Source: Blastococcus sp. CT_GayMR16 (GTDB lineage: Bacteria; Actinomycetota; Actinomycetes; Mycobacteriales; Geodermatophilaceae). From it: DNA of 64,000 bases. The DNA lies in contig NZ_SPQK01000006.1 of NCBI RefSeq assembly GCF_004570875.1, positions 1 through 64,000 of the forward strand, given 5' to 3'. This document shows positions 1 to 64,000 of this stretch, piece by piece. The notes below the pieces were generated by a model. The model was given only the letters and a program-made list of their open reading frames with translations. It was not told the origin of the DNA and did no database searches. Position numbers and translations under genes: made by a program. Positions within the stretch are counted from its first letter, which is position 1; each line of letters opens with the position of its first letter.

Positions 1-365
1 CCGCGGCCGCCCAGGCCGAGGCCGAGGCCGCCGCCGCCCGCCCGGGGCAGGGCACCGCCGCCGCGGTCGCTCCCGCCGGCTCCTACCAGGACTACGCCAT
101 GAGCAAGCTCGGTGGCAGCGGCAGCGAGTTCACCTGCCTGGAGAACCTGTGGGGCAAGGAGAGCGGCTGGAACCCCAACGCGCAGAACCCGAGCAGCACC
201 GCCTACGGGATCCCGCAGTTCCTGGACTCGACCTGGGGCGGCACCGGCATCGCCAAGACCTCCGACGGCTACCGGCAGATCGACGCCGGGCTGATCTACA
301 TCGACACCCGCTACGGCTCGCCGTGCGGCGCGTGGGGGCACTCCCAGTCCACCGGCTGGTACTGA
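1..365 (+). CDS. Transglycosylase-like cell-wall protein, C-terminal part (5' end outside window)
   Basis: The reading frame is open from base 3 to the stop at 363-365, so about 120 C-terminal residues are visible. They comprise an Ala/Glu/Gln-rich stretch, probably the end of a coiled coil or linker, followed by a compact SLT/lysozyme-like domain with a catalytic-type Glu in 'KESGWNP', the motif 'AYGIPQ' and a terminal 'GWGHS..TGWY'-like ending (here AWGHSQSTGWY). Two Cys residues, in 'TCLENLW' and 'SPCGAW', could form a disulfide. This arrangement is typical of secreted actinobacterial resuscitation or aggregation-promoting-factor-like peptidoglycan lyases. The signal peptide would lie upstream of the window, so secretion is inferred. 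Confidence 0.8.
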   Translation, partial: AAAQAEAEAAAARPGQGTAAAVAPAGSYQDYAMSKLGGSGSEFTCLENLWGKESGWNPNAQNPSSTAYGIPQFLDSTWGGTGIAKTSDGYRQIDAGLIYIDTRYGSPCGAWGHSQSTGWY

Positions 366-394
366 GCCGGCGGACCCTCGGGTAGCGGTCGAAC

Positions 395-1120
395 GTGGCC
401 GTGCGCATCGGGACGTCGGGGTGGAGCTACGACCACTGGGACGGCGTCCTGTACCCGCCGGGGACCCCGCCCCGGGACCGGCTGGCGCACTACGTGCGGC
501 GGTTCGACACCGTGGAGCTCAACGCGAGCTTCTACCGCTGGCCGCGCGACGCCGCCTTCGCGAGCTGGCGGCGCCGGCTGCCCGAGGGGTTCGCGCTGTC
601 GGTCAAGGCCCCACGCGGCCTGACCCACGCCAAGCGGCTCTACACCCCTGAGCCCTGGCTGCCCCGGCTCACATCGGCGTGGCACGAGCTGGGGGACCGG
701 CGTGCGGTCCTGCTCGTGCAGCTCCATCCCGCGCACGCGCGTGACGACGTCCGGCTGGACTGGTTCCTCGCCCGGCTGCCGTCCTGGATGCGGGTGGCGG
801 TCGAGTTCCGGCATGCCAGCTGGCACGACGAGGCCGTGTACGCACTGCTCGAGCGGCACGGTGCGGCCTACTGCGTGATGAGCGGCGCACACCTGCCGTG
901 CGTGCTGCGGGCGACCGCGCCGTTCGTCTACGTCCGGATGCACGGCCCGGACACCGGGCACCTGTACGCCGGGTCCTACAGCGACGCCGATCTCCGCTGG
1001 TGGGCCGACCGGGTGCGGGAGTGGGACGGCTCGGGCCGCGACGTGCTCGTGTACTTCAACAACGACGGCCACGGCCACGCCGTCCGCAACGCCGAACGGC
1101 TGCGCGAGCTCCTGGGCTGA
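395..1120 (+). CDS. DUF72 (YecE-like) family protein
   Basis: This 241-residue protein opens with the family signature 'IGTSGWSYDHWDG.LYP' and carries 'VELNASFYRWP' and the C-terminal 'VYFNNDGHGHAVRNA' expected of the DUF72 TIM-barrel family. Length fits the family (about 240-280 residues). Members resemble sugar-phosphate or nuclease-like TIM barrels, but no activity is established, so function is unknown. The start is GTG at 395, 29 bases after the preceding stop, with TAGCGG six bases upstream and no clear ribosome-binding site, which suggests a leaderless or read-through mRNA. It converges on the GH3 lipoprotein gene. Confidence 0.85.
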   Translation: MAVRIGTSGWSYDHWDGVLYPPGTPPRDRLAHYVRRFDTVELNASFYRWPRDAAFASWRRRLPEGFALSVKAPRGLTHAKRLYTPEPWLPRLTSAWHELGDRRAVLLVQLHPAHARDDVRLDWFLARLPSWMRVAVEFRHASWHDEAVYALLERHGAAYCVMSGAHLPCVLRATAPFVYVRMHGPDTGHLYAGSYSDADLRWWADRVREWDGSGRDVLVYFNNDGHGHAVRNAERLRELLG

Positions 1121-1161
1121 TTTCGGGGGCCTGATCCAGGGGCCTGACCGGGTGGCCTGAG

Positions 1162-2340
1162 TCAGCCTGGCAGGAGCCCCGCTCGGTCCTTGGCCAGCAG
1201 CGCGGTGCGCACCGCGGCGTCGACGGTGCCCGCGAAGGCGGGGTCGGCGTCGCTGCGGGCCAGCACGGCGTCGATCATCTCCGGGACCAGCGCGGCGTCC
1301 ACGGTGAGCACGAGCGTGCCGCCGGCCGCGAGGAAGCGGACCGCGCGCTCGCCGGGCGGGACGGCGCGGACCGCGGCGGCGTTGCCGACGTCGTCGGTGA
1401 TCACCACGCCGTCGAACCGCAGCGTCCCTCGCAGCAGGTCGGTGACCACGACGGGCGAGAACACCGCCTGGGTGGTCGGGTCGAGCGACGTGTAGGTGGC
1501 CGACGACGTCATGACGAACGGGCGGGCGGGGGAGCGGGCCAGGGTGCCGAACGCGGCCACCTGGTCGTCGCCGGCCGTGGTCGTGCTGTCGACGACGTCC
1601 GCGGTGGTGTCGGTGTTGGCCTGCACCCGGCCCAGGCCGGGGAAGTGCTTGAGGGTGGCGGTGACCCCGTGGGCGGCCAGCCCGTCGATCACCGTCCCCG
1701 CGGCCGCGACCACCACGTCGGCGGTGCTGCCGTACTGCCGGTCGACGGCCCCGATCGGGGGGTTGGCGCTCTCGGTGCCGGCGGGCACCACGTCGGCGAC
1801 CGGGGCGAGGTCGAGGTTGATGCCGGCGCTCTGGAGTCCGGCGCCCATGCGGTCGGCGAACGCGGCGAGCTCGCCGGGCGGCAGGGCGCCCTGGTCGAGG
1901 GCGGAGGGCAGCGGCTCGAGACCGGGCCCCCGCAGTGACTGGACCCTCCCGCCCTCCTGGTCGGCGGCCACCCAGAGCCGGGGACCGGGCGTCAGCGACT
2001 GCCACCCCGCGACGGTCCCGGCCAGGTCGGTCGCGGCAGCGGAGGACCGGCCGGCGAGGAAGATCCCGCCCACCCCGCCGGAGGCCAGTCCGTCGCCCGC
2101 GGCCAGGTCGTCCAGCCGGACGCCGGCCACGAACAGCTGGCCCACCTGCGTCCGGCGGTCCATCCCCGCCAGCGCGACGGTCACCGGGTCCACCGGGGGC
2201 GCGGGGCTCGGCGTGGGGCTGGCCGTCGCCGTCGCCGTCGCGGAGGAGGTCGACGCGGACCCCTCGGCGCCCCCGGACGAGCAGGCGCCCAGAACCAGCA
2301 GGCTCGCGAGCGCCGCGATCCGGCGGGCAGGCGTGCGCAT
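1162..2340 (-). CDS. Glycoside hydrolase family 3 lipoprotein (LpqI/NagZ-like beta-N-acetylglucosaminidase)
   Basis: The protein has 392 residues. The N-terminus is a lipoprotein signal peptide with lipobox LGAC and acylated Cys20, followed by a Ser/Thr/Pro/Ala linker to about residue 50, so the enzyme should be anchored outside the membrane. The GH3 N-terminal barrel is recognisable by 'VAADQEGGRVQ', by 'LKHFPGLGR' and by 'VVITDDVGNA', whose Asp is the likely nucleophile. This matches mycobacterial LpqI, which releases GlcNAc from muropeptides during wall recycling. Classical NagZ carries an Asp-Ser-His acid/base loop after KHFPGHG; here the sequence reads NTDTT, so the catalytic-acid arrangement differs. 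There is no GH3 C-terminal domain, as usual for NagZ enzymes. Confidence 0.85.
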   Translation of the reverse strand: MRTPARRIAALASLLVLGACSSGGAEGSASTSSATATATASPTPSPAPPVDPVTVALAGMDRRTQVGQLFVAGVRLDDLAAGDGLASGGVGGIFLAGRSSAAATDLAGTVAGWQSLTPGPRLWVAADQEGGRVQSLRGPGLEPLPSALDQGALPPGELAAFADRMGAGLQSAGINLDLAPVADVVPAGTESANPPIGAVDRQYGSTADVVVAAAGTVIDGLAAHGVTATLKHFPGLGRVQANTDTTADVVDSTTTAGDDQVAAFGTLARSPARPFVMTSSATYTSLDPTTQAVFSPVVVTDLLRGTLRFDGVVITDDVGNAAAVRAVPPGERAVRFLAAGGTLVLTVDAALVPEMIDAVLARSDADPAFAGTVDAAVRTALLAKDRAGLLPG

Positions 2341-2364
2341 GGGCCCGAGTCTGCCGGATCGGCC

Positions 2365-2748
2365 CTAGCGCAGATCACGGCGCAGGGGATGGTCCGGCGG
2401 GACCTCCACCAGCACGATCCGCACCCCGTCCGGATCCTCGATCCACATCTCGACCAGGCCCCACGGCTCCAGCTGCGGCGGCCGCAGGACCGCCGTCCCG
2501 GCCGCGGCGCAGCGGGCGTGCTCGGCCGCCACGTCGCGCACCTGGACCCACAGGGCGAGCCCGCGGGGGACCTCGTCTGACCGGCCCGACAGCTCGAGCA
2601 GGCCGTTGCCGAGGAAGAACACGACCCCGGGATGCTCGGGTGGCCCGAACTCGCGGTACACGGCCAGCCCCAGCACGTCGCCGTAGAAGGCGCGGCTGCG
2701 CGCGGGGTCCGACGGTCGCAGGAGCACGCGGCTGCTCAGGACGTCCAT
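2365..2748 (-). CDS. VOC/glyoxalase-fold protein
   Basis: This 127-residue single-domain vicinal-oxygen-chelate protein shows the repeated beta-alpha-beta-beta-beta pattern: 'SDPARSRAFYGDVLGL' near the N-terminus, and 'WGLVEMWIEDPDGVRIVLVEVP' near the C-terminus, the usual end of glyoxalase/bleomycin-resistance-like proteins. The substrate cannot be told from sequence. The chosen start (ATG at 2746-2748) gives a standard VOC length; the frame stays open further upstream, but the extra residues are low-complexity and overlap the divergent DUF2218 gene. It lies 24 bases from the GH3 lipoprotein start and may be transcribed with it. Confidence 0.8.
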   Translation of the reverse strand: MDVLSSRVLLRPSDPARSRAFYGDVLGLAVYREFGPPEHPGVVFFLGNGLLELSGRSDEVPRGLALWVQVRDVAAEHARCAAAGTAVLRPPQLEPWGLVEMWIEDPDGVRIVLVEVPPDHPLRRDLR

Positions 2749-2787
2749 GCCAGAACCCTCCCAGGAACGGCCAGTAGCGTGGCGGCC

Positions 2788-3105
2788 GTGCCAGAACCGC
2801 TCACGGCCCGCGCCGACGTTCCCACGGAGGCCCCGGCCCGCTACGCCAAACAGCTCGTCTCCCACCTGGGCCGCCGGGTCGAGTGGACGACCGACGGTGC
2901 GGTGTCCACGGCCACCATCGCCGGCGGTACCGGGATCGTCGAGGTGGGGGACGGCGTCCTGACCCTGCGGGCGGAGGCGCCCGACAGCGAGTCGATGGCC
3001 CGGGTGCAGGACGTGCTGGGCCGCCACCTGGAGCGCTTCGGCCAGCGCAACGAGCTCGTCGTCACCTGGTCCGGCGGCCCCGGCGCGGAGCGGTCCGCAG
3101 GCTGA
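2788..3105 (+). CDS. DUF2218 family small protein
   Basis: The 105-residue product has the DUF2218 pattern: 'YAKQLVSHLGRRVEW', an acidic/hydrophobic beta-rich middle and 'VLGRHLERFGQRNEL.V.W' at the end. Members are widespread in actinobacteria and proteobacteria, often near metal or stress genes, and no activity is established. The start is GTG at 2788. A TAGCGT box (2775-2780) ends seven bases before it, the spacing of a leaderless promoter, and there is no Shine-Dalgarno sequence. The gene is divergent from the VOC gene, with a 39-base gap. Confidence 0.75.
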   Translation: MPEPLTARADVPTEAPARYAKQLVSHLGRRVEWTTDGAVSTATIAGGTGIVEVGDGVLTLRAEAPDSESMARVQDVLGRHLERFGQRNELVVTWSGGPGAERSAG

Positions 3106-3122
3106 CCCCCTACGGTCGGGGG

Positions 3123-3521
3123 ATGGGCGGGGAGCAGGAGCAGACGACACCCGAGTCGGCACCCAGCGGCCTGGTCGGCCGCTCGATCGACGAGTTCGTG
3201 AACCAGTTGCGTGGCTTCAGCGACCGCGCGAGATCCCTCGCCGGCGCCGTCCCGTCGAAGCTGTCCCTGCCGTCCCTGCCCAGCCCACCGGGTGCGCTCT
3301 CGGCGGCCCAGCTGCGGGCGGTCGCGCAGACGGTCAGCGCCCAGCGGCAGTCCATCGGCGCGATGCGGGCGCAACTGGATGCGTTCGACCAGCAGCTCGC
3401 GGTGTTCGAGCGGATCCTCGACCCACTCGTCGACTGGAGCGCCACGTGGGCCCGCCTGGAGGAGGCCGTCGGCGACTTCGTCCGGCCCGGCAACTCCGAC
3501 GAGGCCTCGACCGGCGCCTGA
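3123..3521 (+). CDS. Conserved hypothetical helical protein
   Basis: This 132-residue protein is not assigned to a named family. It has a short acidic start, a Pro/Ser/Leu-rich linker ('KLSLPSLPSPPGALS') and a long amphipathic helix from about residue 60 ('AQTVSAQRQSIGAMRAQ', continuing to 'ILDPLVDWSATWARLEEAV') ending in an acidic tail. No signal peptide or membrane segment is seen. The start ATG at 3123 follows TACGGT by five bases, compatible with a leaderless transcript. It converges with the next gene, which encodes a protein of similar design; both may belong to the helical proteins often encoded near polyhydroxyalkanoate or envelope genes, but that is a guess. Confidence 0.65.
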   Translation: MGGEQEQTTPESAPSGLVGRSIDEFVNQLRGFSDRARSLAGAVPSKLSLPSLPSPPGALSAAQLRAVAQTVSAQRQSIGAMRAQLDAFDQQLAVFERILDPLVDWSATWARLEEAVGDFVRPGNSDEASTGA

Positions 3522-3524
3522 GGG

Positions 3525-3944
3525 TCAGATACCGGGGAGGTCGTCCTCGTCGTCGTCCCGCGGCTTGCGGCGGAGCAGCCCGGTCACCGAGCCGACGCGG
3601 GACTGCGCCATGCGCAGGCCGTGGATCAGCGGCACCAGGTCCTCCTGGATGCGGCGCAGCGTGTCCGGCACGGTGTCGACGACGGGATCGTCGAGCACCC
3701 GGCCCACCCGCTCCAGGCCCGGTTTCAGCGCGCGCACCGGCTCCTCCAGCTCGTCGACCAGGCCCTCGAGGCGGTGGGCGATGCGCTGGGCCGACTCGAT
3801 GGTCTCCCGCGCCATGGTCGTGGCCTGGGTGAGCTCCCGGACGGTCCCGTTCAGATCGCTCAGGGTGCGCGGCAGCTGGGCCAGCGCCTCGGTCTGCGTC
3901 TGCAGGAGGCTCAGCAGCTCGCTGAGCCCGGGGATGCGCGGCAT
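3525..3944 (-). CDS. Conserved hypothetical coiled-coil protein
   Basis: The 139-residue product is mostly helical, with heptad-like runs from 'SELLSLLQTQTEALAQLPRTL' through 'ARETIESAQRIAHRLEGLVDEL' to 'IQEDLVPLIHGLRMAQ'. It ends in a basic patch (LLRRKP) followed by an acidic tail (RDDDEDDLPGI). No catalytic motif, signal peptide or membrane span is visible. ATG at 3942-3944 is the chosen start; a GTG eight codons upstream (3966-3968) is equally possible, as neither has a good ribosome-binding site. The stop is only three bases from the stop of the convergent upstream gene. Function unknown. Confidence 0.65.
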   Translation of the reverse strand: MPRIPGLSELLSLLQTQTEALAQLPRTLSDLNGTVRELTQATTMARETIESAQRIAHRLEGLVDELEEPVRALKPGLERVGRVLDDPVVDTVPDTLRRIQEDLVPLIHGLRMAQSRVGSVTGLLRRKPRDDDEDDLPGI

Positions 3945-4177
3945 CCCGAGCCCACGGAAGGGGTCCACGCCCGCAACCGTCCGCGACCGGGGTCCGGTGC
4001 GCAACCCGGGTAGGGCGTGAGGGACCGGGTCCGCCGTCGCCGGGACGGCGTAGCGTCGGATCTCCGGGTGGGCACAGGGCACTCGCGACAGCTGTCGTGG
4101 GACCGGGCCGGGAACGACCTCCACCCTCGTGGGCCGGACCGTGCAGTCGGGGTCGTAGGACACCGGAGGGACCGCCC

Positions 4178-4909
4178 ATGACCGCCCATCCCGACGACGG
4201 CGCCCGGTCGCCCGGCGCTGCTCTGGACCGGCTGGGCCGGATCCGTCTCACCGAGCACTCGATGCGGTCCCTGCTCGGGGAGATCGCGGAGCTCGCCCAG
4301 CAGAGCCTGCCGGGGCGGCTCGAGACGTCGGTGACCCTGCTGACCGGCGACGCCCCGGTCACCGCCGTCGCCACCGGGCCCCTCGCGCGGGAGCTGGACC
4401 AGGCGCAGTACGGCAGCGGCGCCGGGCCCTGCCTGCATGCCGCGAGCCGGGGCGAGGTCGTCGAGATCCGGGACATGCGGGCCGAGGAGCGGTGGACGGA
4501 ATTCCGCGAGCAGGCGGTGCAGCACGGCTGCCTGAGCTCCCTGTCGCTGCCGCTGCCCCTGCACGAGGCGGTGAGCGGATCGCTCAACATCTATGCGCAG
4601 GAGCCCTCGACCTTCGACGAGCCCGCCCGCGACTTCGCGCAGCGGTTCGCGTCCTACGGCGCGGTCGTCGCCGGCAACATGCTGGTGTACGAGAGCGCGC
4701 TGGACCGGGCCCGGAACCTCGAGGCGGCGATGGCGTCCCGGGCGATCATCGACCAGGCGAAGGGCATCCTCATGGAGCGCTTCAAGCTGACCGCCGACCA
4801 GGCGTTCCGGGCACTGACGCGCGTCTCGATGGAGACGAACAAGAAGGTCCGGGACATCGCCGCGCGGTTCGTCGACACCGGCGAGCTCGATCGCCGCCCG
4901 CCGCAGTAG
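4178..4909 (+). CDS. GAF and ANTAR domain transcription antitermination regulator
   Basis: The protein has 243 residues. A GAF sensor domain covers roughly residues 30-165 ('YGSGAGPCLHAASRGEVVEI', 'SLSLPLPLHEAVSGSLNIYA'). A C-terminal ANTAR domain covers about 175-235 and is diagnosed by 'MASRAIIDQAKGILMERFKLTADQAFRALTRVS'-type sequence (A..IIDQAKGILM, A....L...S). ANTAR proteins bind paired RNA hairpins and prevent termination; the GAF ligand is unknown. The start ATG at 4178 follows a good GGAGGG ribosome-binding site at 4165-4170. It converges on the MEDS/anti-sigma genes, which are also signalling genes. Confidence 0.88.
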   Translation: MTAHPDDGARSPGAALDRLGRIRLTEHSMRSLLGEIAELAQQSLPGRLETSVTLLTGDAPVTAVATGPLARELDQAQYGSGAGPCLHAASRGEVVEIRDMRAEERWTEFREQAVQHGCLSSLSLPLPLHEAVSGSLNIYAQEPSTFDEPARDFAQRFASYGAVVAGNMLVYESALDRARNLEAAMASRAIIDQAKGILMERFKLTADQAFRALTRVSMETNKKVRDIAARFVDTGELDRRPPQ

Positions 4910-4912
4910 CGG

Positions 4913-5857
4913 TCAGAACCAGGTGAGGACCCGGACCGTCGTCCCCTGGTCGGAGGACCGGACCTGGACCAGGTCGCAGAGCTGGTTCACGAGGTAGAGC
5001 CCCCGGCCGCCCTCGGAGTCCAGCGGCGGGCTCAGGCGACCGGTCAGCGGGTCGGTAAAGGTGCCCGAGTCGCTGAACTGGACGACGGCGGCGCCGCGGT
5101 CCAGCCACATCGCCAGCGTTCCCGATCCGCCACCGTGACGGACGCTGTTCGTGGCCAGCTCCGAGGCGGCCAGCTCGAGCACCTCCACCCGCTCCTCGGG
5201 CAGGCCGCAGGAGCGGGCCCACTGGGCGACGGTGTGGCGGGTGGCCGAGATGTCACGGGCGCCGTAGACGCCGCGGAGCACAGCGTCGGCGGGCTCGGGG
5301 AGTCCCTCGGCGAACGCGGCGACGTGCCCGCCGGCGGCGTAGGCGTCGCTGGGCAGCCGGGTCGTCGACGTGGAGCGGACCGGATGGGTGTGCAGCGCGG
5401 CCTGGGTGACGGCGCGGGGCAGGTGCTCCTGGTCGTACGGGCACAGCAGCCGCCAGCCCGGTCCGCCGTCGAAGGCGTGGTTGAGCAGCAGTTCGTGCAG
5501 CCGGCACTCGACCAGCTCGGCGGTGCGGCGGCCGGGGAAGGCGGGCTCGCCGACCCCGCGCAGCCGACGTCCCGCGCTGGTGTGCCGGTCGAGCGCGGCG
5601 GCCCACACCCCGATGATCCGGCCCGGGTTCGCGCCGATCTCGGCCATGTCGAGGAACTCGACCTCCCCGGCGTCGCTGCCCAGGGCGTCGCGGAGCATCT
5701 CCAGCCGGGGACGGGGCTCGGCGACGACGACGGCCTCGTCGTGCTCCAGGCCGTCGCGGATGAAGGGGAGGAGACCGGCAAGGAAGTCGGCATCGCCCCG
5801 GTAGAAGAGCGCCTCGTGCTCGAAGCGGTCGACCGGCACGGTCACGGAAGCGGTCAC
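4913..5857 (-). CDS. MEDS-domain anti-sigma factor kinase (RsbA-like)
   Basis: This 314-residue protein has an N-terminal MEDS sensor domain (about residues 5-170; 'FEHEALFYRGDADFLAGLLPFIRDGL') and a C-terminal HATPase_c kinase domain of the anti-sigma type (about 200-314). The ATPase shows the N-box 'ELAASELATNSVRHGG', the G1-like 'FSDSGTFTDPL' and G2 'GGRGLYLVNQLCD'. Such proteins bind an alternative sigma factor and phosphorylate a STAS antagonist. The GTG start at 5857 overlaps the stop of the upstream gene (GTGA), so the two are translationally coupled. That partner carries a STAS domain, which fits a kinase-antagonist pair. No sigma factor gene is present nearby. Confidence 0.85.
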   Translation of the reverse strand: MTASVTVPVDRFEHEALFYRGDADFLAGLLPFIRDGLEHDEAVVVAEPRPRLEMLRDALGSDAGEVEFLDMAEIGANPGRIIGVWAAALDRHTSAGRRLRGVGEPAFPGRRTAELVECRLHELLLNHAFDGGPGWRLLCPYDQEHLPRAVTQAALHTHPVRSTSTTRLPSDAYAAGGHVAAFAEGLPEPADAVLRGVYGARDISATRHTVAQWARSCGLPEERVEVLELAASELATNSVRHGGGSGTLAMWLDRGAAVVQFSDSGTFTDPLTGRLSPPLDSEGGRGLYLVNQLCDLVQVRSSDQGTTVRVLTWF

Positions 5858-6705
5858 GAGGAGACACCGGAGAAGGTGACGGGTGCGAGGCGGGCGAGAT
5901 CGAGGACCTGCCACATCCGGCGCAGGAGCGCCGAGGAGCCGGTCACCTCCAGGGCCACCGAGCGCGCCTCCAGGTCGGCCGCCCACCGGGCGAGGACCCG
6001 GCATCCCGAGACGTCCATGAACTCCAGCCCGGCGACGTCCAGGACGACCCGGCCGTCGTGCGGTCGGGCGGCGGCGAGCACCCGGGCCAGCCGGTCACAG
6101 CTGTTGGTGTCCACGCTCCCGGCGAGCACGATGCGGTGGCCGTCGACGAAGATCCGGAAGGAGGAGGCATCGCCGGGTGCGTGCACGAGGGGGTGCACGG
6201 CCGTGACGTCGGCGAGCGCCTCGGACCCGAGGTCGGCGCGGTAGGCGCACATCGCCGAGAAGCCGGATCCGCGCGCCGCGAACCCGTCGGCCATGTGCTC
6301 CCACCGGACCAGGTCGGCCCGCTGGACGGGGTCGGCAGCCAGGTCGCTGACCTCGGCGAGCACCCGCAGGCCGCGGTAGCCGTCGTCCGTCGCGCGCCGG
6401 GTCGCCGCGTCGTAGTACGCGAGCTGCTGCTCCGGGACGAACGGGCCGGAGGCCTCGTAGGCGTCGGCGAGGGTGAGCGTCTCCACGACGCCCGCGGCAA
6501 TGAGCGTGTCGACGTCGTCGGTCACCGACCGGAGACTGTCGATCATCCGCTGGCCGACGCACAGGAGACGCTCGCCGCGCGCCAGCCCACCGGCGAGGAA
6601 CTCGCGGGCGGCCTCGTCGAACGCGGCGTCGTCCTCGTAGACCCAGCAGAGGTGGTCCGCTGGGCCGGCTCCGGGAACGTCGTTGACCAGACCGTGTGCA
6701 CGCAC
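5854..6705 (-). CDS. MEDS-domain STAS anti-sigma factor antagonist
   Basis: The 283-residue protein pairs an N-terminal MEDS domain ('ADHLCWVYEDDAAFDEAAREFLAGGLARGER', about residues 15-165) with a C-terminal STAS domain (about 185-275). The STAS part reads 'IVLAGSVDTNSCDRLARVL' and 'LDVAGLEFMDVSGCRVLA'; the Ser in 'DVSGC' is the expected phosphoacceptor. MEDS domains are thought to sense C1 compounds or redox-active ligands. With the downstream RsbA-like kinase gene (GTGA overlap) it forms a two-gene partner-switch module with the same sensor fold on both partners. The start is ATG at 6705. Confidence 0.83.
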   Translation of the reverse strand: MRAHGLVNDVPGAGPADHLCWVYEDDAAFDEAAREFLAGGLARGERLLCVGQRMIDSLRSVTDDVDTLIAAGVVETLTLADAYEASGPFVPEQQLAYYDAATRRATDDGYRGLRVLAEVSDLAADPVQRADLVRWEHMADGFAARGSGFSAMCAYRADLGSEALADVTAVHPLVHAPGDASSFRIFVDGHRIVLAGSVDTNSCDRLARVLAAARPHDGRVVLDVAGLEFMDVSGCRVLARWAADLEARSVALEVTGSSALLRRMWQVLDLARLAPVTFSGVSS

Positions 6706-6755
6706 CTACCCAAGGTAGGCCGCGCACGTCTCCGGCGACAGGGCCGCGCCGGGTG

Positions 6756-8165
6756 TCACAGCGCGCGGAGGATGTCCTCCACCCGCTCGCGGGCGTCGCC
6801 GAACAGCATCCGGCTGTTGTCCCGGAAGAACAGTGGGTTCTGCACCCCGGCGTACCCGGTGTTCATCGACCGCTTGAAGACGACGACCCGCTCGGCCTCC
6901 CACACCTTGAGCACCGGCATGCCGGCGATGGGGCTGCCGGGATCGTCGGTGGCGGCGGGGTTGACGGTGTCGTTCGCCCCGATGACCAGGACCACGTCGG
7001 TGTCGGTGAAGTCGTCGTTGATCTCGTCCATCTCCAGGACGACGTCGTAGGGCACCTTCGCCTCGGCGAGCAGCACGTTCATGTGCCCGGGGAGCCGCCC
7101 GGCGACCGGGTGGATGCCGAACCGCACGTCGATGCCCTTGGCCCGCAGGTGGCGGGTGAGCTCGGCGACCGCGCTCTGCGCCTGCGCGACGGCCATGCCG
7201 TAACCCGGGGTGATGATCACCGACTCGGCCTCGCGGAGGAGCTCGGCGACCGCATCGGCGTCGATCTCGGTGTGCTCGCCGTAGTCGCGGTCGTCGGTGC
7301 TCGCGCTGCCCTCGTTGCCGAACCCGCCGGCGATCACCGAGATGAACGACCGGTTCATGGCCTTGCACATGATGTAGGAGAGGTAGGCACCGGAGGACCC
7401 GACCAGGGCGCCGGTGATGATCAGCAGGTCGTTGCCGAGGAGGAAGCCCGACGCCGCGGCGGCCCAGCCGGAGTAGCTGTTCAGCATCGACACGACGACC
7501 GGCATGTCGCCGCCGCCGATCGAGGCGACCAGGTGCCAGCCCAGGGCGAGCGCCAGCGCCGTCACGGCGGTGAGCAGCGCCAGGTTCGGGTCGATCACGA
7601 AGAACACCGTCAGGACGGCGAAGGCGACCAGCGCACCCAGGTTCAGGGCGTTGTGGGCCGGGAGGATCAGCGGGTTGGACTTGATCCGGCCGGACAGCTT
7701 CAGGAAGGCGACGATCGACCCGGTGAAGGTGACGGCGCCGATGAAGACGCCGATCACCACCTCGGCGGAGTGGATGCCGAGCAGGTTGCCGGCCACCTCG
7801 GTCTGCTCGCCGGCGTTCGCCTCGACCGACAGGTAGCCGTTCCAGCCGACGAGGACGGCGGCCAGGCCGACGAAGCTGTGCAGGATCGCGATCAGCTCGG
7901 GCATACCGGTCATCTCGACCTTGGCCGCCCGCCACAGGCCGATCGCGGCGCCGACGGCCATGGCGGCGACGAGCAGCGTCAGGCCGATCGCGGAGATGCT
8001 GCGGGTGGCCAGGCCGATGGTCGCCGCGAGCGCGATCGCCATGCCGGCGATGCCGAAGCCGTTGCCGGTCTTCGCGGTCTCGTGCCTGGACAGCCTGGCG
8101 AGGCTGAGGATGAAGAGCAGTCCCGCGACGATGTAGGCCGCCGATGCGGCAGCGGTGGCGGTCAT
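6756..8165 (-). CDS. pntB: NAD(P)(+) transhydrogenase beta subunit
   Basis: This 469-residue subunit of proton-translocating transhydrogenase couples proton re-entry to hydride transfer from NADH to NADP. The first 270 or so residues contain about eight to nine membrane helices (for example '[18 protein letters not shown]', '[22 protein letters not shown]'). The C-terminal dIII domain binds NADP through '[15 protein letters not shown]' and '[15 protein letters not shown]'. Length agrees with PntB of other bacteria (about 460-470). It overlaps pntA by an ATGA junction (8162-8165). Together the genes supply cytoplasmic NADPH, which the monooxygenases of this window would consume. Confidence 0.97.
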
Positions 8166-9736
8166 CGCGTGAACATCCCCAGCATCCGGCGGGTGACGGC
8201 GAAGCCACCGAAGACGTTGATGCTGGCGACGAGGATCGCGACCGCCGCCAGTGCGGTGACCACGGGCTCGTCGTGGCCGATCTGCAGCAACGCCCCGACC
8301 ACGATGATCCCGGAGATCGCGTTGGTGACCGACATCAGCGGGGTGTGCAGCGCGTGGTGCACGTGCCCGATGACGTAGAAGCCGACGACGACGGCGAGCG
8401 CGAACACGGTGAAGTGCTGGATCAGCTCGTTCGGGGAGAACGCGGTGAGCACGAACAGCAGGGCGGCCCCGAGCCCGACGAGTGCGAATCTGCGGGACGG
8501 CGGTGGGGGAGCCTTCGGTGGGGCGGGTTCGAGAGCCTTCGTCTGGACCGGCGCAGGGGAGGCGGACACCTGCACGGGCGGTGGCGGCCAGGTCGTCTCG
8601 CCGTCCCGGACGACGGTCATCGCCCGCTGGACGACGTCGTCGAAGTCCAGGACCAGCCGGCCGTCCTTCTCCGGGGTCATGAGCGTCAGCAGGCTGACCA
8701 GGTTCTGGCCGTAGAGCTGGGAGGCCTGGGCCGGCAGCCGCCCGGGCAGGTCGGTGTAGCCGATGATCGAGACGCCGTTGGCGGTCATCACGATCTCGTC
8801 GGGCACGGAGCCCGCCACGTTGCCGCCCTGCGCGGCCGCCATGTCCACCAGCACGCTGCCGGACTTCATCGAGGCCACCATCTCCTCGGTGATCAGCAGC
8901 GGCGCGGGCTTCCCGGGGATCAGCGCGGTGGTGATGATGATGTCGACGTCGGTGGCCTGCTCCGCGTACATCTGTGCGGCCCGGCGGTTGAAGTCCTCCG
9001 ACATCTCCCGCGCGTAGCCGTCCGTACTCACCGGGGCCTGGCCCCCCTGCTCCTCGGCGTCCGGCACCGCGACGTACTCGCCACCGAGCGAGCGGACCTG
9101 CTCGGCCACCTCGGGCCGCACGTCGGTCGCGCGGACGATCGCGCCCAGGCTGCTGGCGGCGCCGATCGCGGCGAGCCCAGCGACTCCGGCACCGACGACG
9201 AGCACCTTCGCCGGGGGCACCTTGCCGGCGGCGGTGACCTGGCCGGTGAAGAACCGGCCGAACGTGTGCGCGGCCTCGATGACGGCGCGGTAGCCGGCGA
9301 TGTTGGCCATGGAGCTCAGCACGTCGAGCGACTGCGCGCGGGAGATCCGCGGGACGGCGTCCATCGCGAGCGCGGTGATCGGGCGCGTGGCGAGTTCCTC
9401 GACGAGGTCAGGATTCAGCGCCGGGCTCAGCAGGCTGATGAGCGTGGCGCCCTCGCGGAGCCGGGGGAGCTCGTCGAAGGCCGGGGCGTTGACCCGGAGG
9501 ACGACGTCGGCCTGCCAGGCGTCGTCGGCGGTGCCGATGCTCGCTCCCGCCTCGGCGTAGGCCTCGTCGGGGAAGCTGCTGGCCAACCCGGCGCCGCTCT
9601 CGACCACGACGTCGTAGCCGAGGGCCACCAGCTTGGTCACCGTGGCCGGCGTAGCCGCCACGCGTGTCTCGCGGGCCTTGGTCTCCCGCGGAACTCCGAT
9701 ACGCAACAGGGCGCTCCATTCGTCGCCGGGGGGCAT
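8162..9736 (-). CDS. pntA: NAD(P) transhydrogenase alpha subunit (fused form)
   Basis: This 524-residue subunit combines the NAD-binding dI part and a membrane part in one chain. It begins '[21 protein letters not shown]', the AlaDH/PNT N-terminal signature, with the NAD Rossmann motif '[22 protein letters not shown]' near residue 165 and '[15 protein letters not shown]' later. A Pro/Ala/Lys-rich linker around 390-415 leads to four membrane helices ('[14 protein letters not shown]' and neighbours). In many actinobacteria these parts are split into PntAA and PntAB; here they are fused. ATG at 9736 is preferred because it leaves a standard N-terminus; an in-frame ATG at 9793 would add 19 residues without family similarity. 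Confidence 0.95.
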
Positions 9737-9832
9737 CGTCGCCTGCCCACGGTGGCTGTCGTTCGCTGGTGCACGGTGATCCCGGGGGATCATGCCTGGT
9801 AACGCGGAAGGGCACCGTTAGGGTCCGCCGAT

Positions 9833-10606
9833 GTGAGCGGCGACACGCAGGGACTCGAGGTTCTCGAACGCCGGCCGGCCGTCGACACGGGGCGGCCGCC
9901 GCTGCTCTTCGTGCACGGACTGGGGCACGGGGCCTGGTGCTGGGAGCACTGGCAGGCGGCCGCCGCCGAGGCCGGTTTCCCCACGTACGCCGTCTCGTTG
10001 CGGGGGCACGGTCGGAGTCCCGGAAGGCTGCGGACGGCGCTGCTGCGCGAGTACGTCGACGACGTCGTGGCCACGGCTGCTGCGCTACCGCGCCCGGCGG
10101 TGCTCGTGGGTCACTCGATGGGCGGGCTGGTCGTGCAGCAGGCGCTGGCCCGCTACGCCGCCCGGGCCGCGGTCCTGGTCGCGCCGGTGCCGGCCCACCC
10201 GGCGCTCGCGTCGCTGGCGGCGATCGCCCGCCGGCACCCGCTCGACGCGCTGCGCATCGTGGCGGGCGGCTCGCTGCCCCTGCGGCCCGACTATCTCTTC
10301 CACGAGCTCGACGAGGCGCAGGCGCAGACCCACTCCGACCGGTGCCACGGGGAGTCGGCGGTCGTGCAGTACCAGCTGCTGATGCACCGCCCGGCGCGGC
10401 CGCCTCTGGGTTCTCCGCCGGTCCTCGTGCTGGCCACGCCCGACGACCGGCTGGTGCCCATCCGCGGCGTGCGCTCCACGGCCGCGCGGTACGGGGCGGA
10501 GGTCGTCGAGTTCCCCGGCATGGGCCATGACCTGATGCTGGACGCCCGCTGGCGCGAGCCGCTCGACGCCATGGTGGCCTGGCTGGAGACGGCCGCGCCG
10601 GGCTGA
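9833..10606 (+). CDS. Alpha/beta hydrolase
   Basis: The 257-residue protein has the full alpha/beta-hydrolase pattern: oxyanion region 'LLFVHGLGHGAWCWEHW', nucleophile elbow 'VGHSMGGLV' (Ser near residue 95), acid region 'VLATPDDRLVP' and catalytic His in 'FPGMGHDLMLD'. Such enzymes cleave esters, lactones or amides; the substrate is not predictable here. No signal peptide is seen, so it is cytoplasmic. The GTG start at 9833 lies eight bases after a TAGGGT box (9819-9824), suggesting a leaderless transcript divergent from pntAB. Confidence 0.83.
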   Translation: MSGDTQGLEVLERRPAVDTGRPPLLFVHGLGHGAWCWEHWQAAAAEAGFPTYAVSLRGHGRSPGRLRTALLREYVDDVVATAAALPRPAVLVGHSMGGLVVQQALARYAARAAVLVAPVPAHPALASLAAIARRHPLDALRIVAGGSLPLRPDYLFHELDEAQAQTHSDRCHGESAVVQYQLLMHRPARPPLGSPPVLVLATPDDRLVPIRGVRSTAARYGAEVVEFPGMGHDLMLDARWREPLDAMVAWLETAAPG

Positions 10607-10671
10607 GGTCTCCGTCCCTGTGCTGGTTCCAGCCTCGGAAACTGTCGTACCCCGTCCGTAGATTCGTCGGT

Positions 10672-12180
10672 GTGTTCGAGGGTTTCGGCGTCGGTCTGAC
10701 GGTGACGCAGCTGGGGGTGGACCGTGGCCCGGCCGTGCCGGGGGCGCGGGCGTCGCGGTTGTCGGAAGTGCTGCCGGTCGAGGCGTGGTCGGATGGGGAG
10801 AAGGCGTTCGAGCTGACCCGCATCCAGCGGTTCCGGGCGATGCTGGACGCCTACGAGGCGGTGGTGGTCGTCGGCTTGGCGGCCGACCGGCCGGATGCGC
10901 TCGACCCCCAGCCGGGTGATCGGGGGGCCGGCGTGAACGCGCGGTCGCCGATCCCGGGGACGAGTGAGTTCTTCGTCGACGAGCTGGCGGCGGTGACGAA
11001 TTCCTCGGCCCGGATGGCCGGTCGGCTGGCCGAGCAGTCGTGGGTGCTGATCGAGAGGTTGCCGGCGGTGTGGGCGGCGCTGGCCGACGGGGAGCTGGAC
11101 ACGGCGCGGGCGCGGGTCTTCGTCGACGTGCTGGGGTCCACGGGCGCGGGGGTGCCGGAGGCGGTGGTGCCGCTGGTGCTGCCGGAAGCGGCCGGTTTGT
11201 CGCTGGGCCGGCTGCGGGCCCGGTTGCTGAAGGCGGTGCTGGCCGTCGATGAGGAGTTCGCCGAGCAGGTGCGGGCGGCGGCGCAGGCGCAGACCGACGT
11301 GCGGCTGTATCCGACCCTGCCGGGCATGAGCGAGCTGGCGACGGAGCTGCCGGCGCCGGTGGCGGCGGCGTGCTGGACGACGATCGATCAGTTGGCCTGG
11401 CTGCGGAAGGTCGACGGGGATCCGCGGCCGATCGGGCAGCTGCGGGCGCTCACGCACGCGGACCTGATCCTGCGGCCGTGGGATGACTCGCGTCCGCCGG
11501 TGACCGCGGTGCTGACCGTGACCGCGCCGCTGCCGTCGCTGACCGGGGGTGCCGCCGGTCTCGAGCCGGGTGAGGTGAACGGGCGACCGATCACCGCCGC
11601 GCACCTCCGGGAGTTGCTGACGCAGTTGGACGCGCTCTGCCCGGGCGGGCTGCAGGCGCCGACCGGTGGGTCGCTGCAGGTCGCGGTCACCGACGGCGAC
11701 GGTGCGCTGCTGGCCACCACCGGCCGCCGGGAGCTGGAACGGATCGCCCGCCACGGCTGCCCGGAACATCCGCAGGCCTCGTGCGGCTGCGCGGTGCTCG
11801 ACCGGCCGCCGCCGGTGGACCGGTACCTGCCCACCCCGGCCCAGCGCCGCTTCTCCGAGACCCGGGACCGGACCTGCCGGCATCCCGGCTGCGGCCAGCC
11901 GGTCGCCCGGGTGGACCTGGACCACGTCGTCCCCTACGGCGACGGCGGGGAGACCGACTGCGACAACCTCTGCTGCCTCTGCCGCCGGCACCACCGGCTC
12001 AAGACCCATGCACCCGGCTGGCGATTCGTCCTCACGCCACGGGGCGTGCTGCGGGTGACGACCCCGAGCGGCATCACCCGCACCACCCGACCACCGGGCC
12101 TGCGCGACCGCATCGAGCAACGAGCCCTCCCCGCGCCGCCCCCACCACCCGCCCCACCGGACGAGCCACCGCCCTTCTGA
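10672..12180 (+). CDS. DUF222 / HNH endonuclease family protein (13E12-like)
   Basis: The 502-residue protein has a long DUF222 helical region (about 20-330) and a C-terminal HNH nuclease domain (about 395-450) with 'TCRHPGCGQPVARVDLDHV', 'GGETDCDNLCCLCRRHHRLKT'; the two CxxC pairs form a zinc site and 'DLDHV' supplies the HNH catalytic His. It ends in a Pro-rich tail. This is the repeated actinobacterial 13E12/REP family, present in many copies per genome and suspected to be mobile or defence-related; no role is proven. The GTG start at 10672 lies seven bases after TAGATT (10659-10664), an apparent leaderless promoter. No inverted repeats or phage genes border it. Confidence 0.87.
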   Translation: MFEGFGVGLTVTQLGVDRGPAVPGARASRLSEVLPVEAWSDGEKAFELTRIQRFRAMLDAYEAVVVVGLAADRPDALDPQPGDRGAGVNARSPIPGTSEFFVDELAAVTNSSARMAGRLAEQSWVLIERLPAVWAALADGELDTARARVFVDVLGSTGAGVPEAVVPLVLPEAAGLSLGRLRARLLKAVLAVDEEFAEQVRAAAQAQTDVRLYPTLPGMSELATELPAPVAAACWTTIDQLAWLRKVDGDPRPIGQLRALTHADLILRPWDDSRPPVTAVLTVTAPLPSLTGGAAGLEPGEVNGRPITAAHLRELLTQLDALCPGGLQAPTGGSLQVAVTDGDGALLATTGRRELERIARHGCPEHPQASCGCAVLDRPPPVDRYLPTPAQRRFSETRDRTCRHPGCGQPVARVDLDHVVPYGDGGETDCDNLCCLCRRHHRLKTHAPGWRFVLTPRGVLRVTTPSGITRTTRPPGLRDRIEQRALPAPPPPPAPPDEPPPF

Positions 12181-12358
12181 GGGAAAGCGAGCGCGGTTGT
12201 CACCGCCTGACCGCGAGGAGTCAGCGGCGGAAGGGCGTCCTCCGGCGCACGACGGACCTGATTGACGCCCTGATCCCGGTACGTCCAGCATCGCCGAAGC
12301 AGCGGCATCCCAGAGTCCGTCCGCCGGACGTTCCGTGCGGGTGCCCGAGGGGGACGTC

Positions 12359-13969
12359 ATGCCGCTCATCCCGCCTGCGCTGAACCGGCCGATCGCCGTC
12401 GTCACGGACCTGCTCCGGCATCTCCCGTACGGCCCGCGGCTGATCACATCGGGGTTCGTGTGGCTCCTGGCCAACCGCACCCCGCCGCGGCCCCGGCCGT
12501 TCACGCTGGCCGGCGACTACACCAGCTGGATCAGCCTCACCGACCGGTCGTTCACCGGCCGGCACCTGCCCGTCGCCTCCGACGGCCAGCAGCTGCCGAG
12601 TGAGGCCGAGGTGCTCGAGCTGTTCCGGCGCCCGCCCGGGAAGGAGACGCCGTCGGTCGACACCAGCGTCCTGTTCCTGCTGTTCGCCCAGTGGTTCACC
12701 GACAGCTTCCTGCGCACCGATTCCACCGACGTCCGGAAGAACACCTCGACGCAGGAGATCGACTTCTGCCAGATCTACGGCCTGTCCGAGCAGAAGACCC
12801 GGCTGCTGCGGTCGATGGCGGGCGGCCGGCTGACGTCACAGCAGATCGACGGTCAGGAGTTCCCGCCGTTCCTCTTCGAGCGCTCGCCCAGCGGCACGTA
12901 CACCGTCAAGCCGGAGTTCACGGGACTGCACGACGAGGACTGGCTGCTCGACGTCCTGCTCGCGGGCGTCTCCGACCGGCAGAAGGACCTCTTCTTCGCC
13001 GTCGGACTCGAGCACGGCAACTCCACCGCCGGCAGCACCGCCCTCGACGTGTTGTTCCTCCGCGAGCACAACCGCATCGCCGGGCTGCTGGCCAAGGAGT
13101 ACGAGCTCGGCCGGGAACGCCCGGCCTGGGACCGGCGGATGAGCGTCGCGGAGCTCGACGAGCGGCTCTTCCAGACGACCCGGCTGATCATGGTCGTGCT
13201 GCTCCTGAAGCTGGTCGTCGAGGAGTACATCCGGCACATCGCTCCACACGACCCCCCGCTGACCGTCGTCCCCGGCATGGCGGCGAACAAGCCGTGGAAC
13301 CGGTCCAGCTGGATCGCCGTCGAGTTCAACCTGCTCTACCGCTGGCACATGCTGGTGCCCGACCAGGTGACCACCGATGAGGGGCCGGTCGACTCCAGGA
13401 CCTTCCTCCGCGACAACAACGAGCTCGTCATCGACCGCGGGCTGGAATGGCTCCTGGCCCAGTGCTCCCGGTCGCGCGCGGCCCGGATCGGCCTGTTCAA
13501 CACCCCGGCGTTCCTCACCGACCGCCGGACGCCGGAACACCCCGCGGTCGAGGAGCGGTCCATCGCGCTCATGCGGTCCGCCCGGCTGCAGTCCTACAAC
13601 GCCTACCGCCGGCGGTTCGGCATGCCGGCCGCGCGGGACTTCGCCGACCTGACCTCCGACGTCGCCGTCCAGCAGCGGCTGACCGAGCTCTACGGGGACA
13701 TCGACCACCTCGAGTGGTACGTCGGGATCTTCGCCGAGGACCACCCCGAGGACCAGATGATGGGGGACCTGCTCACCGCCATGGTCGGCTACGACGCCTT
13801 CACCCAGGCACTCACCAACCCGGTGCTCGCCCCCCAGGTCTTCACCGAGGACACGTTCACCCGGGCCGGGTTGACGGTCATCCGCACGACCCGTTCGCTG
13901 CAGCAGATCCTGGCTCGCAACGCCGCCGATCCGGCCGCTGCCTACTGCCGGTTCACCTACGAGCCCTAG
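12359..13969 (+). CDS. Animal-type heme peroxidase (cyclooxygenase/linoleate dioxygenase-like)
   Basis: This 536-residue protein belongs to the peroxidase-cyclooxygenase superfamily. The distal-His-like element is in 'DVLFLREHNRIAGLL' (about residue 240), and the proximal heme-binding element is 'EFNLLYRWHMLVPD' (about residue 330), in which the cyclooxygenase Tyr and proximal His are placed as in PGHS and alpha-dioxygenases (Y-x-W-H). Homologues oxidise polyunsaturated fatty acids to oxylipins; the substrate here is unknown. ATG at 12359 is chosen because GAGGGGGA precedes it; a GTG at 12335 would add eight residues. It stands alone between the DUF222 gene and the c-di-GMP genes. The 178 bases upstream show no other feature. 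Confidence 0.85.
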   Translation: MPLIPPALNRPIAVVTDLLRHLPYGPRLITSGFVWLLANRTPPRPRPFTLAGDYTSWISLTDRSFTGRHLPVASDGQQLPSEAEVLELFRRPPGKETPSVDTSVLFLLFAQWFTDSFLRTDSTDVRKNTSTQEIDFCQIYGLSEQKTRLLRSMAGGRLTSQQIDGQEFPPFLFERSPSGTYTVKPEFTGLHDEDWLLDVLLAGVSDRQKDLFFAVGLEHGNSTAGSTALDVLFLREHNRIAGLLAKEYELGRERPAWDRRMSVAELDERLFQTTRLIMVVLLLKLVVEEYIRHIAPHDPPLTVVPGMAANKPWNRSSWIAVEFNLLYRWHMLVPDQVTTDEGPVDSRTFLRDNNELVIDRGLEWLLAQCSRSRAARIGLFNTPAFLTDRRTPEHPAVEERSIALMRSARLQSYNAYRRRFGMPAARDFADLTSDVAVQQRLTELYGDIDHLEWYVGIFAEDHPEDQMMGDLLTAMVGYDAFTQALTNPVLAPQVFTEDTFTRAGLTVIRTTRSLQQILARNAADPAAAYCRFTYEP

Positions 13970-14033
13970 GCCGCCGCGCCCGGTACCCCCGTCGCGGTCG
14001 ATCCCGGGCGTGGATGTGTCGTCTCACCCCGAC

Positions 14034-14110
14034 CTCCCCCCAACGGGGGAGCCCGAGCACGTTCGGGTGAAGACCCACCCCCACAACGGCCGAAACACTC
14101 CCCAACGGGG
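14034..14110. promoter_or_regulatory. Cluster of three hairpins upstream of the GGDEF-EAL gene
   Basis: The 201-base gap before the GGDEF-EAL gene holds three perfect inverted repeats. One has 7-bp arms CTCCCCC/GGGGGAG around CAAC (14034-14051), one has 5-bp arms CCCGA/TCGGG (14052-14067) and one is CCCC-AAC-GGGG (14100-14110). The first and third share CCCCAACGGGG. Between them is GCCGAAAC (14089-14096), resembling the -10 element of FliA-type (sigma-28) promoters, although no convincing -35 element stands at the right distance. The hairpins could terminate the heme peroxidase transcript, bind a regulator or shape the 5' leader. Confidence 0.4.
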
Positions 14111-14170
14111 CGCAGTCGCGGCTCTGTGAGCGGTGTCGACCTGCGACATCGGAGAAAGGGAGGGAGGACC

Positions 14171-16246
14171 GTGTCCGTCACGATCAGCGTGCCTGACGAC
14201 GACCTCGTGCCACCCGAGATCGTCTCCACGGTCTTCTACAGCGCCACGGTCAGCGACAGCCTGGCCATCCTCGTCGCCGAATCGGTCGGCGGGGAGCAGC
14301 GGCTGACCTGGTGCAACGAGGGCGCGGTCAAGCTGCTCGGCTACGGCCTCGACGACGTGCGTTCGCTCGCCCTCGACCACCTCTTCCCCAGCCTCGGCGG
14401 CGGTGAGCTCAAGCTGCTCCTGCGCCGTGAGCGGGCTGCCCGCATGACCGTCCCCATCCGCACCGCGAGCGGCGCCGGCATCGAGGCCGTCGTCCTGACC
14501 ACGCCGTCCCCCGGTGGACGGATGTGGACGCTGCGCATCCTGGCGACTGCCAACGAGCAGGAGAAGGCGCTGCGGGCCACCGCCGACGCCCACGAGCGGC
14601 GCTTCTCCGCGCTGACCGAGCGCTCGCCCGTGCCGACCCTGCTCTCCGAGCAGGGCATGCGGCTGGCGCACGTCAACGACGCGTTCTGCACCCTGGTCGG
14701 CCTGCGCGCCGAGCAGCTCCTCGGCACCGGCTGGATCAACACCATCCACGAGGACGACCTCGACGGCGTGATCGAGCAGGTCGCCGCGGCCCTGGACGGC
14801 GACGAGGTCGAGACCCAGGCCCGCCTGGTCCGGGACGACGGATCGGTGCGGACGACGGTCATCCGCTTCTCCCACCTCTTCACCCCGGGCGTCGGCGCCG
14901 GCTTCGTCGGCACGATCGAGGACATCACCGATCGCCTCGCCTACGAGGCGAAGCTCGCCCACCAGGCCAACCACGACCCGCTGACCGGGCTGCCCAACCG
15001 CACCCTGCTCGCCCAGTACGTGGCCGGGCGGTTCCGCCCGGGCGCCGGCGGCCTGGCCTGCCTCTTCCTCGACCTCGACAACTTCAAGGTCGTCAACGAC
15101 TCCCTCGGCCACACCGCCGGTGACGAGCTGCTCGTCGAGGTCGCGACCCGGCTCCGCGCAACCGTGCGCCCCGGTGACCTCGTGGCCCGCTTCGGCGGCG
15201 ACGAGTTCGTCGTCGTCTGCGAGAACGTGGACGAGGACGCCGTCGTCGCGCTCGCCGGCCGCGTGTCGGAGGCACTGGCCCGGCCGATGCGCCTGGGGGG
15301 CGTCGACATCCGGCCCTACGCCAGCGTCGGCGTCACGGTGCAGACCGCCGAGCACGTCGCCGCCGACGAGCTCATCCGCGACTGCGACATCGCCATGTAC
15401 CAGGCGAAGGCCGGCGGCAAGGGGCGGATCACCGTCCTCGACCAGCAGGCCCGCGCCGAGGCCCGGGACAAGCTGCGCCTCATCGCCGAGCTGCGCGACG
15501 CCATCGAGCGCCGCGACATCACGCTGACCTACCAGCCGATCTTCAACAGCGTCGACGGGCACCCGGTGGCCGTCGAATCGCTCGCCCGCTGGACGCACCC
15601 CGAGCGCGGCCCCATCAGCCCGGCCACGTTCGTCCCCCTCGCCGAGGAGAGCGGCCTGATCGCCGGCCTCGGCCTGCTCGTCCTCGACGAGACCTGCCGC
15701 CAGCTCGCGGAGTGGGACCACCTCCTGGGGGCGGCCTCGCCGCCGCGGGCCAACGTCAACGTCTCGGCCCTCCAGCTCGACGACAACCTGCCCGGCCAGG
15801 TGGCCGCCGCGCTCGAGCGCCACCAGCTCGACGCGTCGCGGATCTCGGTGGAGATCACCGAGTCGGCCCTGATGAAGGACCCGACCTCGGCCCGGGACGT
15901 GCTGCAGCAGCTGCGGGACCTCGGCATCGAGCTGGCCATCGACGACTTCGGCACCGGCTACTCCTCGCTGGCCTACCTCCGGCACCTGCCGGTGGACTGC
16001 CTCAAGGTCGACCGGTCCTTCGTGGCCGAGATGGCCCAGGGCCACCCCGAGATCGCCTCGGCCGTCATCGCGCTGGCCGCCACGCTCAACCTCTGCACCG
16101 TCGCCGAGGGTGTGGAGACGCTCGAGCAGGCCGAGGAGCTGACCCGCCTCGGCGCGACCTATCTGCAGGGCTTCTGCCTCGCCGAGCCCATGACCGGTGG
16201 CCACGCCGCCGCCTGGTTCGCCGCCCACGGGGAGGAATCCCGATGA
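14171..16246 (+). CDS. PAS-GGDEF-EAL bifunctional cyclic-di-GMP enzyme
   Basis: The protein has 691 residues: two PAS-like sensor regions (about 15-130 and 140-265), GGDEF (about 270-430) and EAL (about 445-690). The diguanylate cyclase motif is intact ('ARFGGDEFVVV', residue 342), with an inhibitory I-site RxxD ('RPGD') five residues ahead. The phosphodiesterase motif reads ESLAR rather than EALAR, but the catalytic set looks complete: Glu469, 'NVSALQL', 'ITESAL', 'DDFGTGYSSL', 'LKVDRSF' and 'AEGVET'. Both activities are therefore possible. The GTG at 14171 follows a strong AGGGAGGAC site; an earlier GTG (14126) lacks one. It overlaps the HDOD gene by ATGA. Confidence 0.93.
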   Translation: MSVTISVPDDDLVPPEIVSTVFYSATVSDSLAILVAESVGGEQRLTWCNEGAVKLLGYGLDDVRSLALDHLFPSLGGGELKLLLRRERAARMTVPIRTASGAGIEAVVLTTPSPGGRMWTLRILATANEQEKALRATADAHERRFSALTERSPVPTLLSEQGMRLAHVNDAFCTLVGLRAEQLLGTGWINTIHEDDLDGVIEQVAAALDGDEVETQARLVRDDGSVRTTVIRFSHLFTPGVGAGFVGTIEDITDRLAYEAKLAHQANHDPLTGLPNRTLLAQYVAGRFRPGAGGLACLFLDLDNFKVVNDSLGHTAGDELLVEVATRLRATVRPGDLVARFGGDEFVVVCENVDEDAVVALAGRVSEALARPMRLGGVDIRPYASVGVTVQTAEHVAADELIRDCDIAMYQAKAGGKGRITVLDQQARAEARDKLRLIAELRDAIERRDITLTYQPIFNSVDGHPVAVESLARWTHPERGPISPATFVPLAEESGLIAGLGLLVLDETCRQLAEWDHLLGAASPPRANVNVSALQLDDNLPGQVAAALERHQLDASRISVEITESALMKDPTSARDVLQQLRDLGIELAIDDFGTGYSSLAYLRHLPVDCLKVDRSFVAEMAQGHPEIASAVIALAATLNLCTVAEGVETLEQAEELTRLGATYLQGFCLAEPMTGGHAAAWFAAHGEESR

Positions 16247-17124
16247 CTGTCGTCCCGCTGCCCAGCTGGGCCGACCCGGCCTCGACCGCGCCGGTGTTCG
16301 ACATCGAGCACGTGCTGGCGAGCATCGACACGATGGCCGCGCAGCGCCCGGTCGCGGCCCAGATCGTGTCCGTCGCCAACTCCGACGACACCAGCGCCCG
16401 CGCCCTGTCGCGGATCCTGGCGTCGGACGTCGCGCTGGCGTCGCGGGTGATGAAGCTGGCCAACTCGGCCTACTTCGGCATGCGCGGCCGGGTGACCTCG
16501 CTGCAGTTCGCGGTCACCGTCGTCGGCTTCACCACCGTCCGCACGATGGCGACGGTGGCCCTGACCAACCTCGACGACGAGTCGCGGCTGCCCGAGAACT
16601 TCTGGGACGTGACGACGAGCCTCGCGCTCGCCGCCTCGACCCTGGCGCCGAAGTTCGGCGAGCGTCCCCAGGACTCGCTCTGCCTGGGCCTCCTGGCCCA
16701 GATGGGCGCGGCCCTGCTGCACCACAACGACCCGGACGGCTACGAGGAGATCCTCGCCGAGCAGCCGACGTTCCGTGGCCGGCGGGCCGCGGAGATGCGG
16801 CGCTACGGCATCAACAGCCTCCGGCTGACCGCCGTGGCGCTCGAGCAGTGGGGCTTCCCGGCCAGCCTGACCACCCCGCTCAAGGAGATCGACGACTACC
16901 GCGCCATGGACGGCGCGTTGCTGCGGGCGGCGTTCGAGGTCGCGGCACGGCTCACCACGGAGGACTACGAGGAGGTCCCGATCTCGCGGATCACCTGCGG
17001 GAAGCTCGTCGAGGACGACCTCGTCCCCGTCATGGACCAGGTGCGCGCCGACGCCGACGAGCTGCGCCGGGCGATGCTCGGCGAGTCGAACGAGCCCGAC
17101 GGCTCCGACGACTGGGTGGTGTGA
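16243..17124 (+). CDS. HDOD domain signalling protein
   Basis: This 293-residue protein contains one HDOD domain (about residues 20-215), recognised by 'SRILASDVALASRVMKLANSAYFGMRGRVTSLQFAVTVVGFTTVRTMA' in which helices and the 'LANSAYF' motif match the family (only short parts are quoted as diagnostic: LANSAYFG, GLLAQMGAALL). HDOD domains are HD-like folds without the catalytic His-Asp pair and act in signalling, often beside GGDEF/EAL enzymes. The start codon overlaps the stop of the GGDEF-EAL gene (ATGA at 16243-16246) and is preceded by GGGGAGGAA, so the two are co-translated. An acidic tail ends the protein. Confidence 0.88.
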   Translation: MTVVPLPSWADPASTAPVFDIEHVLASIDTMAAQRPVAAQIVSVANSDDTSARALSRILASDVALASRVMKLANSAYFGMRGRVTSLQFAVTVVGFTTVRTMATVALTNLDDESRLPENFWDVTTSLALAASTLAPKFGERPQDSLCLGLLAQMGAALLHHNDPDGYEEILAEQPTFRGRRAAEMRRYGINSLRLTAVALEQWGFPASLTTPLKEIDDYRAMDGALLRAAFEVAARLTTEDYEEVPISRITCGKLVEDDLVPVMDQVRADADELRRAMLGESNEPDGSDDWVV

Positions 17125-17147
17125 TCCCGGTCCGGTAGAACCGTGCC

Positions 17148-17933
17148 GTGATCTCTCGCGGGCGTACCGGCAGCATCCTCGTCACCGGCGCAGGCCACGG
17201 CATCGGGCGGGCGACCGCCGAGCTCTTCCTGTCCCGCGGCTGGCGGGTCGGCATGTACGACGTCGACCGCGACGCCGTCACTCAGGCTGCAGCCGGCCGG
17301 CCCGGTGCCGTCTGCGGTGAGCTCGACGTCCGCGACCCGGCCCAGTGGGGGACGGCGCTGCGGGAGTTCTGCGGGGACGGCGAGCTCGACGTGCTGGTGA
17401 ACAACGCCGGTGTCCTCGCCTCGGGGCCGTTCGAGGAGATGTCTGCCGACGTCCACCGGCGGATGGTCGACGTGAACGTCACCGGCGTCGTCACCGGAGC
17501 TCTCGAGGCGTATCCGTACCTGCAGCGGTCCGCGCGCGGTCTGCTGCTGAACCTGTGCTCGGCGTCCGCGCTCTACGGACAGCCGACGCTGGCCACCTAC
17601 GGGGCGACGAAGGCGGCGGTCCGTTCGCTGACCGAGGCTCTCGACATCGAGTGGCGCGGCGCCGGTGTCCGGGTGCGGAGCCTGCTCCCGCTGTTCGTGG
17701 ACACGGAGATGGTCTCCCGCGACGGGCGTCAGGCCGCGAGCGTCGCGCACCTGGGCGTCCGGCTGACACCTGAGGACGTCGCCACCGCGGCATGGCGGGT
17801 CGTGCACGAGCGCCGCCGCTTCCCGTCGGGGCCGCACCGGCCGGTCGGCCGGCAGACCCGGCTGATGGCGACGGCCTCGGCGGTCACGCCCGGCTGGGCC
17901 AACCGGCTCGTGGTGGCCCGCCTCGCCCGCTGA
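17148..17933 (+). CDS. SDR family oxidoreductase
   Basis: This 261-residue short-chain dehydrogenase has the nucleotide-binding motif 'ILVTGAGHGIGRATAE', the structural 'LVNNAGVLASG', and the catalytic Ser...Tyr-x-x-x-Lys as 'CSASALYGQPTLATYGATKAA'. Acidic 'YDVDRD' after the second strand favours NAD(H), since an Asp there excludes the NADP phosphate. Substrate unknown. GTG at 17148 is the start; the 23-base gap after the HDOD gene suggests it may be read through from the c-di-GMP operon. It converges on the TetR gene, with stops four bases apart. Confidence 0.88.
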   Translation: MISRGRTGSILVTGAGHGIGRATAELFLSRGWRVGMYDVDRDAVTQAAAGRPGAVCGELDVRDPAQWGTALREFCGDGELDVLVNNAGVLASGPFEEMSADVHRRMVDVNVTGVVTGALEAYPYLQRSARGLLLNLCSASALYGQPTLATYGATKAAVRSLTEALDIEWRGAGVRVRSLLPLFVDTEMVSRDGRQAASVAHLGVRLTPEDVATAAWRVVHERRRFPSGPHRPVGRQTRLMATASAVTPGWANRLVVARLAR

Positions 17934-17936
17934 TCC

Positions 17937-18512
17937 TCACGCGGGGCGGGGGCGCAGCCCGTCCATGAGGAGGTCGAGCATCCGCCCCGCCTGATCGCGC
18001 TGGGCCGGCTCCCCGGCGGCGAGCGTGACGCCGCTGAGGCTGGCGAGCACGTCCGCGGGGTCGACGTCGGCGCGGACGAGGCCGTCCGCCGCGCCCGCCT
18101 CGAGCAGGCCGGTGAGCGCGCCCAGCAACTGATCGCGGCTGGTGGCGTAGGGGTTGCCGCCCGAGGCGATGACCGTCCGCAGCGCGTCGGCCATGCCGCG
18201 CTTGGTCGTCATGTAGTCGACGAAGCGGTCCATCCACGCGCGGGTCGCCTCGTCGGCCGGCAGGGTCCGCTGGAGCTCGGGCGCCGCCGCGCACAGCCGG
18301 GTGAGCTCGTTGCGGTACGCGGCCTCGATCAGCGCCTCGCGGGTGGGGAAGTGCCGGTACAGCGTCCCGATGCCGACGCCCGCGTCCCTGGCGATGGCGT
18401 CCAGCGTCACCTCCGGGCCCGCGCTGGAGGAGAGCGCACGGACGGCCGCGGTGAGCAGGCGCTCGCGGTTGCGCGCGGCATCGGCGCGCAGCGGGCGGTC
18501 CGACGTGTTCAC
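17937..18512 (-). CDS. TetR family transcriptional regulator
   Basis: The 191-residue repressor has an N-terminal TetR helix-turn-helix ('VTLDAIARDAGVGIGTLYRHFPTREALIEAAY', about residues 35-65; the GTLYRHFPT element is diagnostic) and a C-terminal ligand and dimerisation domain. It is divergent from an SDR gene. Two copies of a 14-bp perfect palindrome lie in the 100-base gap between them, the first only four bases upstream of its own start, so autorepression and control of the SDR gene are likely. The ligand is unknown; many such pairs respond to the substrate of the neighbouring reductase. Confidence 0.92.
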   Translation of the reverse strand: MNTSDRPLRADAARNRERLLTAAVRALSSSAGPEVTLDAIARDAGVGIGTLYRHFPTREALIEAAYRNELTRLCAAAPELQRTLPADEATRAWMDRFVDYMTTKRGMADALRTVIASGGNPYATSRDQLLGALTGLLEAGAADGLVRADVDPADVLASLSGVTLAAGEPAQRDQAGRMLDLLMDGLRPRPA

Positions 18513-18515
18513 AGC

Positions 18516-18562
18516 CGGAGGATCCTCCGTTTAGACTGGGAAGGGAACCGGAGGATCCTCCG
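18516..18562. promoter_or_regulatory. Twin palindromic TetR operator
   Basis: The perfect palindrome CGGAGGATCCTCCG occurs at 18516-18529 and again at 18549-18562. Both copies are followed by TTT, giving a 17-base direct repeat with centres 33 bp apart, about three helical turns. A TetR dimer could bind the same face of the DNA at each copy. The pair lies between the divergent tetR (start 18512) and SDR (start 18613) genes. Confidence 0.8.
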
Positions 18563-18612
18563 TTTGGGTGGCATCCCCGTCTTCCCCTCACGACTCCAGA
18601 CAGGACAGCGCC

Positions 18613-19554
18613 ATGACCAGCACCGCAGGCTCCACTCCGTTCGGCGCCTCGACCACCGCAGCCGAGGTCGTCGCCGGACTCGACCTCACCGGTCGCCGCA
18701 TCGTCGTGACCGGCGGTTCGTCGGGCATCGGCGTCGAGACCGCCCGGTCTCTCGCCTCGGCCGGTGCCGACGTCACCCTCGCCGTCCGCAACCCGGCAGC
18801 GGGGGAGCAGACCGCGGCCGACATCACGGCCACCACGGGCAACGACCGGGTGAGCGTCGCGACCCTGGACCTCGCCGACCAGGCGTCCGTGCGCGCGTTC
18901 CTCGCCGCCTGGGACGGGCCGCTGCACGTGCTCGTGAACAACGCCGGCGTCATGGCCTCGCCGCTGATGCGCACGCCGGAGGGGTGGGAGATGCAGTTCG
19001 CCACCAACCACCTCGGCCACTTCGCCCTCGCCACCGGCCTGCTGCCGGCGTTGCGCGCCGCCGGGGGTGCCCGGGTCGTCGCCCTGAGCTCGGCCGCGCA
19101 CCTGCGGTCGCCGGTCGTGTTCGACGACATCCACTTCGAGCGCCGCGACTACGACCCGTGGCTGTCCTACGGCCAGTCGAAGACGGCGAACGTGCTGTTC
19201 GCGGTCGAGGCGTCGAAGCGCTGGGCCGATGACGGGATCGCGGTCAACGCGCTGATGCCCGGGGCCATCCCGACGAACCTGCAGCGCTACGTCACCGACG
19301 AGGAGATCGCCGCGATGCGGAAGGCCGCCGGCGGTGGCGGCCCCTCCTGGAAGACCATCGAGCAGGGCGCAGCGACCTCGGTACTGCTCGCCGCCTCGCC
19401 CGTGGTCGAGGGCATCTCCGGGCGCTACTTCGAGGACTGCCAGGAGGCGGGCCTGAACCAGCCCGGCACCCGCACCGGCGTGGCCGCCTACGCGCTGGAC
19501 CCCGAGGCCGCGGCCCGGCTGTGGAACGTGTCGGAGGAGACGCTCGCCCGCTGA
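18613..19554 (+). CDS. SDR family oxidoreductase (protochlorophyllide-reductase/retinol-dehydrogenase-like)
   Basis: The 313-residue protein has 'IVVTGGSSGIGVETARSLA' for cofactor binding, 'VLVNNAGVMASP', 'NHLGHFALATGLLPAL' and the catalytic 'LSSAAHL...YGQSKTANVLFA'. The longer length and the 'NHLGHF' motif place it with the WWOX/RDH-like atypical SDRs. 'AVRNP' after strand two suggests NADP use. ATG at 18613 is chosen because the protein then begins in a normal way; its ribosome-binding site is weak. Expression is probably controlled by the divergent TetR through the twin palindrome just upstream. A strong terminator hairpin follows the stop by four bases. Confidence 0.88.
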   Translation: MTSTAGSTPFGASTTAAEVVAGLDLTGRRIVVTGGSSGIGVETARSLASAGADVTLAVRNPAAGEQTAADITATTGNDRVSVATLDLADQASVRAFLAAWDGPLHVLVNNAGVMASPLMRTPEGWEMQFATNHLGHFALATGLLPALRAAGGARVVALSSAAHLRSPVVFDDIHFERRDYDPWLSYGQSKTANVLFAVEASKRWADDGIAVNALMPGAIPTNLQRYVTDEEIAAMRKAAGGGGPSWKTIEQGAATSVLLAASPVVEGISGRYFEDCQEAGLNQPGTRTGVAAYALDPEAAARLWNVSEETLAR

Positions 19555-19560
19555 CACGAC

Positions 19561-19592
19561 GAAGGGCCCGGTCCACATGGACCGGGCCCTTC
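19561..19592. terminator. Intrinsic terminator-like hairpin
   Basis: A perfect 15-bp inverted repeat (GAAGGGCCCGGTCCA and its complement) encloses only CA, so the effective loop is four bases. It begins four bases after the SDR stop codon. There is no clear U-run, as is usual in high-GC actinobacteria. It probably ends the SDR transcript and may also act on the opposite strand, for the acyl-CoA dehydrogenase operon that ends at 19651. Confidence 0.8.
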
Positions 19593-19650
19593 GGCCCCGT
19601 CCCGGGTCCCGCCCTGAGCTTGCGAAGGGTGGGGAGGACGGGGTCCTTCG

Positions 19651-20799
19651 TCAGGCGTACGGGGCGCCCAGTGGGTCGACGGTCTCGTAGCTGTTCACCG
19701 TCGCCGCGAGACGGGCCAGGGCCCAGTCGCCGTCGCCGAGCAGGTGGTCGATCGCGGTGAGCCGGCTGGTGTAGTGCCCCACCGAGTACTCCGCGGTCAT
19801 GCCGATCCCGCCGTGCAGCTGGATGGCCTCCTCGCCGATGTGCCGGCCGGCGCGGCTGACCTGCAGCCGGGCGCGGTCGGCGGCCTGGACGACGTCGCCG
19901 CCGGCCTCCTGCACCATCGACGCCCAGAGCGCGATGCTGCGGGCCAGCTCCAGGGACACGTACATGTCCGACGCCCGGAACGTGAGGGCCTGGAACTTGT
20001 TCAGGGTGACGCCGAACTGCTTGCGGGTCTTCAGGTACTCCGCCGTGATGCGCAGGGCGGAGTCCATCGCGCCGAGCGCCTCGTGGGCGTAGGCGATGCG
20101 GGCCTCGGCCAGCGCCCGCTCGATCGAGGCGGTCTGGTCGCCCCCGTCGCCCAGCGGTTCGGCCGGGGTGTTCTCGAAGCCGACGTGCGCCGACCGCGTG
20201 CCGTCGTGGTTGCGGTACCCGGTGCGGGCCAGCCCCTCGGCGTCGCCGGGAACGAGGAAGAGACCGGTCCCGCCGCCGTCGAGGACCGCGCTGACCACCA
20301 GCACGTCGGCCCGCGCTCCGTTGGGCACCGGCTCCTTGACGCCGGTCAGCGTCCAGGAGCCGCCGTCCTGGGTCGCCGTGACGCCCTGGGCCGTCGTCGA
20401 CCACCGCGTCCTCGGCTCGGCGTGCGCGAAGGCCGGCACGAGACCACCCTCGGCCAGGGCGCCGAGCACCTCGCCGCGCTGCGCCGCGGAACCCGCCGCC
20501 GCGACCAGGCCGCCGGCCAGCACGACCGCCTCGATGAACGGCTCGGGCGCGAGCACCCGGCCGATCTCCTCGGCGACGATCGCCACCTCGACCGGACCGG
20601 CCCCCATGCCGCCGTCGTCCTCGGGGAACGGCAGGCCCAGGAGCCCCATCTCGGCCAGTCGCGACCAGGTCTTCTCATCGAAGCCGGGGTCGGCGGAGAC
20701 GACCGCCCGGCGCTGCTCGCTGTCGGGGTAAGCGCGCGCGAGGAGGCCCCGCACCGCCTCCCGGAGGTCGTTCTGCTCGCTGTCGTAGTCGAAGTTCAC
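19651..20799 (-). CDS. Acyl-CoA dehydrogenase
   Basis: This 382-residue flavoprotein has the N-terminal helical domain ('NDLREAVRGLLARAYPDSEQ'), the middle beta domain ('SWTLTGVKEPVPNGARADVLVVSA') and the C-terminal helical domain ending 'EAIQLHGGIGMTAEYSVGHYTSRL'. It belongs to the shorter, divergent FadE group that often works as one half of a heteromeric enzyme. The start is GTG at 20799, eight bases after the stop of the second acyl-CoA dehydrogenase gene, so the two are one operon. The substrate is unknown; paired FadE enzymes in actinobacteria often act on side chains of cyclic substrates. Confidence 0.9.
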   Translation of the reverse strand: MNFDYDSEQNDLREAVRGLLARAYPDSEQRRAVVSADPGFDEKTWSRLAEMGLLGLPFPEDDGGMGAGPVEVAIVAEEIGRVLAPEPFIEAVVLAGGLVAAAGSAAQRGEVLGALAEGGLVPAFAHAEPRTRWSTTAQGVTATQDGGSWTLTGVKEPVPNGARADVLVVSAVLDGGGTGLFLVPGDAEGLARTGYRNHDGTRSAHVGFENTPAEPLGDGGDQTASIERALAEARIAYAHEALGAMDSALRITAEYLKTRKQFGVTLNKFQALTFRASDMYVSLELARSIALWASMVQEAGGDVVQAADRARLQVSRAGRHIGEEAIQLHGGIGMTAEYSVGHYTSRLTAIDHLLGDGDWALARLAATVNSYETVDPLGAPYA

Positions 20800-20806
20800 G
20801 GTTGTC

Positions 20807-21982
<1,176 letters not shown>

Positions 21983-22058
21983 CGGTCCTCATTTCCTGAC
22001 GGCGGCAGTACCACTACTCCGCCGTCTCGACGTCGTCCTGCGACGATCCCACATTCCC

Positions 22059-22070
22059 TACCGGTCGGTA
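22059..22070. promoter_or_regulatory. Candidate TetR-type operator between divergent genes
   Basis: The palindrome TACCG-GT-CGGTA (5-bp perfect arms, 2-bp centre) lies in the 165-base divergent gap, 77 bases upstream of the acyl-CoA dehydrogenase start and 78 upstream of the polyol dehydrogenase start. TACCGnnCGGTA-type sites are common TetR operators at actinobacterial acyl-CoA dehydrogenase operons, but no TetR gene adjoins it here. Confidence 0.4.
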
Positions 22071-22147
22071 ATTCCGGGCCGCGGACCCGCGGCGCGCTTT
22101 CCGCGTCCCTGCCGTTCACCGGGGTGCCGAGCGGGCAGAGTGGAGCC

Positions 22148-23635
22148 GTGACCTTCCTCGCGGCGCGGTCCCTGTCGTCGTTCGGTCCGCCGGTGTCGAC
22201 GCCCTCCTACGACCGGAGCTCCGTGCGCACGGGCATCGTGCACCTGGGGGTCGGCGGCTTCCACCGCTCGCACCAGGCGATGTACCTGGACCGGCTCATG
22301 GAGACCGGGACGGCGCTGGACTGGGGCATCTGCGGCGTCGGCGTGCTCCCGGCCGACCGCGGGATGCAGGAGGTCATGGCCGCCCAGGACTGCCTCTTCA
22401 CGCTGGTGGTGAAGCATCCCGACGGCACGCTCGCCCCGCGCGTCGTCGGTTCGATGGTCGAGTACCTCTTCGCGCCGGACGACCCCGAGTCGGTCGTGGC
22501 GCGGATGGCCGACCCCGCGATCCGGATCGTGTCGCTGACGGTCACCGAGGGCGGGTACAACGCGTCCGCCGTGACCGGTGAGTTCGACGGCAGTCACCCC
22601 GGGGTGGTCAACGACCTGCAGCCGGGTGCGGCCCTGCGGACGACGTTCGGGCTGGTCACCGAGGCGCTCGTACGACGGCGGGACCGCGGGGTGCCGCCGT
22701 TCACCGTCGTCTCCTGCGACAACATCCCGGGCAACGGCGACCTGGCGCGCAGCAGCTTCGCGGCCTTCGCGGCGCTGCGGGACGCGGAGCTGGGGGAGTG
22801 GGTGCGCGCGGCGGTGCCCTTCCCGAACTCGATGGTCGACCGGATCACGCCGGTGACGACGGACGCCGACCGCGCCGAGCTGTCCCGCCGCTTCGGGGTG
22901 GAGGACCGCTGGCCGGTGGTGTGCGAACCGTGGACCCAGTGGGTGCTCGAGGACTCCTTCGCCTCCGGCCGGCCCCGGCTGGAAGACGCCGGCGTGCAGC
23001 TCGTCGACGACGTGGCGCCGTACGAGCTGATGAAGCTGCGGCTGCTCAACGCCGGGCATCAGGTGCTCGCCCAGCTGGGCCGGCTGGCCGGGTTCGAGTT
23101 CGTGCACGAGGTGTGCGGGGACCCGGTCTTCCGGCGGTTCCTGGAGGGCTACCTCGAGGAGGAGGCGACGCCGACGCTGCCGTCGGTGCCCGGCATCGAC
23201 CTGGACCGCTACCGGGCCGACCTGGTCGGACGCTTCGCCAGCCCGGCCATCGCCGACACCCTCGACCGCATCCGCGCGGAGGCCTCCGACCGAATTCCGC
23301 AGTTCCTGCTCCCCGTCGTGCGGGCGAACCTGGCCTCGGGCGGGGAGATCGAGCGGTCGGTCGCCGTCCTGGCCGCCTGGGCCCGCTCGGCGGAGGGCGC
23401 CGACGATGCCGGTCGGCCGATCGGGCTGACCGACTCCCGGGCCGCGGCCCTGGCCCTCCGGGCCCGGTCGGAGGACCCGCTCGCGTTCGTCGCCGACCGG
23501 GAGCTCTTCGGCGACCTCGCCGGCGACGAACGGTTCGCCGCCGCGTACCGGGAGGCTCGGACGGCCCTGCGTGAGCGGGGCGCCCGGGCGCTGGTCACCG
23601 CCCTGGCTCAGAGGTCGAGCGGCAGCCCGGTGTAG
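22148..23635 (+). CDS. Mannitol dehydrogenase / fructuronate reductase family protein
   Basis: The 495-residue protein is a long-chain polyol dehydrogenase. The N-terminal Rossmann domain begins 'GIVHLGVGGFHRSHQAMYLDRL', and the catalytic signature K-x4-N-x2-H is present as 'MKLRLLNAGHQVLAQLG' (about residue 298). Family members interconvert mannitol and fructose, or the corresponding uronates, with NAD(H). The choice among polyols cannot be made from sequence. GTG at 22148 is preceded by GGAG. Its last 28 bases overlap the end of pobA on the other strand, with no space for a terminator. Confidence 0.9.
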   Translation: MTFLAARSLSSFGPPVSTPSYDRSSVRTGIVHLGVGGFHRSHQAMYLDRLMETGTALDWGICGVGVLPADRGMQEVMAAQDCLFTLVVKHPDGTLAPRVVGSMVEYLFAPDDPESVVARMADPAIRIVSLTVTEGGYNASAVTGEFDGSHPGVVNDLQPGAALRTTFGLVTEALVRRRDRGVPPFTVVSCDNIPGNGDLARSSFAAFAALRDAELGEWVRAAVPFPNSMVDRITPVTTDADRAELSRRFGVEDRWPVVCEPWTQWVLEDSFASGRPRLEDAGVQLVDDVAPYELMKLRLLNAGHQVLAQLGRLAGFEFVHEVCGDPVFRRFLEGYLEEEATPTLPSVPGIDLDRYRADLVGRFASPAIADTLDRIRAEASDRIPQFLLPVVRANLASGGEIERSVAVLAAWARSAEGADDAGRPIGLTDSRAAALALRARSEDPLAFVADRELFGDLAGDERFAAAYREARTALRERGARALVTALAQRSSGSPV

Positions 23636-24780
23636 TTCTCGGCCAGCTCGCGGGCGGCCGGCTCCGAGGAGCAGACCCGGCGCAGCTGCGAGAGCTGGAG
23701 CTCGGCGTCGAAGTCGTCGCCCGAGCGGTGCAGCATCGACGTCATGTACCAGGAGAAGTGCGTGCACCGCCAGACCCGCGCCAGCGCCCGGTCGGAGTAG
23801 CTGTCGACCAGATCGGTCTGCTTCTCGGCGAGGAGCCGGACGAGGGCCGAGGCCAGCAGCGTCACGTCGGCGACGGCGAGGTTGAGGCCCTTCGCGCCGG
23901 TCGGCGGCACGATGTGGGCGGCGTCGCCGGCGAGGAACAGCCGGCCGTGGCGCATCGGGGCACTGACGAACGAACGCATCGGCAGCACCGACTTCTCGGT
24001 GATCGTCCCGGTCGAGAGCTCCCAGCCGTCGAGGGCGAAGCGCGTCGCGAGGTTGTCCCAGATGCGGTCGTCGGACCAGTCCTCGATCTTCTCCGCAGGG
24101 TCCACCTGCAGGTACAGCCGGGACACCGTCGGCGAGCGCATCGAGTAGAGGGCGAAGCCGTCGGGGTGCCAGGCGTAGATGAGCTCGTCGGTCGACGGCG
24201 CGGCGTCGGCGAGCACACCGAGCCAGGCGTAGGGGTAGGTGCGCTCCCAGGTCCGGCCGGTGGTGCCCTGCTGCACGACCGCCCGCGAGGGGCCGTGGAA
24301 ACCGTCGGTGCCGGCGATCACGTCGCACTCGAGGACCTGCCGGTTCCCGTCGGCGTCGGTGAACCGGATGCGCGGGGAGTCGGTGTCGACGTCCTCGGGC
24401 GACACGTCGGAGACCTCGAAGAGCAGCGGCGGGCCGCCGTCCAGCTGCGCCTTGATCAGGTCCTTGGTGACCTCGGTCTGGCCGTAGACCCAGACCGTGC
24501 GCCCGGTGAGCTCGGGGAAGTCCAGCTTGTGCCGGGTGCCCGGGTACTGCAGGTAGATGCCGCGGTGCTCGAGGCCCTCGCGCTGCAGGCGGTCGCCCGC
24601 GCCGGCCTCGGTGAGGGTGTCGACCGTGTGCTGTTCCAGGATCCCGGCCCGGATCCGGGCCTCGACGTAGTCGCGTGACCGGTTCTCCAGGACGACGGAG
24701 TCGATGCCCCGGAGCGCCAGCAGCCGCGAGAGGAGCAGACCGGCCGGACCGGCCCCGATGATCCCTACCTGGGTGCGCAC
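23608..24780 (-). CDS. pobA: 4-hydroxybenzoate 3-monooxygenase
   Basis: The 390-residue FAD monooxygenase matches the usual length of about 394. The N-terminal dinucleotide fold is 'VGIIGAGPAGLLLSRLLALRGI', followed by 'RIRAGILEQHTVDTL' and the ribityl-binding 'LFLAGDAAHIVPPTGAKGLNLAVAD', a near-perfect PHBH signature. It hydroxylates 4-hydroxybenzoate to protocatechuate with NAD(P)H and oxygen in the cytoplasm, feeding pcaHG encoded 0.9 kb away. It follows pcaR-like iclR with a 51-base gap. A 17-bp element also present at pcaH and pcaIJ (24825-24841) lies 45 bases upstream of its start. Confidence 0.96.
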   Translation of the reverse strand: MRTQVGIIGAGPAGLLLSRLLALRGIDSVVLENRSRDYVEARIRAGILEQHTVDTLTEAGAGDRLQREGLEHRGIYLQYPGTRHKLDFPELTGRTVWVYGQTEVTKDLIKAQLDGGPPLLFEVSDVSPEDVDTDSPRIRFTDADGNRQVLECDVIAGTDGFHGPSRAVVQQGTTGRTWERTYPYAWLGVLADAAPSTDELIYAWHPDGFALYSMRSPTVSRLYLQVDPAEKIEDWSDDRIWDNLATRFALDGWELSTGTITEKSVLPMRSFVSAPMRHGRLFLAGDAAHIVPPTGAKGLNLAVADVTLLASALVRLLAEKQTDLVDSYSDRALARVWRCTHFSWYMTSMLHRSGDDFDAELQLSQLRRVCSSEPAARELAENYTGLPLDL

Positions 24781-24824
24781 GGCTCAGAGTGTGGGCCGGA
24801 GCACGCGGCGCTGGGAACCGGAAC

Positions 24825-24841
24825 CTTCCGCTCAGTGAAAA
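24825..24841 (-). promoter_or_regulatory. Candidate IclR operator upstream of pobA
   Basis: CTTCCGCTCAGTGAAAA (read on the + strand) overlaps the stop codon of the iclR gene and ends 45 bases upstream of pobA. It matches sites at pcaH and pcaIJ at the consensus CTTYCRNYCAGTGRARR, with ten of 17 positions identical in all three. It would allow pobA to be controlled separately from iclR. Confidence 0.5.
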
Positions 24842-25608
24842 TCGCGCGTGCGGGCGAGCTCGCGGCCGATGCCGCGGGCCGCTACCTCGAGCACCGGGAC
24901 GAGCCGAGGGAGGTCCCGGCGGTGCGGCGGGACGACGATCCCGAGCGCCGCCACCACCACCGGCCCGCTGCGCCGCTCCACCTGCACCGGGACGGCGAGC
25001 GAGGCGGCCCCGGGCGACATCTCCTCGGACGTGCGGGCGTACCGCCGCCGGCGCACCTCGGCCAGTTCGCGGCGCAGCCGCCCCGGTTCGACCACCGTGT
25101 TCCGGGTCAGCCGGGTGAGCGAGCGCAGCGCCTGCTGGACGACGTCCTCGGGCGCGGACGCCAGCAGCACCTTGCCCACGCCGGTCGCGTGCAGCGGCAG
25201 CCGGCTGCCGACCTGGCTGACCACGGGCACCGACTCCCGGCCCGACACCCGCTCGACGTAGAGGGCGCTGAGCCCCTCCCGGACGGCGAGGTGGACGGTG
25301 TCGCGGATCGCGGTGTGCACGTCCATGAGGAACGGCGCGGCCACCTGGCGCAGCTCGAGCTGGACCGGCGCGAGCAGGCCGAGGTCCCAGAGCTTCCGGC
25401 CGATCTCGTACCGACCGTCCTGCCGCCGGACGAGCGCACCCCAGTCGGCCAGTTCCGCGAGCAGCCGGTGGGCGGTGGTCAGCGGCGTGCCCGAGCGCTC
25501 GGCGATCTCCGAGAGGGAGAGCCTCGGGCTGGTCGCGTCGAACGCGTCGAGGATGGCGAGGGCCCGCGAGGTCACCGACCGACCGGGGATGCCACTGCGG
25601 CCTGCCAT
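24832..25608 (-). CDS. pcaR: IclR family regulator of the protocatechuate genes (PcaR-like)
   Basis: The 258-residue protein has an N-terminal winged helix ('SLSEIAERSGTPLTTAHRLLAELADWGALVR', about residues 30-70) and a C-terminal IclR effector domain (about 85-250). It stands between pobA and the divergent pcaHGBDC operon, the classic place for PcaR/PcaU, which sense protocatechuate or 3-oxoadipate. ATG at 25608 follows AAGAGGAG; the frame runs further upstream but only with low-complexity residues. A candidate operator at 25616-25632 covers the ribosome-binding region of its own gene, which implies autoregulation. The symbol is by context; the effector is inferred. Confidence 0.85.
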   Translation of the reverse strand: MAGRSGIPGRSVTSRALAILDAFDATSPRLSLSEIAERSGTPLTTAHRLLAELADWGALVRRQDGRYEIGRKLWDLGLLAPVQLELRQVAAPFLMDVHTAIRDTVHLAVREGLSALYVERVSGRESVPVVSQVGSRLPLHATGVGKVLLASAPEDVVQQALRSLTRLTRNTVVEPGRLRRELAEVRRRRYARTSEEMSPGAASLAVPVQVERRSGPVVVAALGIVVPPHRRDLPRLVPVLEVAARGIGRELARTRDFH

Positions 25609-25615
25609 GACTCCT

Positions 25616-25632
25616 CTTTCGGCCAGTGGAAG
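25616..25632 (+). promoter_or_regulatory. Candidate IclR operator in the pcaR-pcaH divergent promoter
   Basis: CTTTCGGCCAGTGGAAG is an imperfect inverted repeat (CTTTCG-N5-TGGAAG) in the 67-base gap between pcaR and pcaH. It begins eight bases from the pcaR start and ends 43 bases before pcaH. It fits the consensus CTTYCRNYCAGTGRARR shared with pobA and pcaIJ. Confidence 0.55.
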
Positions 25633-25675
25633 TTGGCGCTTGGGCAGGGTAGCTCCCCGGCCGTACGGTCCCGGC

Positions 25676-26422
25676 ATGACCGGGACTCCATCGGCGAGCG
25701 GGCTGCATCTGCCGCAGTACCTGCGTGAGGCGGCCGAACTGCGCACGCCCGTCGGCTACGCCGACTACAAGAGCACGGGGCTGCGCGCTCCGCTGCGGAC
25801 GCCGGTCGATCTGCCGCACCGGCTGACGGAGGTCACCGGCCCGGTGCTCGGTGGGGACCGGGTCCGGCCCGAGGACGCCGACCTGACCCTGCGCAACGGC
25901 GGCGAGGCCGTCGGCCAGCGGATCCTCGTGTACGGGCGCGTGCTCGACAGCGGTGGCCGCCCGGTGCCCGATGCGCTGGTCGAGGTCTGGCAGGCCAACG
26001 CGGGTGGCCGGTACCGGCACGTCGTCGACACCTTCCCGGCGCCCCTCGACCCGCACTTCGACGGGCTCGGGCGGGTGATGACCGACAGCCTGGGCCGCTA
26101 CGAGTTCATGACGATCAAGCCCGGCGCCTATCCGTGGGGCAACCACCACAACGCCTGGCGCCCGGCGCACATCCACTTCTCGCTGTTCGGGCAGGCCTTT
26201 CCCCAGCGCCTGGTCACGCAGATGTACTTCCCGGACGACCCCCTGTTCGGCCAGGACCCGATCTTCAACGCGATCCCGGCGGCCGCCCGGCACCGGGCGA
26301 TCAGCCGGTACGACCTCGAGCGCACCCAGGACAACTGGGCGCTGGCCTTCGAGTGGAACATCGTGCTGCGCGGCCGGGAGCAGACCCCGTTCGAGACCGA
26401 GGACGACGGAGATGTCGCATGA
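25676..26422 (+). CDS. pcaH: Protocatechuate 3,4-dioxygenase beta subunit
   Basis: This 248-residue subunit carries the non-heme iron(III). All four ligands are recognisable by comparison with the Pseudomonas enzyme: Tyr in 'AGGRYRH' (Tyr408), Tyr in 'KPGAYPW' (Tyr447) and the two His of 'WRPAHIHF' (His460, His462), with the active-site Arg of 'WRPAH' also kept. With PcaG it opens the ring of protocatechuate between the hydroxyls to give 3-carboxy-cis,cis-muconate. ATG at 25676 starts the pcaHGBDC operon, divergent from pcaR; pcaG begins at an ATGA overlap. Confidence 0.97.
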   Translation: MTGTPSASGLHLPQYLREAAELRTPVGYADYKSTGLRAPLRTPVDLPHRLTEVTGPVLGGDRVRPEDADLTLRNGGEAVGQRILVYGRVLDSGGRPVPDALVEVWQANAGGRYRHVVDTFPAPLDPHFDGLGRVMTDSLGRYEFMTIKPGAYPWGNHHNAWRPAHIHFSLFGQAFPQRLVTQMYFPDDPLFGQDPIFNAIPAAARHRAISRYDLERTQDNWALAFEWNIVLRGREQTPFETEDDGDVA

Positions 26423-27075
26423 GCGTCGACCCGCTGCACGTCCCTGATGTCACGGAGCCGTACCAGCCGCGGTCGGGGCGCCGCGGCACCGGCTTCCTGA
26501 CCGAGCCCCTCCGGCTGGGCGGCACCCCGAGTGCGACGGTCGGGCCCTACCTGGCCATCGGGCTGACCTGGGCCGACGGCATCTGGGCCGCGGAGGAGGG
26601 CACCCCGGGGGGTGTCTGGATCCGCGGCCGGGTGTTCGACGGCGCCGAGCAGCTCGTCCCCGACGCGATGATCGAGACCTGGCAGGCCGACCCCGACGGC
26701 GGGTTCCCCTCGCCGGAGGACCCCCGCGGGGCGGCGTCCTACCCGGGCTTCCGCGGCTACGCCCGCGCCGCGACCGTCGAACCGCCGGGCGAGTTCGGGT
26801 TCTTCACCCTCAAGCCGGGCCGGGTGCCGGACGGCGAGGGCGGGCTCCAGGCGCCGCACCTCGACGTCTCGCTGTTCGCCCGCGGCCTGCTCGACCGCGT
26901 GGTCGCCCGGATCTACTTCGCCGACGAGGCAGAGGCCAACGCCGAGGACGTCGTCCTGCGGTCGCTGCCGGACGACGCCGCCCGGCAGACGCTGATCGCG
27001 ACGCCGACCGAGGACGGCTACCACCTCGACTTCTACCTGCAGGGTGACCGCGAGACGGTGTTCTTCGCGGTATGA
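26419..27075 (+). CDS. pcaG: Protocatechuate 3,4-dioxygenase alpha subunit
   Basis: The 218-residue subunit has the same beta-sandwich family signature ('IWIRGRVFDGAEQLVPDAMIETWQAD'-type segment, here 'GVWIRGRVFDG', and 'FGFFTLKPG') but lacks the His-x-His and Tyr iron ligands: 'APHLDVSLF' replaces 'PAHIHF'. This is normal for the alpha subunit, which shapes the substrate pocket. Length is typical at about 200-220. The ATGA overlap with pcaH ensures one-to-one synthesis of the two subunits. An unusual 10-codon frame bridges its stop to the pcaB start. Confidence 0.96.
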   Translation: MSVDPLHVPDVTEPYQPRSGRRGTGFLTEPLRLGGTPSATVGPYLAIGLTWADGIWAAEEGTPGGVWIRGRVFDGAEQLVPDAMIETWQADPDGGFPSPEDPRGAASYPGFRGYARAATVEPPGEFGFFTLKPGRVPDGEGGLQAPHLDVSLFARGLLDRVVARIYFADEAEANAEDVVLRSLPDDAARQTLIATPTEDGYHLDFYLQGDRETVFFAV

Positions 27076-27100
27076 ACTCATCCGTGACCGGGATGCGCGC

Positions 27101-28423
27101 GTGACAGGACTCTTCGACGGCACCTTCGCGCGCGGGGGAGCCGCCACCGCTGTCTCCGACGACGCCTGGTTCCGCGCGCTGCTGCAGGTCGAGGGAGCTC
27201 TCGCCCGGGCGGCGTCGCGGCTGGGGCTCGTGCCCGCCTCGGCAGCGGCCGCGGTGACGGCGATCTGCGCCGAGCCGGGCCGGCTCGACCTGGCGACCGT
27301 CGTGGCGAAGGCCGCGGACGCCGGCAATCCGGTGCCGCCCCTCGTGCGGGCGCTGCAGGACGCCGTGGGGGAGCGGGACGCCGTCGCCGTGCACGTGGGC
27401 GCGACCAGCCAGGACATCGTCGACACCGCCCTCGTGCTGCTGGCTCGCAACGCGATCTCCGCGATCGACGCCGACCTGGCCGCGGCGGCGGACGCAGCCG
27501 CCCGGCTGGCCCGCACGCACCGCGACGACGTGATCATGGGACGCACCCTGATGCAGCAGGCCCTGCCGACGACCTTCGGGCTGAAGGCCGCCGGCTGGCT
27601 GGCCGGCCTGGACGGCGTCCGGCTCCGGCTGGCCGAGGTCGTCGCGTCGCTGCCGGTCCAGTACGGCGGGGCGGTCGGCACGCTGGTCGCCAGCTCCGGC
27701 TCGGGGGTGGCGCTGCGCGCGGCGTTCGCCGACGAACTGCGACTGGCCGACGCGGCCGTCTCCTGGCACACCGTGCGGCTGCCGATCGCGGATCTCGCCG
27801 GAGGACTGGGTGCCGCTGCCGGGGTGATCGCGACCGTGGCGCTCGACGTCGTCCTCCTGGCCCAGACCGAGGTGGGCGAGGTCAGCGAGGGCGGGTCCCG
27901 CGGTGGCTCCTCGGCGATGCCGCACAAGCACAACCCGGTGGCGGCGATCTCGGCCCGAGCCTGCGCCCGTCGCGCCCCCGGGCTGGTCGGCACGCTGTTC
28001 GGCGCCATGGAGCAGGAGCACGAGCGCTCCGCCGGCGCCTGGCACAGCGAGTGGCCCACGCTGACCGGCCTGCTCACCACCGTCGGGTCGGCTGCTGCGT
28101 GGCTGAACGAGAGCCTGACCGGGCTGCGGCCGGACACCGCGCGCATGGCGGCCGGTGTCGCCGCGGCGCGCGATCCGGAGCTGGCCGCCGCCCTGGCGGA
28201 GGCGCTCGCGCCGACGCTCGGCGCGGGCGCCGCCCATGACGCCGCGGCCGAGGCCGTCCGGCAGGCGGTGGCCAGCGGTCTGTCCCTGGGCGACGTGCTC
28301 GCCGGCCGCACCGATGTCGACGTCGCCGCGTTGTCCCCCGGGGCTCCCGACACGGGGGAGGCCGGCGCGCAGGTGGACGCCGCCCTCGCCGACCACGCCC
28401 GACTCACCGAGGGGACCGCATGA
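27101..28423 (+). CDS. pcaB: 3-carboxy-cis,cis-muconate cycloisomerase
   Basis: This 440-residue member of the fumarase/aspartase superfamily carries the signature 'GGSSAMPHKHNPV' (about residue 270) and 'GATSQDIVDTALVLLAR' (about 100). It lactonises 3-carboxymuconate to 4-carboxymuconolactone. GTG at 27101 is chosen because it gives the expected N-terminus 'TGLFDGTFARG'; an upstream in-frame start would run inside pcaG. The start overlaps the TGA of a tiny frame at 27072-27104. The stop overlaps pcaD by ATGA. Confidence 0.95.
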   Translation: MTGLFDGTFARGGAATAVSDDAWFRALLQVEGALARAASRLGLVPASAAAAVTAICAEPGRLDLATVVAKAADAGNPVPPLVRALQDAVGERDAVAVHVGATSQDIVDTALVLLARNAISAIDADLAAAADAAARLARTHRDDVIMGRTLMQQALPTTFGLKAAGWLAGLDGVRLRLAEVVASLPVQYGGAVGTLVASSGSGVALRAAFADELRLADAAVSWHTVRLPIADLAGGLGAAAGVIATVALDVVLLAQTEVGEVSEGGSRGGSSAMPHKHNPVAAISARACARRAPGLVGTLFGAMEQEHERSAGAWHSEWPTLTGLLTTVGSAAAWLNESLTGLRPDTARMAAGVAAARDPELAAALAEALAPTLGAGAAHDAAAEAVRQAVASGLSLGDVLAGRTDVDVAALSPGAPDTGEAGAQVDAALADHARLTEGTA

Positions 28424-29199
28424 CCGGCATCGCCGTCTCGTACACCGTGGACGGGGCGGCCGACGCGCCCGTCGCCGTCCTCTCCAACTCCCTCGGCGCC
28501 GACCGCGGCATGTGGGACCCGCAGGTGCCGGCGCTGGCCGAGCGCTTTCGCGTGGTCACCTACGACACCCGCGGGCACGGGGACTCGCCCGCACCGGCCG
28601 GGCCGTACACGCTGGATGACCTGGTGGACGACCTGGTCGCCCTGCTGGACGAGGTCGGCGCGCCGCGGGCGCACGTCGCGGGGCTCTCGCTCGGCGGGAT
28701 GACCGCGATGCGGCTGGCCGCCCGCGAACCGGAGCGCGTCCACCGACTGGCTCTGCTGTGCACCTCGGCGAAGCCGGATCCCCAGCCGTTCCTCGACCGG
28801 GCGGCCGCCGTCCGGTCCGGTGGCACGGCACCTCTCGCGCCGACCGTGGCGAGCCGGTGGCTGACACCGCCGTACGCCGCCGAGCATCCCGAGCTGGTCG
28901 CGAAGCTGGAGTCGATGATCGCCGGGTCGGACGACGAGGGCTACGCCGCCTGCTGCGAGGTCGTCGCGCACGTCGACCTCCTGGCGGACTGCGCCCGGAT
29001 CACCGCCCCGACGCTGGTGATCAGCGGGTGGGACGACCCGGCGCTGCCGCCGGAGCACCAGAAGCTCATCGCCGACACGATCCCGGGCGCCGAGCTGGTC
29101 ACCGTCAGCCCCGGCGCCCACCTGGCCAACCTCGAGCAGACGCTCCAGGTGACCGGACTGCTGCTCGGCCACTTCGACGCCGCAGGAGGCACCCGATGA
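28420..29199 (+). CDS. pcaD: 3-oxoadipate enol-lactonase
   Basis: The 259-residue alpha/beta hydrolase has nucleophile Ser in 'VAGLSLGGMTAMRLAAREPERV', Asp in 'SGWDDPALPPEH' and His in 'SPGAHLANLEQ'. It hydrolyses 3-oxoadipate enol-lactone to 3-oxoadipate. In many actinobacteria PcaD is fused to PcaC as PcaL; here they are separate but overlap by four bases. The start overlaps pcaB. Another less specific lactone hydrolase is possible by fold alone, but position in the operon decides. Confidence 0.95.
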   Translation: MTGIAVSYTVDGAADAPVAVLSNSLGADRGMWDPQVPALAERFRVVTYDTRGHGDSPAPAGPYTLDDLVDDLVALLDEVGAPRAHVAGLSLGGMTAMRLAAREPERVHRLALLCTSAKPDPQPFLDRAAAVRSGGTAPLAPTVASRWLTPPYAAEHPELVAKLESMIAGSDDEGYAACCEVVAHVDLLADCARITAPTLVISGWDDPALPPEHQKLIADTIPGAELVTVSPGAHLANLEQTLQVTGLLLGHFDAAGGTR

Positions 29200-29597
29200 T
29201 CGACCCCACCACCGACGACGAGCGCCGTGCGGCCGGGATGGCCACGCGGCGCGAGGTGCTCGGCGACGCGTGGGTGGACCGGGCGGTCGCCGGCACGACG
29301 CCGTTCACCGCGGACTTCCAGGACTTCATCACCCGCACGGCCTGGGGCGACCTCTGGCAGCGCCCCGGCCTCGCCCGCCGCGACCGCAGCCTGCTGACCC
29401 TGGCGATCACGATCGCGCTGCGGCACTGGGAGGAGTTCGCGCTGCACGTGCGTGCGGCGAAGAACAACGGGCTCACCGACGAGGAGATCGGCGAGGTCAT
29501 CCAGCACGCGGCGATCTACGCCGGCGTCCCGGCCGCCAACCACGCCTTCAAGGTGGCTGCCCCGATCCTGGACGAGCTCCGCGGCACCAGAGCCTGA
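29196..29597 (+). CDS. pcaC: 4-carboxymuconolactone decarboxylase
   Basis: The 133-residue protein is a standard-length carboxymuconolactone decarboxylase: 'RDRSLLTLAITIALRHWEEFALHVRAA' and 'EIGEVIQHAAIYAGVPAANHAF' carry the conserved Glu and His residues of the AhpD-like fold. There is no CxxC, so it is not an AhpD peroxidase. It decarboxylates 4-carboxymuconolactone to 3-oxoadipate enol-lactone. It ends the pcaHGBDC operon; its stop is two bases from the stop of the convergent alpha/beta hydrolase gene. CGCAGGAGG ahead of the ATG is a good ribosome-binding site. Confidence 0.95.
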   Translation: MIDPTTDDERRAAGMATRREVLGDAWVDRAVAGTTPFTADFQDFITRTAWGDLWQRPGLARRDRSLLTLAITIALRHWEEFALHVRAAKNNGLTDEEIGEVIQHAAIYAGVPAANHAFKVAAPILDELRGTRA

Positions 29598-29599
29598 GG

Positions 29600-30409
29600 T
29601 CAGGCTCCGGACCGCCACCGGTCCAGCACCGCGTACAGCGTCTCGAACGCCGGCTGCCGCGGGTCGAGGAACGCGTAGTGCCCCTCGCCCTGGAGCTCGA
29701 TCAGGTCGGTGGGGTCGCCCGCGGCGGCCGCGGCCCCCGCGAAGGCGCGGGACTGCTCGACGCCCACGGTGGTGTCCGCGGTGCCGTGGATGAGCACCCG
29801 GGCGGTGCCGGTCGGCAGGCGGCCCCGGAGGTCCGCCGCCCCGTAGACGGCGGGGTCCTCGTCCGGTCCGGCTCCGAGCCACTCGGCGACCGCGCCGCCG
29901 TCCCAGCCGGCACGGACCACGCCCGCGAGGTCCAGCGCGCCCGCGAGGGGGACGACGAGGTCGACGCGGGGGTGGGTGGCGAGCGTCTCGGCGAGATAGC
30001 CGCCGGCCGAGTGGCCGAAGACGGCGACCTGGCCCGCAGTGGGGGGCAGCGCCTCGACGGCGGCCCACACGTCCTCGGTGGTCTCCCGCAGCCCGCCCCC
30101 CGTGCCGGTGCGCCGGTACTCGATGTTCCACACCGCGAACCCGCGCAGCACCAGTTCGCGGACGATCGGCGCGTGCAGGTCGCGCCGGTAGGGCGCCATG
30201 AAGTAGCCGCCGTGGATGCTGACCACGAGCGGGGGGAGGCCGTCGACCGGGAGGGCGTCCTCGGGCGGCAGCCAGAGGTCGGCGACCTGGTCGGGGTGAT
30301 CGCCGTAGGGCACGGTCGCGGGCACGGGGGCCTCCGGGCGCCCGGCATCCCAGGCGCGGAGCTCGGTGAGCCACTCGGCCAGCGACTGGCCCGTCCCCGC
30401 GTCCGCCAC
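29600..30409 (-). CDS. Alpha/beta hydrolase (arylformamidase/esterase-like)
   Basis: The 269-residue protein has the hormone-sensitive-lipase/arylformamidase pattern: 'VVSIHGGYFMAPYRRDLHAP' for the oxyanion hole, 'VAVFGHSAGGYLAETLA' with nucleophile Ser, 'VLIHGTADTTVGVEQSR' with Asp and 'ELQGEGHYAFLDP' with His. It is the last gene of the cou-like operon, eight bases after the MaoC gene, so it may release hydroxycinnamates from esters or act on a pathway thioester; that is inference. GTG at 30407-30409 is the first start after the MaoC stop. Confidence 0.83.
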   Translation of the reverse strand: MADAGTGQSLAEWLTELRAWDAGRPEAPVPATVPYGDHPDQVADLWLPPEDALPVDGLPPLVVSIHGGYFMAPYRRDLHAPIVRELVLRGFAVWNIEYRRTGTGGGLRETTEDVWAAVEALPPTAGQVAVFGHSAGGYLAETLATHPRVDLVVPLAGALDLAGVVRAGWDGGAVAEWLGAGPDEDPAVYGAADLRGRLPTGTARVLIHGTADTTVGVEQSRAFAGAAAAAGDPTDLIELQGEGHYAFLDPRQPAFETLYAVLDRWRSGA

Positions 30410-30417
30410 GGCAGCCG

Positions 30418-30879
30418 TCAGCTGCCGTACATGCGGAACACCGGCTCGGCGATGCAGACGGGCTTGGTTGCGCCCTCGGCCTCGATCACGGCGCTGACCG
30501 TAACCTGCAGGCCGCCGGCGACCTCCTCGACGTCCTTGAGGGTGGCGGTGAGCCGCAGCTTCGACCCCACCGGGACGGGCGCGGGGAACCGGACCTTGTT
30601 CAGGCCGTAGTTCACGCCCATCGTCGCGTCGCTGACGACGAGCACCTCCGACCACATCGGGATGAGCAGCGACAGGGTGAGGTAGCCGTGGCCGATGGGG
30701 CCGCCGAAGGGGCTCTCGGCCTTCGCGCGGTCGATGTCGACGTGGATCCACTGGTGGTCGCCGGTCGCGTCGGCGAAGAGCCTCACCCGCTCCTGGGTGA
30801 CCTCCACCCAGTCGCTGGTGCCGAGCTCGGTCCCCTTCAGCGCGGGGAGTTCGGCGAGGGTGGTGGTCGTGGTGCTCAT
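30418..30879 (-). CDS. MaoC-like (R)-enoyl-CoA hydratase (CouM-like)
   Basis: The 153-residue hot-dog protein has the hydratase-2 motif region 'FADATGDHQWIHVDIDRAKAESPFGGPIGHGYLTLSLL', with the catalytic Asp and His in 'DHQWIHVD'. It would hydrate the double bond of p-coumaroyl- or feruloyl-CoA. In Rhodococcus jostii the couNOM and couL genes carry out beta-oxidative deacetylation of p-hydroxycinnamates; here the same set of activities is packed in one operon. Its ATG overlaps the ligase stop by ATGA. A hydratase of this class gives the (R)-3-hydroxy product, matching the downstream-type SDR in the operon. Confidence 0.88.
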   Translation of the reverse strand: MSTTTTTLAELPALKGTELGTSDWVEVTQERVRLFADATGDHQWIHVDIDRAKAESPFGGPIGHGYLTLSLLIPMWSEVLVVSDATMGVNYGLNKVRFPAPVPVGSKLRLTATLKDVEEVAGGLQVTVSAVIEAEGATKPVCIAEPVFRMYGS

Positions 30880-32423
30880 GCTGGGGTCTCCTCGGTGGTG
30901 ACGTAGCGGTTGCGCAGGTCGGGCTTGCGGACCTTGCCGGTGGCGGTCTTCGGGAGCTCGTCGGCGAGCTCCACGTACTTGGGCACCTTGAACGCGGCCA
31001 GCCGCGCGCGCAGGCGGGCGCGCAGGTCGTCGACGTCCGGGCTGGTCCCCGGCACGGGGACGACGACGGCCAGGCCGACCTCGCCCCAGGTCGGGTCGGG
31101 GACGCCGATCACGGCCGCCTCCTGGACGTCGTCCAGCTCGAGCAGTGCCGACTCGACCTCGGCGGGATACACGTTCTCGCCGCCGGAGATGATCATGTCC
31201 TTGTAGCGGTCGCGGATGTAGAGGAAGCCCTCCTCGTCGACCGAACCGGCGTCGCCGCTGTGGTACCAGCCGTCGCGGATCGCCGCGGAGGTCTGCTCGG
31301 GCTCGTTCCAGTAACCGGCCATCACGTTGGGCCCCTGGATCGCGATCTCGCCGACCTCGTTGGTCGATGCCTGCGTGCCGTCGGGGCGCAGCACCCGCAG
31401 GTCGGTGAAGAAGAGCGGCTTGCCGGCCGAGCCGACCTTGCGCTCGGCGTCGGCGGAGTCCAGCACCGTGCAGCCCGGGGCAGCCTCGGTCATGCCGTAG
31501 GCCTGCTGCATGGTCACTCCGCGGTCGAGCCAGGTCCGCAGGGTCGGCAGGGGGAGCGGCGCACCGGCGGCGCCGATCGTCCGCAGCGCCGACAGGTCCC
31601 GGGTGCGGAAGCCGGGCTCGCGGGACATCGCATCGAGCATGGTGGGGACGGCGAAGAACGAGGTGACCCGCTGCTGCTCGATCACGGCCAGGGTCTCCGC
31701 CGGGTCGAACCGGCGCACGACCACCGCGCACCCACCCCCGAGGAGGGCGGGGTTGACCGTGCCGTTGAGGCCACCGATGTGGAACAGGGGCGCCAGGGCC
31801 AGGGTGCGCTCGGCCTGGGTGAAGTCCATCCCCATCGACTGGTTGACCGCGTTCCAGGTCATGTTGCCGTGGGTGAGCACCGCGCCCTTGGGGCGGCCGG
31901 TGGTCCCGGAGGTGTACATGATCAGGCAGGGGTCCTCGAGGGCGACCGGCTCGTCACGGGGCTGCGGGTCGGCGTCGGCCAGCAGGTGCTCGTAGTCCGC
32001 CGAGTCCGCTCCGCCGTCCACCGGGGGCTCGGCCGCCACCCAGTGCCGGACGCCCGGCAGCCGGTCGCGCAGCGCGTCGGCCAGCGCACCGTGGTCGCGG
32101 CCGTGCACGACGACCGAGGCCCCGGAGTGGGCGAGCACGTACTCGGCCTCGGCCGCGGCCAGGCGGGCGTTCACCGGCACCCAGATCGCAGCGAGCTGCC
32201 CGCACGCGTAGAGCGTCTCCAACGCCGACGGGTGGTTGCCGCCGGTCCAGGCCACCCGGTCGCCGGCCGTCACGCCCAGGGCGGCGAGCGCGGCGGCAGT
32301 GCGGCGGACGCGGTGGGCGAAGGCGCCGTGCGAGATCGTCGTCCCCTCGAACCAGATCGCGTCCCGGTCGGGGGAGATCCGCAGCCGCCGCTCGGGCCAG
32401 GAGCCGAGACCGGCGTTACGCAC
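30876..32423 (-). CDS. Hydroxycinnamate-CoA ligase (CouL-like, AMP-forming)
   Basis: This 515-residue adenylate-forming ligase shows the AMP-binding motif 'IMYTSGTTGRPKGAVLTH', the 'QQAYGMTEAAPG' motif, 'GWYHSGDAGSVDEEGFLYIRDR' with 'YKDMIISGGENVYPAEVE' and the catalytic Lys in 'LPKTATGKVRKPDL'. By operon context it activates ferulate, p-coumarate or caffeate with ATP and CoA. GTG at 32423 gives the usual family start ('RNAGLGSWPERR') and an 8-base overlap with the amidohydrolase gene; an ATG at 32456 would add eleven unrelated residues. A general long-chain acyl-CoA ligase cannot be excluded from sequence alone. Confidence 0.88.
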   Translation of the reverse strand: MRNAGLGSWPERRLRISPDRDAIWFEGTTISHGAFAHRVRRTAAALAALGVTAGDRVAWTGGNHPSALETLYACGQLAAIWVPVNARLAAAEAEYVLAHSGASVVVHGRDHGALADALRDRLPGVRHWVAAEPPVDGGADSADYEHLLADADPQPRDEPVALEDPCLIMYTSGTTGRPKGAVLTHGNMTWNAVNQSMGMDFTQAERTLALAPLFHIGGLNGTVNPALLGGGCAVVVRRFDPAETLAVIEQQRVTSFFAVPTMLDAMSREPGFRTRDLSALRTIGAAGAPLPLPTLRTWLDRGVTMQQAYGMTEAAPGCTVLDSADAERKVGSAGKPLFFTDLRVLRPDGTQASTNEVGEIAIQGPNVMAGYWNEPEQTSAAIRDGWYHSGDAGSVDEEGFLYIRDRYKDMIISGGENVYPAEVESALLELDDVQEAAVIGVPDPTWGEVGLAVVVPVPGTSPDVDDLRARLRARLAAFKVPKYVELADELPKTATGKVRKPDLRNRYVTTEETPA

Positions 32424-33336
32424 TGTCCGAGCCCGCCCCGCCGCTCCGCTGACCATGGGCGGGGCCGAGCTTCAGTGCGCGGACCGCGTTCTCCTTCATG
32501 ATCAGCGGGCGGACGTCGTCCTTGATCTCGAGGCCGGCGAAGTCGCGGACCCAGCGCTCGGGGGTGAGCAGCGGGTAGTCCGACCCGAACAGCACCTTGT
32601 TCTTCAGCATCGTGTTGGCGGCGCGGACCAGCTGCGGCGGGAAGTACTTGGGCGACCAGCCGGACAGGTCGATGTAGACGTTGGCCTTGTGCTGGGCGAC
32701 CGAGATCGCCGCGTCCTGCCAGGGCACCGACGGGTGCGCCATGATCACCGTCAGCCCCGGGAAGTCGGCCGCCACGTCGTCGAGCAGCATCGGGTCGGAG
32801 TAGCGCAGCTTGATGCCGCGCCCGCCGGGCAGCCCGGAGCCGATCCCGGTCTGGCCGGTGTGGAACAGCGCCGGGACGCCGAGGCTCTCCAGCTCCGCCC
32901 AGAGCGGGTAGTGCCGCCGGTCGTTGGGCTCGAAGGCCTGGATCGACGGGTGGAACTTGAAGCCCCGGACGCCGTGGTCGGTGACCAGCCGCCGCGCCGA
33001 CCGGATGCCGGAGGCGCCGCGGGCGGGGTCGATCGAGCCGAACGGGATGAGCACGTCGGGGTGCTCGGCGGCGGACTGCGCGATCTCCTCGTTGGACAGG
33101 GTCGGGTGCCCGGTCGCCATCTCGGAGTCGACGGTGAAGACGACGGCGGCCATCTGCTGCGACCGGTAGTGCTCGGCGATCTCCGGCACGGTCGGGTGGT
33201 GCGGCTCGCCCTTGAAGTACTTCGCCGCCGCGTTCAGCAGTTCGTCGTCCATCGAGAGGTGGCCGTGCAGGTCCTGCTCGACGTGCACGTGGACGTCGAT
33301 GGCGACCAGGTCGTCGAGCTTCATCGGGCTGCTCAC
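32416..33336 (-). CDS. Amidohydrolase-family beta-ketothioester hydrolase (CouO-like)
   Basis: The 306-residue protein is a metal-dependent TIM-barrel hydrolase of the ACMSD type: 'AIDVHVHVEQ' near the N-terminus, 'FHPSIQAFEPND', 'ALFHTGQTG', 'IMAHPSVPW' and the metal-ligand Asp253 in 'VLFGSDYPLL'. In Rhodococcus jostii CouO the corresponding Asp (reported as Asp257) is needed for cleavage of the aryl-beta-ketopropionyl intermediate to the benzoate. By analogy this enzyme would release vanillate or 4-hydroxybenzoate. GTG at 33336 overlaps the SDR stop (GTGA); an in-frame ATG follows four codons later. Confidence 0.85.
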   Translation of the reverse strand: MSSPMKLDDLVAIDVHVHVEQDLHGHLSMDDELLNAAAKYFKGEPHHPTVPEIAEHYRSQQMAAVVFTVDSEMATGHPTLSNEEIAQSAAEHPDVLIPFGSIDPARGASGIRSARRLVTDHGVRGFKFHPSIQAFEPNDRRHYPLWAELESLGVPALFHTGQTGIGSGLPGGRGIKLRYSDPMLLDDVAADFPGLTVIMAHPSVPWQDAAISVAQHKANVYIDLSGWSPKYFPPQLVRAANTMLKNKVLFGSDYPLLTPERWVRDFAGLEIKDDVRPLIMKENAVRALKLGPAHGQRSGGAGSDSA

Positions 33337-34241
33337 TGCGGCGCCTCGGGCAGCTGCTGGCCCACCGTCTGCTGCGACGGCGCGAACGTGTCCGGCCAGA
33401 CGCCGGCGATCGCGTCGGCCGACCAGCCGGTGCCGTCGGCGAACTCGACGACCACCTCGCTCGGGTGCGACCACAGGGCCAGGCGGTCGCCGCCGATGCC
33501 CACGGCCTGCCCGGTGATGCCGGCGGCGGCGTCGGAGGCGAGGAAGGCGACCAGTCCGGCGGCGTCCTCCGGTGTGCCGAAGCCGAGCTGCTGACGGGCG
33601 AATGGAGGCAGGGGCTCGCCGGCCTTCAGGGCGTGGACGTAGGGCTGGAGGAAGGGCACGGTCTCGGTCATCGCCGTCGCTGCGACCGGGACGATCGCGT
33701 TGACGGTGATCTCGGCGCGGGCCAGTTCCATCGCCCAGGTGCGCACCATGCCGACGATGCCGGCCTTGGCCGCGGCGTAGTTGGTCTGGCCGAAGTTGCC
33801 GACCTGGCCGGTGGGGGAGCCGACGCAGATGATCCGGCCGCCCTCGCCCTGCTCGCGCAGGCGGATCGCCGCGGCCCGGGTGCAGGTGAACGTGCCGCGC
33901 AGGTGCGTGGTGATGACGGCGTCGAAGTCGTCGTCGCTCATCTTCCACAGGGTCGTGTCGCGCAGTATGCCGGCGTTGTTGACCAGGATGTCGAGGCGGC
34001 CGAACTCCTCGACGGCCCGGTCCACGAGGGCCTGCGCCGCCTCGCTGGTACCCACGGCGACCACCTCGGCGACGGCCGTGCCGCCGGCCTCGGTGAGGGA
34101 ACGGACGGCCTCGTCGGCGACGGCCGGGTCGACGTCGTTGACGACGATCGAGGCGCCGCTGCGGGCCAGCTCCGTGGCATACGCGAGGCCGAGGCCCCGT
34201 CCGCTGCCGGTGACGATCGCGACCTTGCCGGACAGATCCAC
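33333..34241 (-). CDS. SDR (3R)-hydroxyacyl-CoA dehydrogenase (CouN-like)
   Basis: The 302-residue protein joins a FabG-like SDR core ('VAIVTGSGRGLGLAYATELARSG', 'LVNNAGILRD', 'GSPTGQVGNFGQTNYAAAKAG' with catalytic Ser, Tyr and Lys) to a 45-residue tail with 'LWSHPSEVVVEFADG', typical of the dehydrogenase part of type-2 multifunctional beta-oxidation enzymes. That pairs well with the MaoC (R)-hydratase of the operon. It is the first gene of the cou-like operon. GTG at 34241 follows AAGGAG. A promoter with TTGACA (34302-34297) and TAGCGT (34278-34273), spaced 18 bases, lies just upstream. Confidence 0.87.
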   Translation of the reverse strand: MDLSGKVAIVTGSGRGLGLAYATELARSGASIVVNDVDPAVADEAVRSLTEAGGTAVAEVVAVGTSEAAQALVDRAVEEFGRLDILVNNAGILRDTTLWKMSDDDFDAVITTHLRGTFTCTRAAAIRLREQGEGGRIICVGSPTGQVGNFGQTNYAAAKAGIVGMVRTWAMELARAEITVNAIVPVAATAMTETVPFLQPYVHALKAGEPLPPFARQQLGFGTPEDAAGLVAFLASDAAAGITGQAVGIGGDRLALWSHPSEVVVEFADGTGWSADAIAGVWPDTFAPSQQTVGQQLPEAPQ

Positions 34242-34272
34242 GGAACTCCTTCGTTCGGGCGCTGGGAGTTCG

Positions 34273-34306
34273 ACGCTAGGCCGGTATTGTGGAGAGTGTC
34301 AACGAT
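34273..34306 (-). promoter_or_regulatory. Cou-like operon promoter overlapped by MarR-type operator
   Basis: On the minus strand TTGACA (34302-34297) and TAGCGT (34278-34273) are spaced 18 bases and start the operon at 34241. The -35 box lies within ATCGTTGACACTCTC (34306-34292), which matches 14 of 15 bases at 34845-34859 upstream of the substrate-binding-protein gene. On the + strand the same element starts two bases after TATTGT (34285-34290), the likely -10 box of marR. One bound repressor could block both directions. Confidence 0.65.
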
Positions 34307-34315
34307 GGAGGACTG

Positions 34316-34774
34316 ATGGAGCCCAGTACGGCCACGGCAGCACTGACCGACGACGTCGGCTTCCTGCTGTCCCGCGCAAGCGGGAACTTCGTGCGCGCCA
34401 GCAACGCCGCGCTGCTGTCCCACGGGCTGCGGGTGCGGTCCTATTCCGTCCTGCTGCTCGCCTGCGGGACCGAGGAGGGGATCTCCCAGCGCGACCTCGC
34501 CGCGGTCCTCGGCCTCGACCCGAGCCAGGTGGTCCTCCTCGTCGACGAACTGGCGGAATCCGGGCTCGTGGAGCGCCGTCCGTCCGACACGGACCGGCGC
34601 ACGAAGCTGGTGGTCGCGACCCCGGCGGGACGGCAGGTCCGGGCCGCAGCGGTCGGCGACGTCGCGTCCGCGGTCACCGGCCAGTTGACCGAGCTCACCG
34701 CCACCGAGCAGTTCCTGCTGCGGAACCTGCTGAGCCGGCTGGCCCTGGGCGCCGCGAGCCTGCCCCCGGTCTGA
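34316..34774 (+). CDS. MarR family regulator (CouR-like)
   Basis: The 152-residue protein has the MarR winged helix: 'GISQRDLAAVLGLDPSQVVLLVDELAESGLVERRPSDTDRRTKLVVAT' contains recognition helix and wing (key parts: GLDPSQVV, RRPSDTDRRTK). It is divergent from the cou-like operon. In Rhodococcus jostii the MarR protein CouR represses the corresponding genes and is released by p-hydroxycinnamoyl-CoA, so the same role is inferred. ATG at 34316 follows GGAGGAC; a GTG at 34289 would place the start inside the promoter. A TATTGT -10 box ends 25 bases upstream, followed by the operator. Confidence 0.88.
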   Translation: MEPSTATAALTDDVGFLLSRASGNFVRASNAALLSHGLRVRSYSVLLLACGTEEGISQRDLAAVLGLDPSQVVLLVDELAESGLVERRPSDTDRRTKLVVATPAGRQVRAAAVGDVASAVTGQLTELTATEQFLLRNLLSRLALGAASLPPV

Positions 34775-34840
34775 GGCCTGGCCGACATTCTCCGCGCGGA
34801 GGGCTGGCGCTCAGCGATTGTGACGTGCATCATGCCGAAC

Positions 34841-34859
34841 ATCAATCGTTGACAGTCTC
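34841..34859 (+). promoter_or_regulatory. Second MarR-type operator, upstream of the substrate-binding protein gene
   Basis: The sequence from 34842 contains TCAATCGTTGA, a palindrome TCAA-TCG-TTGA, extended to ATCGTTGACAGTCTC (34845-34859). Fourteen of these 15 bases recur in inverted orientation at 34306-34292. It lies 18 bases upstream of the ATG of the substrate-binding protein gene, which is thus probably controlled by the same regulator. Confidence 0.6.
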
Positions 34860-34877
34860 ACGCATCTGGAGAGAGTC

Positions 34878-35861
34878 ATGGTCCGCAAGTGGGTTCCCGC
34901 CCTGGCCGCATCGGTGCTCGCCCTGGCCGCCTGCGGGGGAGGCGACGAGGGGAGCGGTTCGGCGAGCGGGACGTCCGCAGCCGACGGCGAGCTCCGTCAG
35001 GTGACCGTCGGCATGCTGCCGATCCTGCCGACCGCGGCCCTCTACGCCGGCATCGAGGAGGGCTTCTTCGAAGACCACGGCATCGAGATCACGGTCGAGA
35101 CCGGACAGGGCGGAGCGGCACTCCTGCCCGCCGTCGTCTCGGGGGAGATGGAGTTCGCGACCAGCAACCCGGTGTCGTTGCTCCAGGCGCGGGACAAGGA
35201 CCTCGACGTCCGGGTGATCGGCCACTGGACGTCCGCGCTGTCGGAGGGCGACACCGACATCAACGGCGTCGTCGCCACCGCGGCGTCCGGCATCGCCTCG
35301 GCCGCCGACCTCGAGGGGAAGACGGTCGCCGTCAACACGCTCAACGGCATGGGCGGGCTGACCATCCGCGAGGCCGTCCGGCAGGACGGCGGCGACCCCG
35401 ACGCGGTCGAGTTCGTCGAGCTGCCGTTCCCGGACATGCCCGCGGCGCTGGGTGCCGGCAACGTCGACGCCGTCTGGGTCCCCGAGCCGTTCCTCGGCAC
35501 GCTGGCCAAGGCGGGCAACACCGTGGTCACGTACTCGAGCAAGGAGTCGGTCGAGGGGCACCCGACGCAGTTGTTCTTCACCTCGGGGCAGCTCGTCGAG
35601 TCCGACCCCGAGCTGGTCGAGGACTTCACCGCCGCGCTGGAGGAGACCCTGACCTTCGCCGACGAGAACCCCGACGCGGTGAAGGCGCAGGTGGCGCAGG
35701 TGCTCCCGCAGCTGCCGGCCGCTGCCCTCGAGGGGCTCACCCTGGAGGAGTTCGGCACCGACCTGCGGCGCGAGCAGATCGAGCAGCTCGGCGAGCTGAT
35801 GGTCGAGGACGGGCTGATCGAGAACGACGCCGATGTGGACGGGCTGCTGCCCGAGGACTGA
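34878..35861 (+). CDS. ABC transporter substrate-binding lipoprotein (NMT1/SsuA-like)
   Basis: The 327-residue protein has a lipoprotein signal (lipobox LAAC, Cys19) and a Gly/Ser-rich linker, followed by a type-2 periplasmic binding fold of the NMT1/TauA/SsuA group: 'VTVGMLPILPTAALYAGIEEGFFEDHGIEI', 'LEGKTVAVNTLNGMGGLTIREAV', 'AGNVDAVWVPEPFLG'. It would capture a small organic acid or sulfonate outside the cell. No permease or ATPase gene lies nearby. The MarR-type operator upstream suggests it takes up p-hydroxycinnamates or related acids using components encoded elsewhere. GGAGAGAG precedes the ATG. Confidence 0.87.
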   Translation: MVRKWVPALAASVLALAACGGGDEGSGSASGTSAADGELRQVTVGMLPILPTAALYAGIEEGFFEDHGIEITVETGQGGAALLPAVVSGEMEFATSNPVSLLQARDKDLDVRVIGHWTSALSEGDTDINGVVATAASGIASAADLEGKTVAVNTLNGMGGLTIREAVRQDGGDPDAVEFVELPFPDMPAALGAGNVDAVWVPEPFLGTLAKAGNTVVTYSSKESVEGHPTQLFFTSGQLVESDPELVEDFTAALEETLTFADENPDAVKAQVAQVLPQLPAAALEGLTLEEFGTDLRREQIEQLGELMVEDGLIENDADVDGLLPED

Positions 35862-35889
35862 CCGTCACCTGGCTCTCCCCTCGGTCGGT

Positions 35890-35906
35890 CTTCCGCGTGA
35901 CGGAAG
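35890..35906. promoter_or_regulatory. Perfect inverted repeat in the vanA promoter
   Basis: CTTCCG-CGTGA-CGGAAG has perfect 6-bp arms and a 5-bp centre in the 109-base gap between the substrate-binding-protein gene and vanA, 64 bases upstream of vanA. The size and arm sequence resemble the IclR-type sites at pcaH and pobA, but the CAGTG core is missing. The IclR gene downstream of vanB is the obvious candidate to bind it. Confidence 0.55.
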
Positions 35907-35970
35907 TCCGCTGGTCGCTGCCGGTGACGGCGGTCACGCTCGGAGGACCGACCGAGGAGAGGCAGGGGCA

Positions 35971-37032
35971 ATGACGTCCATCGTCGCCAACCAGTGGTAC
36001 GTCGCGGCCTACGGGCGCGAGGTGGGTCGCGAACTGTTCAGCCGGACCATCTGCGGTGAGTCGATCCTCTTCTGGCGCACCGAGGCCGGCGAGGTCACGG
36101 CGATGAGCGACCGCTGCGTCCACCGCCGGTTCCCGCTCTCCCAGGCGCCCAGCCATCTCGACGGCGACACCGTCGTCTGCGGCTACCACGGCTTCACCTA
36201 CGGGTCCGACGGCGTCTGCGTCGCGGTGCCGGGGCAGACGAGGGTCCCGCGGACCGCCCGGCTCAAGGCCTATCCCGTCGTCGAGCAGGACAGCTTCGTC
36301 TGGGTGTTCATCGGCGACCCCGACCGCGCCGACACCACGCAGATCCCGCGGGCGCCGTGGCTGGCGCAGGACGGCTGGACGACCGTCTCCGGCATGGAGC
36401 CGCTCGCCGCCCGGGCCAGCCTGCTCGTCGACAACCTCATGGACCTCTCGCACGAGACGTACCTGCACGGCGGCTACATCGGGACGCCGGAGGTCGCCGA
36501 GACCCCGATCACGACCGAGGTCGACGAGGACGCCGGGATCGTCTACGTCAGCCGGCACATGGACGACGCCGAGTGCCCGCCCTTCTACGCGACGAGCACG
36601 GGCCTCACCGGGCGGATCGCGCGCTGGCAGGACATCGAGTTCACCCCGCCCTGCCTCTACAAGCTGCACAGCCGCATCGCCCCGGTCGGGTCGGTGCCCG
36701 CCGCCGACGGCACCGACCCCGACGCCTTCCACGTCGAGGTCGTCTACGCGATCACCCCGGAGACCGAGAACTCCACGCACGACTTCTGGGCCGTCGCCCG
36801 CGACTTCGCGCTCGACGACGCGGAGGTGTCGGCGTTCCTCCACGAGAACAACCGCACCGTCGTCCTCCAGGACGTCGTGGCGCTGGACGTCCTGGAGAGC
36901 GTCATCGCCGGCGAGGCCGACGGCTACCAGGAGCTGTCGATCAACATCGACACCGGCGGGCTCGCGGCGCGCCGGCTGATCAACCGGATGGCCGGCGAGG
37001 GCGCCGAGGCGCGCGTGCCGGCGGCCCGATGA
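35971..37032 (+). CDS. vanA: Vanillate O-demethylase oxygenase subunit
   Basis: The 353-residue Rieske oxygenase has an N-terminal Rieske domain with 'DRCVHRRFPLS' and 'VVCGYHGFTY' (Cys-x-His and Cys-x2-His ligands). The C-terminal catalytic domain holds the mononuclear iron site 'LVDNLMDLSHETYLHGG' (Asp and two His). Length and start ('NQWYVAAYGREV') are those of VanA. It removes the methyl group of vanillate as formaldehyde, giving protocatechuate, with electrons from VanB. Other O-demethylases of the family are possible, but the neighbours support vanillate. It overlaps the next small gene by ATGA. Confidence 0.92.
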   Translation: MTSIVANQWYVAAYGREVGRELFSRTICGESILFWRTEAGEVTAMSDRCVHRRFPLSQAPSHLDGDTVVCGYHGFTYGSDGVCVAVPGQTRVPRTARLKAYPVVEQDSFVWVFIGDPDRADTTQIPRAPWLAQDGWTTVSGMEPLAARASLLVDNLMDLSHETYLHGGYIGTPEVAETPITTEVDEDAGIVYVSRHMDDAECPPFYATSTGLTGRIARWQDIEFTPPCLYKLHSRIAPVGSVPAADGTDPDAFHVEVVYAITPETENSTHDFWAVARDFALDDAEVSAFLHENNRTVVLQDVVALDVLESVIAGEADGYQELSINIDTGGLAARRLINRMAGEGAEARVPAAR

Positions 37033-37292
37033 ACGAGGTGCTATCGGGGGACCGGGTGATGCGGGTGAACTGGCTGCCCGGGTCCGACCGGCTGCGCGGA
37101 CGCTGCCACTGCGGCGCGGAGACCGAGGCGGAGGACCCGATCGAGATGTGGGAGTGGCTGCTCGCCCATCCCGACCACCCCGCCGGCGGACCGTCGTCGC
37201 CGCAGGTCCCCGCCGAGCTGCCCCCGCCGCCGGCGCACGTGGTCACCGATCCGGCGGTCATCCGGCGTCGGTCCCCGGCGCTCGTCTCCTGA
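37029..37292 (+). CDS. Small Cys/His-containing protein between vanA and vanB
   Basis: This 87-residue protein is not a family I recognise. Its centre reads 'LRGRCHCGAETEAEDPIEMWEWLLAHPDHP': a Cys-His-Cys-Gly cluster followed by a short acidic/aromatic helix and a Pro-rich end. The two Cys and nearby His residues could bind zinc or help an iron-sulfur site, but four ligands in a classical spacing are not present. Its start overlaps the vanA stop (ATGA) and it ends just before the vanB ribosome-binding site, so it is translated with the demethylase. An accessory role for VanA or VanB is inferred from position only. Confidence 0.7.
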   Translation: MNEVLSGDRVMRVNWLPGSDRLRGRCHCGAETEAEDPIEMWEWLLAHPDHPAGGPSSPQVPAELPPPPAHVVTDPAVIRRRSPALVS

Positions 37293-37305
37293 AGGAGTGT
37301 CTTCC

Positions 37306-38268
37306 GTGCACAGCACGACCGATGAGGTCGACCTGAGGCTGCGGGTGGATCGGCGGACGACGGGTGCCGAGGGCGTCGTCGTCCTCGACCTGCGGCCGGC
37401 CGACGGCACGGACCTGCCGAGCTGGTCCGCCGGGGCGCACATCGACCTCCGGCTGCCCGGCGGGCTCACGCGGCAGTACTCCCTGTGCGGGAACCCGGCC
37501 GAGGCCGGCGTCTGGCGGATCGCCGTGCTGCGGGAGCCGGAGAGCCGGGGCGGGTCGGCGCACGTGCACGACGCGCTGGTCGAGGGGGCCGAGGTCGAGG
37601 TCCGCGGGCCGCGCAACCACTTCCCGCTCGTGCCCGCGCCGCACTACCTCTTCATCGCCGGCGGGATCGGGATCACCCCGATGTTGCCGATGATCGACGC
37701 GGCCGCGGCGGCGGGGGCTTCCTGGGAGCTGCACTACGGCGGGCGCAGCCGGCGGTCGATGGCCTTCCTCGAGTCGCTGGAGGAGGCCACCGGCCAGCAG
37801 GTCACCGTGCACCCGCAGGACGAGGTGGGGCTGATCGACCTCGACCGGCTGCTCGGGTCCCCGCGCGAGGACACGCTGGTCTACTGCTGCGGCCCCGAGC
37901 CGCTGCTGCTGGCTGTCGAGCAGCGCTGCGCCGCCTGGCCGACGGGAGCGCTGCACCTGGAGCGGTTCGCGCCCAAGGACGTCGGCGAGCCGGTGTTCAC
38001 CGACGCCTTCGAAGTGGAGCTGGCGACAAGCGGACTGTCGCTGACGGTCCCGCCGGAGAAGTCTGTACTGCAGGTCGTCGAGGAGGCGGGCGTCAGCGTG
38101 CTGTCCTCGTGCACGGAAGGGACGTGCGGAACGTGCGAGACCACGGTGCTGTCGGGCGAGGTGGACCACCGGGACTCGCTGCTGACCCCGGCCGAGCAGG
38201 CGGCCAACGACACGATGTTCATCTGCGTGTCCCGGGCGGCCTGCCCGAAGCTGGTGCTCGAGCTCTGA
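37306..38268 (+). CDS. vanB: Vanillate O-demethylase reductase subunit (PDR/VanB family)
   Basis: The 320-residue flavoprotein has a ferredoxin-reductase FMN/FAD domain ('WSAGAHIDLRLPGGLTRQYSLCG'), an NAD domain ('FIAGGIGITPMLPMI', 'YCCGPEPLL') and a C-terminal plant-type [2Fe-2S] domain with 'SSCTEGTCGTCETTV' and the fourth Cys in 'MFICVSRA'. This order is that of phthalate-dioxygenase-reductase-like proteins. It passes electrons from NADH to VanA. GTG at 37306 is chosen because AAGGAG (37292-37297) is at the right distance; a GTG at 37297 would overlap that site. Confidence 0.93.
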   Translation: MHSTTDEVDLRLRVDRRTTGAEGVVVLDLRPADGTDLPSWSAGAHIDLRLPGGLTRQYSLCGNPAEAGVWRIAVLREPESRGGSAHVHDALVEGAEVEVRGPRNHFPLVPAPHYLFIAGGIGITPMLPMIDAAAAAGASWELHYGGRSRRSMAFLESLEEATGQQVTVHPQDEVGLIDLDRLLGSPREDTLVYCCGPEPLLLAVEQRCAAWPTGALHLERFAPKDVGEPVFTDAFEVELATSGLSLTVPPEKSVLQVVEEAGVSVLSSCTEGTCGTCETTVLSGEVDHRDSLLTPAEQAANDTMFICVSRAACPKLVLEL

Positions 38269-39050
38269 GCGCGCAGCGCACGGCCGGGGGCAAGGTGCTC
38301 GCCGTCCTGGGGGCCTTCACCCGGGAACGGCCGGCGCTCACCCTGTCCGACATCTCCCGGGTCGTCGCCGTGCCGCTGTCGACGGCACACCGGCTGGTCG
38401 GTGAGCTGTGCGGCTGGGGAGCGCTCGAGCGCGACGACGACGGCCGCTACCGGATCGGGCTGCGGATCTGGGAGCTCGGTGCCCTCGCCCCGCGCGGTCT
38501 CGGCCTGCGCGAGGCGGCGCTGCCGTTCATGGAGGACCTGTACGAGGTCACCCACGAGAACGTGCAACTGGCCGTCCGGGACGACGACGAGGTGGTGTTC
38601 GTCGAGCGCTTCGCCTCCCGGGACGCCGTCGCCGTGCTGACCCAGGTGGGTGGCCGCTTCGCCCTGCCGCCGACCGGGGTCGGGCTGGTCCTGCTGGCGC
38701 ACGCCCCGCGCGACGTCCAGGAGCGGGTGCTCGCGGCCCCGCTGAAGCGCTACACGGAGTACACGATCACCGATCCGCGGCAGCTCCGCCGCGAGCTCGC
38801 CGAGGTGCGGCGCACCGGTGTCGCGATCAGCGACCGGCAGGTGACCACCGACGCGGTCTCGGTGGCCGCCCCGGTCGAGGTGCGGGGGAGCGTGGTCGCC
38901 GCCCTGTCGGTCGTCGTCCGGGGGAACTCGGCGGCCGCCGTGCGGACGATGACCCCGGGCGTACGGGCGGCGGCACGGGGCATCTCCCGGACCCTGGACG
39001 GGAGCGGGCCGATGGTCGCTGTGCAACCGCGTGCCTCGGGACGACTCTGA
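38265..39050 (+). CDS. IclR family regulator next to vanAB
   Basis: The 261-residue protein has an IclR winged helix ('LTLSDISRVVAVPLSTAHRLVGELCGWGALERDD') and effector domain ('NVQLAVRDDDEVVFVERF'), close in design to the PcaR-like protein of this window. No ATG or GTG precedes the conserved N-terminal residues 'TAGGKVLAVLGAF'. A CTG at 38265 overlaps the vanB stop (CTGA) and gives a complete N-terminus, so I use it; the first conventional start, GTG at 38295, would remove ten residues including part of the first helix. It probably controls vanAB and the neighbouring aldehyde dehydrogenase. The effector is unknown. Confidence 0.82.
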   Translation: MSAQRTAGGKVLAVLGAFTRERPALTLSDISRVVAVPLSTAHRLVGELCGWGALERDDDGRYRIGLRIWELGALAPRGLGLREAALPFMEDLYEVTHENVQLAVRDDDEVVFVERFASRDAVAVLTQVGGRFALPPTGVGLVLLAHAPRDVQERVLAAPLKRYTEYTITDPRQLRRELAEVRRTGVAISDRQVTTDAVSVAAPVEVRGSVVAALSVVVRGNSAAAVRTMTPGVRAAARGISRTLDGSGPMVAVQPRASGRL

Positions 39051-39125
39051 GACGAGACTTCCGCCGGGTGACCACCACCGGCGGCGCACGACGACACCAG
39101 GTGGACGAGGACGAAGGAGACATTC

Positions 39126-40586
39126 ATGGCACTGCTCGACGATGGGGCCTGGCAGGGCAAGGTCTGGACCGGCGCGTGGACCGAGGGCAGCGGCGGCACC
39201 TACAGCGCCGTCGAGCCCTCGACGGGGGACAGTCTCGGCGACGTCGGCAAGGCGACGCCGGAGGACGTGCACACGGCGGCCGTGCGCGCCGTCGAGGCAC
39301 AGAAGGGGTGGGCCGCGCTCCCCTTCGAGGAGCGCGCCGCCGTCCTGCGGCGGGCGGGTGACGTGCTCGCCGCGAACTCCGACGAGATCAAGGGCTGGCT
39401 GGCCCGTGAGTCCGGCGCGATCCTGCCGTTCGGCGACTTCCAGGTGCACACCAGCGCTCAGGAGTGCTACGAGGCCTCGGCGCTGCCCAGCCATCCGTAC
39501 GGGGAGCTGCTGCGCACCGGCTCGCCCCGGCTCTCCTTCGCTCGCCGCGTGCCGGCCGGCGTCGTCGGGGTGATCGCGCCGTTCAACGTGCCGACGATCC
39601 TCGCCATCCGTGCGGTCGCCCCGGCGCTGGCGCTGGGCAACGCGGTGATCCTCAAGCCCGACCCGCGCACGGCCATCAGCGGCGGCGCGATGTTCGCCCG
39701 CGTGTTCGCCGACGCCGGCCTGCCCGCCGGCGTCCTGCAGGTCCTGCCCGGTGGGGCCGACGTCGGTGAGGCGCTCGTCGTCGAGCCCGCCGTCCGGATC
39801 ATCGCGTTCACCGGTTCGACCCGCGCCGGGCGGTCCGTCGGTGCGCTGGCCGGCCAGCACCTCAAGCGCGCGCACCTCGAGCTCGGGGGCAACTCCGCGC
39901 TGATCGTGATGGGTGACGTCGACGTCCGCGGGGCCGCGTCGGTCGGCGCGTGGGGCACCTTCGCCCACTCCGGCCAGATCTGCATGGCCACGTCGCGGCA
40001 CCTCGTGCACGAGTCGATCGCCGAGGAGTACACGCAGATCCTCACCGAGAAGGTGGAGAAGCTGCCGGTCGGCGACCCGTTCCGCGACCACGTGGCGCTC
40101 GGGCCGCTGATCGACGCCGGCCAGCGCGACCGCGTCCACGGGCTGGTGACCGCCAGCGTCGAGGGTGGCGCGACCGTGCGGACCGGAGGCACCTACGAGG
40201 GCCTGTTCTACCGGCCCACCGTGCTCGGGAACGTCTCGGTCGACGCCCCCGCCTACCAGGAGGAGATCTTCGGCCCGGTCGCCCCGGTGACGCCGTTCTC
40301 CTCGCTGGACGAGGTCGTCGAGCTCGCCGCGGGCACGGAGTACGGCCTGTCGCTGGGCATCCTCACCAAGGACGTCTACGCCGGCCTGCAGCTGGCCGAG
40401 CGGATCCCGACCGGACTGGTGCACATCAACGACCAGACGGTGAACGACGAGGCCGTCGCCCCATTCGGTGGCGTCGGCGCCTCGGGCACGGGCTCCCGGC
40501 ACGGTGGGCCGATGGCCAACATCGAGGCGTTCACCGAGACCCAGTGGGTGACGCTGCGCGGAGACCTGCCGATCTACCCGTTCTGA
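39126..40586 (+). CDS. Aromatic aldehyde dehydrogenase (vanillin/benzaldehyde dehydrogenase-like)
   Basis: The 486-residue enzyme has the ALDH catalytic Glu in 'AHLELGGNSALIV' and Cys in 'AHSGQICMATSRH', plus the cofactor element 'IAFTGSTRAGRSVG'. 'RRVPAGVVGVIAPFNVPTILAIRAVAPALALGNAVILKPD' replaces the usual PWNFP by PFNVP, a mark of the vanillin/benzaldehyde dehydrogenase branch (short parts are diagnostic). It would oxidise vanillin or 4-hydroxybenzaldehyde to the acids used by VanA and PobA. GAAGGAGA precedes the ATG. The 75-base gap upstream contains CTTCCG and a 7-bp inverted repeat (CCGCCGG...CCGGCGG, 39061-39084). Confidence 0.9.
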   Translation: MALLDDGAWQGKVWTGAWTEGSGGTYSAVEPSTGDSLGDVGKATPEDVHTAAVRAVEAQKGWAALPFEERAAVLRRAGDVLAANSDEIKGWLARESGAILPFGDFQVHTSAQECYEASALPSHPYGELLRTGSPRLSFARRVPAGVVGVIAPFNVPTILAIRAVAPALALGNAVILKPDPRTAISGGAMFARVFADAGLPAGVLQVLPGGADVGEALVVEPAVRIIAFTGSTRAGRSVGALAGQHLKRAHLELGGNSALIVMGDVDVRGAASVGAWGTFAHSGQICMATSRHLVHESIAEEYTQILTEKVEKLPVGDPFRDHVALGPLIDAGQRDRVHGLVTASVEGGATVRTGGTYEGLFYRPTVLGNVSVDAPAYQEEIFGPVAPVTPFSSLDEVVELAAGTEYGLSLGILTKDVYAGLQLAERIPTGLVHINDQTVNDEAVAPFGGVGASGTGSRHGGPMANIEAFTETQWVTLRGDLPIYPF

Positions 40587-40600
40587 CCCGCCTCGCCGCC

Positions 40601-40654
40601 CAGTGTCGGGCTGTTGTCGTCTCCCGCCCGGGGAGGGACGACAGCCCGACACTG
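40601..40654. terminator. Long hairpin, left of the DUF559 gene
   Basis: A 54-base imperfect inverted repeat starts 15 bases after the aldehyde dehydrogenase stop. The outer arms CAGTGTCGGGCTGT and ACAGCCCGACACTG pair perfectly over 14 bp; the inner parts pair after a 3-base bulge, around a GC-rich centre. It can act as a terminator. Its arm sequence recurs in the hairpin at 41587-41643 on the other side of the DUF559 gene. Confidence 0.75.
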
Positions 40655-40712
40655 GACGTCGGCCTGTGGACGACGGCACGGGCCCGGCGCCCGGATTCGT
40701 CAGTCTTCCGGT

Positions 40713-41582
40713 GTGCCCGTCGCCCCGCGCCGTCCTGCAGTCCTGCGCGGCCGGGTCTTCCGTGGCTCAGACGTCGTCGCGGCGGGGACGCTGTCGCCCG
40801 GGGAGTTGCGGAGCCCGGCCTGGCGGCGGCTCTTCCGGGACGTCTACGCCTGCGTCGACCTCCCGGTGACCCACCATCTTCGTGCGGTGGCAGCGGCGGG
40901 CCTGGTCGTGCCGGGGTCAGTGGTCACCGGACGCAGCGCGGCCGTGTTGTGGGGCCTGCCCGCCGCAGAGCGCGACGACGACGTCGAGCTGACCGTCCCG
41001 CCCCGCTCGACCGTCTGCCGGGTAGCCGGGATCACCGTCCGGCGCCGGCTGCTCGATCCGGCGGCGGTCACCGTGCGCCGGGGCACCCCCGTCACGACGG
41101 CCGAGGTGACGGCGGTCGACCTTGCCCGGACCGGCCCGCTCGACGAGGCCGTCGTGCTGATCGATCGCCTCGTCGCCGGTCGCCTGACGAACCTCGAGAT
41201 GGTGCGTGCGGTAGAGGTGACGGGCCGCGGCTGCCGACAGGTGCGGGAAGCGGTCGCTCTCGCCGACGGGCTCGCCGGGTCACCGCAGGAGACGCGGTTG
41301 CGGCTGCTGCTCCACCGGTCCGGTCTCCCGCGGCCGATTGCCCAGTTCACCGTCCGGGACGCCGGCGGGTTCGTCGCCCGCGTGGACTTCGCCTGGCCTG
41401 AGGTCAAGGTCGCCGTCGAGTACGAAGGGCTCTGGCACGGGGAGACACCCCAGCAGGTCGCCGCCGACCGGCGTCGGCTGAACCGGCTGAGAGAGGCCGG
41501 CTGGACGGTGGTGTTCGTGACCGCGGAAGACCTGCACCGGCCCGAGCGGCTGGTCGCCCGCATCGCGGCTGCGCTCGCCTGA
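40713..41582 (+). CDS. DUF559-type nuclease-fold protein with AbiEi-like N-terminus
   Basis: The 289-residue protein has an N-terminal winged-helix-like region as in AbiEi/transcriptional regulators ('LRSPAWRRLFRDVYACVDLPVTHHLRAVAAAGLV', 'GRSAAVLWGLP') and a C-terminal PD-(D/E)xK/Vsr-like DUF559 domain ('GLPRPIAQFTV', 'ARVDFAWPEVKVAVEYEGLWHG', 'GWTVVFVTAEDL'). The Asp in 'RVDFAWP' and Glu in 'VEYEG' are the expected nuclease residues. Activity is unproven; such genes are numerous in Geodermatophilaceae-like genomes. There is no partner toxin gene. GTG at 40713 is the likely start. The gene is bordered on both sides by related hairpins and lies between an aromatic aldehyde dehydrogenase gene and pcaIJ, to which it has no functional relation. 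Confidence 0.78.
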   Translation: MPVAPRRPAVLRGRVFRGSDVVAAGTLSPGELRSPAWRRLFRDVYACVDLPVTHHLRAVAAAGLVVPGSVVTGRSAAVLWGLPAAERDDDVELTVPPRSTVCRVAGITVRRRLLDPAAVTVRRGTPVTTAEVTAVDLARTGPLDEAVVLIDRLVAGRLTNLEMVRAVEVTGRGCRQVREAVALADGLAGSPQETRLRLLLHRSGLPRPIAQFTVRDAGGFVARVDFAWPEVKVAVEYEGLWHGETPQQVAADRRRLNRLREAGWTVVFVTAEDLHRPERLVARIAAALA

Positions 41583-41586
41583 GGCT

Positions 41587-41643
41587 CGAGCGTCGGCCTA
41601 CTGCTGCCTCCGGGCCCGGGAGACGACAGCAGGCCGACACTCG
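41587..41643. terminator. Long hairpin, right of the DUF559 gene
   Basis: A 57-base inverted repeat begins four bases after the DUF559 stop and ends 16 bases from the pcaJ stop on the other strand. Twenty of 25 arm positions pair around GGGCCCG. Four of the five mismatches would be G-U pairs in minus-strand RNA, which suits a terminator for pcaIJ. The right arm (ACGACAGCAGGCCGACACT) resembles the right arm of the hairpin at 40601-40654 (ACGACAGCCCGACACT). Confidence 0.75.
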
Positions 41644-41659
41644 GAGTCGAACAACGGGG

Positions 41660-42328
41660 TCAGACGGTGGCGGGGAGGGGCATCGCCGGGACGTCGTCGG
41701 CGACGGTGAGCGGTGCGCCGGTCGCGGCGACGACCTCGTCGACCGTGACCCCGGGCGCCACCTCGAGCAGCACGAGTCCGTCGTCGGTGACGTCGATGAC
41801 GGCGAGGTCGGTGATGATCCGGTCGACGCAGGCCTTGCCGGTGAGCGGCAGGGTGCACTCCTCGACGATCTTGGGCGACCCGTCGCGGGCGACGTGCTCC
41901 ATCATGATGATCACGCGCCGAGCACCGTGGACGAGGTCCATCGCGCCGCCCATCCCGTTGACCATCTTGCCGGGGATCAGCCAGTTGGCCAGGTCGCCGC
42001 GGACGTTGACCTGCATGGCCCCGAGGATCGCGACGTCGAGGTGCTTGCCCCGGATCATCCCGAACGACATCGCCGAGTCGAAGAAGCTCGCGCCCGGCAG
42101 GATCGTCACCGTCTCCTTGCCGGCGTTGATCAGGTCGGCGTCCTCCTCGCCCTCGAAGGGGTAGGGGCCGACACCGAGGACGCCGTTCTCCGAGTGCAGG
42201 ACGACGTGGACGCCGTCGGGCACGTAGTTCGGGACGAGAGTCGGCATCCCGATGCCGAGGTTGACGTACTGGCCGTCCTCCAGCTCGAGTGCGACGCGGG
42301 CCGCCAGCTGCTCACGGGTGAGTGTCAT
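41660..42328 (-). CDS. pcaJ: 3-oxoadipate CoA-transferase subunit B
   Basis: The 222-residue beta subunit of a family I CoA-transferase carries the active-site motif '[16 protein letters not shown]' with the catalytic Glu (SENG). Together with the subunit encoded immediately upstream it moves CoA from succinyl-CoA to 3-oxoadipate. Succinyl-CoA:acetoacetate transferases have the same signature, so assignment to the pca pathway rests on the nearby pca genes and on a PcaR-like site upstream of the operon. Its ATG overlaps the subunit A stop by one base. A hairpin follows the stop. Confidence 0.88.
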
Positions 42329-43092
42329 CAGGCTGCTCCCTCGGTCCGCGGCCGGTTGGTGCGCTTCTCGATCTTCTTGCCCTCGGTGCCGACGACGACG
42401 ACGCGGTCGACGAACACCCCGGGCAGATGCACGTGCTCGGGCCGGATCTCGCCGGGCTCGACGAGCTCCTCGACCTCCGCGATCGTGACCCGCCCTGCCA
42501 TGCCCGCGGGAGCGTTGAAGTTGCCCGCCGACTCGTGGAACACCAGGTTGCCGTGCCGGTCGCCTACCGCGGCCCGCACCAGGCCGAAGTCGGCAGTCAG
42601 GGCGGTCTCCAGGACGTACTGCTGACCGTCGAAGACGCGCACCTCCTTGGGCTCGCTGGTCTTCACCACGTTGCCGTCGGCGTCGTAGCGGATCGGGATG
42701 CCCCCCTCCGCGACCATCGTGCCGACGCCGGTGGGCGTGTAGAAGGCGGGGATGCCCGCCCCGCCGGCGCGCAGGCGCTCGGCGAGGGTGCCCTGCGGGG
42801 TCAGCTCGACGTCGAGCTCACCGGTCAGGTAGAGCCGCGCCAGCTCCTTGTTGCCGCCGACGAACGAGCTGATCGTGCGGCTGATGCGGCCTGCGTAGAG
42901 CAGCACGCCCAGCGCCTGGTCGTCCACGCCGCAGTTGTTGGAGATCGAGGTCAGGTTGCGGGCGCCCTGCTCGAGGATCGCGTCGATGAGGGCGATCGGA
43001 ACGCCGCACAGCCCGAAGCCGCCCACGGCGAGGACGGCACCGTCGGCGATGTCGGCGACGGCCTCCTGCGCCGATGCGATGACCTTGTCCAT
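42328..43092 (-). CDS. pcaI: 3-oxoadipate CoA-transferase subunit A
   Basis: The 254-residue alpha subunit shows the family I CoA-transferase motif '[19 protein letters not shown]' and '[22 protein letters not shown]', with '[27 protein letters not shown]' near the end. Length is typical. It pairs with subunit B in a tight operon. The frame extends upstream, but ATG at 43092 gives the family N-terminus '[12 protein letters not shown]'. A 17-bp element matching the pcaH and pobA sites lies 147 bases upstream, at 43239-43255, so the leader may be long or the operon may use a distant promoter. Confidence 0.88.
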
Positions 43093-43238
43093 CGTCAGCC
43101 CCTCCGCACGCCGGGAACCGCGGGCAGGACGGCGTCCCGCATCTCGTCCGTGCGCGTTCGTTCCACCAACGTGCTCCCATCGGTCAGGACTGCGGTTCCT
43201 CCAGTATCCCTGCCGGCCTACGACGGACCGATGCCCGG

Positions 43239-43255
43239 CCTCCACTGAATGGAAG
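43239..43255 (-). promoter_or_regulatory. Candidate IclR operator upstream of pcaIJ
   Basis: On the minus strand the sequence is CTTCCATTCAGTGGAGG, an inverted repeat CTTCCA-N5-TGGAGG with one mismatch. It fits the consensus CTTYCRNYCAGTGRARR of the sites at pcaH and pobA, about 18 kb away. It lies between the divergent pcaI and zinc-ribbon genes. Confidence 0.55.
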
Positions 43256-43291
43256 GGGAACCCGAAGAGCGTGGCTACTGTTTGGCGCCAC

Positions 43292-43642
43292 ATGGAACTG
43301 ACCTGTCCCAAGTGTCACGGCACCATGCGCACCTACGAGCGCAACGGCGTCCACGTCGACCAGTGCTCGGAGTGCCGCGGGATCTTCCTCGACCGCGGCG
43401 AGCTCGACCGGCTCATCGACGCCGAGAACACCTGGCACGGGGATGTATCCCCGGCTCAGGCCGCGGCCCCGCCGTCCGCGGGCCACCAGCAGCAGCCGGC
43501 CGCCTCGCAGCAGGGGCTCAGCGGCGTCGTCGGTGAGGTTCTGCGTCAGGTGCAGGGGTCGAAGTCGAGCTCGCACCGTTCCTTGGAGTACGGGCAGCCG
43601 AGGCGGAAGAAGGAGTCCTTCCTCAGCGATCTGTTCGGCTGA
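43292..43642 (+). CDS. TFIIB-type zinc ribbon protein
   Basis: The 116-residue protein begins with a zf-TFIIB domain: 'LTCPKCHGTMRTYERNGVHVDQCSECRGIFLDRGELDRLI', in which the four Cys of CPKC and CSEC bind zinc and the rest follows the family closely. A Gln/Ala/Pro-rich linker and a basic C-terminus (RRKKESFLSDLFG) follow. The family is common in bacteria and has no established function. TACTGT at 43276-43281 ends ten bases before the ATG, suggesting a very short leader. The last 20 bases overlap the end of the convergent permease gene. Confidence 0.88.
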   Translation: MELTCPKCHGTMRTYERNGVHVDQCSECRGIFLDRGELDRLIDAENTWHGDVSPAQAAAPPSAGHQQQPAASQQGLSGVVGEVLRQVQGSKSSSHRSLEYGQPRRKKESFLSDLFG

Positions 43643-45104
43643 CGGCGGCGTCGGCTGCGCCCACGCGCGAGTGCCGGTAGCCGTAGACCGCGTACAGCAC
43701 GAGCCCGATGACCAGCCAGACGAGGAAACGCACCCACGTCTCGATGCTGAGGTTGGCCATCAGGTACACGCAGGCGACGGCGGAGAGGATCGGCACGACC
43801 GGCGAGAACGGGACCCGGAACGGGCGCGGCAGGTCCGGCCGGGTACGCCGCAGCACCGGCACCGCGGCCGACACCAGCACGAAAGCGAAGAGCGTGCCGA
43901 TGCTGACCAGGTTGGCCAGCTCCTCCAGCGGGACCAGGCTCGCCATCACCAGCACGACCGCGGCGAACAGCAGCGTCATGCGGACGGGGGTGCCGGTGCG
44001 CGGGCTGACCTTCGCCACCGACTGGGGGAGCAGCCCGTCCCGGCCCATCGCGAAACCGATCCGGGTCATCGTGACCAGGTCGACGAGGATCACCGACGTC
44101 AACCCGGCGACCGCGGCGATGGAGACCAGCGCCGATGCCCAGCCGAGCCCGACCTGGTCGAAGGCGTCGGCGATCGGGGCACCGGGATCGATGTCAGGGG
44201 TGTCGACCATCCCGACCAGGACGAACGAGACCCCGATGTAGAGGGCCGTGGCCAGGCCGAGCGTGCCGAGCAGGCCCAGCGGCAGGTCGCGCGCCGGGCG
44301 CTTGGTCTCCTCCGACAGGTTCGCGACCGCCTCGAAACCGGTGTAGGCGAAGAACACGACGGCAGCGGCGGTGAGCACGCCGCCGATGCCGAACACCGCC
44401 GGCTCGAGGCCCGCGACGGCCGAGATCAGCGGCTGGTCCCAGCCGCCGGCGCCCTCGCTGGGCCGGCCCGGCGGGATGAACGGCGTCAGGTTGGCGCCCC
44501 GGATGAACCAGGCACCGGCGACGATCACGAAGACGCAGACGGCGACCTTGACGATGACCAGGACGTTCGTGACGCGGGCGGACTCCCGGATGCCGAGGGC
44601 GGCCACCGCCGTCAGGACGACCACGATCAGCGCCGCGCCCACGTTGACCGTGGTCTCCTCCCCGAACAGGGACGTCGGCAGGTCGAGCAGATTGCCCACG
44701 TAGCCCGACCACCCGCGGGCCACGACGGCGGCGCCGAGCGCGAACTCCAGGAACAGGTCCCAGCCGATGATCCAGGCGATGAGCTCGCCGGCCGTGGCGT
44801 AGGCGTAGGAGTAGGCGCTGCCGGCGGTCGGCACGCTCGAGGCCAGCTCGGCGTAGCAGAGCGCCGCGAGCAGGGCCACGACCCCGGCGATCGCGAACGA
44901 GATCACCACCGCCGGCCCCGCCGTGTCCCGGGCTGCCACGCCGGTCAGCGTGAAGATGCCCGTCCCGATGACGATGCCGATCCCGAAGCCGACCAGGTGC
45001 CGGGCGCTGAGGTGCCGGCGCAGGTGACCGACCCCGTGCGACTCGCCCTCGCCGCTCGCGTCGGCCCCGATGTTCTCGACGGACTTCGTCCGGAACAGTT
45101 CCAC
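43623..45104 (-). CDS. APC family amino acid permease
   Basis: The 493-residue membrane protein has about 12 predicted helices, starting with 'HLVGFGIGIVIGTGIFTLTG', the conserved first-helix motif of APC transporters, and including 'VFFAYTGFEAVANLSEETKRPARDLPLG', typical of the cationic amino acid transporter (CAT/YfnA) branch. It probably imports amino acids by proton symport; specificity is not predictable. The GTG start at 45104 lies seven bases after TAGCGT on the minus strand (45115-45110), a leaderless arrangement. It converges with the zinc-ribbon gene by a 20-base overlap. Confidence 0.92.
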   Translation of the reverse strand: MELFRTKSVENIGADASGEGESHGVGHLRRHLSARHLVGFGIGIVIGTGIFTLTGVAARDTAGPAVVISFAIAGVVALLAALCYAELASSVPTAGSAYSYAYATAGELIAWIIGWDLFLEFALGAAVVARGWSGYVGNLLDLPTSLFGEETTVNVGAALIVVVLTAVAALGIRESARVTNVLVIVKVAVCVFVIVAGAWFIRGANLTPFIPPGRPSEGAGGWDQPLISAVAGLEPAVFGIGGVLTAAAVVFFAYTGFEAVANLSEETKRPARDLPLGLLGTLGLATALYIGVSFVLVGMVDTPDIDPGAPIADAFDQVGLGWASALVSIAAVAGLTSVILVDLVTMTRIGFAMGRDGLLPQSVAKVSPRTGTPVRMTLLFAAVVLVMASLVPLEELANLVSIGTLFAFVLVSAAVPVLRRTRPDLPRPFRVPFSPVVPILSAVACVYLMANLSIETWVRFLVWLVIGLVLYAVYGYRHSRVGAADAAVSRTDR

Positions 45105-45217
45105 CGCGGGGACGCTAGGTGGAGCTCGGCCGGACCGCTCGGCGGCGGTTTCACCCGACGCCGGCCGGGCACGGGGACAAGCACGCGGAACCGCAGAAGC
45201 GCTGACGGGAGACCACC

Positions 45218-46642
45218 ATGGCGATCGCCACCATCAACCCGGCGACCGGCGAGACGCTGAAGACCTACGAGCCGATCTCGGAGGAGGCGCTCGAGGAGAA
45301 GATCGCCCGCGCGGCGGCCGCCTGGGCGACGTACCGGCTGACGACGGCGGAGCAGCGCGTCGGCTGGCTGCGTGCCGCGGCCGACGTCCTGGACGCCGAC
45401 ACCGACGCGGTGGCCGAGCTGATGACCACCGAGATGGGCAAGACGCTCGCGTCGGCGAAGGCGGAGGTCGGCAAGTGCGCCAAGGCGCTCCGCTACTACG
45501 CCGAGCACGGTCCGGCGTTCCTCGAGCCCGAGACCAAGGACGCGGCGGCCGTCGGCGCCCAGCAGGCCTACGTCGTCCACCAGCCCCTGGGCGTGGTGCT
45601 CGCGATCATGCCCTGGAACTTCCCGCTCTGGCAGGCCATGCGGTTCGCCGCCCCGGCACTCATGGCCGGCAACGTCGGCCTGCTCAAGCACGCCAGCAAC
45701 GTGCCGCAGACCGCCCTCTACCTCGAGGAGCTCTTCCGCAAGGCCGGCTTCCCGGACGACGTCTTCCAGACCCTGCTGGTCGGCTCCGGCACGATCGAGC
45801 GGGTGCTGCGCGACGACCGGGTCGTGGCCGCCACGCTCACCGGGAGCGCCCCGGCCGGGCAGTCCGTGGCCTCGATCGCCGGCGACGCGCTGAAGCCGAC
45901 CGTCCTGGAGCTCGGCGGCAGCGACCCCTTCATCGTCATGCCGTCGGCGCACCTGGAGAAGGCGGCGGAGGTCGCCGTCACCGCGCGCAATCAGAACAAC
46001 GGGCAGAGCTGCATCGCCGCCAAGCGGTTCTTCGTGCACCGCGACGTCGCCGAGGAGTTCACCCGGCTGTTCGCGGAGAAGATCGCGGCGCTGACCATCG
46101 GCGACCCGATGGACCCCGACACCCAGGTCGGTCCGCTGGCGACCGAGTCCGGCCGGGAGGACGTCGAGAAGTACGTGGACGACGCCGTCGCGAAGGGCGC
46201 CACGGCGCTGGTCGGCGGGAAGCGGGTCGACCGGCCCGGCTGGTTCTACGAGCCGACGCTGCTGTCGGGCATCACGCCGGAGATGGACCTGTACTTCGAG
46301 GAGGTCTTCGGCCCGGTGGCGGCGCTGTTCACGGTCGACGGCCTGGACGAGGCGATCGAGATCGCCAACAGCCATCCGTACGGGCTCGGCGCCAATCTGT
46401 GGAGCGAGGACGAGGACGAACGAACCCGGTTCATCCGGGACGTCGCCGCGGGCATGGCCTTCGTCAACGGGATGGTGACCAGCCACCCGGAGCTGCCCTT
46501 CGGCGGCGTGAAGCAGAGCGGCTACGGCCGGGAGCTCACCGAGGTGGGCATGCGCGAGTTCATGAACGCCAAGACCGTGTGGATCGGGGCGCCGGGGAGC
46601 GAGCAGGCCGCCGGGGACACCGCGGGGTCCGCCTCGGAGTGA
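45218..46642 (+). CDS. Succinate-semialdehyde dehydrogenase-like aldehyde dehydrogenase
   Basis: The 474-residue enzyme begins 'ATINPATGETLKTYEPIS', usual for GabD-type enzymes, and has the catalytic elements 'VLELGGSDPFIVM' (Glu) and 'NNGQSCIAAKRFFVH' (Cys), with 'MPWNFPLWQAMRFAAPALMAGN' for cofactor binding. It probably oxidises succinate semialdehyde to succinate with NAD(P). Because of the nearby aromatic genes another semialdehyde is possible. ATG at 45218 is the only reasonable start; the 113-base gap upstream is shared with the divergent permease. Confidence 0.88.
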   Translation: MAIATINPATGETLKTYEPISEEALEEKIARAAAAWATYRLTTAEQRVGWLRAAADVLDADTDAVAELMTTEMGKTLASAKAEVGKCAKALRYYAEHGPAFLEPETKDAAAVGAQQAYVVHQPLGVVLAIMPWNFPLWQAMRFAAPALMAGNVGLLKHASNVPQTALYLEELFRKAGFPDDVFQTLLVGSGTIERVLRDDRVVAATLTGSAPAGQSVASIAGDALKPTVLELGGSDPFIVMPSAHLEKAAEVAVTARNQNNGQSCIAAKRFFVHRDVAEEFTRLFAEKIAALTIGDPMDPDTQVGPLATESGREDVEKYVDDAVAKGATALVGGKRVDRPGWFYEPTLLSGITPEMDLYFEEVFGPVAALFTVDGLDEAIEIANSHPYGLGANLWSEDEDERTRFIRDVAAGMAFVNGMVTSHPELPFGGVKQSGYGRELTEVGMREFMNAKTVWIGAPGSEQAAGDTAGSASE

Positions 46643-46655
46643 GCCCCGCAGGGGT

Positions 46656-46673
46656 ACCGGCGGAGCGGCCGGT
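46656..46673. terminator. Possible bidirectional terminator hairpin
   Basis: The perfect inverted repeat ACCGGC-N6-GCCGGT lies 13 bases after the aldehyde dehydrogenase stop and 26 bases from the stop of the convergent UBP zinc-finger gene. There is no U-run. Confidence 0.4.
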
Positions 46674-46699
46674 CGGCCAGACTCGGGCAGGTGTCAGGG

Positions 46700-47053
46700 T
46701 CAGTGCAGGTGCCGTCGCCAGTCGGCCGGCACCCGGTCGCGCGGGCCCGGGGCCGGCTGATCGACGGGGTGGGCGGTCGGCGGGGCGAGCTCGGGCCCCT
46801 CGACGTCCCGCTCGGTGGTGAAGTCCCAGAACCAGCTCTCGCCCGGCTCGAAGCTGCGCATCACCGGGTGTCCCGCGGCGGCGGCGTGCGCCCGGGCGTG
46901 CTGACTCGGCGAGGAGTCGCAGCAGCCGATGTGCCCGCACTGCGCGCAGCGGCGCAGGTGGAACCACCAGCCGCCGGTGTCCTCGCAGTCCGCGCAACCG
47001 GTGCCGCTGGGGGGCGCCGACGGGTCGATTCCGGGCATCGCAGCAGCTGACAT
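46700..47053 (-). CDS. UBP-type zinc finger protein
   Basis: The 117-residue protein is mainly one zf-UBP (ubiquitin-hydrolase-like) zinc finger: 'TGCADCEDTGGWWFHLRRCAQCGHIGCCDSSPSQHARAHAAAAGHPVMRSFEPGESWFWD' contains the Cys and His ligands in family order (CxxC, CxxCGHIGCC, H...H). Bacteria have no ubiquitin system of this kind, yet such proteins occur beside response-regulator flavoproteins and histidine kinases, as here, on the other strand. A signalling or chaperone role with those partners is possible but unproven. ATG at 47053 is used; another lies five codons inside. Confidence 0.85.
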   Translation of the reverse strand: MSAAAMPGIDPSAPPSGTGCADCEDTGGWWFHLRRCAQCGHIGCCDSSPSQHARAHAAAAGHPVMRSFEPGESWFWDFTTERDVEGPELAPPTAHPVDQPAPGPRDRVPADWRRHLH

Positions 47054-47083
47054 CGCGCACCACCATCACAAGGGGAGAACGGC

Positions 47084-47530
47084 ATGGAACCTGGCTTCTA
47101 CGGTACGGACGGCACCGACCCCGAGGAAGCCTCCGGCGTCCTGGAGCCGGAGGACACCCTGGACGGCACCCCCGGCGTGCGCGACGTCCTGGACACCGGC
47201 TGGTCGCCGCCCGAGCGGCCGTGGGCGGTGAACGACTGGGGCACGACGGAGGCGGAGGAGTCGGCCGGCGAGAGCCTCGACGGCCGGCTGGCCCGCGAGC
47301 TGCCCGACGGCTCGCCGGACGAGGGCGACGGCCTCGGCGACAGCTCCGACACCGACGGCGAGCTGCTCGACGACGAGGTCGGTGACGAGCGGGCCGGCCG
47401 CCTGGTGGACGCCGACGGCGGCGGCACGACCGACAGCGACGACGAGCTGTGGGCCGAGGACGAGGGCATCGACGGCGCGGCCGCCTCGGCGGAGGAAGCG
47501 GCAGTGCACATCGTGCGCGAGCGCGACTAG
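47084..47530 (+). CDS. DUF5709 family acidic protein
   Basis: The 148-residue protein is very acidic (runs of Asp and Glu in almost every segment) and shows the DUF5709 signature 'LEPEDTLDG..GV.DVLDTGWSPPERP' followed by a repeat-like 'ESLDGRLARELPD' and a Glu/Asp/Gly-rich C-terminus. It is probably intrinsically disordered. The family is restricted to actinobacteria and has no known role. GGGGAGAA precedes the ATG at 47084. It is divergent from the UBP zinc-finger gene and 51 bases ahead of the REC-flavoprotein gene. Confidence 0.85.
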   Translation: MEPGFYGTDGTDPEEASGVLEPEDTLDGTPGVRDVLDTGWSPPERPWAVNDWGTTEAEESAGESLDGRLARELPDGSPDEGDGLGDSSDTDGELLDDEVGDERAGRLVDADGGGTTDSDDELWAEDEGIDGAAASAEEAAVHIVRERD

Positions 47531-47581
47531 CGTTGATGGTGGCCCAGCGTCGGGTCTCCGGAACTCTCGACAGGAGGCCGC

Positions 47582-49240
47582 ATGGGCAAGCCGGTCCTGC
47601 TCAGCGTGGACGACGACCCGGGGGTCTCGCGCGCGGTTGCGCGTGACCTGCGGCGCAGGTACGGCGAGGAGTTCCGCGTGCTGCGGGCCAGTTCCGGGGA
47701 CGAGGCGCTCGACGCCCTCCGCGAGCTCAAGCTCCGGGGCGACAGCGTCGCGGCGATGCTCGCCGACTACCGGATGCCGCAGATGAACGGCATCGACTTC
47801 CTCGAGCGCGCCATGGACCTGTTCCCGCGGGCGCGAAGGGCCCTGCTGACGGCCTACGCCGACACCGAGGCGGCCATCCAGGCGATCAACGTCGTCGACG
47901 TCGACTTCTACCTGCTCAAGCCCTGGGACCCGCCGGAGGAGAAGCTCTACCCGGTCGTGGACGCGATGATCGAGTCGTGGCGGGACAGCCACGACGGCGC
48001 GGTCGAGGAGGTCAAGATCATCGGGCACCGCTGGTCGGCGCCGTCGTTCCGCGCGCGCGACTTCCTGGCCCGCAACGCCGTCCCCTACCGCTGGTACAGC
48101 GTCGAGGAGCCGGAGGGAAAGCGGCTGCTGGAGGCCGCGGGCGCCGGGCCCGACGACGTCCCAGTCGTCGTCACCCCCGACGCCGTGGTCCTCCTCGCGC
48201 CGAGCGACGCCGAGCTGGCCGCGATGGCGGGACTCAACGCCGAGCCGCGCGAGGAGTTCTACGACCTGGTCGTGGTCGGCGGCGGGCCGGCCGGGCTGGG
48301 CGCGGCCGTCTACGGCGCGTCCGAGGGGCTGCGTACGGTGCTGGTCGAGCGGGAGGCGACCGGCGGACAGGCCGGCCAGAGCAGCCGGATCGAGAACTAC
48401 CTCGGCTTTCCCGATGGCGTCTCCGGCGGGCAGCTGGCCGAGCGGGCGCGGCGCCAGGCGGCGAAGTTCGGCGCCGAGATGCTGCTGACCCGCGACTGCG
48501 TGGCACTGGAGGCGCACGGCGCCAAGCGGGTGCTGCGCTTCGCCGACGGCAGCACGATCGCCGCGCACTCCGTCGTCCTCGCCACCGGCGTCTCCTACCG
48601 CAGCCTCGACGTCGACGGCGCCGACGGCCTGACCGGGCGGGGCGTCTACTACGGCTCGGCGATGACCGAGGCCGCCGAGTGCGCCGACCAGAAGGTCTTC
48701 ATCGTCGGCGGCGCGAACTCCGCAGGTCAGGCGGCGGTCTACTTCGCCCGGTACGCGGGGTCGGTGCACGTGCTGGTCCGCGGGCCCTCGCTGGAGGAGT
48801 CGATGTCGCACTACCTCATCGAGCAGCTCGCCGGCATCGAGAACGTGCACGTCCACACGTGCACCACCGTCGCCGAGGCGCACGGCACCGACCACCTCGA
48901 GCAGGTCACGCTGCTGGACGCGAAGACCGGCGATCGGACGACCTACCCGGCGAACCACCTGTTCGTCTTCATCGGCGGCGCGCCGCGCACGCACTGGCTC
49001 GACGGCGCCGTCGTCCGCGACGACCGGGGCTTCATCCCCACCGGACCGGGCCTGCTCGAGGACGGCCGCCGGCCGCACGGCTGGCCGCTCGACCGCGACC
49101 CGTACTTCCTCGAGTCCAGCCTTCCCGGCGTGTTCGTCGCCGGGGACGTGCGGGCCGAGTCGGTCAAGCGGGTGGCCTCGGCCGTGGGGGAGGGCGCCAT
49201 GGCGGTGACCCTCGTGCACCGCTACCTGGGGGAGAGATGA
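47582..49240 (+). CDS. Response regulator fused to a thioredoxin-reductase-like flavoprotein
   Basis: The 552-residue fusion has three parts. A REC domain (1-125) has phosphoacceptor Asp62 ('MLADYRMPQMNG'), Thr and Lys in 'ALLTAY' and 'LLKPWD'. A glutaredoxin-like segment (about 143-215) has SAPS at 152-155 where CxxC would be. A thioredoxin-reductase-like FAD/NADPH domain (225-552) has 'VVVGGGPAGLGAAVYGASEGL' and 'VFIVGGANSAGQAAVYFAR', but its CxxC is replaced by 'SAMTEAAEC'. The redox-active thiols are thus missing, and it is more likely an NAD(P)H-linked flavin sensor or output than a disulfide reductase. The stop overlaps the kinase gene by ATGA. Confidence 0.9.
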   Translation: MGKPVLLSVDDDPGVSRAVARDLRRRYGEEFRVLRASSGDEALDALRELKLRGDSVAAMLADYRMPQMNGIDFLERAMDLFPRARRALLTAYADTEAAIQAINVVDVDFYLLKPWDPPEEKLYPVVDAMIESWRDSHDGAVEEVKIIGHRWSAPSFRARDFLARNAVPYRWYSVEEPEGKRLLEAAGAGPDDVPVVVTPDAVVLLAPSDAELAAMAGLNAEPREEFYDLVVVGGGPAGLGAAVYGASEGLRTVLVEREATGGQAGQSSRIENYLGFPDGVSGGQLAERARRQAAKFGAEMLLTRDCVALEAHGAKRVLRFADGSTIAAHSVVLATGVSYRSLDVDGADGLTGRGVYYGSAMTEAAECADQKVFIVGGANSAGQAAVYFARYAGSVHVLVRGPSLEESMSHYLIEQLAGIENVHVHTCTTVAEAHGTDHLEQVTLLDAKTGDRTTYPANHLFVFIGGAPRTHWLDGAVVRDDRGFIPTGPGLLEDGRRPHGWPLDRDPYFLESSLPGVFVAGDVRAESVKRVASAVGEGAMAVTLVHRYLGER

Positions 49241-50673
49241 CGCAGACCCCGCCCCGGATGAGCCCCGCCGAGCTGCGCGAGCTCTTCCTCTTCGAGCACC
49301 TCGACGACGCGCAGCTCGAGTGGGTCTCCGGCAACGGTGACGTCATCGAGTGCCCCGCCGGGTCGGACGTGTCGGTGGAGGGGGAGCCCGCGGAGTGTTT
49401 CTTCGTCCTGCTCGACGGGACGCTCAGCATGGTGCGGACGATCGGCGGCACGGAGGTCGAGACCGTCCGCAGCTCGGACCGCGGCGTCTACTCCGGAGCG
49501 GTCCAGTTCTACTTCGGCGACCGGCTCGAGCAGCTCTACCCCGCGACCGTCCGCGCGGTCACCGACTGCCGGTTCCTCGCCCTGCCGGCCCAGCCGTTCG
49601 CCGAGGTGTTCCGCCGGTGGTACCCGATGGCCGTGCACCTCCTGGAGGGCCTGTTCGTCGGCCAGCGCAACGTCGCCGAGGTGGTCGCGCAGCGGGAACG
49701 GCTGCTGGCGCTCGGCAAGCTGACCGCCGGGCTCACCCACGAGCTGAACAACCCGGCGGCCGCGGCCGCCCGCGCCACGGCGTCGCTGCGCGACCGGTTC
49801 GCCGGCATGCGGCACAAGCTCGCGATGCTCGCCGACGGCAAGCTCGACGGCCAGGTGCTCCAGTCGCTCACGGTGCTCCAGGAGGAGTTCGTGTCCCGGG
49901 TCGGGAGCGCCGGCGACCTTCCCGCCCTGGAGCGGTCGGACCGTGAGGACCAGCTCGGCGACTGGCTCGAGGAACGCGACGTGACCCAGCCGTGGGAGCT
50001 GGCCGGGGTTTTCGTCGCGGCGGGCCTGGCGGCCGACGACCTCGAGCGGGTCGCCGACGCCGTCGCGCCGTCCTTCCTGGAGCCGGCCCTGCGCTGGCTG
50101 GCGTACACCGTCGAGACCGAGACCCTGCTGGCCGAGATCGCCGACAGCACCGGCCGGATCTCGACGCTCGTCGACGCCGCCAAGCAGTACTCGCAGATGG
50201 ACCGCACCCCGCACCAGCCGACCGACCTGCACGTCGGTCTCGACGCGACGCTGGTGATGCTCAGCGCCAAGGTCCCGTCGGGGGTCACCGTGGTAAAGGA
50301 GTACGACCGCAGCCTGCCGCAGGTGCCCGCCTACGCCGGCGAGCTCAACCAGGTGTGGACCAACCTGATCGTCAACGCGCTCGACGCCATGGCCGGGCAG
50401 GGCACGCTGACCCTGCGCACGGCCAGGGACGGCGACTGCGCGCTGGTCGAGATCGCCGACACCGGGCCCGGCATTCCCGAGGAGCTGCGCCGCCGCGTGT
50501 TCGAGCCGTTCTTCACCACCAAGCCCGTCGGCCAGGGGACAGGTCTCGGGCTCGACGTCTCGTTCCGGATCGTGGTCAAGCGGCACGGCGGCGACCTGCG
50601 GGTCACCTCGACGCCGGGCGACACCCGCTTCCAGGTGCTGCTCCCGCTGACCGAGCCGGCGGCGCCGGCGTGA
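49237..50673 (+). CDS. Histidine kinase with cyclic-nucleotide-binding-type sensor domain
   Basis: The 478-residue protein begins with a CRP/cNMP-type sensor domain (about 10-130; 'VSVEGEPAECFFVLLDGTLSMVR'), then a kinase core with phosphoacceptor His168 in 'LGKLTAGLTHELNNPAAAA', N-box 'NQVWTNLIVNALDAM', G1 'DTGPGIPEEL' and G2 'GTGLGLDVS'. No membrane segment is seen, so it is cytoplasmic. It is co-translated with the REC-flavoprotein (ATGA) and likely phosphorylates its REC domain; the pair recurs as neighbours in other bacteria. The sensor lacks an obvious cAMP-binding phosphate cassette, so the ligand is uncertain. Confidence 0.9.
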   Translation: MTQTPPRMSPAELRELFLFEHLDDAQLEWVSGNGDVIECPAGSDVSVEGEPAECFFVLLDGTLSMVRTIGGTEVETVRSSDRGVYSGAVQFYFGDRLEQLYPATVRAVTDCRFLALPAQPFAEVFRRWYPMAVHLLEGLFVGQRNVAEVVAQRERLLALGKLTAGLTHELNNPAAAAARATASLRDRFAGMRHKLAMLADGKLDGQVLQSLTVLQEEFVSRVGSAGDLPALERSDREDQLGDWLEERDVTQPWELAGVFVAAGLAADDLERVADAVAPSFLEPALRWLAYTVETETLLAEIADSTGRISTLVDAAKQYSQMDRTPHQPTDLHVGLDATLVMLSAKVPSGVTVVKEYDRSLPQVPAYAGELNQVWTNLIVNALDAMAGQGTLTLRTARDGDCALVEIADTGPGIPEELRRRVFEPFFTTKPVGQGTGLGLDVSFRIVVKRHGGDLRVTSTPGDTRFQVLLPLTEPAAPA

Positions 50674-50990
50674 CCGAGCTGCCCCCGGAGGTGGCCCGGC
50701 TGCTCGAGGCGACCAACACCGAGGACCGGGCCGCGTTCCTCGACGCCTTCACCGACGACGGCGCCGTCGACGACTGGGGACGACGGTTCGCCGGCCGCGA
50801 CCGCATCGCCGAGTGGGACGCCGGGGAGAACATCGGCGTGCACAGCCGCATCGAGGCGACGTCGGTGCGGCGGACCGGCGACACCGTGGAGTTCGGCGTC
50901 CAGGTGAGCGGGGACGGCTACAACGGCGGCGGGACGTTCACCGCGGAACTCCGGGACGGCAAGGTCGCGCTGCTGCAGATCCGCGGCTGA
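50670..50990 (+). CDS. SnoaL-like / NTF2-fold small protein
   Basis: The 106-residue protein fits the NTF2/SnoaL-like cone fold: 'VARLLEATNTEDRAAFLDAFTDDGAVDDWGRRFAGRDRIAEW' followed by four beta strands ending 'GGGTFTAELRDGKVALLQIRG'. Members are ligand-binding pockets or small isomerases; no catalytic residues stand out. The GTG start overlaps the kinase stop (GTGA), so it belongs to the signalling operon and might bind a ligand for it. That is inference. Confidence 0.78.
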   Translation: MTELPPEVARLLEATNTEDRAAFLDAFTDDGAVDDWGRRFAGRDRIAEWDAGENIGVHSRIEATSVRRTGDTVEFGVQVSGDGYNGGGTFTAELRDGKVALLQIRG

Positions 50991-50996
50991 CGGACA

Positions 50997-51836
50997 GTGG
51001 AGGCCGTGTTCGACGTCGACTGGATGGGTCTGCTCACCCGCGAGGTGCTCCGGGAGCGGGCCGCGGACCTGATCGCCGAGTCCTGCGCCTGGGCGGTCGG
51101 CATGTCCGACCAGCCCCACTACCTACGGACGGCCGGGCGGATCGTCGCCACCGGCACGACCGTGGGGGAGCGGGCCGCGAAGGACCTGTCGCTCGGCGAC
51201 GAGGAGGACGGCCGGCTCGATCTCGGTGACGCCCGGCCGGGCAGCTTCCAGGACGCGCTCAACGCCGTGGGCGGCGACGGCGTCCTGCAGGCCCACCGGT
51301 TCGACGAGGAGGTGCTGCACCCCTTCGTGCACGAGACGTGCGTCCGCGCCGCCGAGCGGGCCCGCCGCACGCGGCCCGACGCCTGGGCGGAGCTGGCCGA
51401 CGACGTCGGGGAGGACGCCGGCGACCTGGCCGGCGTCGTCCGCGGCGGGGGCTGGGAGGCGCCGCTGCGGATCGACGCCGAGCATCTCGTGCTCGCCGCG
51501 CTGGGCGCCGTCCCGCTGATCGAGGTGGAGGCCGAGGGGCTGCCGCTGTCGCTGGTGCGCGCCGCGGAGGCGACCACCCGTGCCGCGACCGCACCGGCCG
51601 GGCCGCCCGCCCCCGACACCGATCTCGCGGGGTCGCTGTTCCTCGCCGAGGCCGCGCTGACCGCGACCGGGGCGCCGGTGCCGGTCGGCCCGGACGCCGC
51701 CGAGCGGTTGCTCGAGGAGCTGCTCGCCCACGGGCTGGAGCCCGACGAGGTGGTCGCCGTGCTGCCGCATCTCCCGGTGCAGCCGGAGACGGCCGACACC
51801 GTCGCCGCGATCATCCGGGCCGCCGGCATCGGCTGA
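50997..51836 (+). CDS. Hypothetical protein of the REC-flavoprotein operon
   Basis: I do not recognise this 279-residue protein. It is acidic, Ala/Leu/Glu-rich and mostly helical, without signal peptide or membrane segment. Segments such as 'LQAHRFDEEVLHPFVHETCVRAAERARR' and 'DAAERLLEELLAHGLEPDEVVAVLPHLP' suggest helical bundles. Several His and one Cys occur in the first half. GTG at 50997 is six bases after the SnoaL-like gene; GTG at 51006 or ATG at 51024 are alternatives. It is probably the last gene of the signalling operon and converges on prfC. Confidence 0.65.
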   Translation: MEAVFDVDWMGLLTREVLRERAADLIAESCAWAVGMSDQPHYLRTAGRIVATGTTVGERAAKDLSLGDEEDGRLDLGDARPGSFQDALNAVGGDGVLQAHRFDEEVLHPFVHETCVRAAERARRTRPDAWAELADDVGEDAGDLAGVVRGGGWEAPLRIDAEHLVLAALGAVPLIEVEAEGLPLSLVRAAEATTRAATAPAGPPAPDTDLAGSLFLAEAALTATGAPVPVGPDAAERLLEELLAHGLEPDEVVAVLPHLPVQPETADTVAAIIRAAGIG

Positions 51837-51840
51837 TCCC

Positions 51841-53475
51841 TCAGAGCTGGGCGGCGACCAGGCTCTCCAGGGTCAGGTCCGGGTTGTTGTCCTTGAACAC
51901 CCGCAGGCCCCACTTGTCGCTGAAGACCGCGATCAGCTCACCGTTGGACCGCTGCAGCACCTCCGCGCCGCGGGCGGTCGCGACCTTCGGGGCCGAGGCC
52001 TCGTCGGTGCGCAGGGCCAGGGAGTACGGCAGCCGGTCCAGCTCGATGGGCGCGTTGAACTCGTGCTCCATGCGGTGGACCGCGACCTCGAACTGCATCG
52101 GTCCCACCACCGCCAGCACGGGCGCCTGCTCCCCCCGGCGGTCCGAGCGCAGCACCTGGACGACGCCCTCGGAGTCCAGCTGCTCGATCCCGCGGCGGAA
52201 CTGCTTGTGCTTGGCGGTGTCCTTGCCGCGGCAGACCGCGAAGTGCTCCGGCGCGAACGTGGTGAGCGGCGGGAACGTCACTGGGCGCTCGGCGTAGAGC
52301 GTGTCGCCCACCCCGAGGGCGGCGGCGTTCACCAGCCCGACGACGTCGCCGGGGTAGGCGCGGTCGATGCTCTCCCGCTCCCGGCCGAACACGTGCTGGG
52401 CGTACTTGGTGGCGAACGGCCGGCCGGTGCCCGCGTGCGTGACGACCATGCCGCGCTCGAAGACCCCGGAGCAGATGCGGATGAACGCCAGCCGGTCGCG
52501 GTGCGCGGTGTCCATGCCCGCCTGCACCTTGAACACGAAGGCGCTGAACGGGTCGGTCAGGGCGCGCGTGCCCCCGTCGGCGTCCGGCTGGGCGCCCGGC
52601 GGGGGAGCGAGACCGACCAGGGTGTCCAGCAGTGCCCCGACACCGAAGTTGGACACCGCCGAGGCGAACAGCACCGGCGTCGTGACGCCGTCCAGGAACA
52701 GCGACTGGTCGTGCTCGCCGCTGGTCTCGGCCAGCAGCGCCACCTCCTCGACCGCCTGCTGCCAGGCGTCGCCCTCGCGCTCGGCCGCGGCGTCGGCCGA
52801 CAGGGTCTCCTCCGGCGCGATCGTGGCGCCGCCGGCGGTGCGGGTGAACCGGCGGTACGTGCCGTCGGAGCGATCGAGCACGCCGCGGAAGTCGCCGGCG
52901 ATCCCGACCGGCCAGGTGAGCGGGGTCGGCGTCAGTCCGGTGCGGTCCTGGATCTCGTCCATGAGCTCGAGGGCGTCCTTGCCCGGGCGGTCCCACTTGT
53001 TGACGACGGTCAGTACCGGGATGCCGCGGTGCCGGCAGACCGCGAAGAGCTTCATCGTCTGGGCTTCCAGGCCCTTGGCGGCGTCGATCAGCATCACCGC
53101 GGCGTCGACGGCGGTGAGGACGCGGTAGGTGTCCTCGGAGAAGTCGGCGTGGCCCGGGGTGTCCAGCAGGTTGATGACGGCCTTGTCCTCACCGGGGCCG
53201 TACTCGAACTGGAGCGCCGCCGACGTGATGGAGATGCCGCGGTCGCGCTCCATGTCCATCCAGTCGGACACGGTGCCGCGTCGCCCGGCCTTGCCGTGGA
53301 CGGCACCGGCCTGGCCGATCACCCGGGCGTGCAGGGCGAGCGCCTCGGTCAGCGTCGACTTGCCGGCGTCGGGATGGCTGATGACGGCGAAGGTGCGGCG
53401 CCGGGCGGCCTGTCGGACGACGTCCTTCGCGCTGGTGCCGGGGGTCGCCGTCTCGACGGAAGGGGCTGCGCTCAC
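51841..53475 (-). CDS. prfC: Peptide chain release factor 3
   Basis: The 544-residue translational GTPase shows the P-loop 'ISHPDAGKSTLTEAL', G3 'LLDTPGHADFSEDT' and G4 'TVVNKWDRPG'. It has the RF3-specific 'MDMERDRGISITSAALQFEY' switch region and the C-terminal 'FEVAVHRMEHEFNAPIELDRLPY' domain. It recycles RF1 and RF2 from the ribosome after termination. Length is near the usual 520-545. It stands alone, with the next gene ending 28 bases upstream on the same strand. Confidence 0.97.
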   Translation of the reverse strand: MSAAPSVETATPGTSAKDVVRQAARRRTFAVISHPDAGKSTLTEALALHARVIGQAGAVHGKAGRRGTVSDWMDMERDRGISITSAALQFEYGPGEDKAVINLLDTPGHADFSEDTYRVLTAVDAAVMLIDAAKGLEAQTMKLFAVCRHRGIPVLTVVNKWDRPGKDALELMDEIQDRTGLTPTPLTWPVGIAGDFRGVLDRSDGTYRRFTRTAGGATIAPEETLSADAAAEREGDAWQQAVEEVALLAETSGEHDQSLFLDGVTTPVLFASAVSNFGVGALLDTLVGLAPPPGAQPDADGGTRALTDPFSAFVFKVQAGMDTAHRDRLAFIRICSGVFERGMVVTHAGTGRPFATKYAQHVFGRERESIDRAYPGDVVGLVNAAALGVGDTLYAERPVTFPPLTTFAPEHFAVCRGKDTAKHKQFRRGIEQLDSEGVVQVLRSDRRGEQAPVLAVVGPMQFEVAVHRMEHEFNAPIELDRLPYSLALRTDEASAPKVATARGAEVLQRSNGELIAVFSDKWGLRVFKDNNPDLTLESLVAAQL

Positions 53476-53503
53476 TGGTAGGACAGTAACCGTGCGCCGG
53501 GCG

Positions 53504-55348
53504 TCACTCCGCCGACGTGCGCAACCGCCGGTGAGCCGCCATCCGCACGGGGGCGTTGACCGCGCCGTAGCCGTCGTAACCGCCGAGCCGCTGCACGACC
53601 TCGAAGAACACGCGCGACCCGAGCACCTCGGTGAACAGCTGCAGGTAACCCCCCTGCCCGTCCTCGTCGTAGAAGAGGCCGCACTCGCGCATCGCGTCCA
53701 GGAGATCCGCGTCCAGGTCCAGCCGGGCCTCGAGGTCGTCGTGGTAGTTCACCGGGACGGCGAGCAGCGGCGCGCCCGCCGCGCGCAGGGCCCGGGCGGT
53801 GGCGACGAGGTCCGAGGTGACGAAGGCGATGTGCTGCGGCGCCGGGACGCCGGGCGCCCACTCGCCCCGGCGGAGCAGCGATACGCTGAGCGCCAGCCGG
53901 ACGGCGCGGCCCGGGCCGGTCACGGCGCGGCTGCGCACCAGCCCGAAGGGCGCCGCGTACTCGGTGACGCTCTCCGGCTCCAGCCCCAGCACCGAGCGGT
54001 AGAACAGCCCCGCCCCGTCGAAGGAGTCGAACGGCTGGGTGAGCGCGACGTGGTCGACCGCGGTGATCCCCGCCCCCGATCCGGCGTCGGTCCCGGTGGG
54101 CAGGAAGTCGGCCGGCCAGCCGCCGGGCCCGGTGCGGGCGAAGAACACCTGGGTCCCGTCGGGGGCCTCGACCGCGGACAGGTCGGCCTCGGTGGCCCCT
54201 CGGGTGCGGGGGAGGACCGGTGCCCGGAAGGCCTCGGCCCGCGCCGCCGAACGGCCGGGGTCCGCGCTCTCCAGGGCGAGCGCGGCCACCTCGGCGTCCC
54301 CGGCGCCCGCCGGCCGGACGACGGAGGCATTGAGCAGCACCCGCGCCGCGCCCTGCTCCCACAGCTGCACCGGCTTGGAGCGGTGCTGGCCGGTGTGGGC
54401 GAAGCCGAGCGCGCCGAGGGCACCGGCGAGCTCCGGGCCGGACACCCCGTCGACGGCCAGCTCGGTGAAGGCGTAGCCGCTCAGCGCCGGCGCCGGCGGC
54501 GGTGCCGTCGTCCCCAGGTCGGGACGGCGCAGCGCCAGCGCCTCCTCCAGCCAGAGCAGCGACCGCATGGCGTCCACCGCGGCCCGGCCCGGCTCGGCCT
54601 GCCGGAAGACGTCGTTGAAGACCTCGAGCGACAGCGGGCCGGCGTAGCCGGCGGCGAGGACGTGCGCGAGGAAGCCCGCCAGGTCGAGGGCGCCCTGGCC
54701 GGGGAACAGCCGGTGGTGGCGGCTCCACTGGAGGACGTCCATGTCCAGCTGCGGGGCGTCGGCCAGCTGGAGGAAGAAGAGCTTCTCGGCGGGGACGGCG
54801 GCGAAGCCCGCGGGGTCCCCGTTGCGCGAGAGCACGTGGAAGCTGTCCAGGCAGAGGCCGAGAGCGGGGGAGTCCGCCCGCCGGACGGCGTCCCAGGACG
54901 CCTCCCAGGTGGCGACGTGCCGCCCCCAGGCCAGCGCCTCGTAGGCGATGCGCAGTCCCCGTTCGCCGGCCCGCGCGGCCGCCGCAGCCAGCTGTCCCGC
55001 GAGCCGGTCGGGATCGTCGACCGCGTCGGGCGCGACCGATGAGCAGACCAGCACGGTGTCGGTGCCGAGCTCGGCCATGACGTCGAACTTCCGGTCGGCC
55101 CGCCGGAGATTGCGCTCGAACCGCTCCGCATCGGTGGAGTCCAGGTCCCGGAAGGGCTGGTAGAGGTCGATCGACAGGCCGAGGTCCGCGCAGCGGGCGG
55201 CCAGCTCCTTCGGCGCCCACGGGGAGGCGATCAGGTCGGGCTCGAAGATCTCGATGCCGTCGAACCCGGCACCGGACGCGGCGGCGAGCTTGTCCTCCAG
55301 CGTGCCCGACAGGCACACCGTGGCGATGGTCCGCTGCACGTCAGACAC
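53504..55348 (-). CDS. quiC: 3-dehydroshikimate dehydratase fused to an HPPD-like domain
   Basis: The 614-residue two-domain protein matches QuiC1/QsuB enzymes. The N-terminal sugar-isomerase TIM barrel (1-270) holds the metal ligands Glu137 ('AYEALAWG'), Asp168 ('CLDSFHVL'), Gln194 ('FLQLADAP') and Glu242 ('LEVFND'), each three residues later than in Pseudomonas QuiC1. The C-terminal VOC domain resembles 4-hydroxyphenylpyruvate dioxygenase, with His in 'VDHVALTQ', His in 'QHIAFVT' and Glu in 'FFEVVQRLGGY'. It converts 3-dehydroshikimate to protocatechuate, linking shikimate and quinate to the pca genes 25 kb away. It overlaps the shikimate dehydrogenase gene by eight bases. Confidence 0.92.
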   Translation of the reverse strand: MSDVQRTIATVCLSGTLEDKLAAASGAGFDGIEIFEPDLIASPWAPKELAARCADLGLSIDLYQPFRDLDSTDAERFERNLRRADRKFDVMAELGTDTVLVCSSVAPDAVDDPDRLAGQLAAAAARAGERGLRIAYEALAWGRHVATWEASWDAVRRADSPALGLCLDSFHVLSRNGDPAGFAAVPAEKLFFLQLADAPQLDMDVLQWSRHHRLFPGQGALDLAGFLAHVLAAGYAGPLSLEVFNDVFRQAEPGRAAVDAMRSLLWLEEALALRRPDLGTTAPPPAPALSGYAFTELAVDGVSGPELAGALGALGFAHTGQHRSKPVQLWEQGAARVLLNASVVRPAGAGDAEVAALALESADPGRSAARAEAFRAPVLPRTRGATEADLSAVEAPDGTQVFFARTGPGGWPADFLPTGTDAGSGAGITAVDHVALTQPFDSFDGAGLFYRSVLGLEPESVTEYAAPFGLVRSRAVTGPGRAVRLALSVSLLRRGEWAPGVPAPQHIAFVTSDLVATARALRAAGAPLLAVPVNYHDDLEARLDLDADLLDAMRECGLFYDEDGQGGYLQLFTEVLGSRVFFEVVQRLGGYDGYGAVNAPVRMAAHRRLRTSAE

Positions 55349-56228
55349 GGGCGTCGGACTCCGGCGCGTCGACCAGGGTCGCGAAGTGACGGAGCATGCG
55401 GTCGGCGTCGGGTTCGATGCCGGTGAAGAGACGGAAGGCGTCCACGGCCTGGAACACGGCCATGCCGCCGCCGTCGAGGACCCGGCAGCCGAGATCCCGG
55501 GCGGCGCGGACCAGTGCGGTCTCCAGCGGCCGGTAGACGATGTCGGCGACCCAGAGATCCGGTCGCAGCACGTCGGCGGGCACCGGGAGCCCGGGGTGGG
55601 CGGCCATCCCCGTCGGGGTGGCGTGCGCGAGGCCGTCGGCCTCGGCGACCGCGGCCGCGATGTCGGCGGCCGCGCTCCCGACCGCGCGGCCCGCGCCGAA
55701 CCGTTCCTCGAGCGACGCCGCCAACCCGGCCGCCCGCTCCGGGTCGAGGTCGAGCACGGTCAGCCGGGTGGTGCCCAGGGTGAGCAGCGCGTGAGCCACG
55801 GCGGAACCGGCACCGCCGGCGCCGAGGAGGACCACCCGATCGAGCCGGGCATCCGACAGGCCCCGGTCGAACGCGCGCGCGAAGCCCGACCAGTCGGTGT
55901 TGTGGCCCACCGCCCTGCCGTCGCCGAACACCACGGTGTTCACCGCGCCCAGTGCCTCGGCGTCGGGGGACAGCTCGTCCAGGTGGGGGAGGACCAGCTG
56001 CTTGCACGGGTGGGTGATGTTGAGGCCGTCGTAGCCGGCGAGCCGCGCCGCGGCGACGAGGTCCCCGACGGACTCGGGCGAGAGCTCGAGGCGGTCGAGG
56101 TCGAAGCGGCGGTAGAGGTAGCGGATGCCCAGCTCGTCGGCCTCGCGCTCGTGCATCGCCGGCGTCAGGGACGGCCCGATGCCCGCACCGACGAGGCCGG
56201 TGAGAAAGCTCTGCGAGGTGCGGCTCAC
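55341..56228 (-). CDS. Shikimate/quinate dehydrogenase (catabolic type)
   Basis: The 295-residue enzyme shows 'IGPSLTPAMHEREADELG', the catalytic Lys in 'GLNITHPCKQLV', the Asp of 'GHNTDWSGF' and the Rossmann motif 'VVLLGAGGAGSAVAHALL'. After the second strand it reads 'LTVLDLDPERA'; the Asp there indicates NAD rather than NADP, as in catabolic quinate/shikimate dehydrogenases of corynebacteria. With QuiC it forms a two-gene operon turning shikimate into protocatechuate. A TetR-type operator (56245-56259) lies 17 bases upstream of its start. Confidence 0.9.
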   Translation of the reverse strand: MSRTSQSFLTGLVGAGIGPSLTPAMHEREADELGIRYLYRRFDLDRLELSPESVGDLVAAARLAGYDGLNITHPCKQLVLPHLDELSPDAEALGAVNTVVFGDGRAVGHNTDWSGFARAFDRGLSDARLDRVVLLGAGGAGSAVAHALLTLGTTRLTVLDLDPERAAGLAASLEERFGAGRAVGSAAADIAAAVAEADGLAHATPTGMAAHPGLPVPADVLRPDLWVADIVYRPLETALVRAARDLGCRVLDGGGMAVFQAVDAFRLFTGIEPDADRMLRHFATLVDAPESDARV

Positions 56229-56244
56229 GGGGGCCTCCGCCTGT

Positions 56245-56259
56245 GTACCAGTTGGTGAG
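56245..56259. promoter_or_regulatory. TetR operator upstream of the shikimate operon
   Basis: GTACCAGTTGGTGAG contains ACCAGTTGGT (ACCA-GT-TGGT), found again at 57132-57141 upstream of the MFS gene. The two copies flank the tetR gene, as expected for a regulator controlling the genes on both sides. Confidence 0.65.
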
Positions 56260-56379
56260 TTAGCCCTCAGGGGACCACATTCCGACGGCCGGCGCCAGCC
56301 CCTCCGTCGGGTGGCCCGGGGTCCAGCCCGTACCCGCGGCGCCTAGGCTCGGCGTCGTCCGCCGAGCTGGAGGAGATCT

Positions 56380-57072
56380 GTGACCGCGCAGCCGTCCGAG
56401 TCCGGAACGCCCGCCGGGGCCGACGGCGGAGCCCTCGCGACGGTGGGCCCCGAGCGCACCCGGGACGCGGACCGCACACGCGCCGACATCCTGGCCGTCG
56501 CCACCCGTGAGTTCGCCGACCAGGGCTACGCCGGCGCACGGATCAACCTGATCGCGGACAAGACCAGCACCACGAAGCGGATGATCTATTACTACTTCGG
56601 GGGCAAGGAGCAGCTCTACATCGCCGTCCTCGAGCAGGCGTACAGCCTCATCCGCGGCCTCGAGCAGCAGCTGGACGTCGAGCACCTGGACCCGGTCGAG
56701 GCGATCCGCGAGCTCGCCGGGCTGACGTTCGACCACCACGAGTCCCATCCGGACTTCATCCGCCTGGTGAGCATCGAGAACATCCACCGCGCCCAGCACA
56801 TCGCCCGGTCGAAGGTCCTCTCCGGCCTGGCCAATCCCGCGCTCGACGTCCTGGGCGCGATCCTCCGGCGCGGCTGGGCGGCCGGCGTCTTCCGGGAGGA
56901 CGTGGACGCTCTCGACGTCCACCAGATCATCAGCGCGTTCTGCGTCTTCCGGACGGCGAACCGGCACACGTTCGGCGCGATCTTCGGGCGCGAACTGCTC
57001 GACCCGGGCCGTCGTGAGCACCAGCGCCGGATGCTGGGCGACCTCGTCGTGGAGTACCTGACCGCGCACTGA
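56380..57072 (+). CDS. TetR family regulator of shikimate catabolism
   Basis: The 230-residue protein has a 35-residue disordered start, then the TetR helix-turn-helix ('ILAVATREFADQGYAGARINLIADKTSTTKRMIYYYFGGKEQLYIAVL'; diagnostic MIYYYFGGKEQLY) and a ligand domain ending in 'LVVEYLTAH'. It lies between the divergent shikimate dehydrogenase-quiC operon and the MFS transporter gene, both of which have an ACCAGTTGGT element upstream. It probably represses them until shikimate, dehydroshikimate or protocatechuate is present. In Corynebacterium this job is done by a LysR protein, so the regulator class differs. GTG at 56380 follows GGAGAT. Confidence 0.9.
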   Translation: MTAQPSESGTPAGADGGALATVGPERTRDADRTRADILAVATREFADQGYAGARINLIADKTSTTKRMIYYYFGGKEQLYIAVLEQAYSLIRGLEQQLDVEHLDPVEAIRELAGLTFDHHESHPDFIRLVSIENIHRAQHIARSKVLSGLANPALDVLGAILRRGWAAGVFREDVDALDVHQIISAFCVFRTANRHTFGAIFGRELLDPGRREHQRRMLGDLVVEYLTAH

Positions 57073-57122
57073 CGCGTGCCGGGCGGTCGGCTTGACAAGG
57101 TGACGCCCATCACCTCACCATC

Positions 57123-57145
57123 TGGTACGTAACCAGTTGGTACAT
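57123..57145. promoter_or_regulatory. TetR operator upstream of the shikimate transporter
   Basis: The stretch holds TGGTACGTAACCA, a palindrome with TGGT/ACCA arms, overlapping GTAACCAGTTGGTAC, which repeats the ACCAGTTGGT core of 56247-56256. Three TGGT/ACCA half-sites are thus stacked within 23 bases, about 92 bases ahead of the MFS start. Confidence 0.65.
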
Positions 57146-57236
57146 AAGCCACTGCAGTTGCCGCACCGCCGCTCCGCTGACCGCACCGACCACCGGCACG
57201 ACCAGATCGCTGCCGCCGGTACTCCAGGAGACCTCC

Positions 57237-58583
57237 ATGAGCACCACCACCGCCTCCGGCGGCACCGTCGAGGGCGTGCCGCGCAAGGCCGCGCTCGCCA
57301 GCTTCGTCGGCAGCATGCTCGAGTACTACGACTTCTTCATCTACGGCGCCGCTGCCGGCCTCGTCTTCCCGACCGTCTTCTTCGCCGACTCCGACCCGGC
57401 CACCGCGACGCTGCTCTCGCTGGCCACGTTCGGTGTCGCCTACGTGGCGCGGCCCATCGGCGCGGTCATCATCGGCCACTTCGGCGACAAGGTCGGCCGC
57501 AAGAAGATGCTCGTCCTGACCCTGCTGCTGATGGGCGCCTCGACGTTCCTGATCGGCGCGCTGCCGTCCTACGCCGCGATCGGGGTCGCCGCACCGGTCC
57601 TGCTGGTCGTCCTCCGGGTCATGCAGGGACTCTCGGCCGCGGGGGAGCAGAGCGGCGCCAACTCGCTGACGATGGAGCACGCCCCCGAAGGTCGGCGCGG
57701 CTTCTTCACGAGCTTCACGCTCAGCGGCACCCAGGCCGGACTCATCCTGGCCACCCTGGTGTTCATCCCCGTCGCGGCACTGCCGGACGAGCAGCTGTTC
57801 ACCTGGGGCTGGCGGGTTCCCTTCTTCCTGTCCGTCATCGTCGTGGCGGTCGGCTACTGGGTGCGCCGGACGCTGCCCGAGACGGCGGAGTTCGAGAAGG
57901 TCGAGCAGTCCGAAGGCGTGGCCAAGCTCCCGGTCGCCGTCCTGTTCCGCGACCACTGGGCGAGCGTTCTGCGGGTGGTCCTGTGCGCGTTGGTCTCGGT
58001 GGTCAGCACCGTCGTCGCCACGTGGTCGCTCGCCTGGGCGACCAACGACCTGGGCCTGGAGCGGTCGACGTTCCTGTGGGTCATCGTCACCGCGAACGTC
58101 GTCGCCCTGGCCGCCATCCCGCTGTGGGCCAAGCTGTCGGACCGGATCGGTCGCCGGCCGGTGTTCGCTCTCGGGGCGCTCGGCTCCGCCGTCCTGGTGT
58201 TCCCGTTCCTCTGGGCCGTGCAGCAGGGGGACTGGCCGCTGATCTTACTCTTCGCGGTGCTGCTCTCCGGCGTCGTCTACTCCGCGGCGAACGGCGTCTG
58301 GCCGACGCTGTACGGCGAGATGTTCGACACCCGCGTGCGGTACTCCGGGATGGCGATCGGCACGCAGATCGGGTTCGCGCTCGGCGGCTTCTCACCGACG
58401 ATCGCCGCGGCGATCGTCGGCGACGGCCCCAACGGCTGGTTGCCGGTGGCCATCCTGACCGCGGCCGCCGCCGGGGTGGCCGGGCTCTGCGCCCTCACCG
58501 CCCGGGAGACCGCGCACGTTCCGCTGCCCCTGCTGGGGACGCCGGCCGCCCGGGAGAGCAGCCGGGAAGCACTCCCGGTCTGA
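57237..58583 (+). CDS. MHS-family MFS transporter (shikimate/quinate:proton symporter-like)
   Basis: The 448-residue transporter has 12 predicted helices and the metabolite:H+ symporter signature: 'FVGSMLEYYDFFIYGAAAGLVFP' in the first helix, 'RPIGAVIIGHFGDKVGRKKMLV' in loop 2-3, and 'GLSAAGEQSGANSLTMEHAPEGRRGF'. ShiA and its relatives import shikimate and dehydroshikimate. Position beside tetR and the shikimate genes, and the shared operator, support that substrate. CCAGGAGA precedes the ATG at 57237. The C-terminal 25 residues after the last helix are cytoplasmic. Confidence 0.9.
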   Translation: MSTTTASGGTVEGVPRKAALASFVGSMLEYYDFFIYGAAAGLVFPTVFFADSDPATATLLSLATFGVAYVARPIGAVIIGHFGDKVGRKKMLVLTLLLMGASTFLIGALPSYAAIGVAAPVLLVVLRVMQGLSAAGEQSGANSLTMEHAPEGRRGFFTSFTLSGTQAGLILATLVFIPVAALPDEQLFTWGWRVPFFLSVIVVAVGYWVRRTLPETAEFEKVEQSEGVAKLPVAVLFRDHWASVLRVVLCALVSVVSTVVATWSLAWATNDLGLERSTFLWVIVTANVVALAAIPLWAKLSDRIGRRPVFALGALGSAVLVFPFLWAVQQGDWPLILLFAVLLSGVVYSAANGVWPTLYGEMFDTRVRYSGMAIGTQIGFALGGFSPTIAAAIVGDGPNGWLPVAILTAAAAGVAGLCALTARETAHVPLPLLGTPAARESSREALPV

Positions 58584-58595
58584 CCTGGGTGCTGT

Positions 58596-59465
<870 letters not shown>

Positions 59466-59487
59466 ACGCGCCCCGGGCGAGGCGGGA

Positions 59488-59904
59488 TCAGGTCACGGCG
59501 AGCTCGCGGTCGAAGGCGTCGAGCTGGCCGGCGTCGGTGCGCCGGATCGCCGCCCGGATCGCCGGCCCGGCCAGTGACCACGCCCCCCGGGTGGCGACGT
59601 CGGCGACGAGGGTCACCCGGCTGCCGGGCCCGGCCGGCTCGACGGCGTAGGTGTAGTCGGCGGTCACCCCGCCCTGCCGCGAGCGGAGCGTGACCGACCG
59701 GCCGGGGTCGAGGGCGGCGATCTCACTGACCCGCTCCTTGCCGCGGGCGGTGAACCGCAGCGTCGTCCCGACGGCGGTGGCGCCGTCCGCGAGGATCGCG
59801 TCGACGCCGAGCCACGGGGCCGCCCGGTCCCAGTCGGTCAGCCGGGCCCACACCTGATCCACGGGACGGTCGATGTCGCGGGTGACGGCGAATGCTCGGC
59901 TCAT
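59488..59904 (-). CDS. SRPBCC-fold (polyketide cyclase-like) protein
   Basis: The 138-residue protein has the START-like SRPBCC pattern: 'AFAVTRDIDRPVDQVWARLTDWDRAAPW' at the start, beta strands in the middle ('TVTLRSRQGG'-like 'SVTLRSRQGGVTADYTYAV') and a long C-terminal helix ('AGQLDAFDREL'). Such proteins bind hydrophobic ligands in a helix-grip pocket; no activity is assignable. It follows the AraC-type gene by 45 bases and may be controlled by it. Confidence 0.83.
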   Translation of the reverse strand: MSRAFAVTRDIDRPVDQVWARLTDWDRAAPWLGVDAILADGATAVGTTLRFTARGKERVSEIAALDPGRSVTLRSRQGGVTADYTYAVEPAGPGSRVTLVADVATRGAWSLAGPAIRAAIRRTDAGQLDAFDRELAVT

Positions 59905-59949
59905 GGGCGCAGGATCGCGGCCGGGTGCGGGACGCGTCTTGGACGAACT

Positions 59950-60780
59950 TCACCTCTCGGGCACGAAACCCGGGGCCGGGTCGTCGGGGTCCAGGAACTG
60001 CCGCTGCGCGGCGACGTAGGCCGACGGCGGGACGCCGGTGTGCCGGGTGACGTCCCGGACCAGGTGCGCCTGGTCGTACCAGCCCAGGTCCGCGGCCAGG
60101 CGGGTCCAGGCCACCCGGTCCTGGACGTCGATCTGCTCCAGCAGGCGGCGGACGCGGAGCACCCGGGCCAGCGTCCGGGGGCCGAGGCCGACGACCCGGG
60201 TGAACTCCCGGTCGAGGTGGCCGTGGGAGATCCCGAGCTCGGCGGCCAGTTCGGCGATGGACCGGGCCGGCTCGGCCTCCAGGGCGGCGACGGCCACGGC
60301 GCAGCGCGGCAGTCCCCGGACGGTCTCGTCGAGGCCGGAGAGCAGGACGGCCTCCGTGCGGTCGAGCATCGAGTCGGGATCACCGCTGCCGGCGAGGAGC
60401 TCCGCCCGCAGTCCGGGTGCGGCGCGCCACGCCGTCCCGAGGTCCACCACGCGGCCGCGCAGCGGAGCGGGGTCGACGCCGAACACCGCCCGGCAGCCGA
60501 CCGGCGTGGTGACCACGCCGACGCAGTCGGTCCGCCCGGTCGGCTCGTTGACCAGTGGCCGGTCGTGCGGGCCGATCAGGAAGCCGGTCGAGGCGAGGAA
60601 CGCGGGCCCGTCCGCGGGGGTCTGCCGGATGGGCGGCCCGAGGACGATGCCGGCGACCGTGGAGCCGGTGGGGGCGATCCGCTCCCGGACGTAGGGGATC
60701 TGGCCCCGGGCGTGCCACACCGACTCGACGTAGCGCGCGAGCGGGCCCGCCGGGGTGCGCTGGGTGAACTCGAAGTCCAC
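59950..60780 (-). CDS. AraC family transcriptional regulator
   Basis: The 276-residue protein has an N-terminal effector region like the DUF6597/ISL3-type sensor of AraC proteins ('GPLARYVESVWHARG') and a C-terminal AraC domain with two helix-turn-helices ('SIAELAAELGISHGHLDREFTRVVGLGPRTLARVLRVRRLL', 'WTRLAADLGWYDQAHLVRDVTRHTGVPPSAY'). The spacing of the two helices and the 'GYYDQ'-like motif (GWYDQAH) are typical. The ligand is unknown. It is divergent from the S41 peptidase gene, with a 67-base gap. Confidence 0.9.
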   Translation of the reverse strand: MDFEFTQRTPAGPLARYVESVWHARGQIPYVRERIAPTGSTVAGIVLGPPIRQTPADGPAFLASTGFLIGPHDRPLVNEPTGRTDCVGVVTTPVGCRAVFGVDPAPLRGRVVDLGTAWRAAPGLRAELLAGSGDPDSMLDRTEAVLLSGLDETVRGLPRCAVAVAALEAEPARSIAELAAELGISHGHLDREFTRVVGLGPRTLARVLRVRRLLEQIDVQDRVAWTRLAADLGWYDQAHLVRDVTRHTGVPPSAYVAAQRQFLDPDDPAPGFVPER

Positions 60781-60847
60781 CCGGGGAGCCTAGGGTGCCG
60801 CCGGTCCTGTGACGCCCCGGTGACGCTCGGCTCGTTAGACCTCGGCC

Positions 60848-62855
60848 ATGACGACCCTGGCCACCTACGTCGAGACGCCCACGCCCCGCAGGGCCATAGA
60901 CGGCACCGACGAATCCCTTCCCGCCGACCTGACCGTCGCGTTCGGCACGGCCGAGGCCCCGGTCGCGGGCTCCGTCCCGCTGCACGACTTCCTCAAGACG
61001 GCGGGGATGCTCACCCACGCCGAGCGCGTGCTCATCGTCGACCAGGCGCTGCTGATGCTCGAGGGCAACTACGTGCACCTGCCGCTGAAGTCGGCGATGC
61101 ACGCCGTCAACCCGGTCCAGCGGCTCCGCCTGCTGCGCGCCCGGCTGCTGCGCCAGACCGGCGAGACCATGGATCCCGAGCGGGTCTTCCACATGGAGAT
61201 GTCGGGGATCTTCCACTCGGTCCGCGACCTGCACACCAACTACCTGCTGCCCGCGCCGTTCGCCGGAATGATCGCCTACCTGCCCTTCCAGGTGGAGCGC
61301 TTCACCGACGACGGCGACGAGAGGTACATCGTCACCCGGGTCGCGCAGGGCACGTCGGTGCCCCCGTTCGGCGTGGGCGTGGAGATCACGCACTGGAACG
61401 GCATGCCGATCAAGCGGGCGGTGGCGGTGAACGCCGACCGATTCGCCGGTAGCAACATGGCCGCCCGGCTGGCCCGCGGGGTCGACTCACTGACCATCCG
61501 CTCGCTGCGCATGCACCTGCCGCCGGACGAGGAGTGGGTGACCGTCAGCTACCTGGACCCGGCCGGCGTCCGCCGGGAGCTGCGCGAGCCGTGGCTCGTG
61601 GCCGCCAACGCGCCGACGTTGACCGACACGGACGCCGTCACCACGGCCGCGGCCTCGATGGGGCTGGACCTGCACGCCGACGAGACCGGCCGCGCCCGCG
61701 CGCTGCTCTACGCGCCGCGGGCCGTCGAGCAGACCTTCGGCAACCTGGCGGTCGAGCTGTCCGCGGAACCGGCCGCCGCCGGCGCCGAGGTCCCCTCGAC
61801 GATGCCCCTGGTCTTCCGGGCCCGCAGCGTCGTGACCGCCGCGGGCACGTACGGCCACCTGCGGATCTTCACCTTCAGCGTCCAGGACCCGGCCGCCTTC
61901 GTCGCGGAGTTCGTCCGGCTCGTGGAGCTGCTGCCGCAAGAGGGCCTGATCCTCGACGTGCGCGGCAACGGCGGGGGCCACATCCACGCCAGCGAGTTCA
62001 CCCTGCAGACCCTGACGCCGCGGCGGATCACCCCGGAGCCGGTGCAGTTCAGCTGCACGCCGCTGAACCTGGAGATCTGCCGGCGGCACAAGGACAACCC
62101 GACCCGCCAGATCGACCTCGGCCCCTGGTTCCCCTCGATGGACCAGGCGGTGGAAACCGGGGCGATCTACTCGTCGGCGTTCCCGATCACCCCCGAGAAG
62201 GGCGCCAACAGCATCGGCCAGCGCTACTTCGGGCCCGTCGTCCTGATCACCGACGCCCGCTGCTACTCGGCGACGGACATCTTCGCCGCGGGCTTCCAGG
62301 ACCACGAGATCGGCCCGGTCCTGGGCGTGGACGACAACACCGGAGCGGGCGGGGCCAACGTCTGGACCCACGGGCTGCTCAAGGCGCTGCGGGACCTGCC
62401 GCCGGACGCCGAGACGCCCTACGCCGCGCTGCCCCGGCAGGCCGACATGCGGGTGTCGATCCGCCGCACGCTGCGCGTCGGGAAGCTCGCGGGTACCCCG
62501 GTGGAGGACCTAGGACCTCGGGGTCCGCTCCGACGTCCGGCACGAGATGACCCGTCGCGACGTGCTGGAGAACAACGTCGACCTGCTCGACGCGGCCGGC
62601 GCACTCCTGGCCGGCCGCCCGGTCCGCCGGCTGCGGCTCACCCCGTCGCTGGCCGGCGGGACGCTGACGCTGCAGCTGACCACGGGCGGGATGGACCGGA
62701 TCGACGTCTACGTGGACGGTCGGCCGCGCGGGAGCAGTGACGTGGCCGACGGCGCCATGACGCTCACCTTCCCCGGGGTCGGCGCCGCGACCACGGTCCA
62801 GGTGCAGGGGTTCGCCGCGGGGGAGCTGGTGGCCGCGCGCACGCAACCGCTCTGA
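60848..62855 (+). pseudogene. S41 family peptidase, frameshifted by a 7-bp tandem duplication
   Basis: The frame from ATG 60848 encodes an S41-like protease: 'RVFHMEMSGIFHSVRDLHTNYLLP', a beta-rich middle and the catalytic region 'GLILDVRGNGGGHIHASEF' and 'VVLITDARCYSATDIFAAGFQDHEIG' with the likely nucleophile Ser in 'CYSATD'. At 62505-62518 the heptamer AGGACCT occurs twice in tandem. Reading through one copy gives a continuous 666-residue protein ending at 62855; with both copies the frame shifts and runs on in an unrelated, Arg/Pro-rich frame to 62740. The catalytic part is intact. It has no signal peptide. The shift could be a real mutation, a switch or a sequencing error. Confidence 0.85.
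62505..62518. repeat. Perfect 7-bp tandem duplication (AGGACCT)2
   Basis: AGGACCT at 62505-62511 is repeated immediately at 62512-62518. Deleting one copy restores one reading frame from 60848 to 62855 through 'VEDLGVRSDVRHEM', so the duplication is the cause of the frameshift in the S41 peptidase gene. Confidence 0.9.
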
Positions 62856-62904
62856 CCCTCCGAGTTCTGCCATCCTGCCGTCACTCCACGGGGAAGGCGG
62901 TGCG

Positions 62905-64000
62905 GTGGCGAGTCCAGGGACTCCGACGGCGTTCCGTGCGCCGGACGCCGGCCCGGAGACGCCGGCCGCCGGGCTGACCGCTGCGGGCGTCGCGGAGCGG
63001 GTGGCGCTCGGCCGCACGAACGCCACGTCGCTGCGCACCAGCCGCACCGTCGGCGAGATCGTGCGGGCGAACGTCTTCACCGTCTTCAACGCCGTACTGC
63101 TCACCCTGTTCGCCGTGGTCCTGGCGACCGGGCGGTGGCAGAACGGGCTGTTCGTCGGGGTAGTCGTCGCCAACGCCGCGATCGGCATCGTGCAGGAGCT
63201 GCGCGCCAAGCGGACGCTCGACCGGCTGGCAGTGCTGAACGCACCCCGGGCCCGGGTGGTGCGCGACGGGGTGGAGGAGGAGATACCGATCGCCGACGTC
63301 GTCCTCGACGACCTGCTCGCGCTCGCCGCCGGCGACCAGGTGCCCGCCGACGGCGTCGTCCGGACGACGACCGGGCTCGCGGTGGACGAGTCGCTGCTCA
63401 CCGGCGAGGCCGATGCCGTCGTCAAGCAGCCCGGCGACGCGGTGTGGTCCGGCGCCATCGTGGTGTCGGGCCGCGGGCGGGCCCAGACCACGGCGGTGGG
63501 GGAGAACTCCTACGCGGCCCGGCTCTCCACCGAGGCCCGCCGGTTCGCCACCACCTACTCCGAGCTCGTCGCCGGCACCAACCGCCTGATGCGGTGGATC
63601 GCCGTCATGCTCGCCGTCGTCGGCCCGGCGGTGCTGTGGAGCCAGTTCCAGACGGACGAGAACGCCGACTGGCGCGAGGCGGTCACCGGAACGGTCGCGG
63701 CGCTGGTCGGGATGGTCCCGGAAGGGCTGGTCCTCCTGACCACCTTGGCCTTCGTGGTGGCGACCGTGGGCCTGGCCCGGCGGCAGGTCCTGGTGCAGGA
63801 GCTGCCCGCGGTCGAGGGGCTGGCCCGGGTCGACGTGGTCTGCCTGGACAAGACCGGCACGCTCACCCACGGCGACGTCCGGTTCGACCGGCTCGAGCCG
63901 CTCGACTCGGTGGACCCGGCGCCCGCTCGGAGCGCCCTGGGCCTGCTGGCCGCCGCGGACGCGTCCAACGCGACGGCCGCGGCGCTGTCCGCCGCCTTTC
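62905..64000 (+). CDS. Cation-translocating P-type ATPase, N-terminal part (CtpE-like; 3' end outside window)
   Basis: From GTG 62905 the frame stays open to the window edge, giving 365 residues. They include the first membrane pair ('VFTVFNAVLLTLFAVVLATG'), the actuator motif 'DESLLTGEADAV', membrane helices ending in 'ALVGMVPEGLVLLTTLAFVVA' (the ion site PEGL) and the phosphorylation motif 'CLDKTGTLTHG' with Asp as phosphoacceptor. No heavy-metal domain or CPC motif is present. 'MVPEGL' and the domain order resemble mycobacterial CtpE, a calcium-uptake ATPase. GGGGAAGG precedes the start by a short spacer. Confidence 0.9.
   Translation, partial: MASPGTPTAFRAPDAGPETPAAGLTAAGVAERVALGRTNATSLRTSRTVGEIVRANVFTVFNAVLLTLFAVVLATGRWQNGLFVGVVVANAAIGIVQELRAKRTLDRLAVLNAPRARVVRDGVEEEIPIADVVLDDLLALAAGDQVPADGVVRTTTGLAVDESLLTGEADAVVKQPGDAVWSGAIVVSGRGRAQTTAVGENSYAARLSTEARRFATTYSELVAGTNRLMRWIAVMLAVVGPAVLWSQFQTDENADWREAVTGTVAALVGMVPEGLVLLTTLAFVVATVGLARRQVLVQELPAVEGLARVDVVCLDKTGTLTHGDVRFDRLEPLDSVDPAPARSALGLLAAADASNATAAALSAAF

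Follow-up and report, generated by a model that had tools for sequence, protein, structure and literature searches.

A conserved pair of a histidine kinase and a flavoprotein with a thioredoxin reductase-like module devoid of the cysteine pair, often accompanied by a UBP zinc finger

To our knowledge, few response regulators act through a redox enzyme instead of a DNA-binding domain, and these have been little studied. AhpF works via cysteine pairs in both its thioredoxin-fold part and its thioredoxin reductase (TrxR)-like part, and the TrxR-fold ferredoxin-NADP reductases have a TrxR fold without a CxxC. The UBP zinc finger is known mainly from ubiquitin biology. A fusion of a receiver domain (REC) to thioredoxin reductase has already been named in a census of archaeal two-component systems, as a 'Mycobacterium-like combination' (PMC5847659). 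It is the same domain combination as the one described here, in Heimdallarchaeota and, by comparison, Mycobacterium, and the census passages that name it are silent on function, kinase partner and UBP linkage and do not remark on lost cysteines. In searches of an open-licence library, judged by titles and the opening of abstracts, the census was the one paper that concerned the fusion, and a function for the REC-TrxR fusion was not found. This is consistent with the first-pass annotation's remark on similar neighbours and no described pathway.

The locus lies in a window of 64,000 nucleotides (the whole stretch of DNA that was analysed) from Blastococcus sp. CT_GayMR16 and has the following genes and domains:
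46700-47053, minus strand: gene for a zf-UBP protein of 117 aa (PF02148, 53.9 bits)
47084-47530, plus strand: gene for a DUF5709 protein of 148 aa (PF18970, 69.7 bits)
47582-49240, plus strand: gene for a REC-Pyr_redox_2 flavoprotein of 552 aa (PF00072 and PF07992); REC with phospho-acceptor Asp62, Cys-less thioredoxin-fold domain and TrxR-like flavoprotein module (AF2 model, Foldseek)
48005-48229, plus strand: middle domain of the flavoprotein, residues about 142-216 (glutaredoxin/thioredoxin-type fold order, SxxS, cis-Pro-like P194)
48257-49237, plus strand: TrxR-like FAD/NAD(P)H module without CxxC, residues about 226-552 (TIGR01292, 210.8 bits)
49237-50673, plus strand: gene for a histidine kinase of 478 aa with a CRP-like N-terminal domain (PF00027 and PF02518)
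50670-50990, plus strand: SnoaL_2 gene with a GTG start (27.1 bits)
50997-51836, plus strand: gene for an unknown protein of 279 aa

The six genes lie where the first-pass annotation had placed them, and both junctions that it described were confirmed: the kinase start overlaps the flavoprotein stop in an ATGA, and the GTG start of the SnoaL-like gene overlaps the kinase stop in a GTGA. The divergent start codons of the zf-UBP and DUF5709 genes are 30 bases apart, and a search for repeats near this start revealed nothing notable. The SnoaL_2 assignment is marginal, since its score stands against a cut-off of 27, and the 279-residue protein gave no Pfam or NCBIfam match at E up to 0.01.

A conserved linkage between the kinase and the REC-flavoprotein, on which the initial reading had been made to depend, was indeed found: in 79/80 named loci a kinase lies at most 900 bases downstream of the flavoprotein, and 39 of 56 flavoprotein-kinase junctions have a 4-base overlap. 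Kinases of the same type adjoin a REC-flavoprotein in Deinococcus, Caballeronia and Gloeothece and lie 3 kb off in Nostoc, and the kinase form of the flavin unit was found in Actinomycetota, Deinococcota, Betaproteobacteria and cyanobacteria. Since relatives widely keep the gene order and so many junctions overlap, the pairing is more than chance. These results indicate that flavoprotein and kinase are a conserved pair.

The REC pocket of the window's flavoprotein is intact (D10-12, D62, T90, K113). In a set of 98 family members, 5 of which were omitted from the kinase-linkage comparison because a contig end was nearby, the acid pair, Asp62, Thr90 and Lys113 were intact in 68/68 kinase-linked flavoproteins (the window's included) and in 0/25 unlinked ones. 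The genome itself has three such flavoproteins (E up to 1e-60); both with an intact REC each adjoin one of its two kinases (E up to 1e-20), and in the third (C8) the REC is degraded and no kinase was found alongside. On a rapidly built tree whose branches have SH-aLRT support values alone, the association between REC and kinase involves 2 changes, 1 of them on well-supported branches. Therefore, it amounts to little more than one event, and the co-variation of REC and kinase was rejected as statistically independent evidence. In place of REC, sister proteins that share the flavin module carry a cNMP domain and, since the N-terminal domain can be swapped in this way, REC looks like the input module of the flavoprotein. 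A search of viral contigs gave 5 pattern matches and 0 relatives of the flavoprotein.

The two residues that had been named for phosphotransfer, Asp62 and His168, were borne out by the sequence check. The kinase retains its H, N, G1 and G2 boxes (H168 65/65, N376 62/65, N380 65/65, D408 64/65 and G434/G436/G438 65/65), and the HisKA match of the window's kinase is under the Pfam gathering score (19.3 versus 26.9). The cNMP fold of the kinase N-terminus is recognised by PF00027. A Glu and an Arg in the phosphate-binding cassette are the signature of cyclic-nucleotide-binding domains; they are changed to Ala and Tyr in 24/24 kinases of the window's locus type from its own family, and both are retained in 6/65 kinases overall. 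Since the cassette residues have been lost, a cyclic-nucleotide input is unlikely in the window's clade, which disfavours the cyclic-nucleotide signal considered at first. One of the six cassette-retaining kinases, L181, comes from a genome of the window's genus, where it belongs to the second, paralogous system.

The output was originally read as a thioredoxin-reductase-like flavoprotein; thioredoxin-reductase chemistry is contradicted by the family. No CxxC was found in residues 141-552 of 98 members, the window's included (0/98), nor in 81/81 proteins of an earlier set, cNMP forms among them, and the CxxC site was empty in 9/9 plasmid-encoded proteins spanning four phyla; one of these proteins has a CECC elsewhere. 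In the middle domain, S152 and S155 (SxxS) occupy the position expected for the CxxC; across the family S152 is kept in 83/98, S/T155 in 84/98 and P194 in 97/98, so that SxxS or SxxT is mostly read. In the AF2 model, the helix/strand order of residues 144-216 matches the glutaredoxin/thioredoxin fold. This order and a cis-Pro are the marks of a glutaredoxin/thioredoxin domain; the middle domain shows neither the CxxC nor the CxxS of that class and has no Pfam match to it. The TIGR01292 score of the flavoprotein is far under the cut-off of 343.45, and a genuine TrxB with CATC, scoring 395.4 bits, is encoded elsewhere in the same genome. Judged from its sequence, the flavoprotein cannot be counted among the thioredoxin reductases; with the cysteine pair missing family-wide, its output should not be thioredoxin-reductase chemistry.

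As for the flavin module, G233, G235, P236, G238, G521 and D522 are invariant in 69 sequences, and the protein is predicted to bind FAD and NAD(P)H. The NADPH 2'-phosphate motif is HRRxxxR, whose three arginines contact the 2'-phosphate in NADPH enzymes; the window's flavoprotein reads VRGxxLE at this site, with two of the three arginines replaced, and of the 98 members 97 have the first Arg, 4 the second (76 have Gly there) and 11 the third. When the AF2 model was compared with Lactococcus TrxR, the entry titled FR gave a TM-score of 0.94 (target length) and FO 0.62. The flavoprotein may oxidise NAD(P)H, although the replaced arginines put its nucleotide preference, and even a use of NAD(P)H, in question. 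A lone Cys367, present in 57/68 kinase-linked flavoproteins, could carry some thiol chemistry. Public records name the protein FAD-dependent oxidoreductase, and the cNMP form 'cyclic nucleotide-binding domain-containing thioredoxin-disulfide reductase', a name that misleads since the catalytic cysteines are absent in every member examined.

The zf-UBP gene, whose PF02148 match is the only one in its genome, was also said to belong with the REC-flavoprotein, and this linkage held: UBP is near the flavoprotein-kinase unit in 36/80 named loci, 9 of 11 kinase-UBP junctions have a 4-base overlap, and there is one kinase-UBP fusion. UBP adjoins flavoproteins of the same family in Rhizobium, Burkholderia and Rhodococcus, the link extending over Actinomycetota and Alpha- and Betaproteobacteria. 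Its placement varies: the gene may be divergent and upstream, may follow the kinase gene or may precede the flavoprotein gene. Well-supported tree branches require the kinase-plus-UBP label to have changed at least 6 times. In 296 genomes, 22/91 UBP matches lie at most 9 kb from such a flavoprotein, 13/91 more than 150 kb away on the same contig and 56/91 on contigs without a flavoprotein match; the two occur together in 48 genomes, of the 68 and 70 that have the one and the other (Fisher p 1.8e-22, phylogeny ignored). UBP was not found near 44/80 named loci, some of which end early at contig ends, within 2.6 kb at 33/68 kinase-linked loci of a second set, or in the regions from Deinococcus, Caballeronia and cyanobacteria, and thus it is not obligatory in cis. 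UBP is also found fused to Na+/H+ exchangers. Zinc ligands are conserved (C20, C23, C36, C39, C44, C45, H52 and H56 in 43/43, H62 in 42/43). In eukaryotic ubiquitin-tail-binding ZnF-UBP domains the Arg of a CGR motif holds the Gly-Gly; this Arg is absent from 43/43 sequences, which read C44-C45-D46. By its neighbourhood counts, overlaps and fusion, zf-UBP is a recurrent, non-obligatory partner of the flavoprotein-kinase pair.

The three remaining genes had been included in the joint system, which the neighbourhood counts contradict. None of them was seen beside the unit in 80 named loci (0/80) or in 80 phylum regions (0/80), so that all three were rejected as system parts. DUF5709 is beside the unit in 6/33 own-family regions and is a genus-level neighbour; the SnoaL-like protein (0/33) stands alongside the unit at the window's locus only; and the 279-residue protein (7/33) is a neighbour in some own-family genomes. 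None of them is a core part. When the predicted genes of 194 regions, the window's included, were clustered all-against-all, none of the 30 largest neighbour clusters was comparable to kinase plus UBP, the largest other gene-like ones being a short-chain dehydrogenase (21 regions) and an aldehyde dehydrogenase (16); since the in-house gene finder called antisense frames as well, a weak neighbour link could be missed by this clustering. One Tsukamurella record had pointed to a link with formaldehyde/mycothiol; this lead was dropped, as close copies were found only in the two other Tsukamurella loci.

On balance, we lean towards a two-component system whose output is the flavoprotein and to which the zinc finger is accessory, in which phosphorylation would switch a cysteine-free flavin module. 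The kinase, whose CRP-like domain seems unable to bind cyclic nucleotide classically, would autophosphorylate at His168 and pass the phosphate to Asp62 in the receiver of the translationally coupled flavoprotein. This would alter the state of the fused TrxR-fold module, in which NAD(P)H might reduce FAD directly, in the flavin-reducing geometry that the match to the FR entry suggests. Either electrons would then be handed to a non-thiol acceptor or a partner would read the flavin state; zf-UBP may be the docking or target partner of the complex. The sequences show the gene order, the junctions, the intact phosphotransfer residues, the missing cysteine pairs and the recurrence of UBP, whereas phosphotransfer, actual binding of FAD and NAD(P)H, the way in which the signal runs and what UBP does are inferred. 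More tentatively, and with doubt prevailing, a TrxR fold emptied of its cysteine pairs could be a widespread, undescribed phosphorylation-gated NAD(P)H/flavin switch acting via UBP and not via thioredoxin or DNA, with the flavin module plugged into varied inputs (kinase plus REC, cNMP domain or degraded REC).

Signals might also run the opposite way, from the flavoprotein as sensor: the redox state of its flavin (NAD(P)H, oxygen, quinones) would act through the receiver on a kinase/phosphatase switch, with other response regulators or UBP as outputs. The missing catalytic cysteine pair and the apparently ligand-dead CRP-like domain in the window's clade suit this flow, as do loci in which one flavoprotein is followed by two or three such kinases (L086-L089, L092), kinases on both sides of it in Deinococcus and Caballeronia, and one Rhizobium in which a UBP-flavoprotein pair comes after genes annotated as an ATP-binding protein and two response regulators. 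However, the interchangeable N-terminus of the flavoprotein (REC, degraded REC, cNMP) fits an input to the flavin module, and REC is degraded where the kinase is not adjacent; we consider a reversed flow unlikely. Less probable still is that kinase and flavoprotein alone form the system with UBP as a frequent, functionally separate neighbour. The loci and regions lacking UBP, its fusions to exchangers and its occurrence far from any such flavoprotein would agree with a separate function, but it recurs on different sides with its forced label changes, in overlapping genes and one kinase fusion, and beside same-family flavoproteins in Alpha- and Betaproteobacteria. A true thioredoxin/disulfide reductase under two-component control, as the public names suggest, was rejected and is highly improbable: its fold and sequence are nearest to thioredoxin reductases and the lone Cys367 is common, but the CxxC is missing from all three protein sets, the TIGR01292 score is low and the real TrxB is elsewhere in the genome.

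Should flavin reduction be gated by phosphorylation, as in the reading that we favour, two-component signalling would be linked directly to NAD(P)H balance. The UBP zinc finger that recurs beside the pair is now placed in a bacterial setting, with concrete candidate partners. Among solved structures, the bacterial UBP zinc finger 2IDA is nearest to the window's UBP (E 1e-20); in it the CCD motif is aligned and EPGE becomes DPPE; since the entry is titled only 'Hypothetical protein', it gives no transferable function. The flavoprotein is like TrxB (TIGR01292) in its TrxR fold and its FAD and NAD(P)H-type Rossmann parts, with 23-31% identity to the TrxR entries among the Foldseek matches listed, but lacks the CxxC and two of the three HRRxxxR arginines and has a fused REC. 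As in AhpF, a thioredoxin-fold part precedes the TrxR-like module; full-length AhpF alignments in Foldseek covered 582-598 columns at 19-28 A rmsd, so that the match is not one rigid body, and the window's flavoprotein differs by the loss of both cysteine pairs and by its N-terminal REC. The TrxR-fold ferredoxin-NADP reductases gave sequence matches (5xhu, 3lzw, 8c16) much weaker than TrxB, and compared with them the window's flavoprotein has extra REC and Trx-fold domains. Beside these known systems, the flavoprotein-kinase pair, with UBP often alongside, appears to be a widely kept, uncharacterised signalling unit.

Coordinates and translations of the window genes gave the following layout, in which the amino acid permease and the aldehyde dehydrogenase flank the locus:

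43623-45104, minus strand: amino acid permease
45218-46642, plus strand: aldehyde dehydrogenase
46700-47053, minus strand: zf-UBP protein (UBP)
47084-47530: DUF5709 protein
47582-49240: REC-flavoprotein, 552 residues
49237-50673: histidine kinase, 478 residues
50670-50990: SnoaL-like protein
50997-51836: 279-residue protein, no match in Pfam or NCBIfam
51841-53475: release factor RF3-type GTPase
53504-55348, minus strand: 614-residue protein, residues 21-263 of which match a xylose-isomerase-like TIM barrel, with no Pfam match at E up to 1e-5 beyond them

The gene inventory of the first-pass annotation was borne out, as were its ATGA and GTGA junctions, which follow from the coordinates and translations, and its divergent zf-UBP and DUF5709 genes, whose start codons lie on opposite strands 30 bases apart. 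The SnoaL-like gene, whose start here overlaps the stop codon of the kinase, was seen at none of the other loci examined; it may have entered a coupled operon recently.

Neighbouring genes were counted in three sets of loci, all selected by similarity to the window's protein. A search with the flavoprotein against 296 genomes of the phylum gave matches (E up to 1e-60) in 70 of them, and 80 regions were cut around these matches; the set from the window's own family, Geodermatophilaceae, comprised 33 flavoprotein regions (7 further regions of that batch were chosen around UBP genes), and the named-organism set consisted of the best 80 of 589 confirmed loci. A kinase core of the window's type started within 900 bases downstream of the flavoprotein in 79 of the 80 named loci, being farther away in the one exception (L192), and UBP lay within 7 kb in 36. 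The DUF5709, SnoaL and 279-residue proteins were each found in 0/80 named loci and in none of the 80 phylum regions. Among the 33 own-family regions, UBP was present in 22, the DUF5709 protein in 6, the 279-residue protein in 7 and the SnoaL protein in none. On these counts the core consists of flavoprotein and kinase, UBP is a frequent third partner and the remaining genes are local. Thus, of the six genes proposed earlier to act jointly, the kinase and flavoprotein are linked and UBP recurs, but the other three do not belong to the unit.

Where both genes were called, flavoprotein and kinase overlapped by 4 bases at 39 of 56 junctions; the same overlap was seen at 9 of 11 kinase-UBP junctions and at 2 of 2 UBP-flavoprotein junctions, with start codons picked by script near the aligned start, so that single cases may be wrong. 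At one locus (L037) the kinase frame runs on into a UBP domain, giving one 555-residue frame in which HATPase_c and zf-UBP both score above their cut-offs. UBP is divergent and upstream in many close relatives of the window's locus, follows the kinase in Streptomyces, Nocardia and others, and precedes the flavoprotein at two loci (L042 and L064). A quick tree built from 98 flavoproteins requires at least 10 changes in UBP adjacency, and the kinase-plus-UBP group takes 6 changes forced by well-supported branches. Across the 296 phylum genomes we obtained 91 UBP matches in 68 genomes; 22 of them, from 21 genomes, share a contig with such a flavoprotein at a distance of no more than 9 kb, a lower bound because many contigs are short; another 13 share its contig but are over 150 kb distant, and 56 are on contigs without a flavoprotein match. 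One UBP match (L076:9360-9693) falls into two pieces in different frames, which may point to a broken gene or a faulty assembly. At five loci (L086, L087, L088, L089 and L092) one flavoprotein is followed by two or three kinases of the window's type, with several 4-base overlaps, possibly forming a kinase relay.

In translated searches of plasmid records, the flavoprotein was found in 117, including records from Rhizobium, Paraburkholderia, Deinococcus and Nostoc, and UBP in 85. Nine plasmid-record regions were inspected and then checked by tblastn. A kinase of the window's type lies close by on both sides of the REC-flavoprotein in Deinococcus aetherius and Caballeronia, immediately downstream in Gloeothece and in Tsukamurella, in the latter with UBP as the next gene, and in Nostoc some 3 kb off, with a transposase and a channel gene in between. 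UBP adjoins a flavoprotein of the family in two rhizobia and is divergent from one in Burkholderia. By tblastn, the regions from Deinococcus, Caballeronia, Nostoc and Gloeothece gave no UBP match, and neither kinase nor UBP was found near the Deinococcus cNMP form, a sister protein with the same flavin module in which a cNMP domain replaces REC. The kinase link therefore reaches four phyla, and the UBP link is seen in two, Actinomycetota and Pseudomonadota.

In the window's receiver the acidic residues, D62, T90 and K113 are all preserved. This set is intact in 68/68 flavoproteins with an adjacent kinase versus 0/25 without one, a count that leaves out 5 of 98 proteins within 1.5 kb of a contig end, 2 of them with an intact receiver. 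Since this association amounts to only 2 changes on the tree, 1 of them on well-supported branches, the joint retention or loss of receiver and kinase reflects roughly one event rather than many independent ones. The window's own genome has three flavoprotein matches (E up to 1e-60) and two kinases (E up to 1e-20); each kinase adjoins one of the two flavoproteins whose receiver is intact, and for the third flavoprotein no adjacent kinase was found. The further copies are:

G000:C34:13382-15016 (L032): flavoprotein with its own kinase
G000:C8:100321-101958 (L033): flavoprotein with a degraded receiver

Among 65 kinases, H168, N171, N172, N380, K429 and the glycine-box residues are invariant. 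In the model, kinase residues about 205-275 (window 49849-50061) are a helical stretch inserted in the dimerisation region, between its two long helices; a Pfam search gave no family there, and its E237 is invariant (65/65).

The first-pass annotation had described the output as thioredoxin-reductase-like, and chemistry of that kind is not supported. Against the curated TrxB profile TIGR01292 (cut-off 343.45 bits) the flavoprotein reaches 210.8 bits, and the genome's own TrxB, which carries CATC, reaches 395.4. No CxxC occurs in residues 141-552 of any of the 98 family members, the window's included, nor in the thioredoxin-fold and TrxR parts of an earlier set of 81, cNMP forms included; it is also absent at that site from 9/9 plasmid-record proteins of four phyla, one of which has CECC elsewhere. 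The redox site reads Y-G-S/A and then E-A, with Tyr357 in 98/98, and S359 and T362 align with the two TrxB cysteines. From the NADPH-type HRRxxxR motif the window's protein keeps the first arginine alone, and in the 98 members the three arginines are kept in 97, 4 and 11, respectively. The thioredoxin fold has a CxxC site and a cis-proline motif. In the modelled middle domain (residues 144-216) strands and helices follow the order of glutaredoxin, P194 occupies the cis-proline position in 97/98 and the CxxC position holds S152 in 83/98 and S/T155 in 84/98; Pfam reported no glutaredoxin- or thioredoxin-type domain there. Taken at the level of sequence, the flavoprotein is predicted not to be a thioredoxin reductase.

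A lone cysteine, C367 (window 48680-48682), lies, by alignment, five residues beyond the site where the second of the lost redox cysteines would be, and is found in 57/68 kinase-linked proteins versus 2/30 others.

A ligand-free AlphaFold2 model of the flavoprotein (mean pLDDT 90.0, pTM 0.75) was compared with the Lactococcus enzyme, giving target-length-normalised TM scores of 0.94 for the entry titled FR and 0.62 for that titled FO. NADPH is turned towards the flavin in the FR form, and the modelled FR-like geometry would suit a module freed from having to move cysteines up to the flavin.

A glutamate and an arginine mark cAMP or cGMP pockets. In the CRP-like domain these are Ala and Tyr in 24/24 own-family kinases of the window's locus type, the replacement residues being less certain than the loss of Glu and Arg since the pocket columns border gaps. 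Both residues are kept in only 6/65 kinases (L037, L038, L039, L041, L042 and L181), the last of which belongs to a same-genus genome and adjoins the counterpart of the second flavoprotein system. A related kinase (L043) carries a receiver instead of the CRP-like domain. The kinase is thus probably not a classical cyclic-nucleotide sensor, contrary to the input suggested earlier.

The 43 UBP proteins compared were gathered by similarity to the window's UBP and are not representative of bacterial UBP proteins at large; of their nine Cys/His ligands, eight are conserved in 43/43 and the ninth in 42/43. In ubiquitin-binding UBP domains the Arg of the CGR motif holds the Gly-Gly tail; in 43/43 of the proteins compared, C44-C45-D46 takes the place of CGR. 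The closest solved structure is 2IDA ('Hypothetical protein'), followed by USP13 (E 0.0015). In two other genomes, Na+/H+ exchanger-like frames (L186:5143-7368 and L187:4003-5865) end in a UBP zinc finger, confirmed by Pfam for L187. UBP appears to be a portable domain for docking or regulation rather than a ubiquitin reader.

Three kinds of N-terminal part precede the flavin module: a REC with its kinase, a cNMP domain or a degraded REC. This variety argues for an exchangeable input at the N-terminus, with the output in the flavin module. Because the input appears interchangeable, we lean towards a mechanism in which phosphorylation would gate the NAD(P)H/FAD chemistry or the conformation of the flavin module, and UBP would act as a partner. 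In the main alternative the flow is reversed and a flavin sensor controls the kinase; the variety of inputs in front of the module speaks against this, and we regard it as rather improbable.

Solved structures cover parts of the proteins behind this phosphorylation-gated scheme: the 56 matches to the flavoprotein (E up to 1e-10) span TrxR-like or REC parts and include no full protein, and the kinase matches listed (60 of 273 by kinase profile) span the kinase core or cNMP parts, with no full kinase among them. Literature searches gave no account of the REC-flavoprotein's function, its UBP link or its missing cysteines. The locus is best read as a variant on a known theme, two-component systems whose output is something other than DNA binding.
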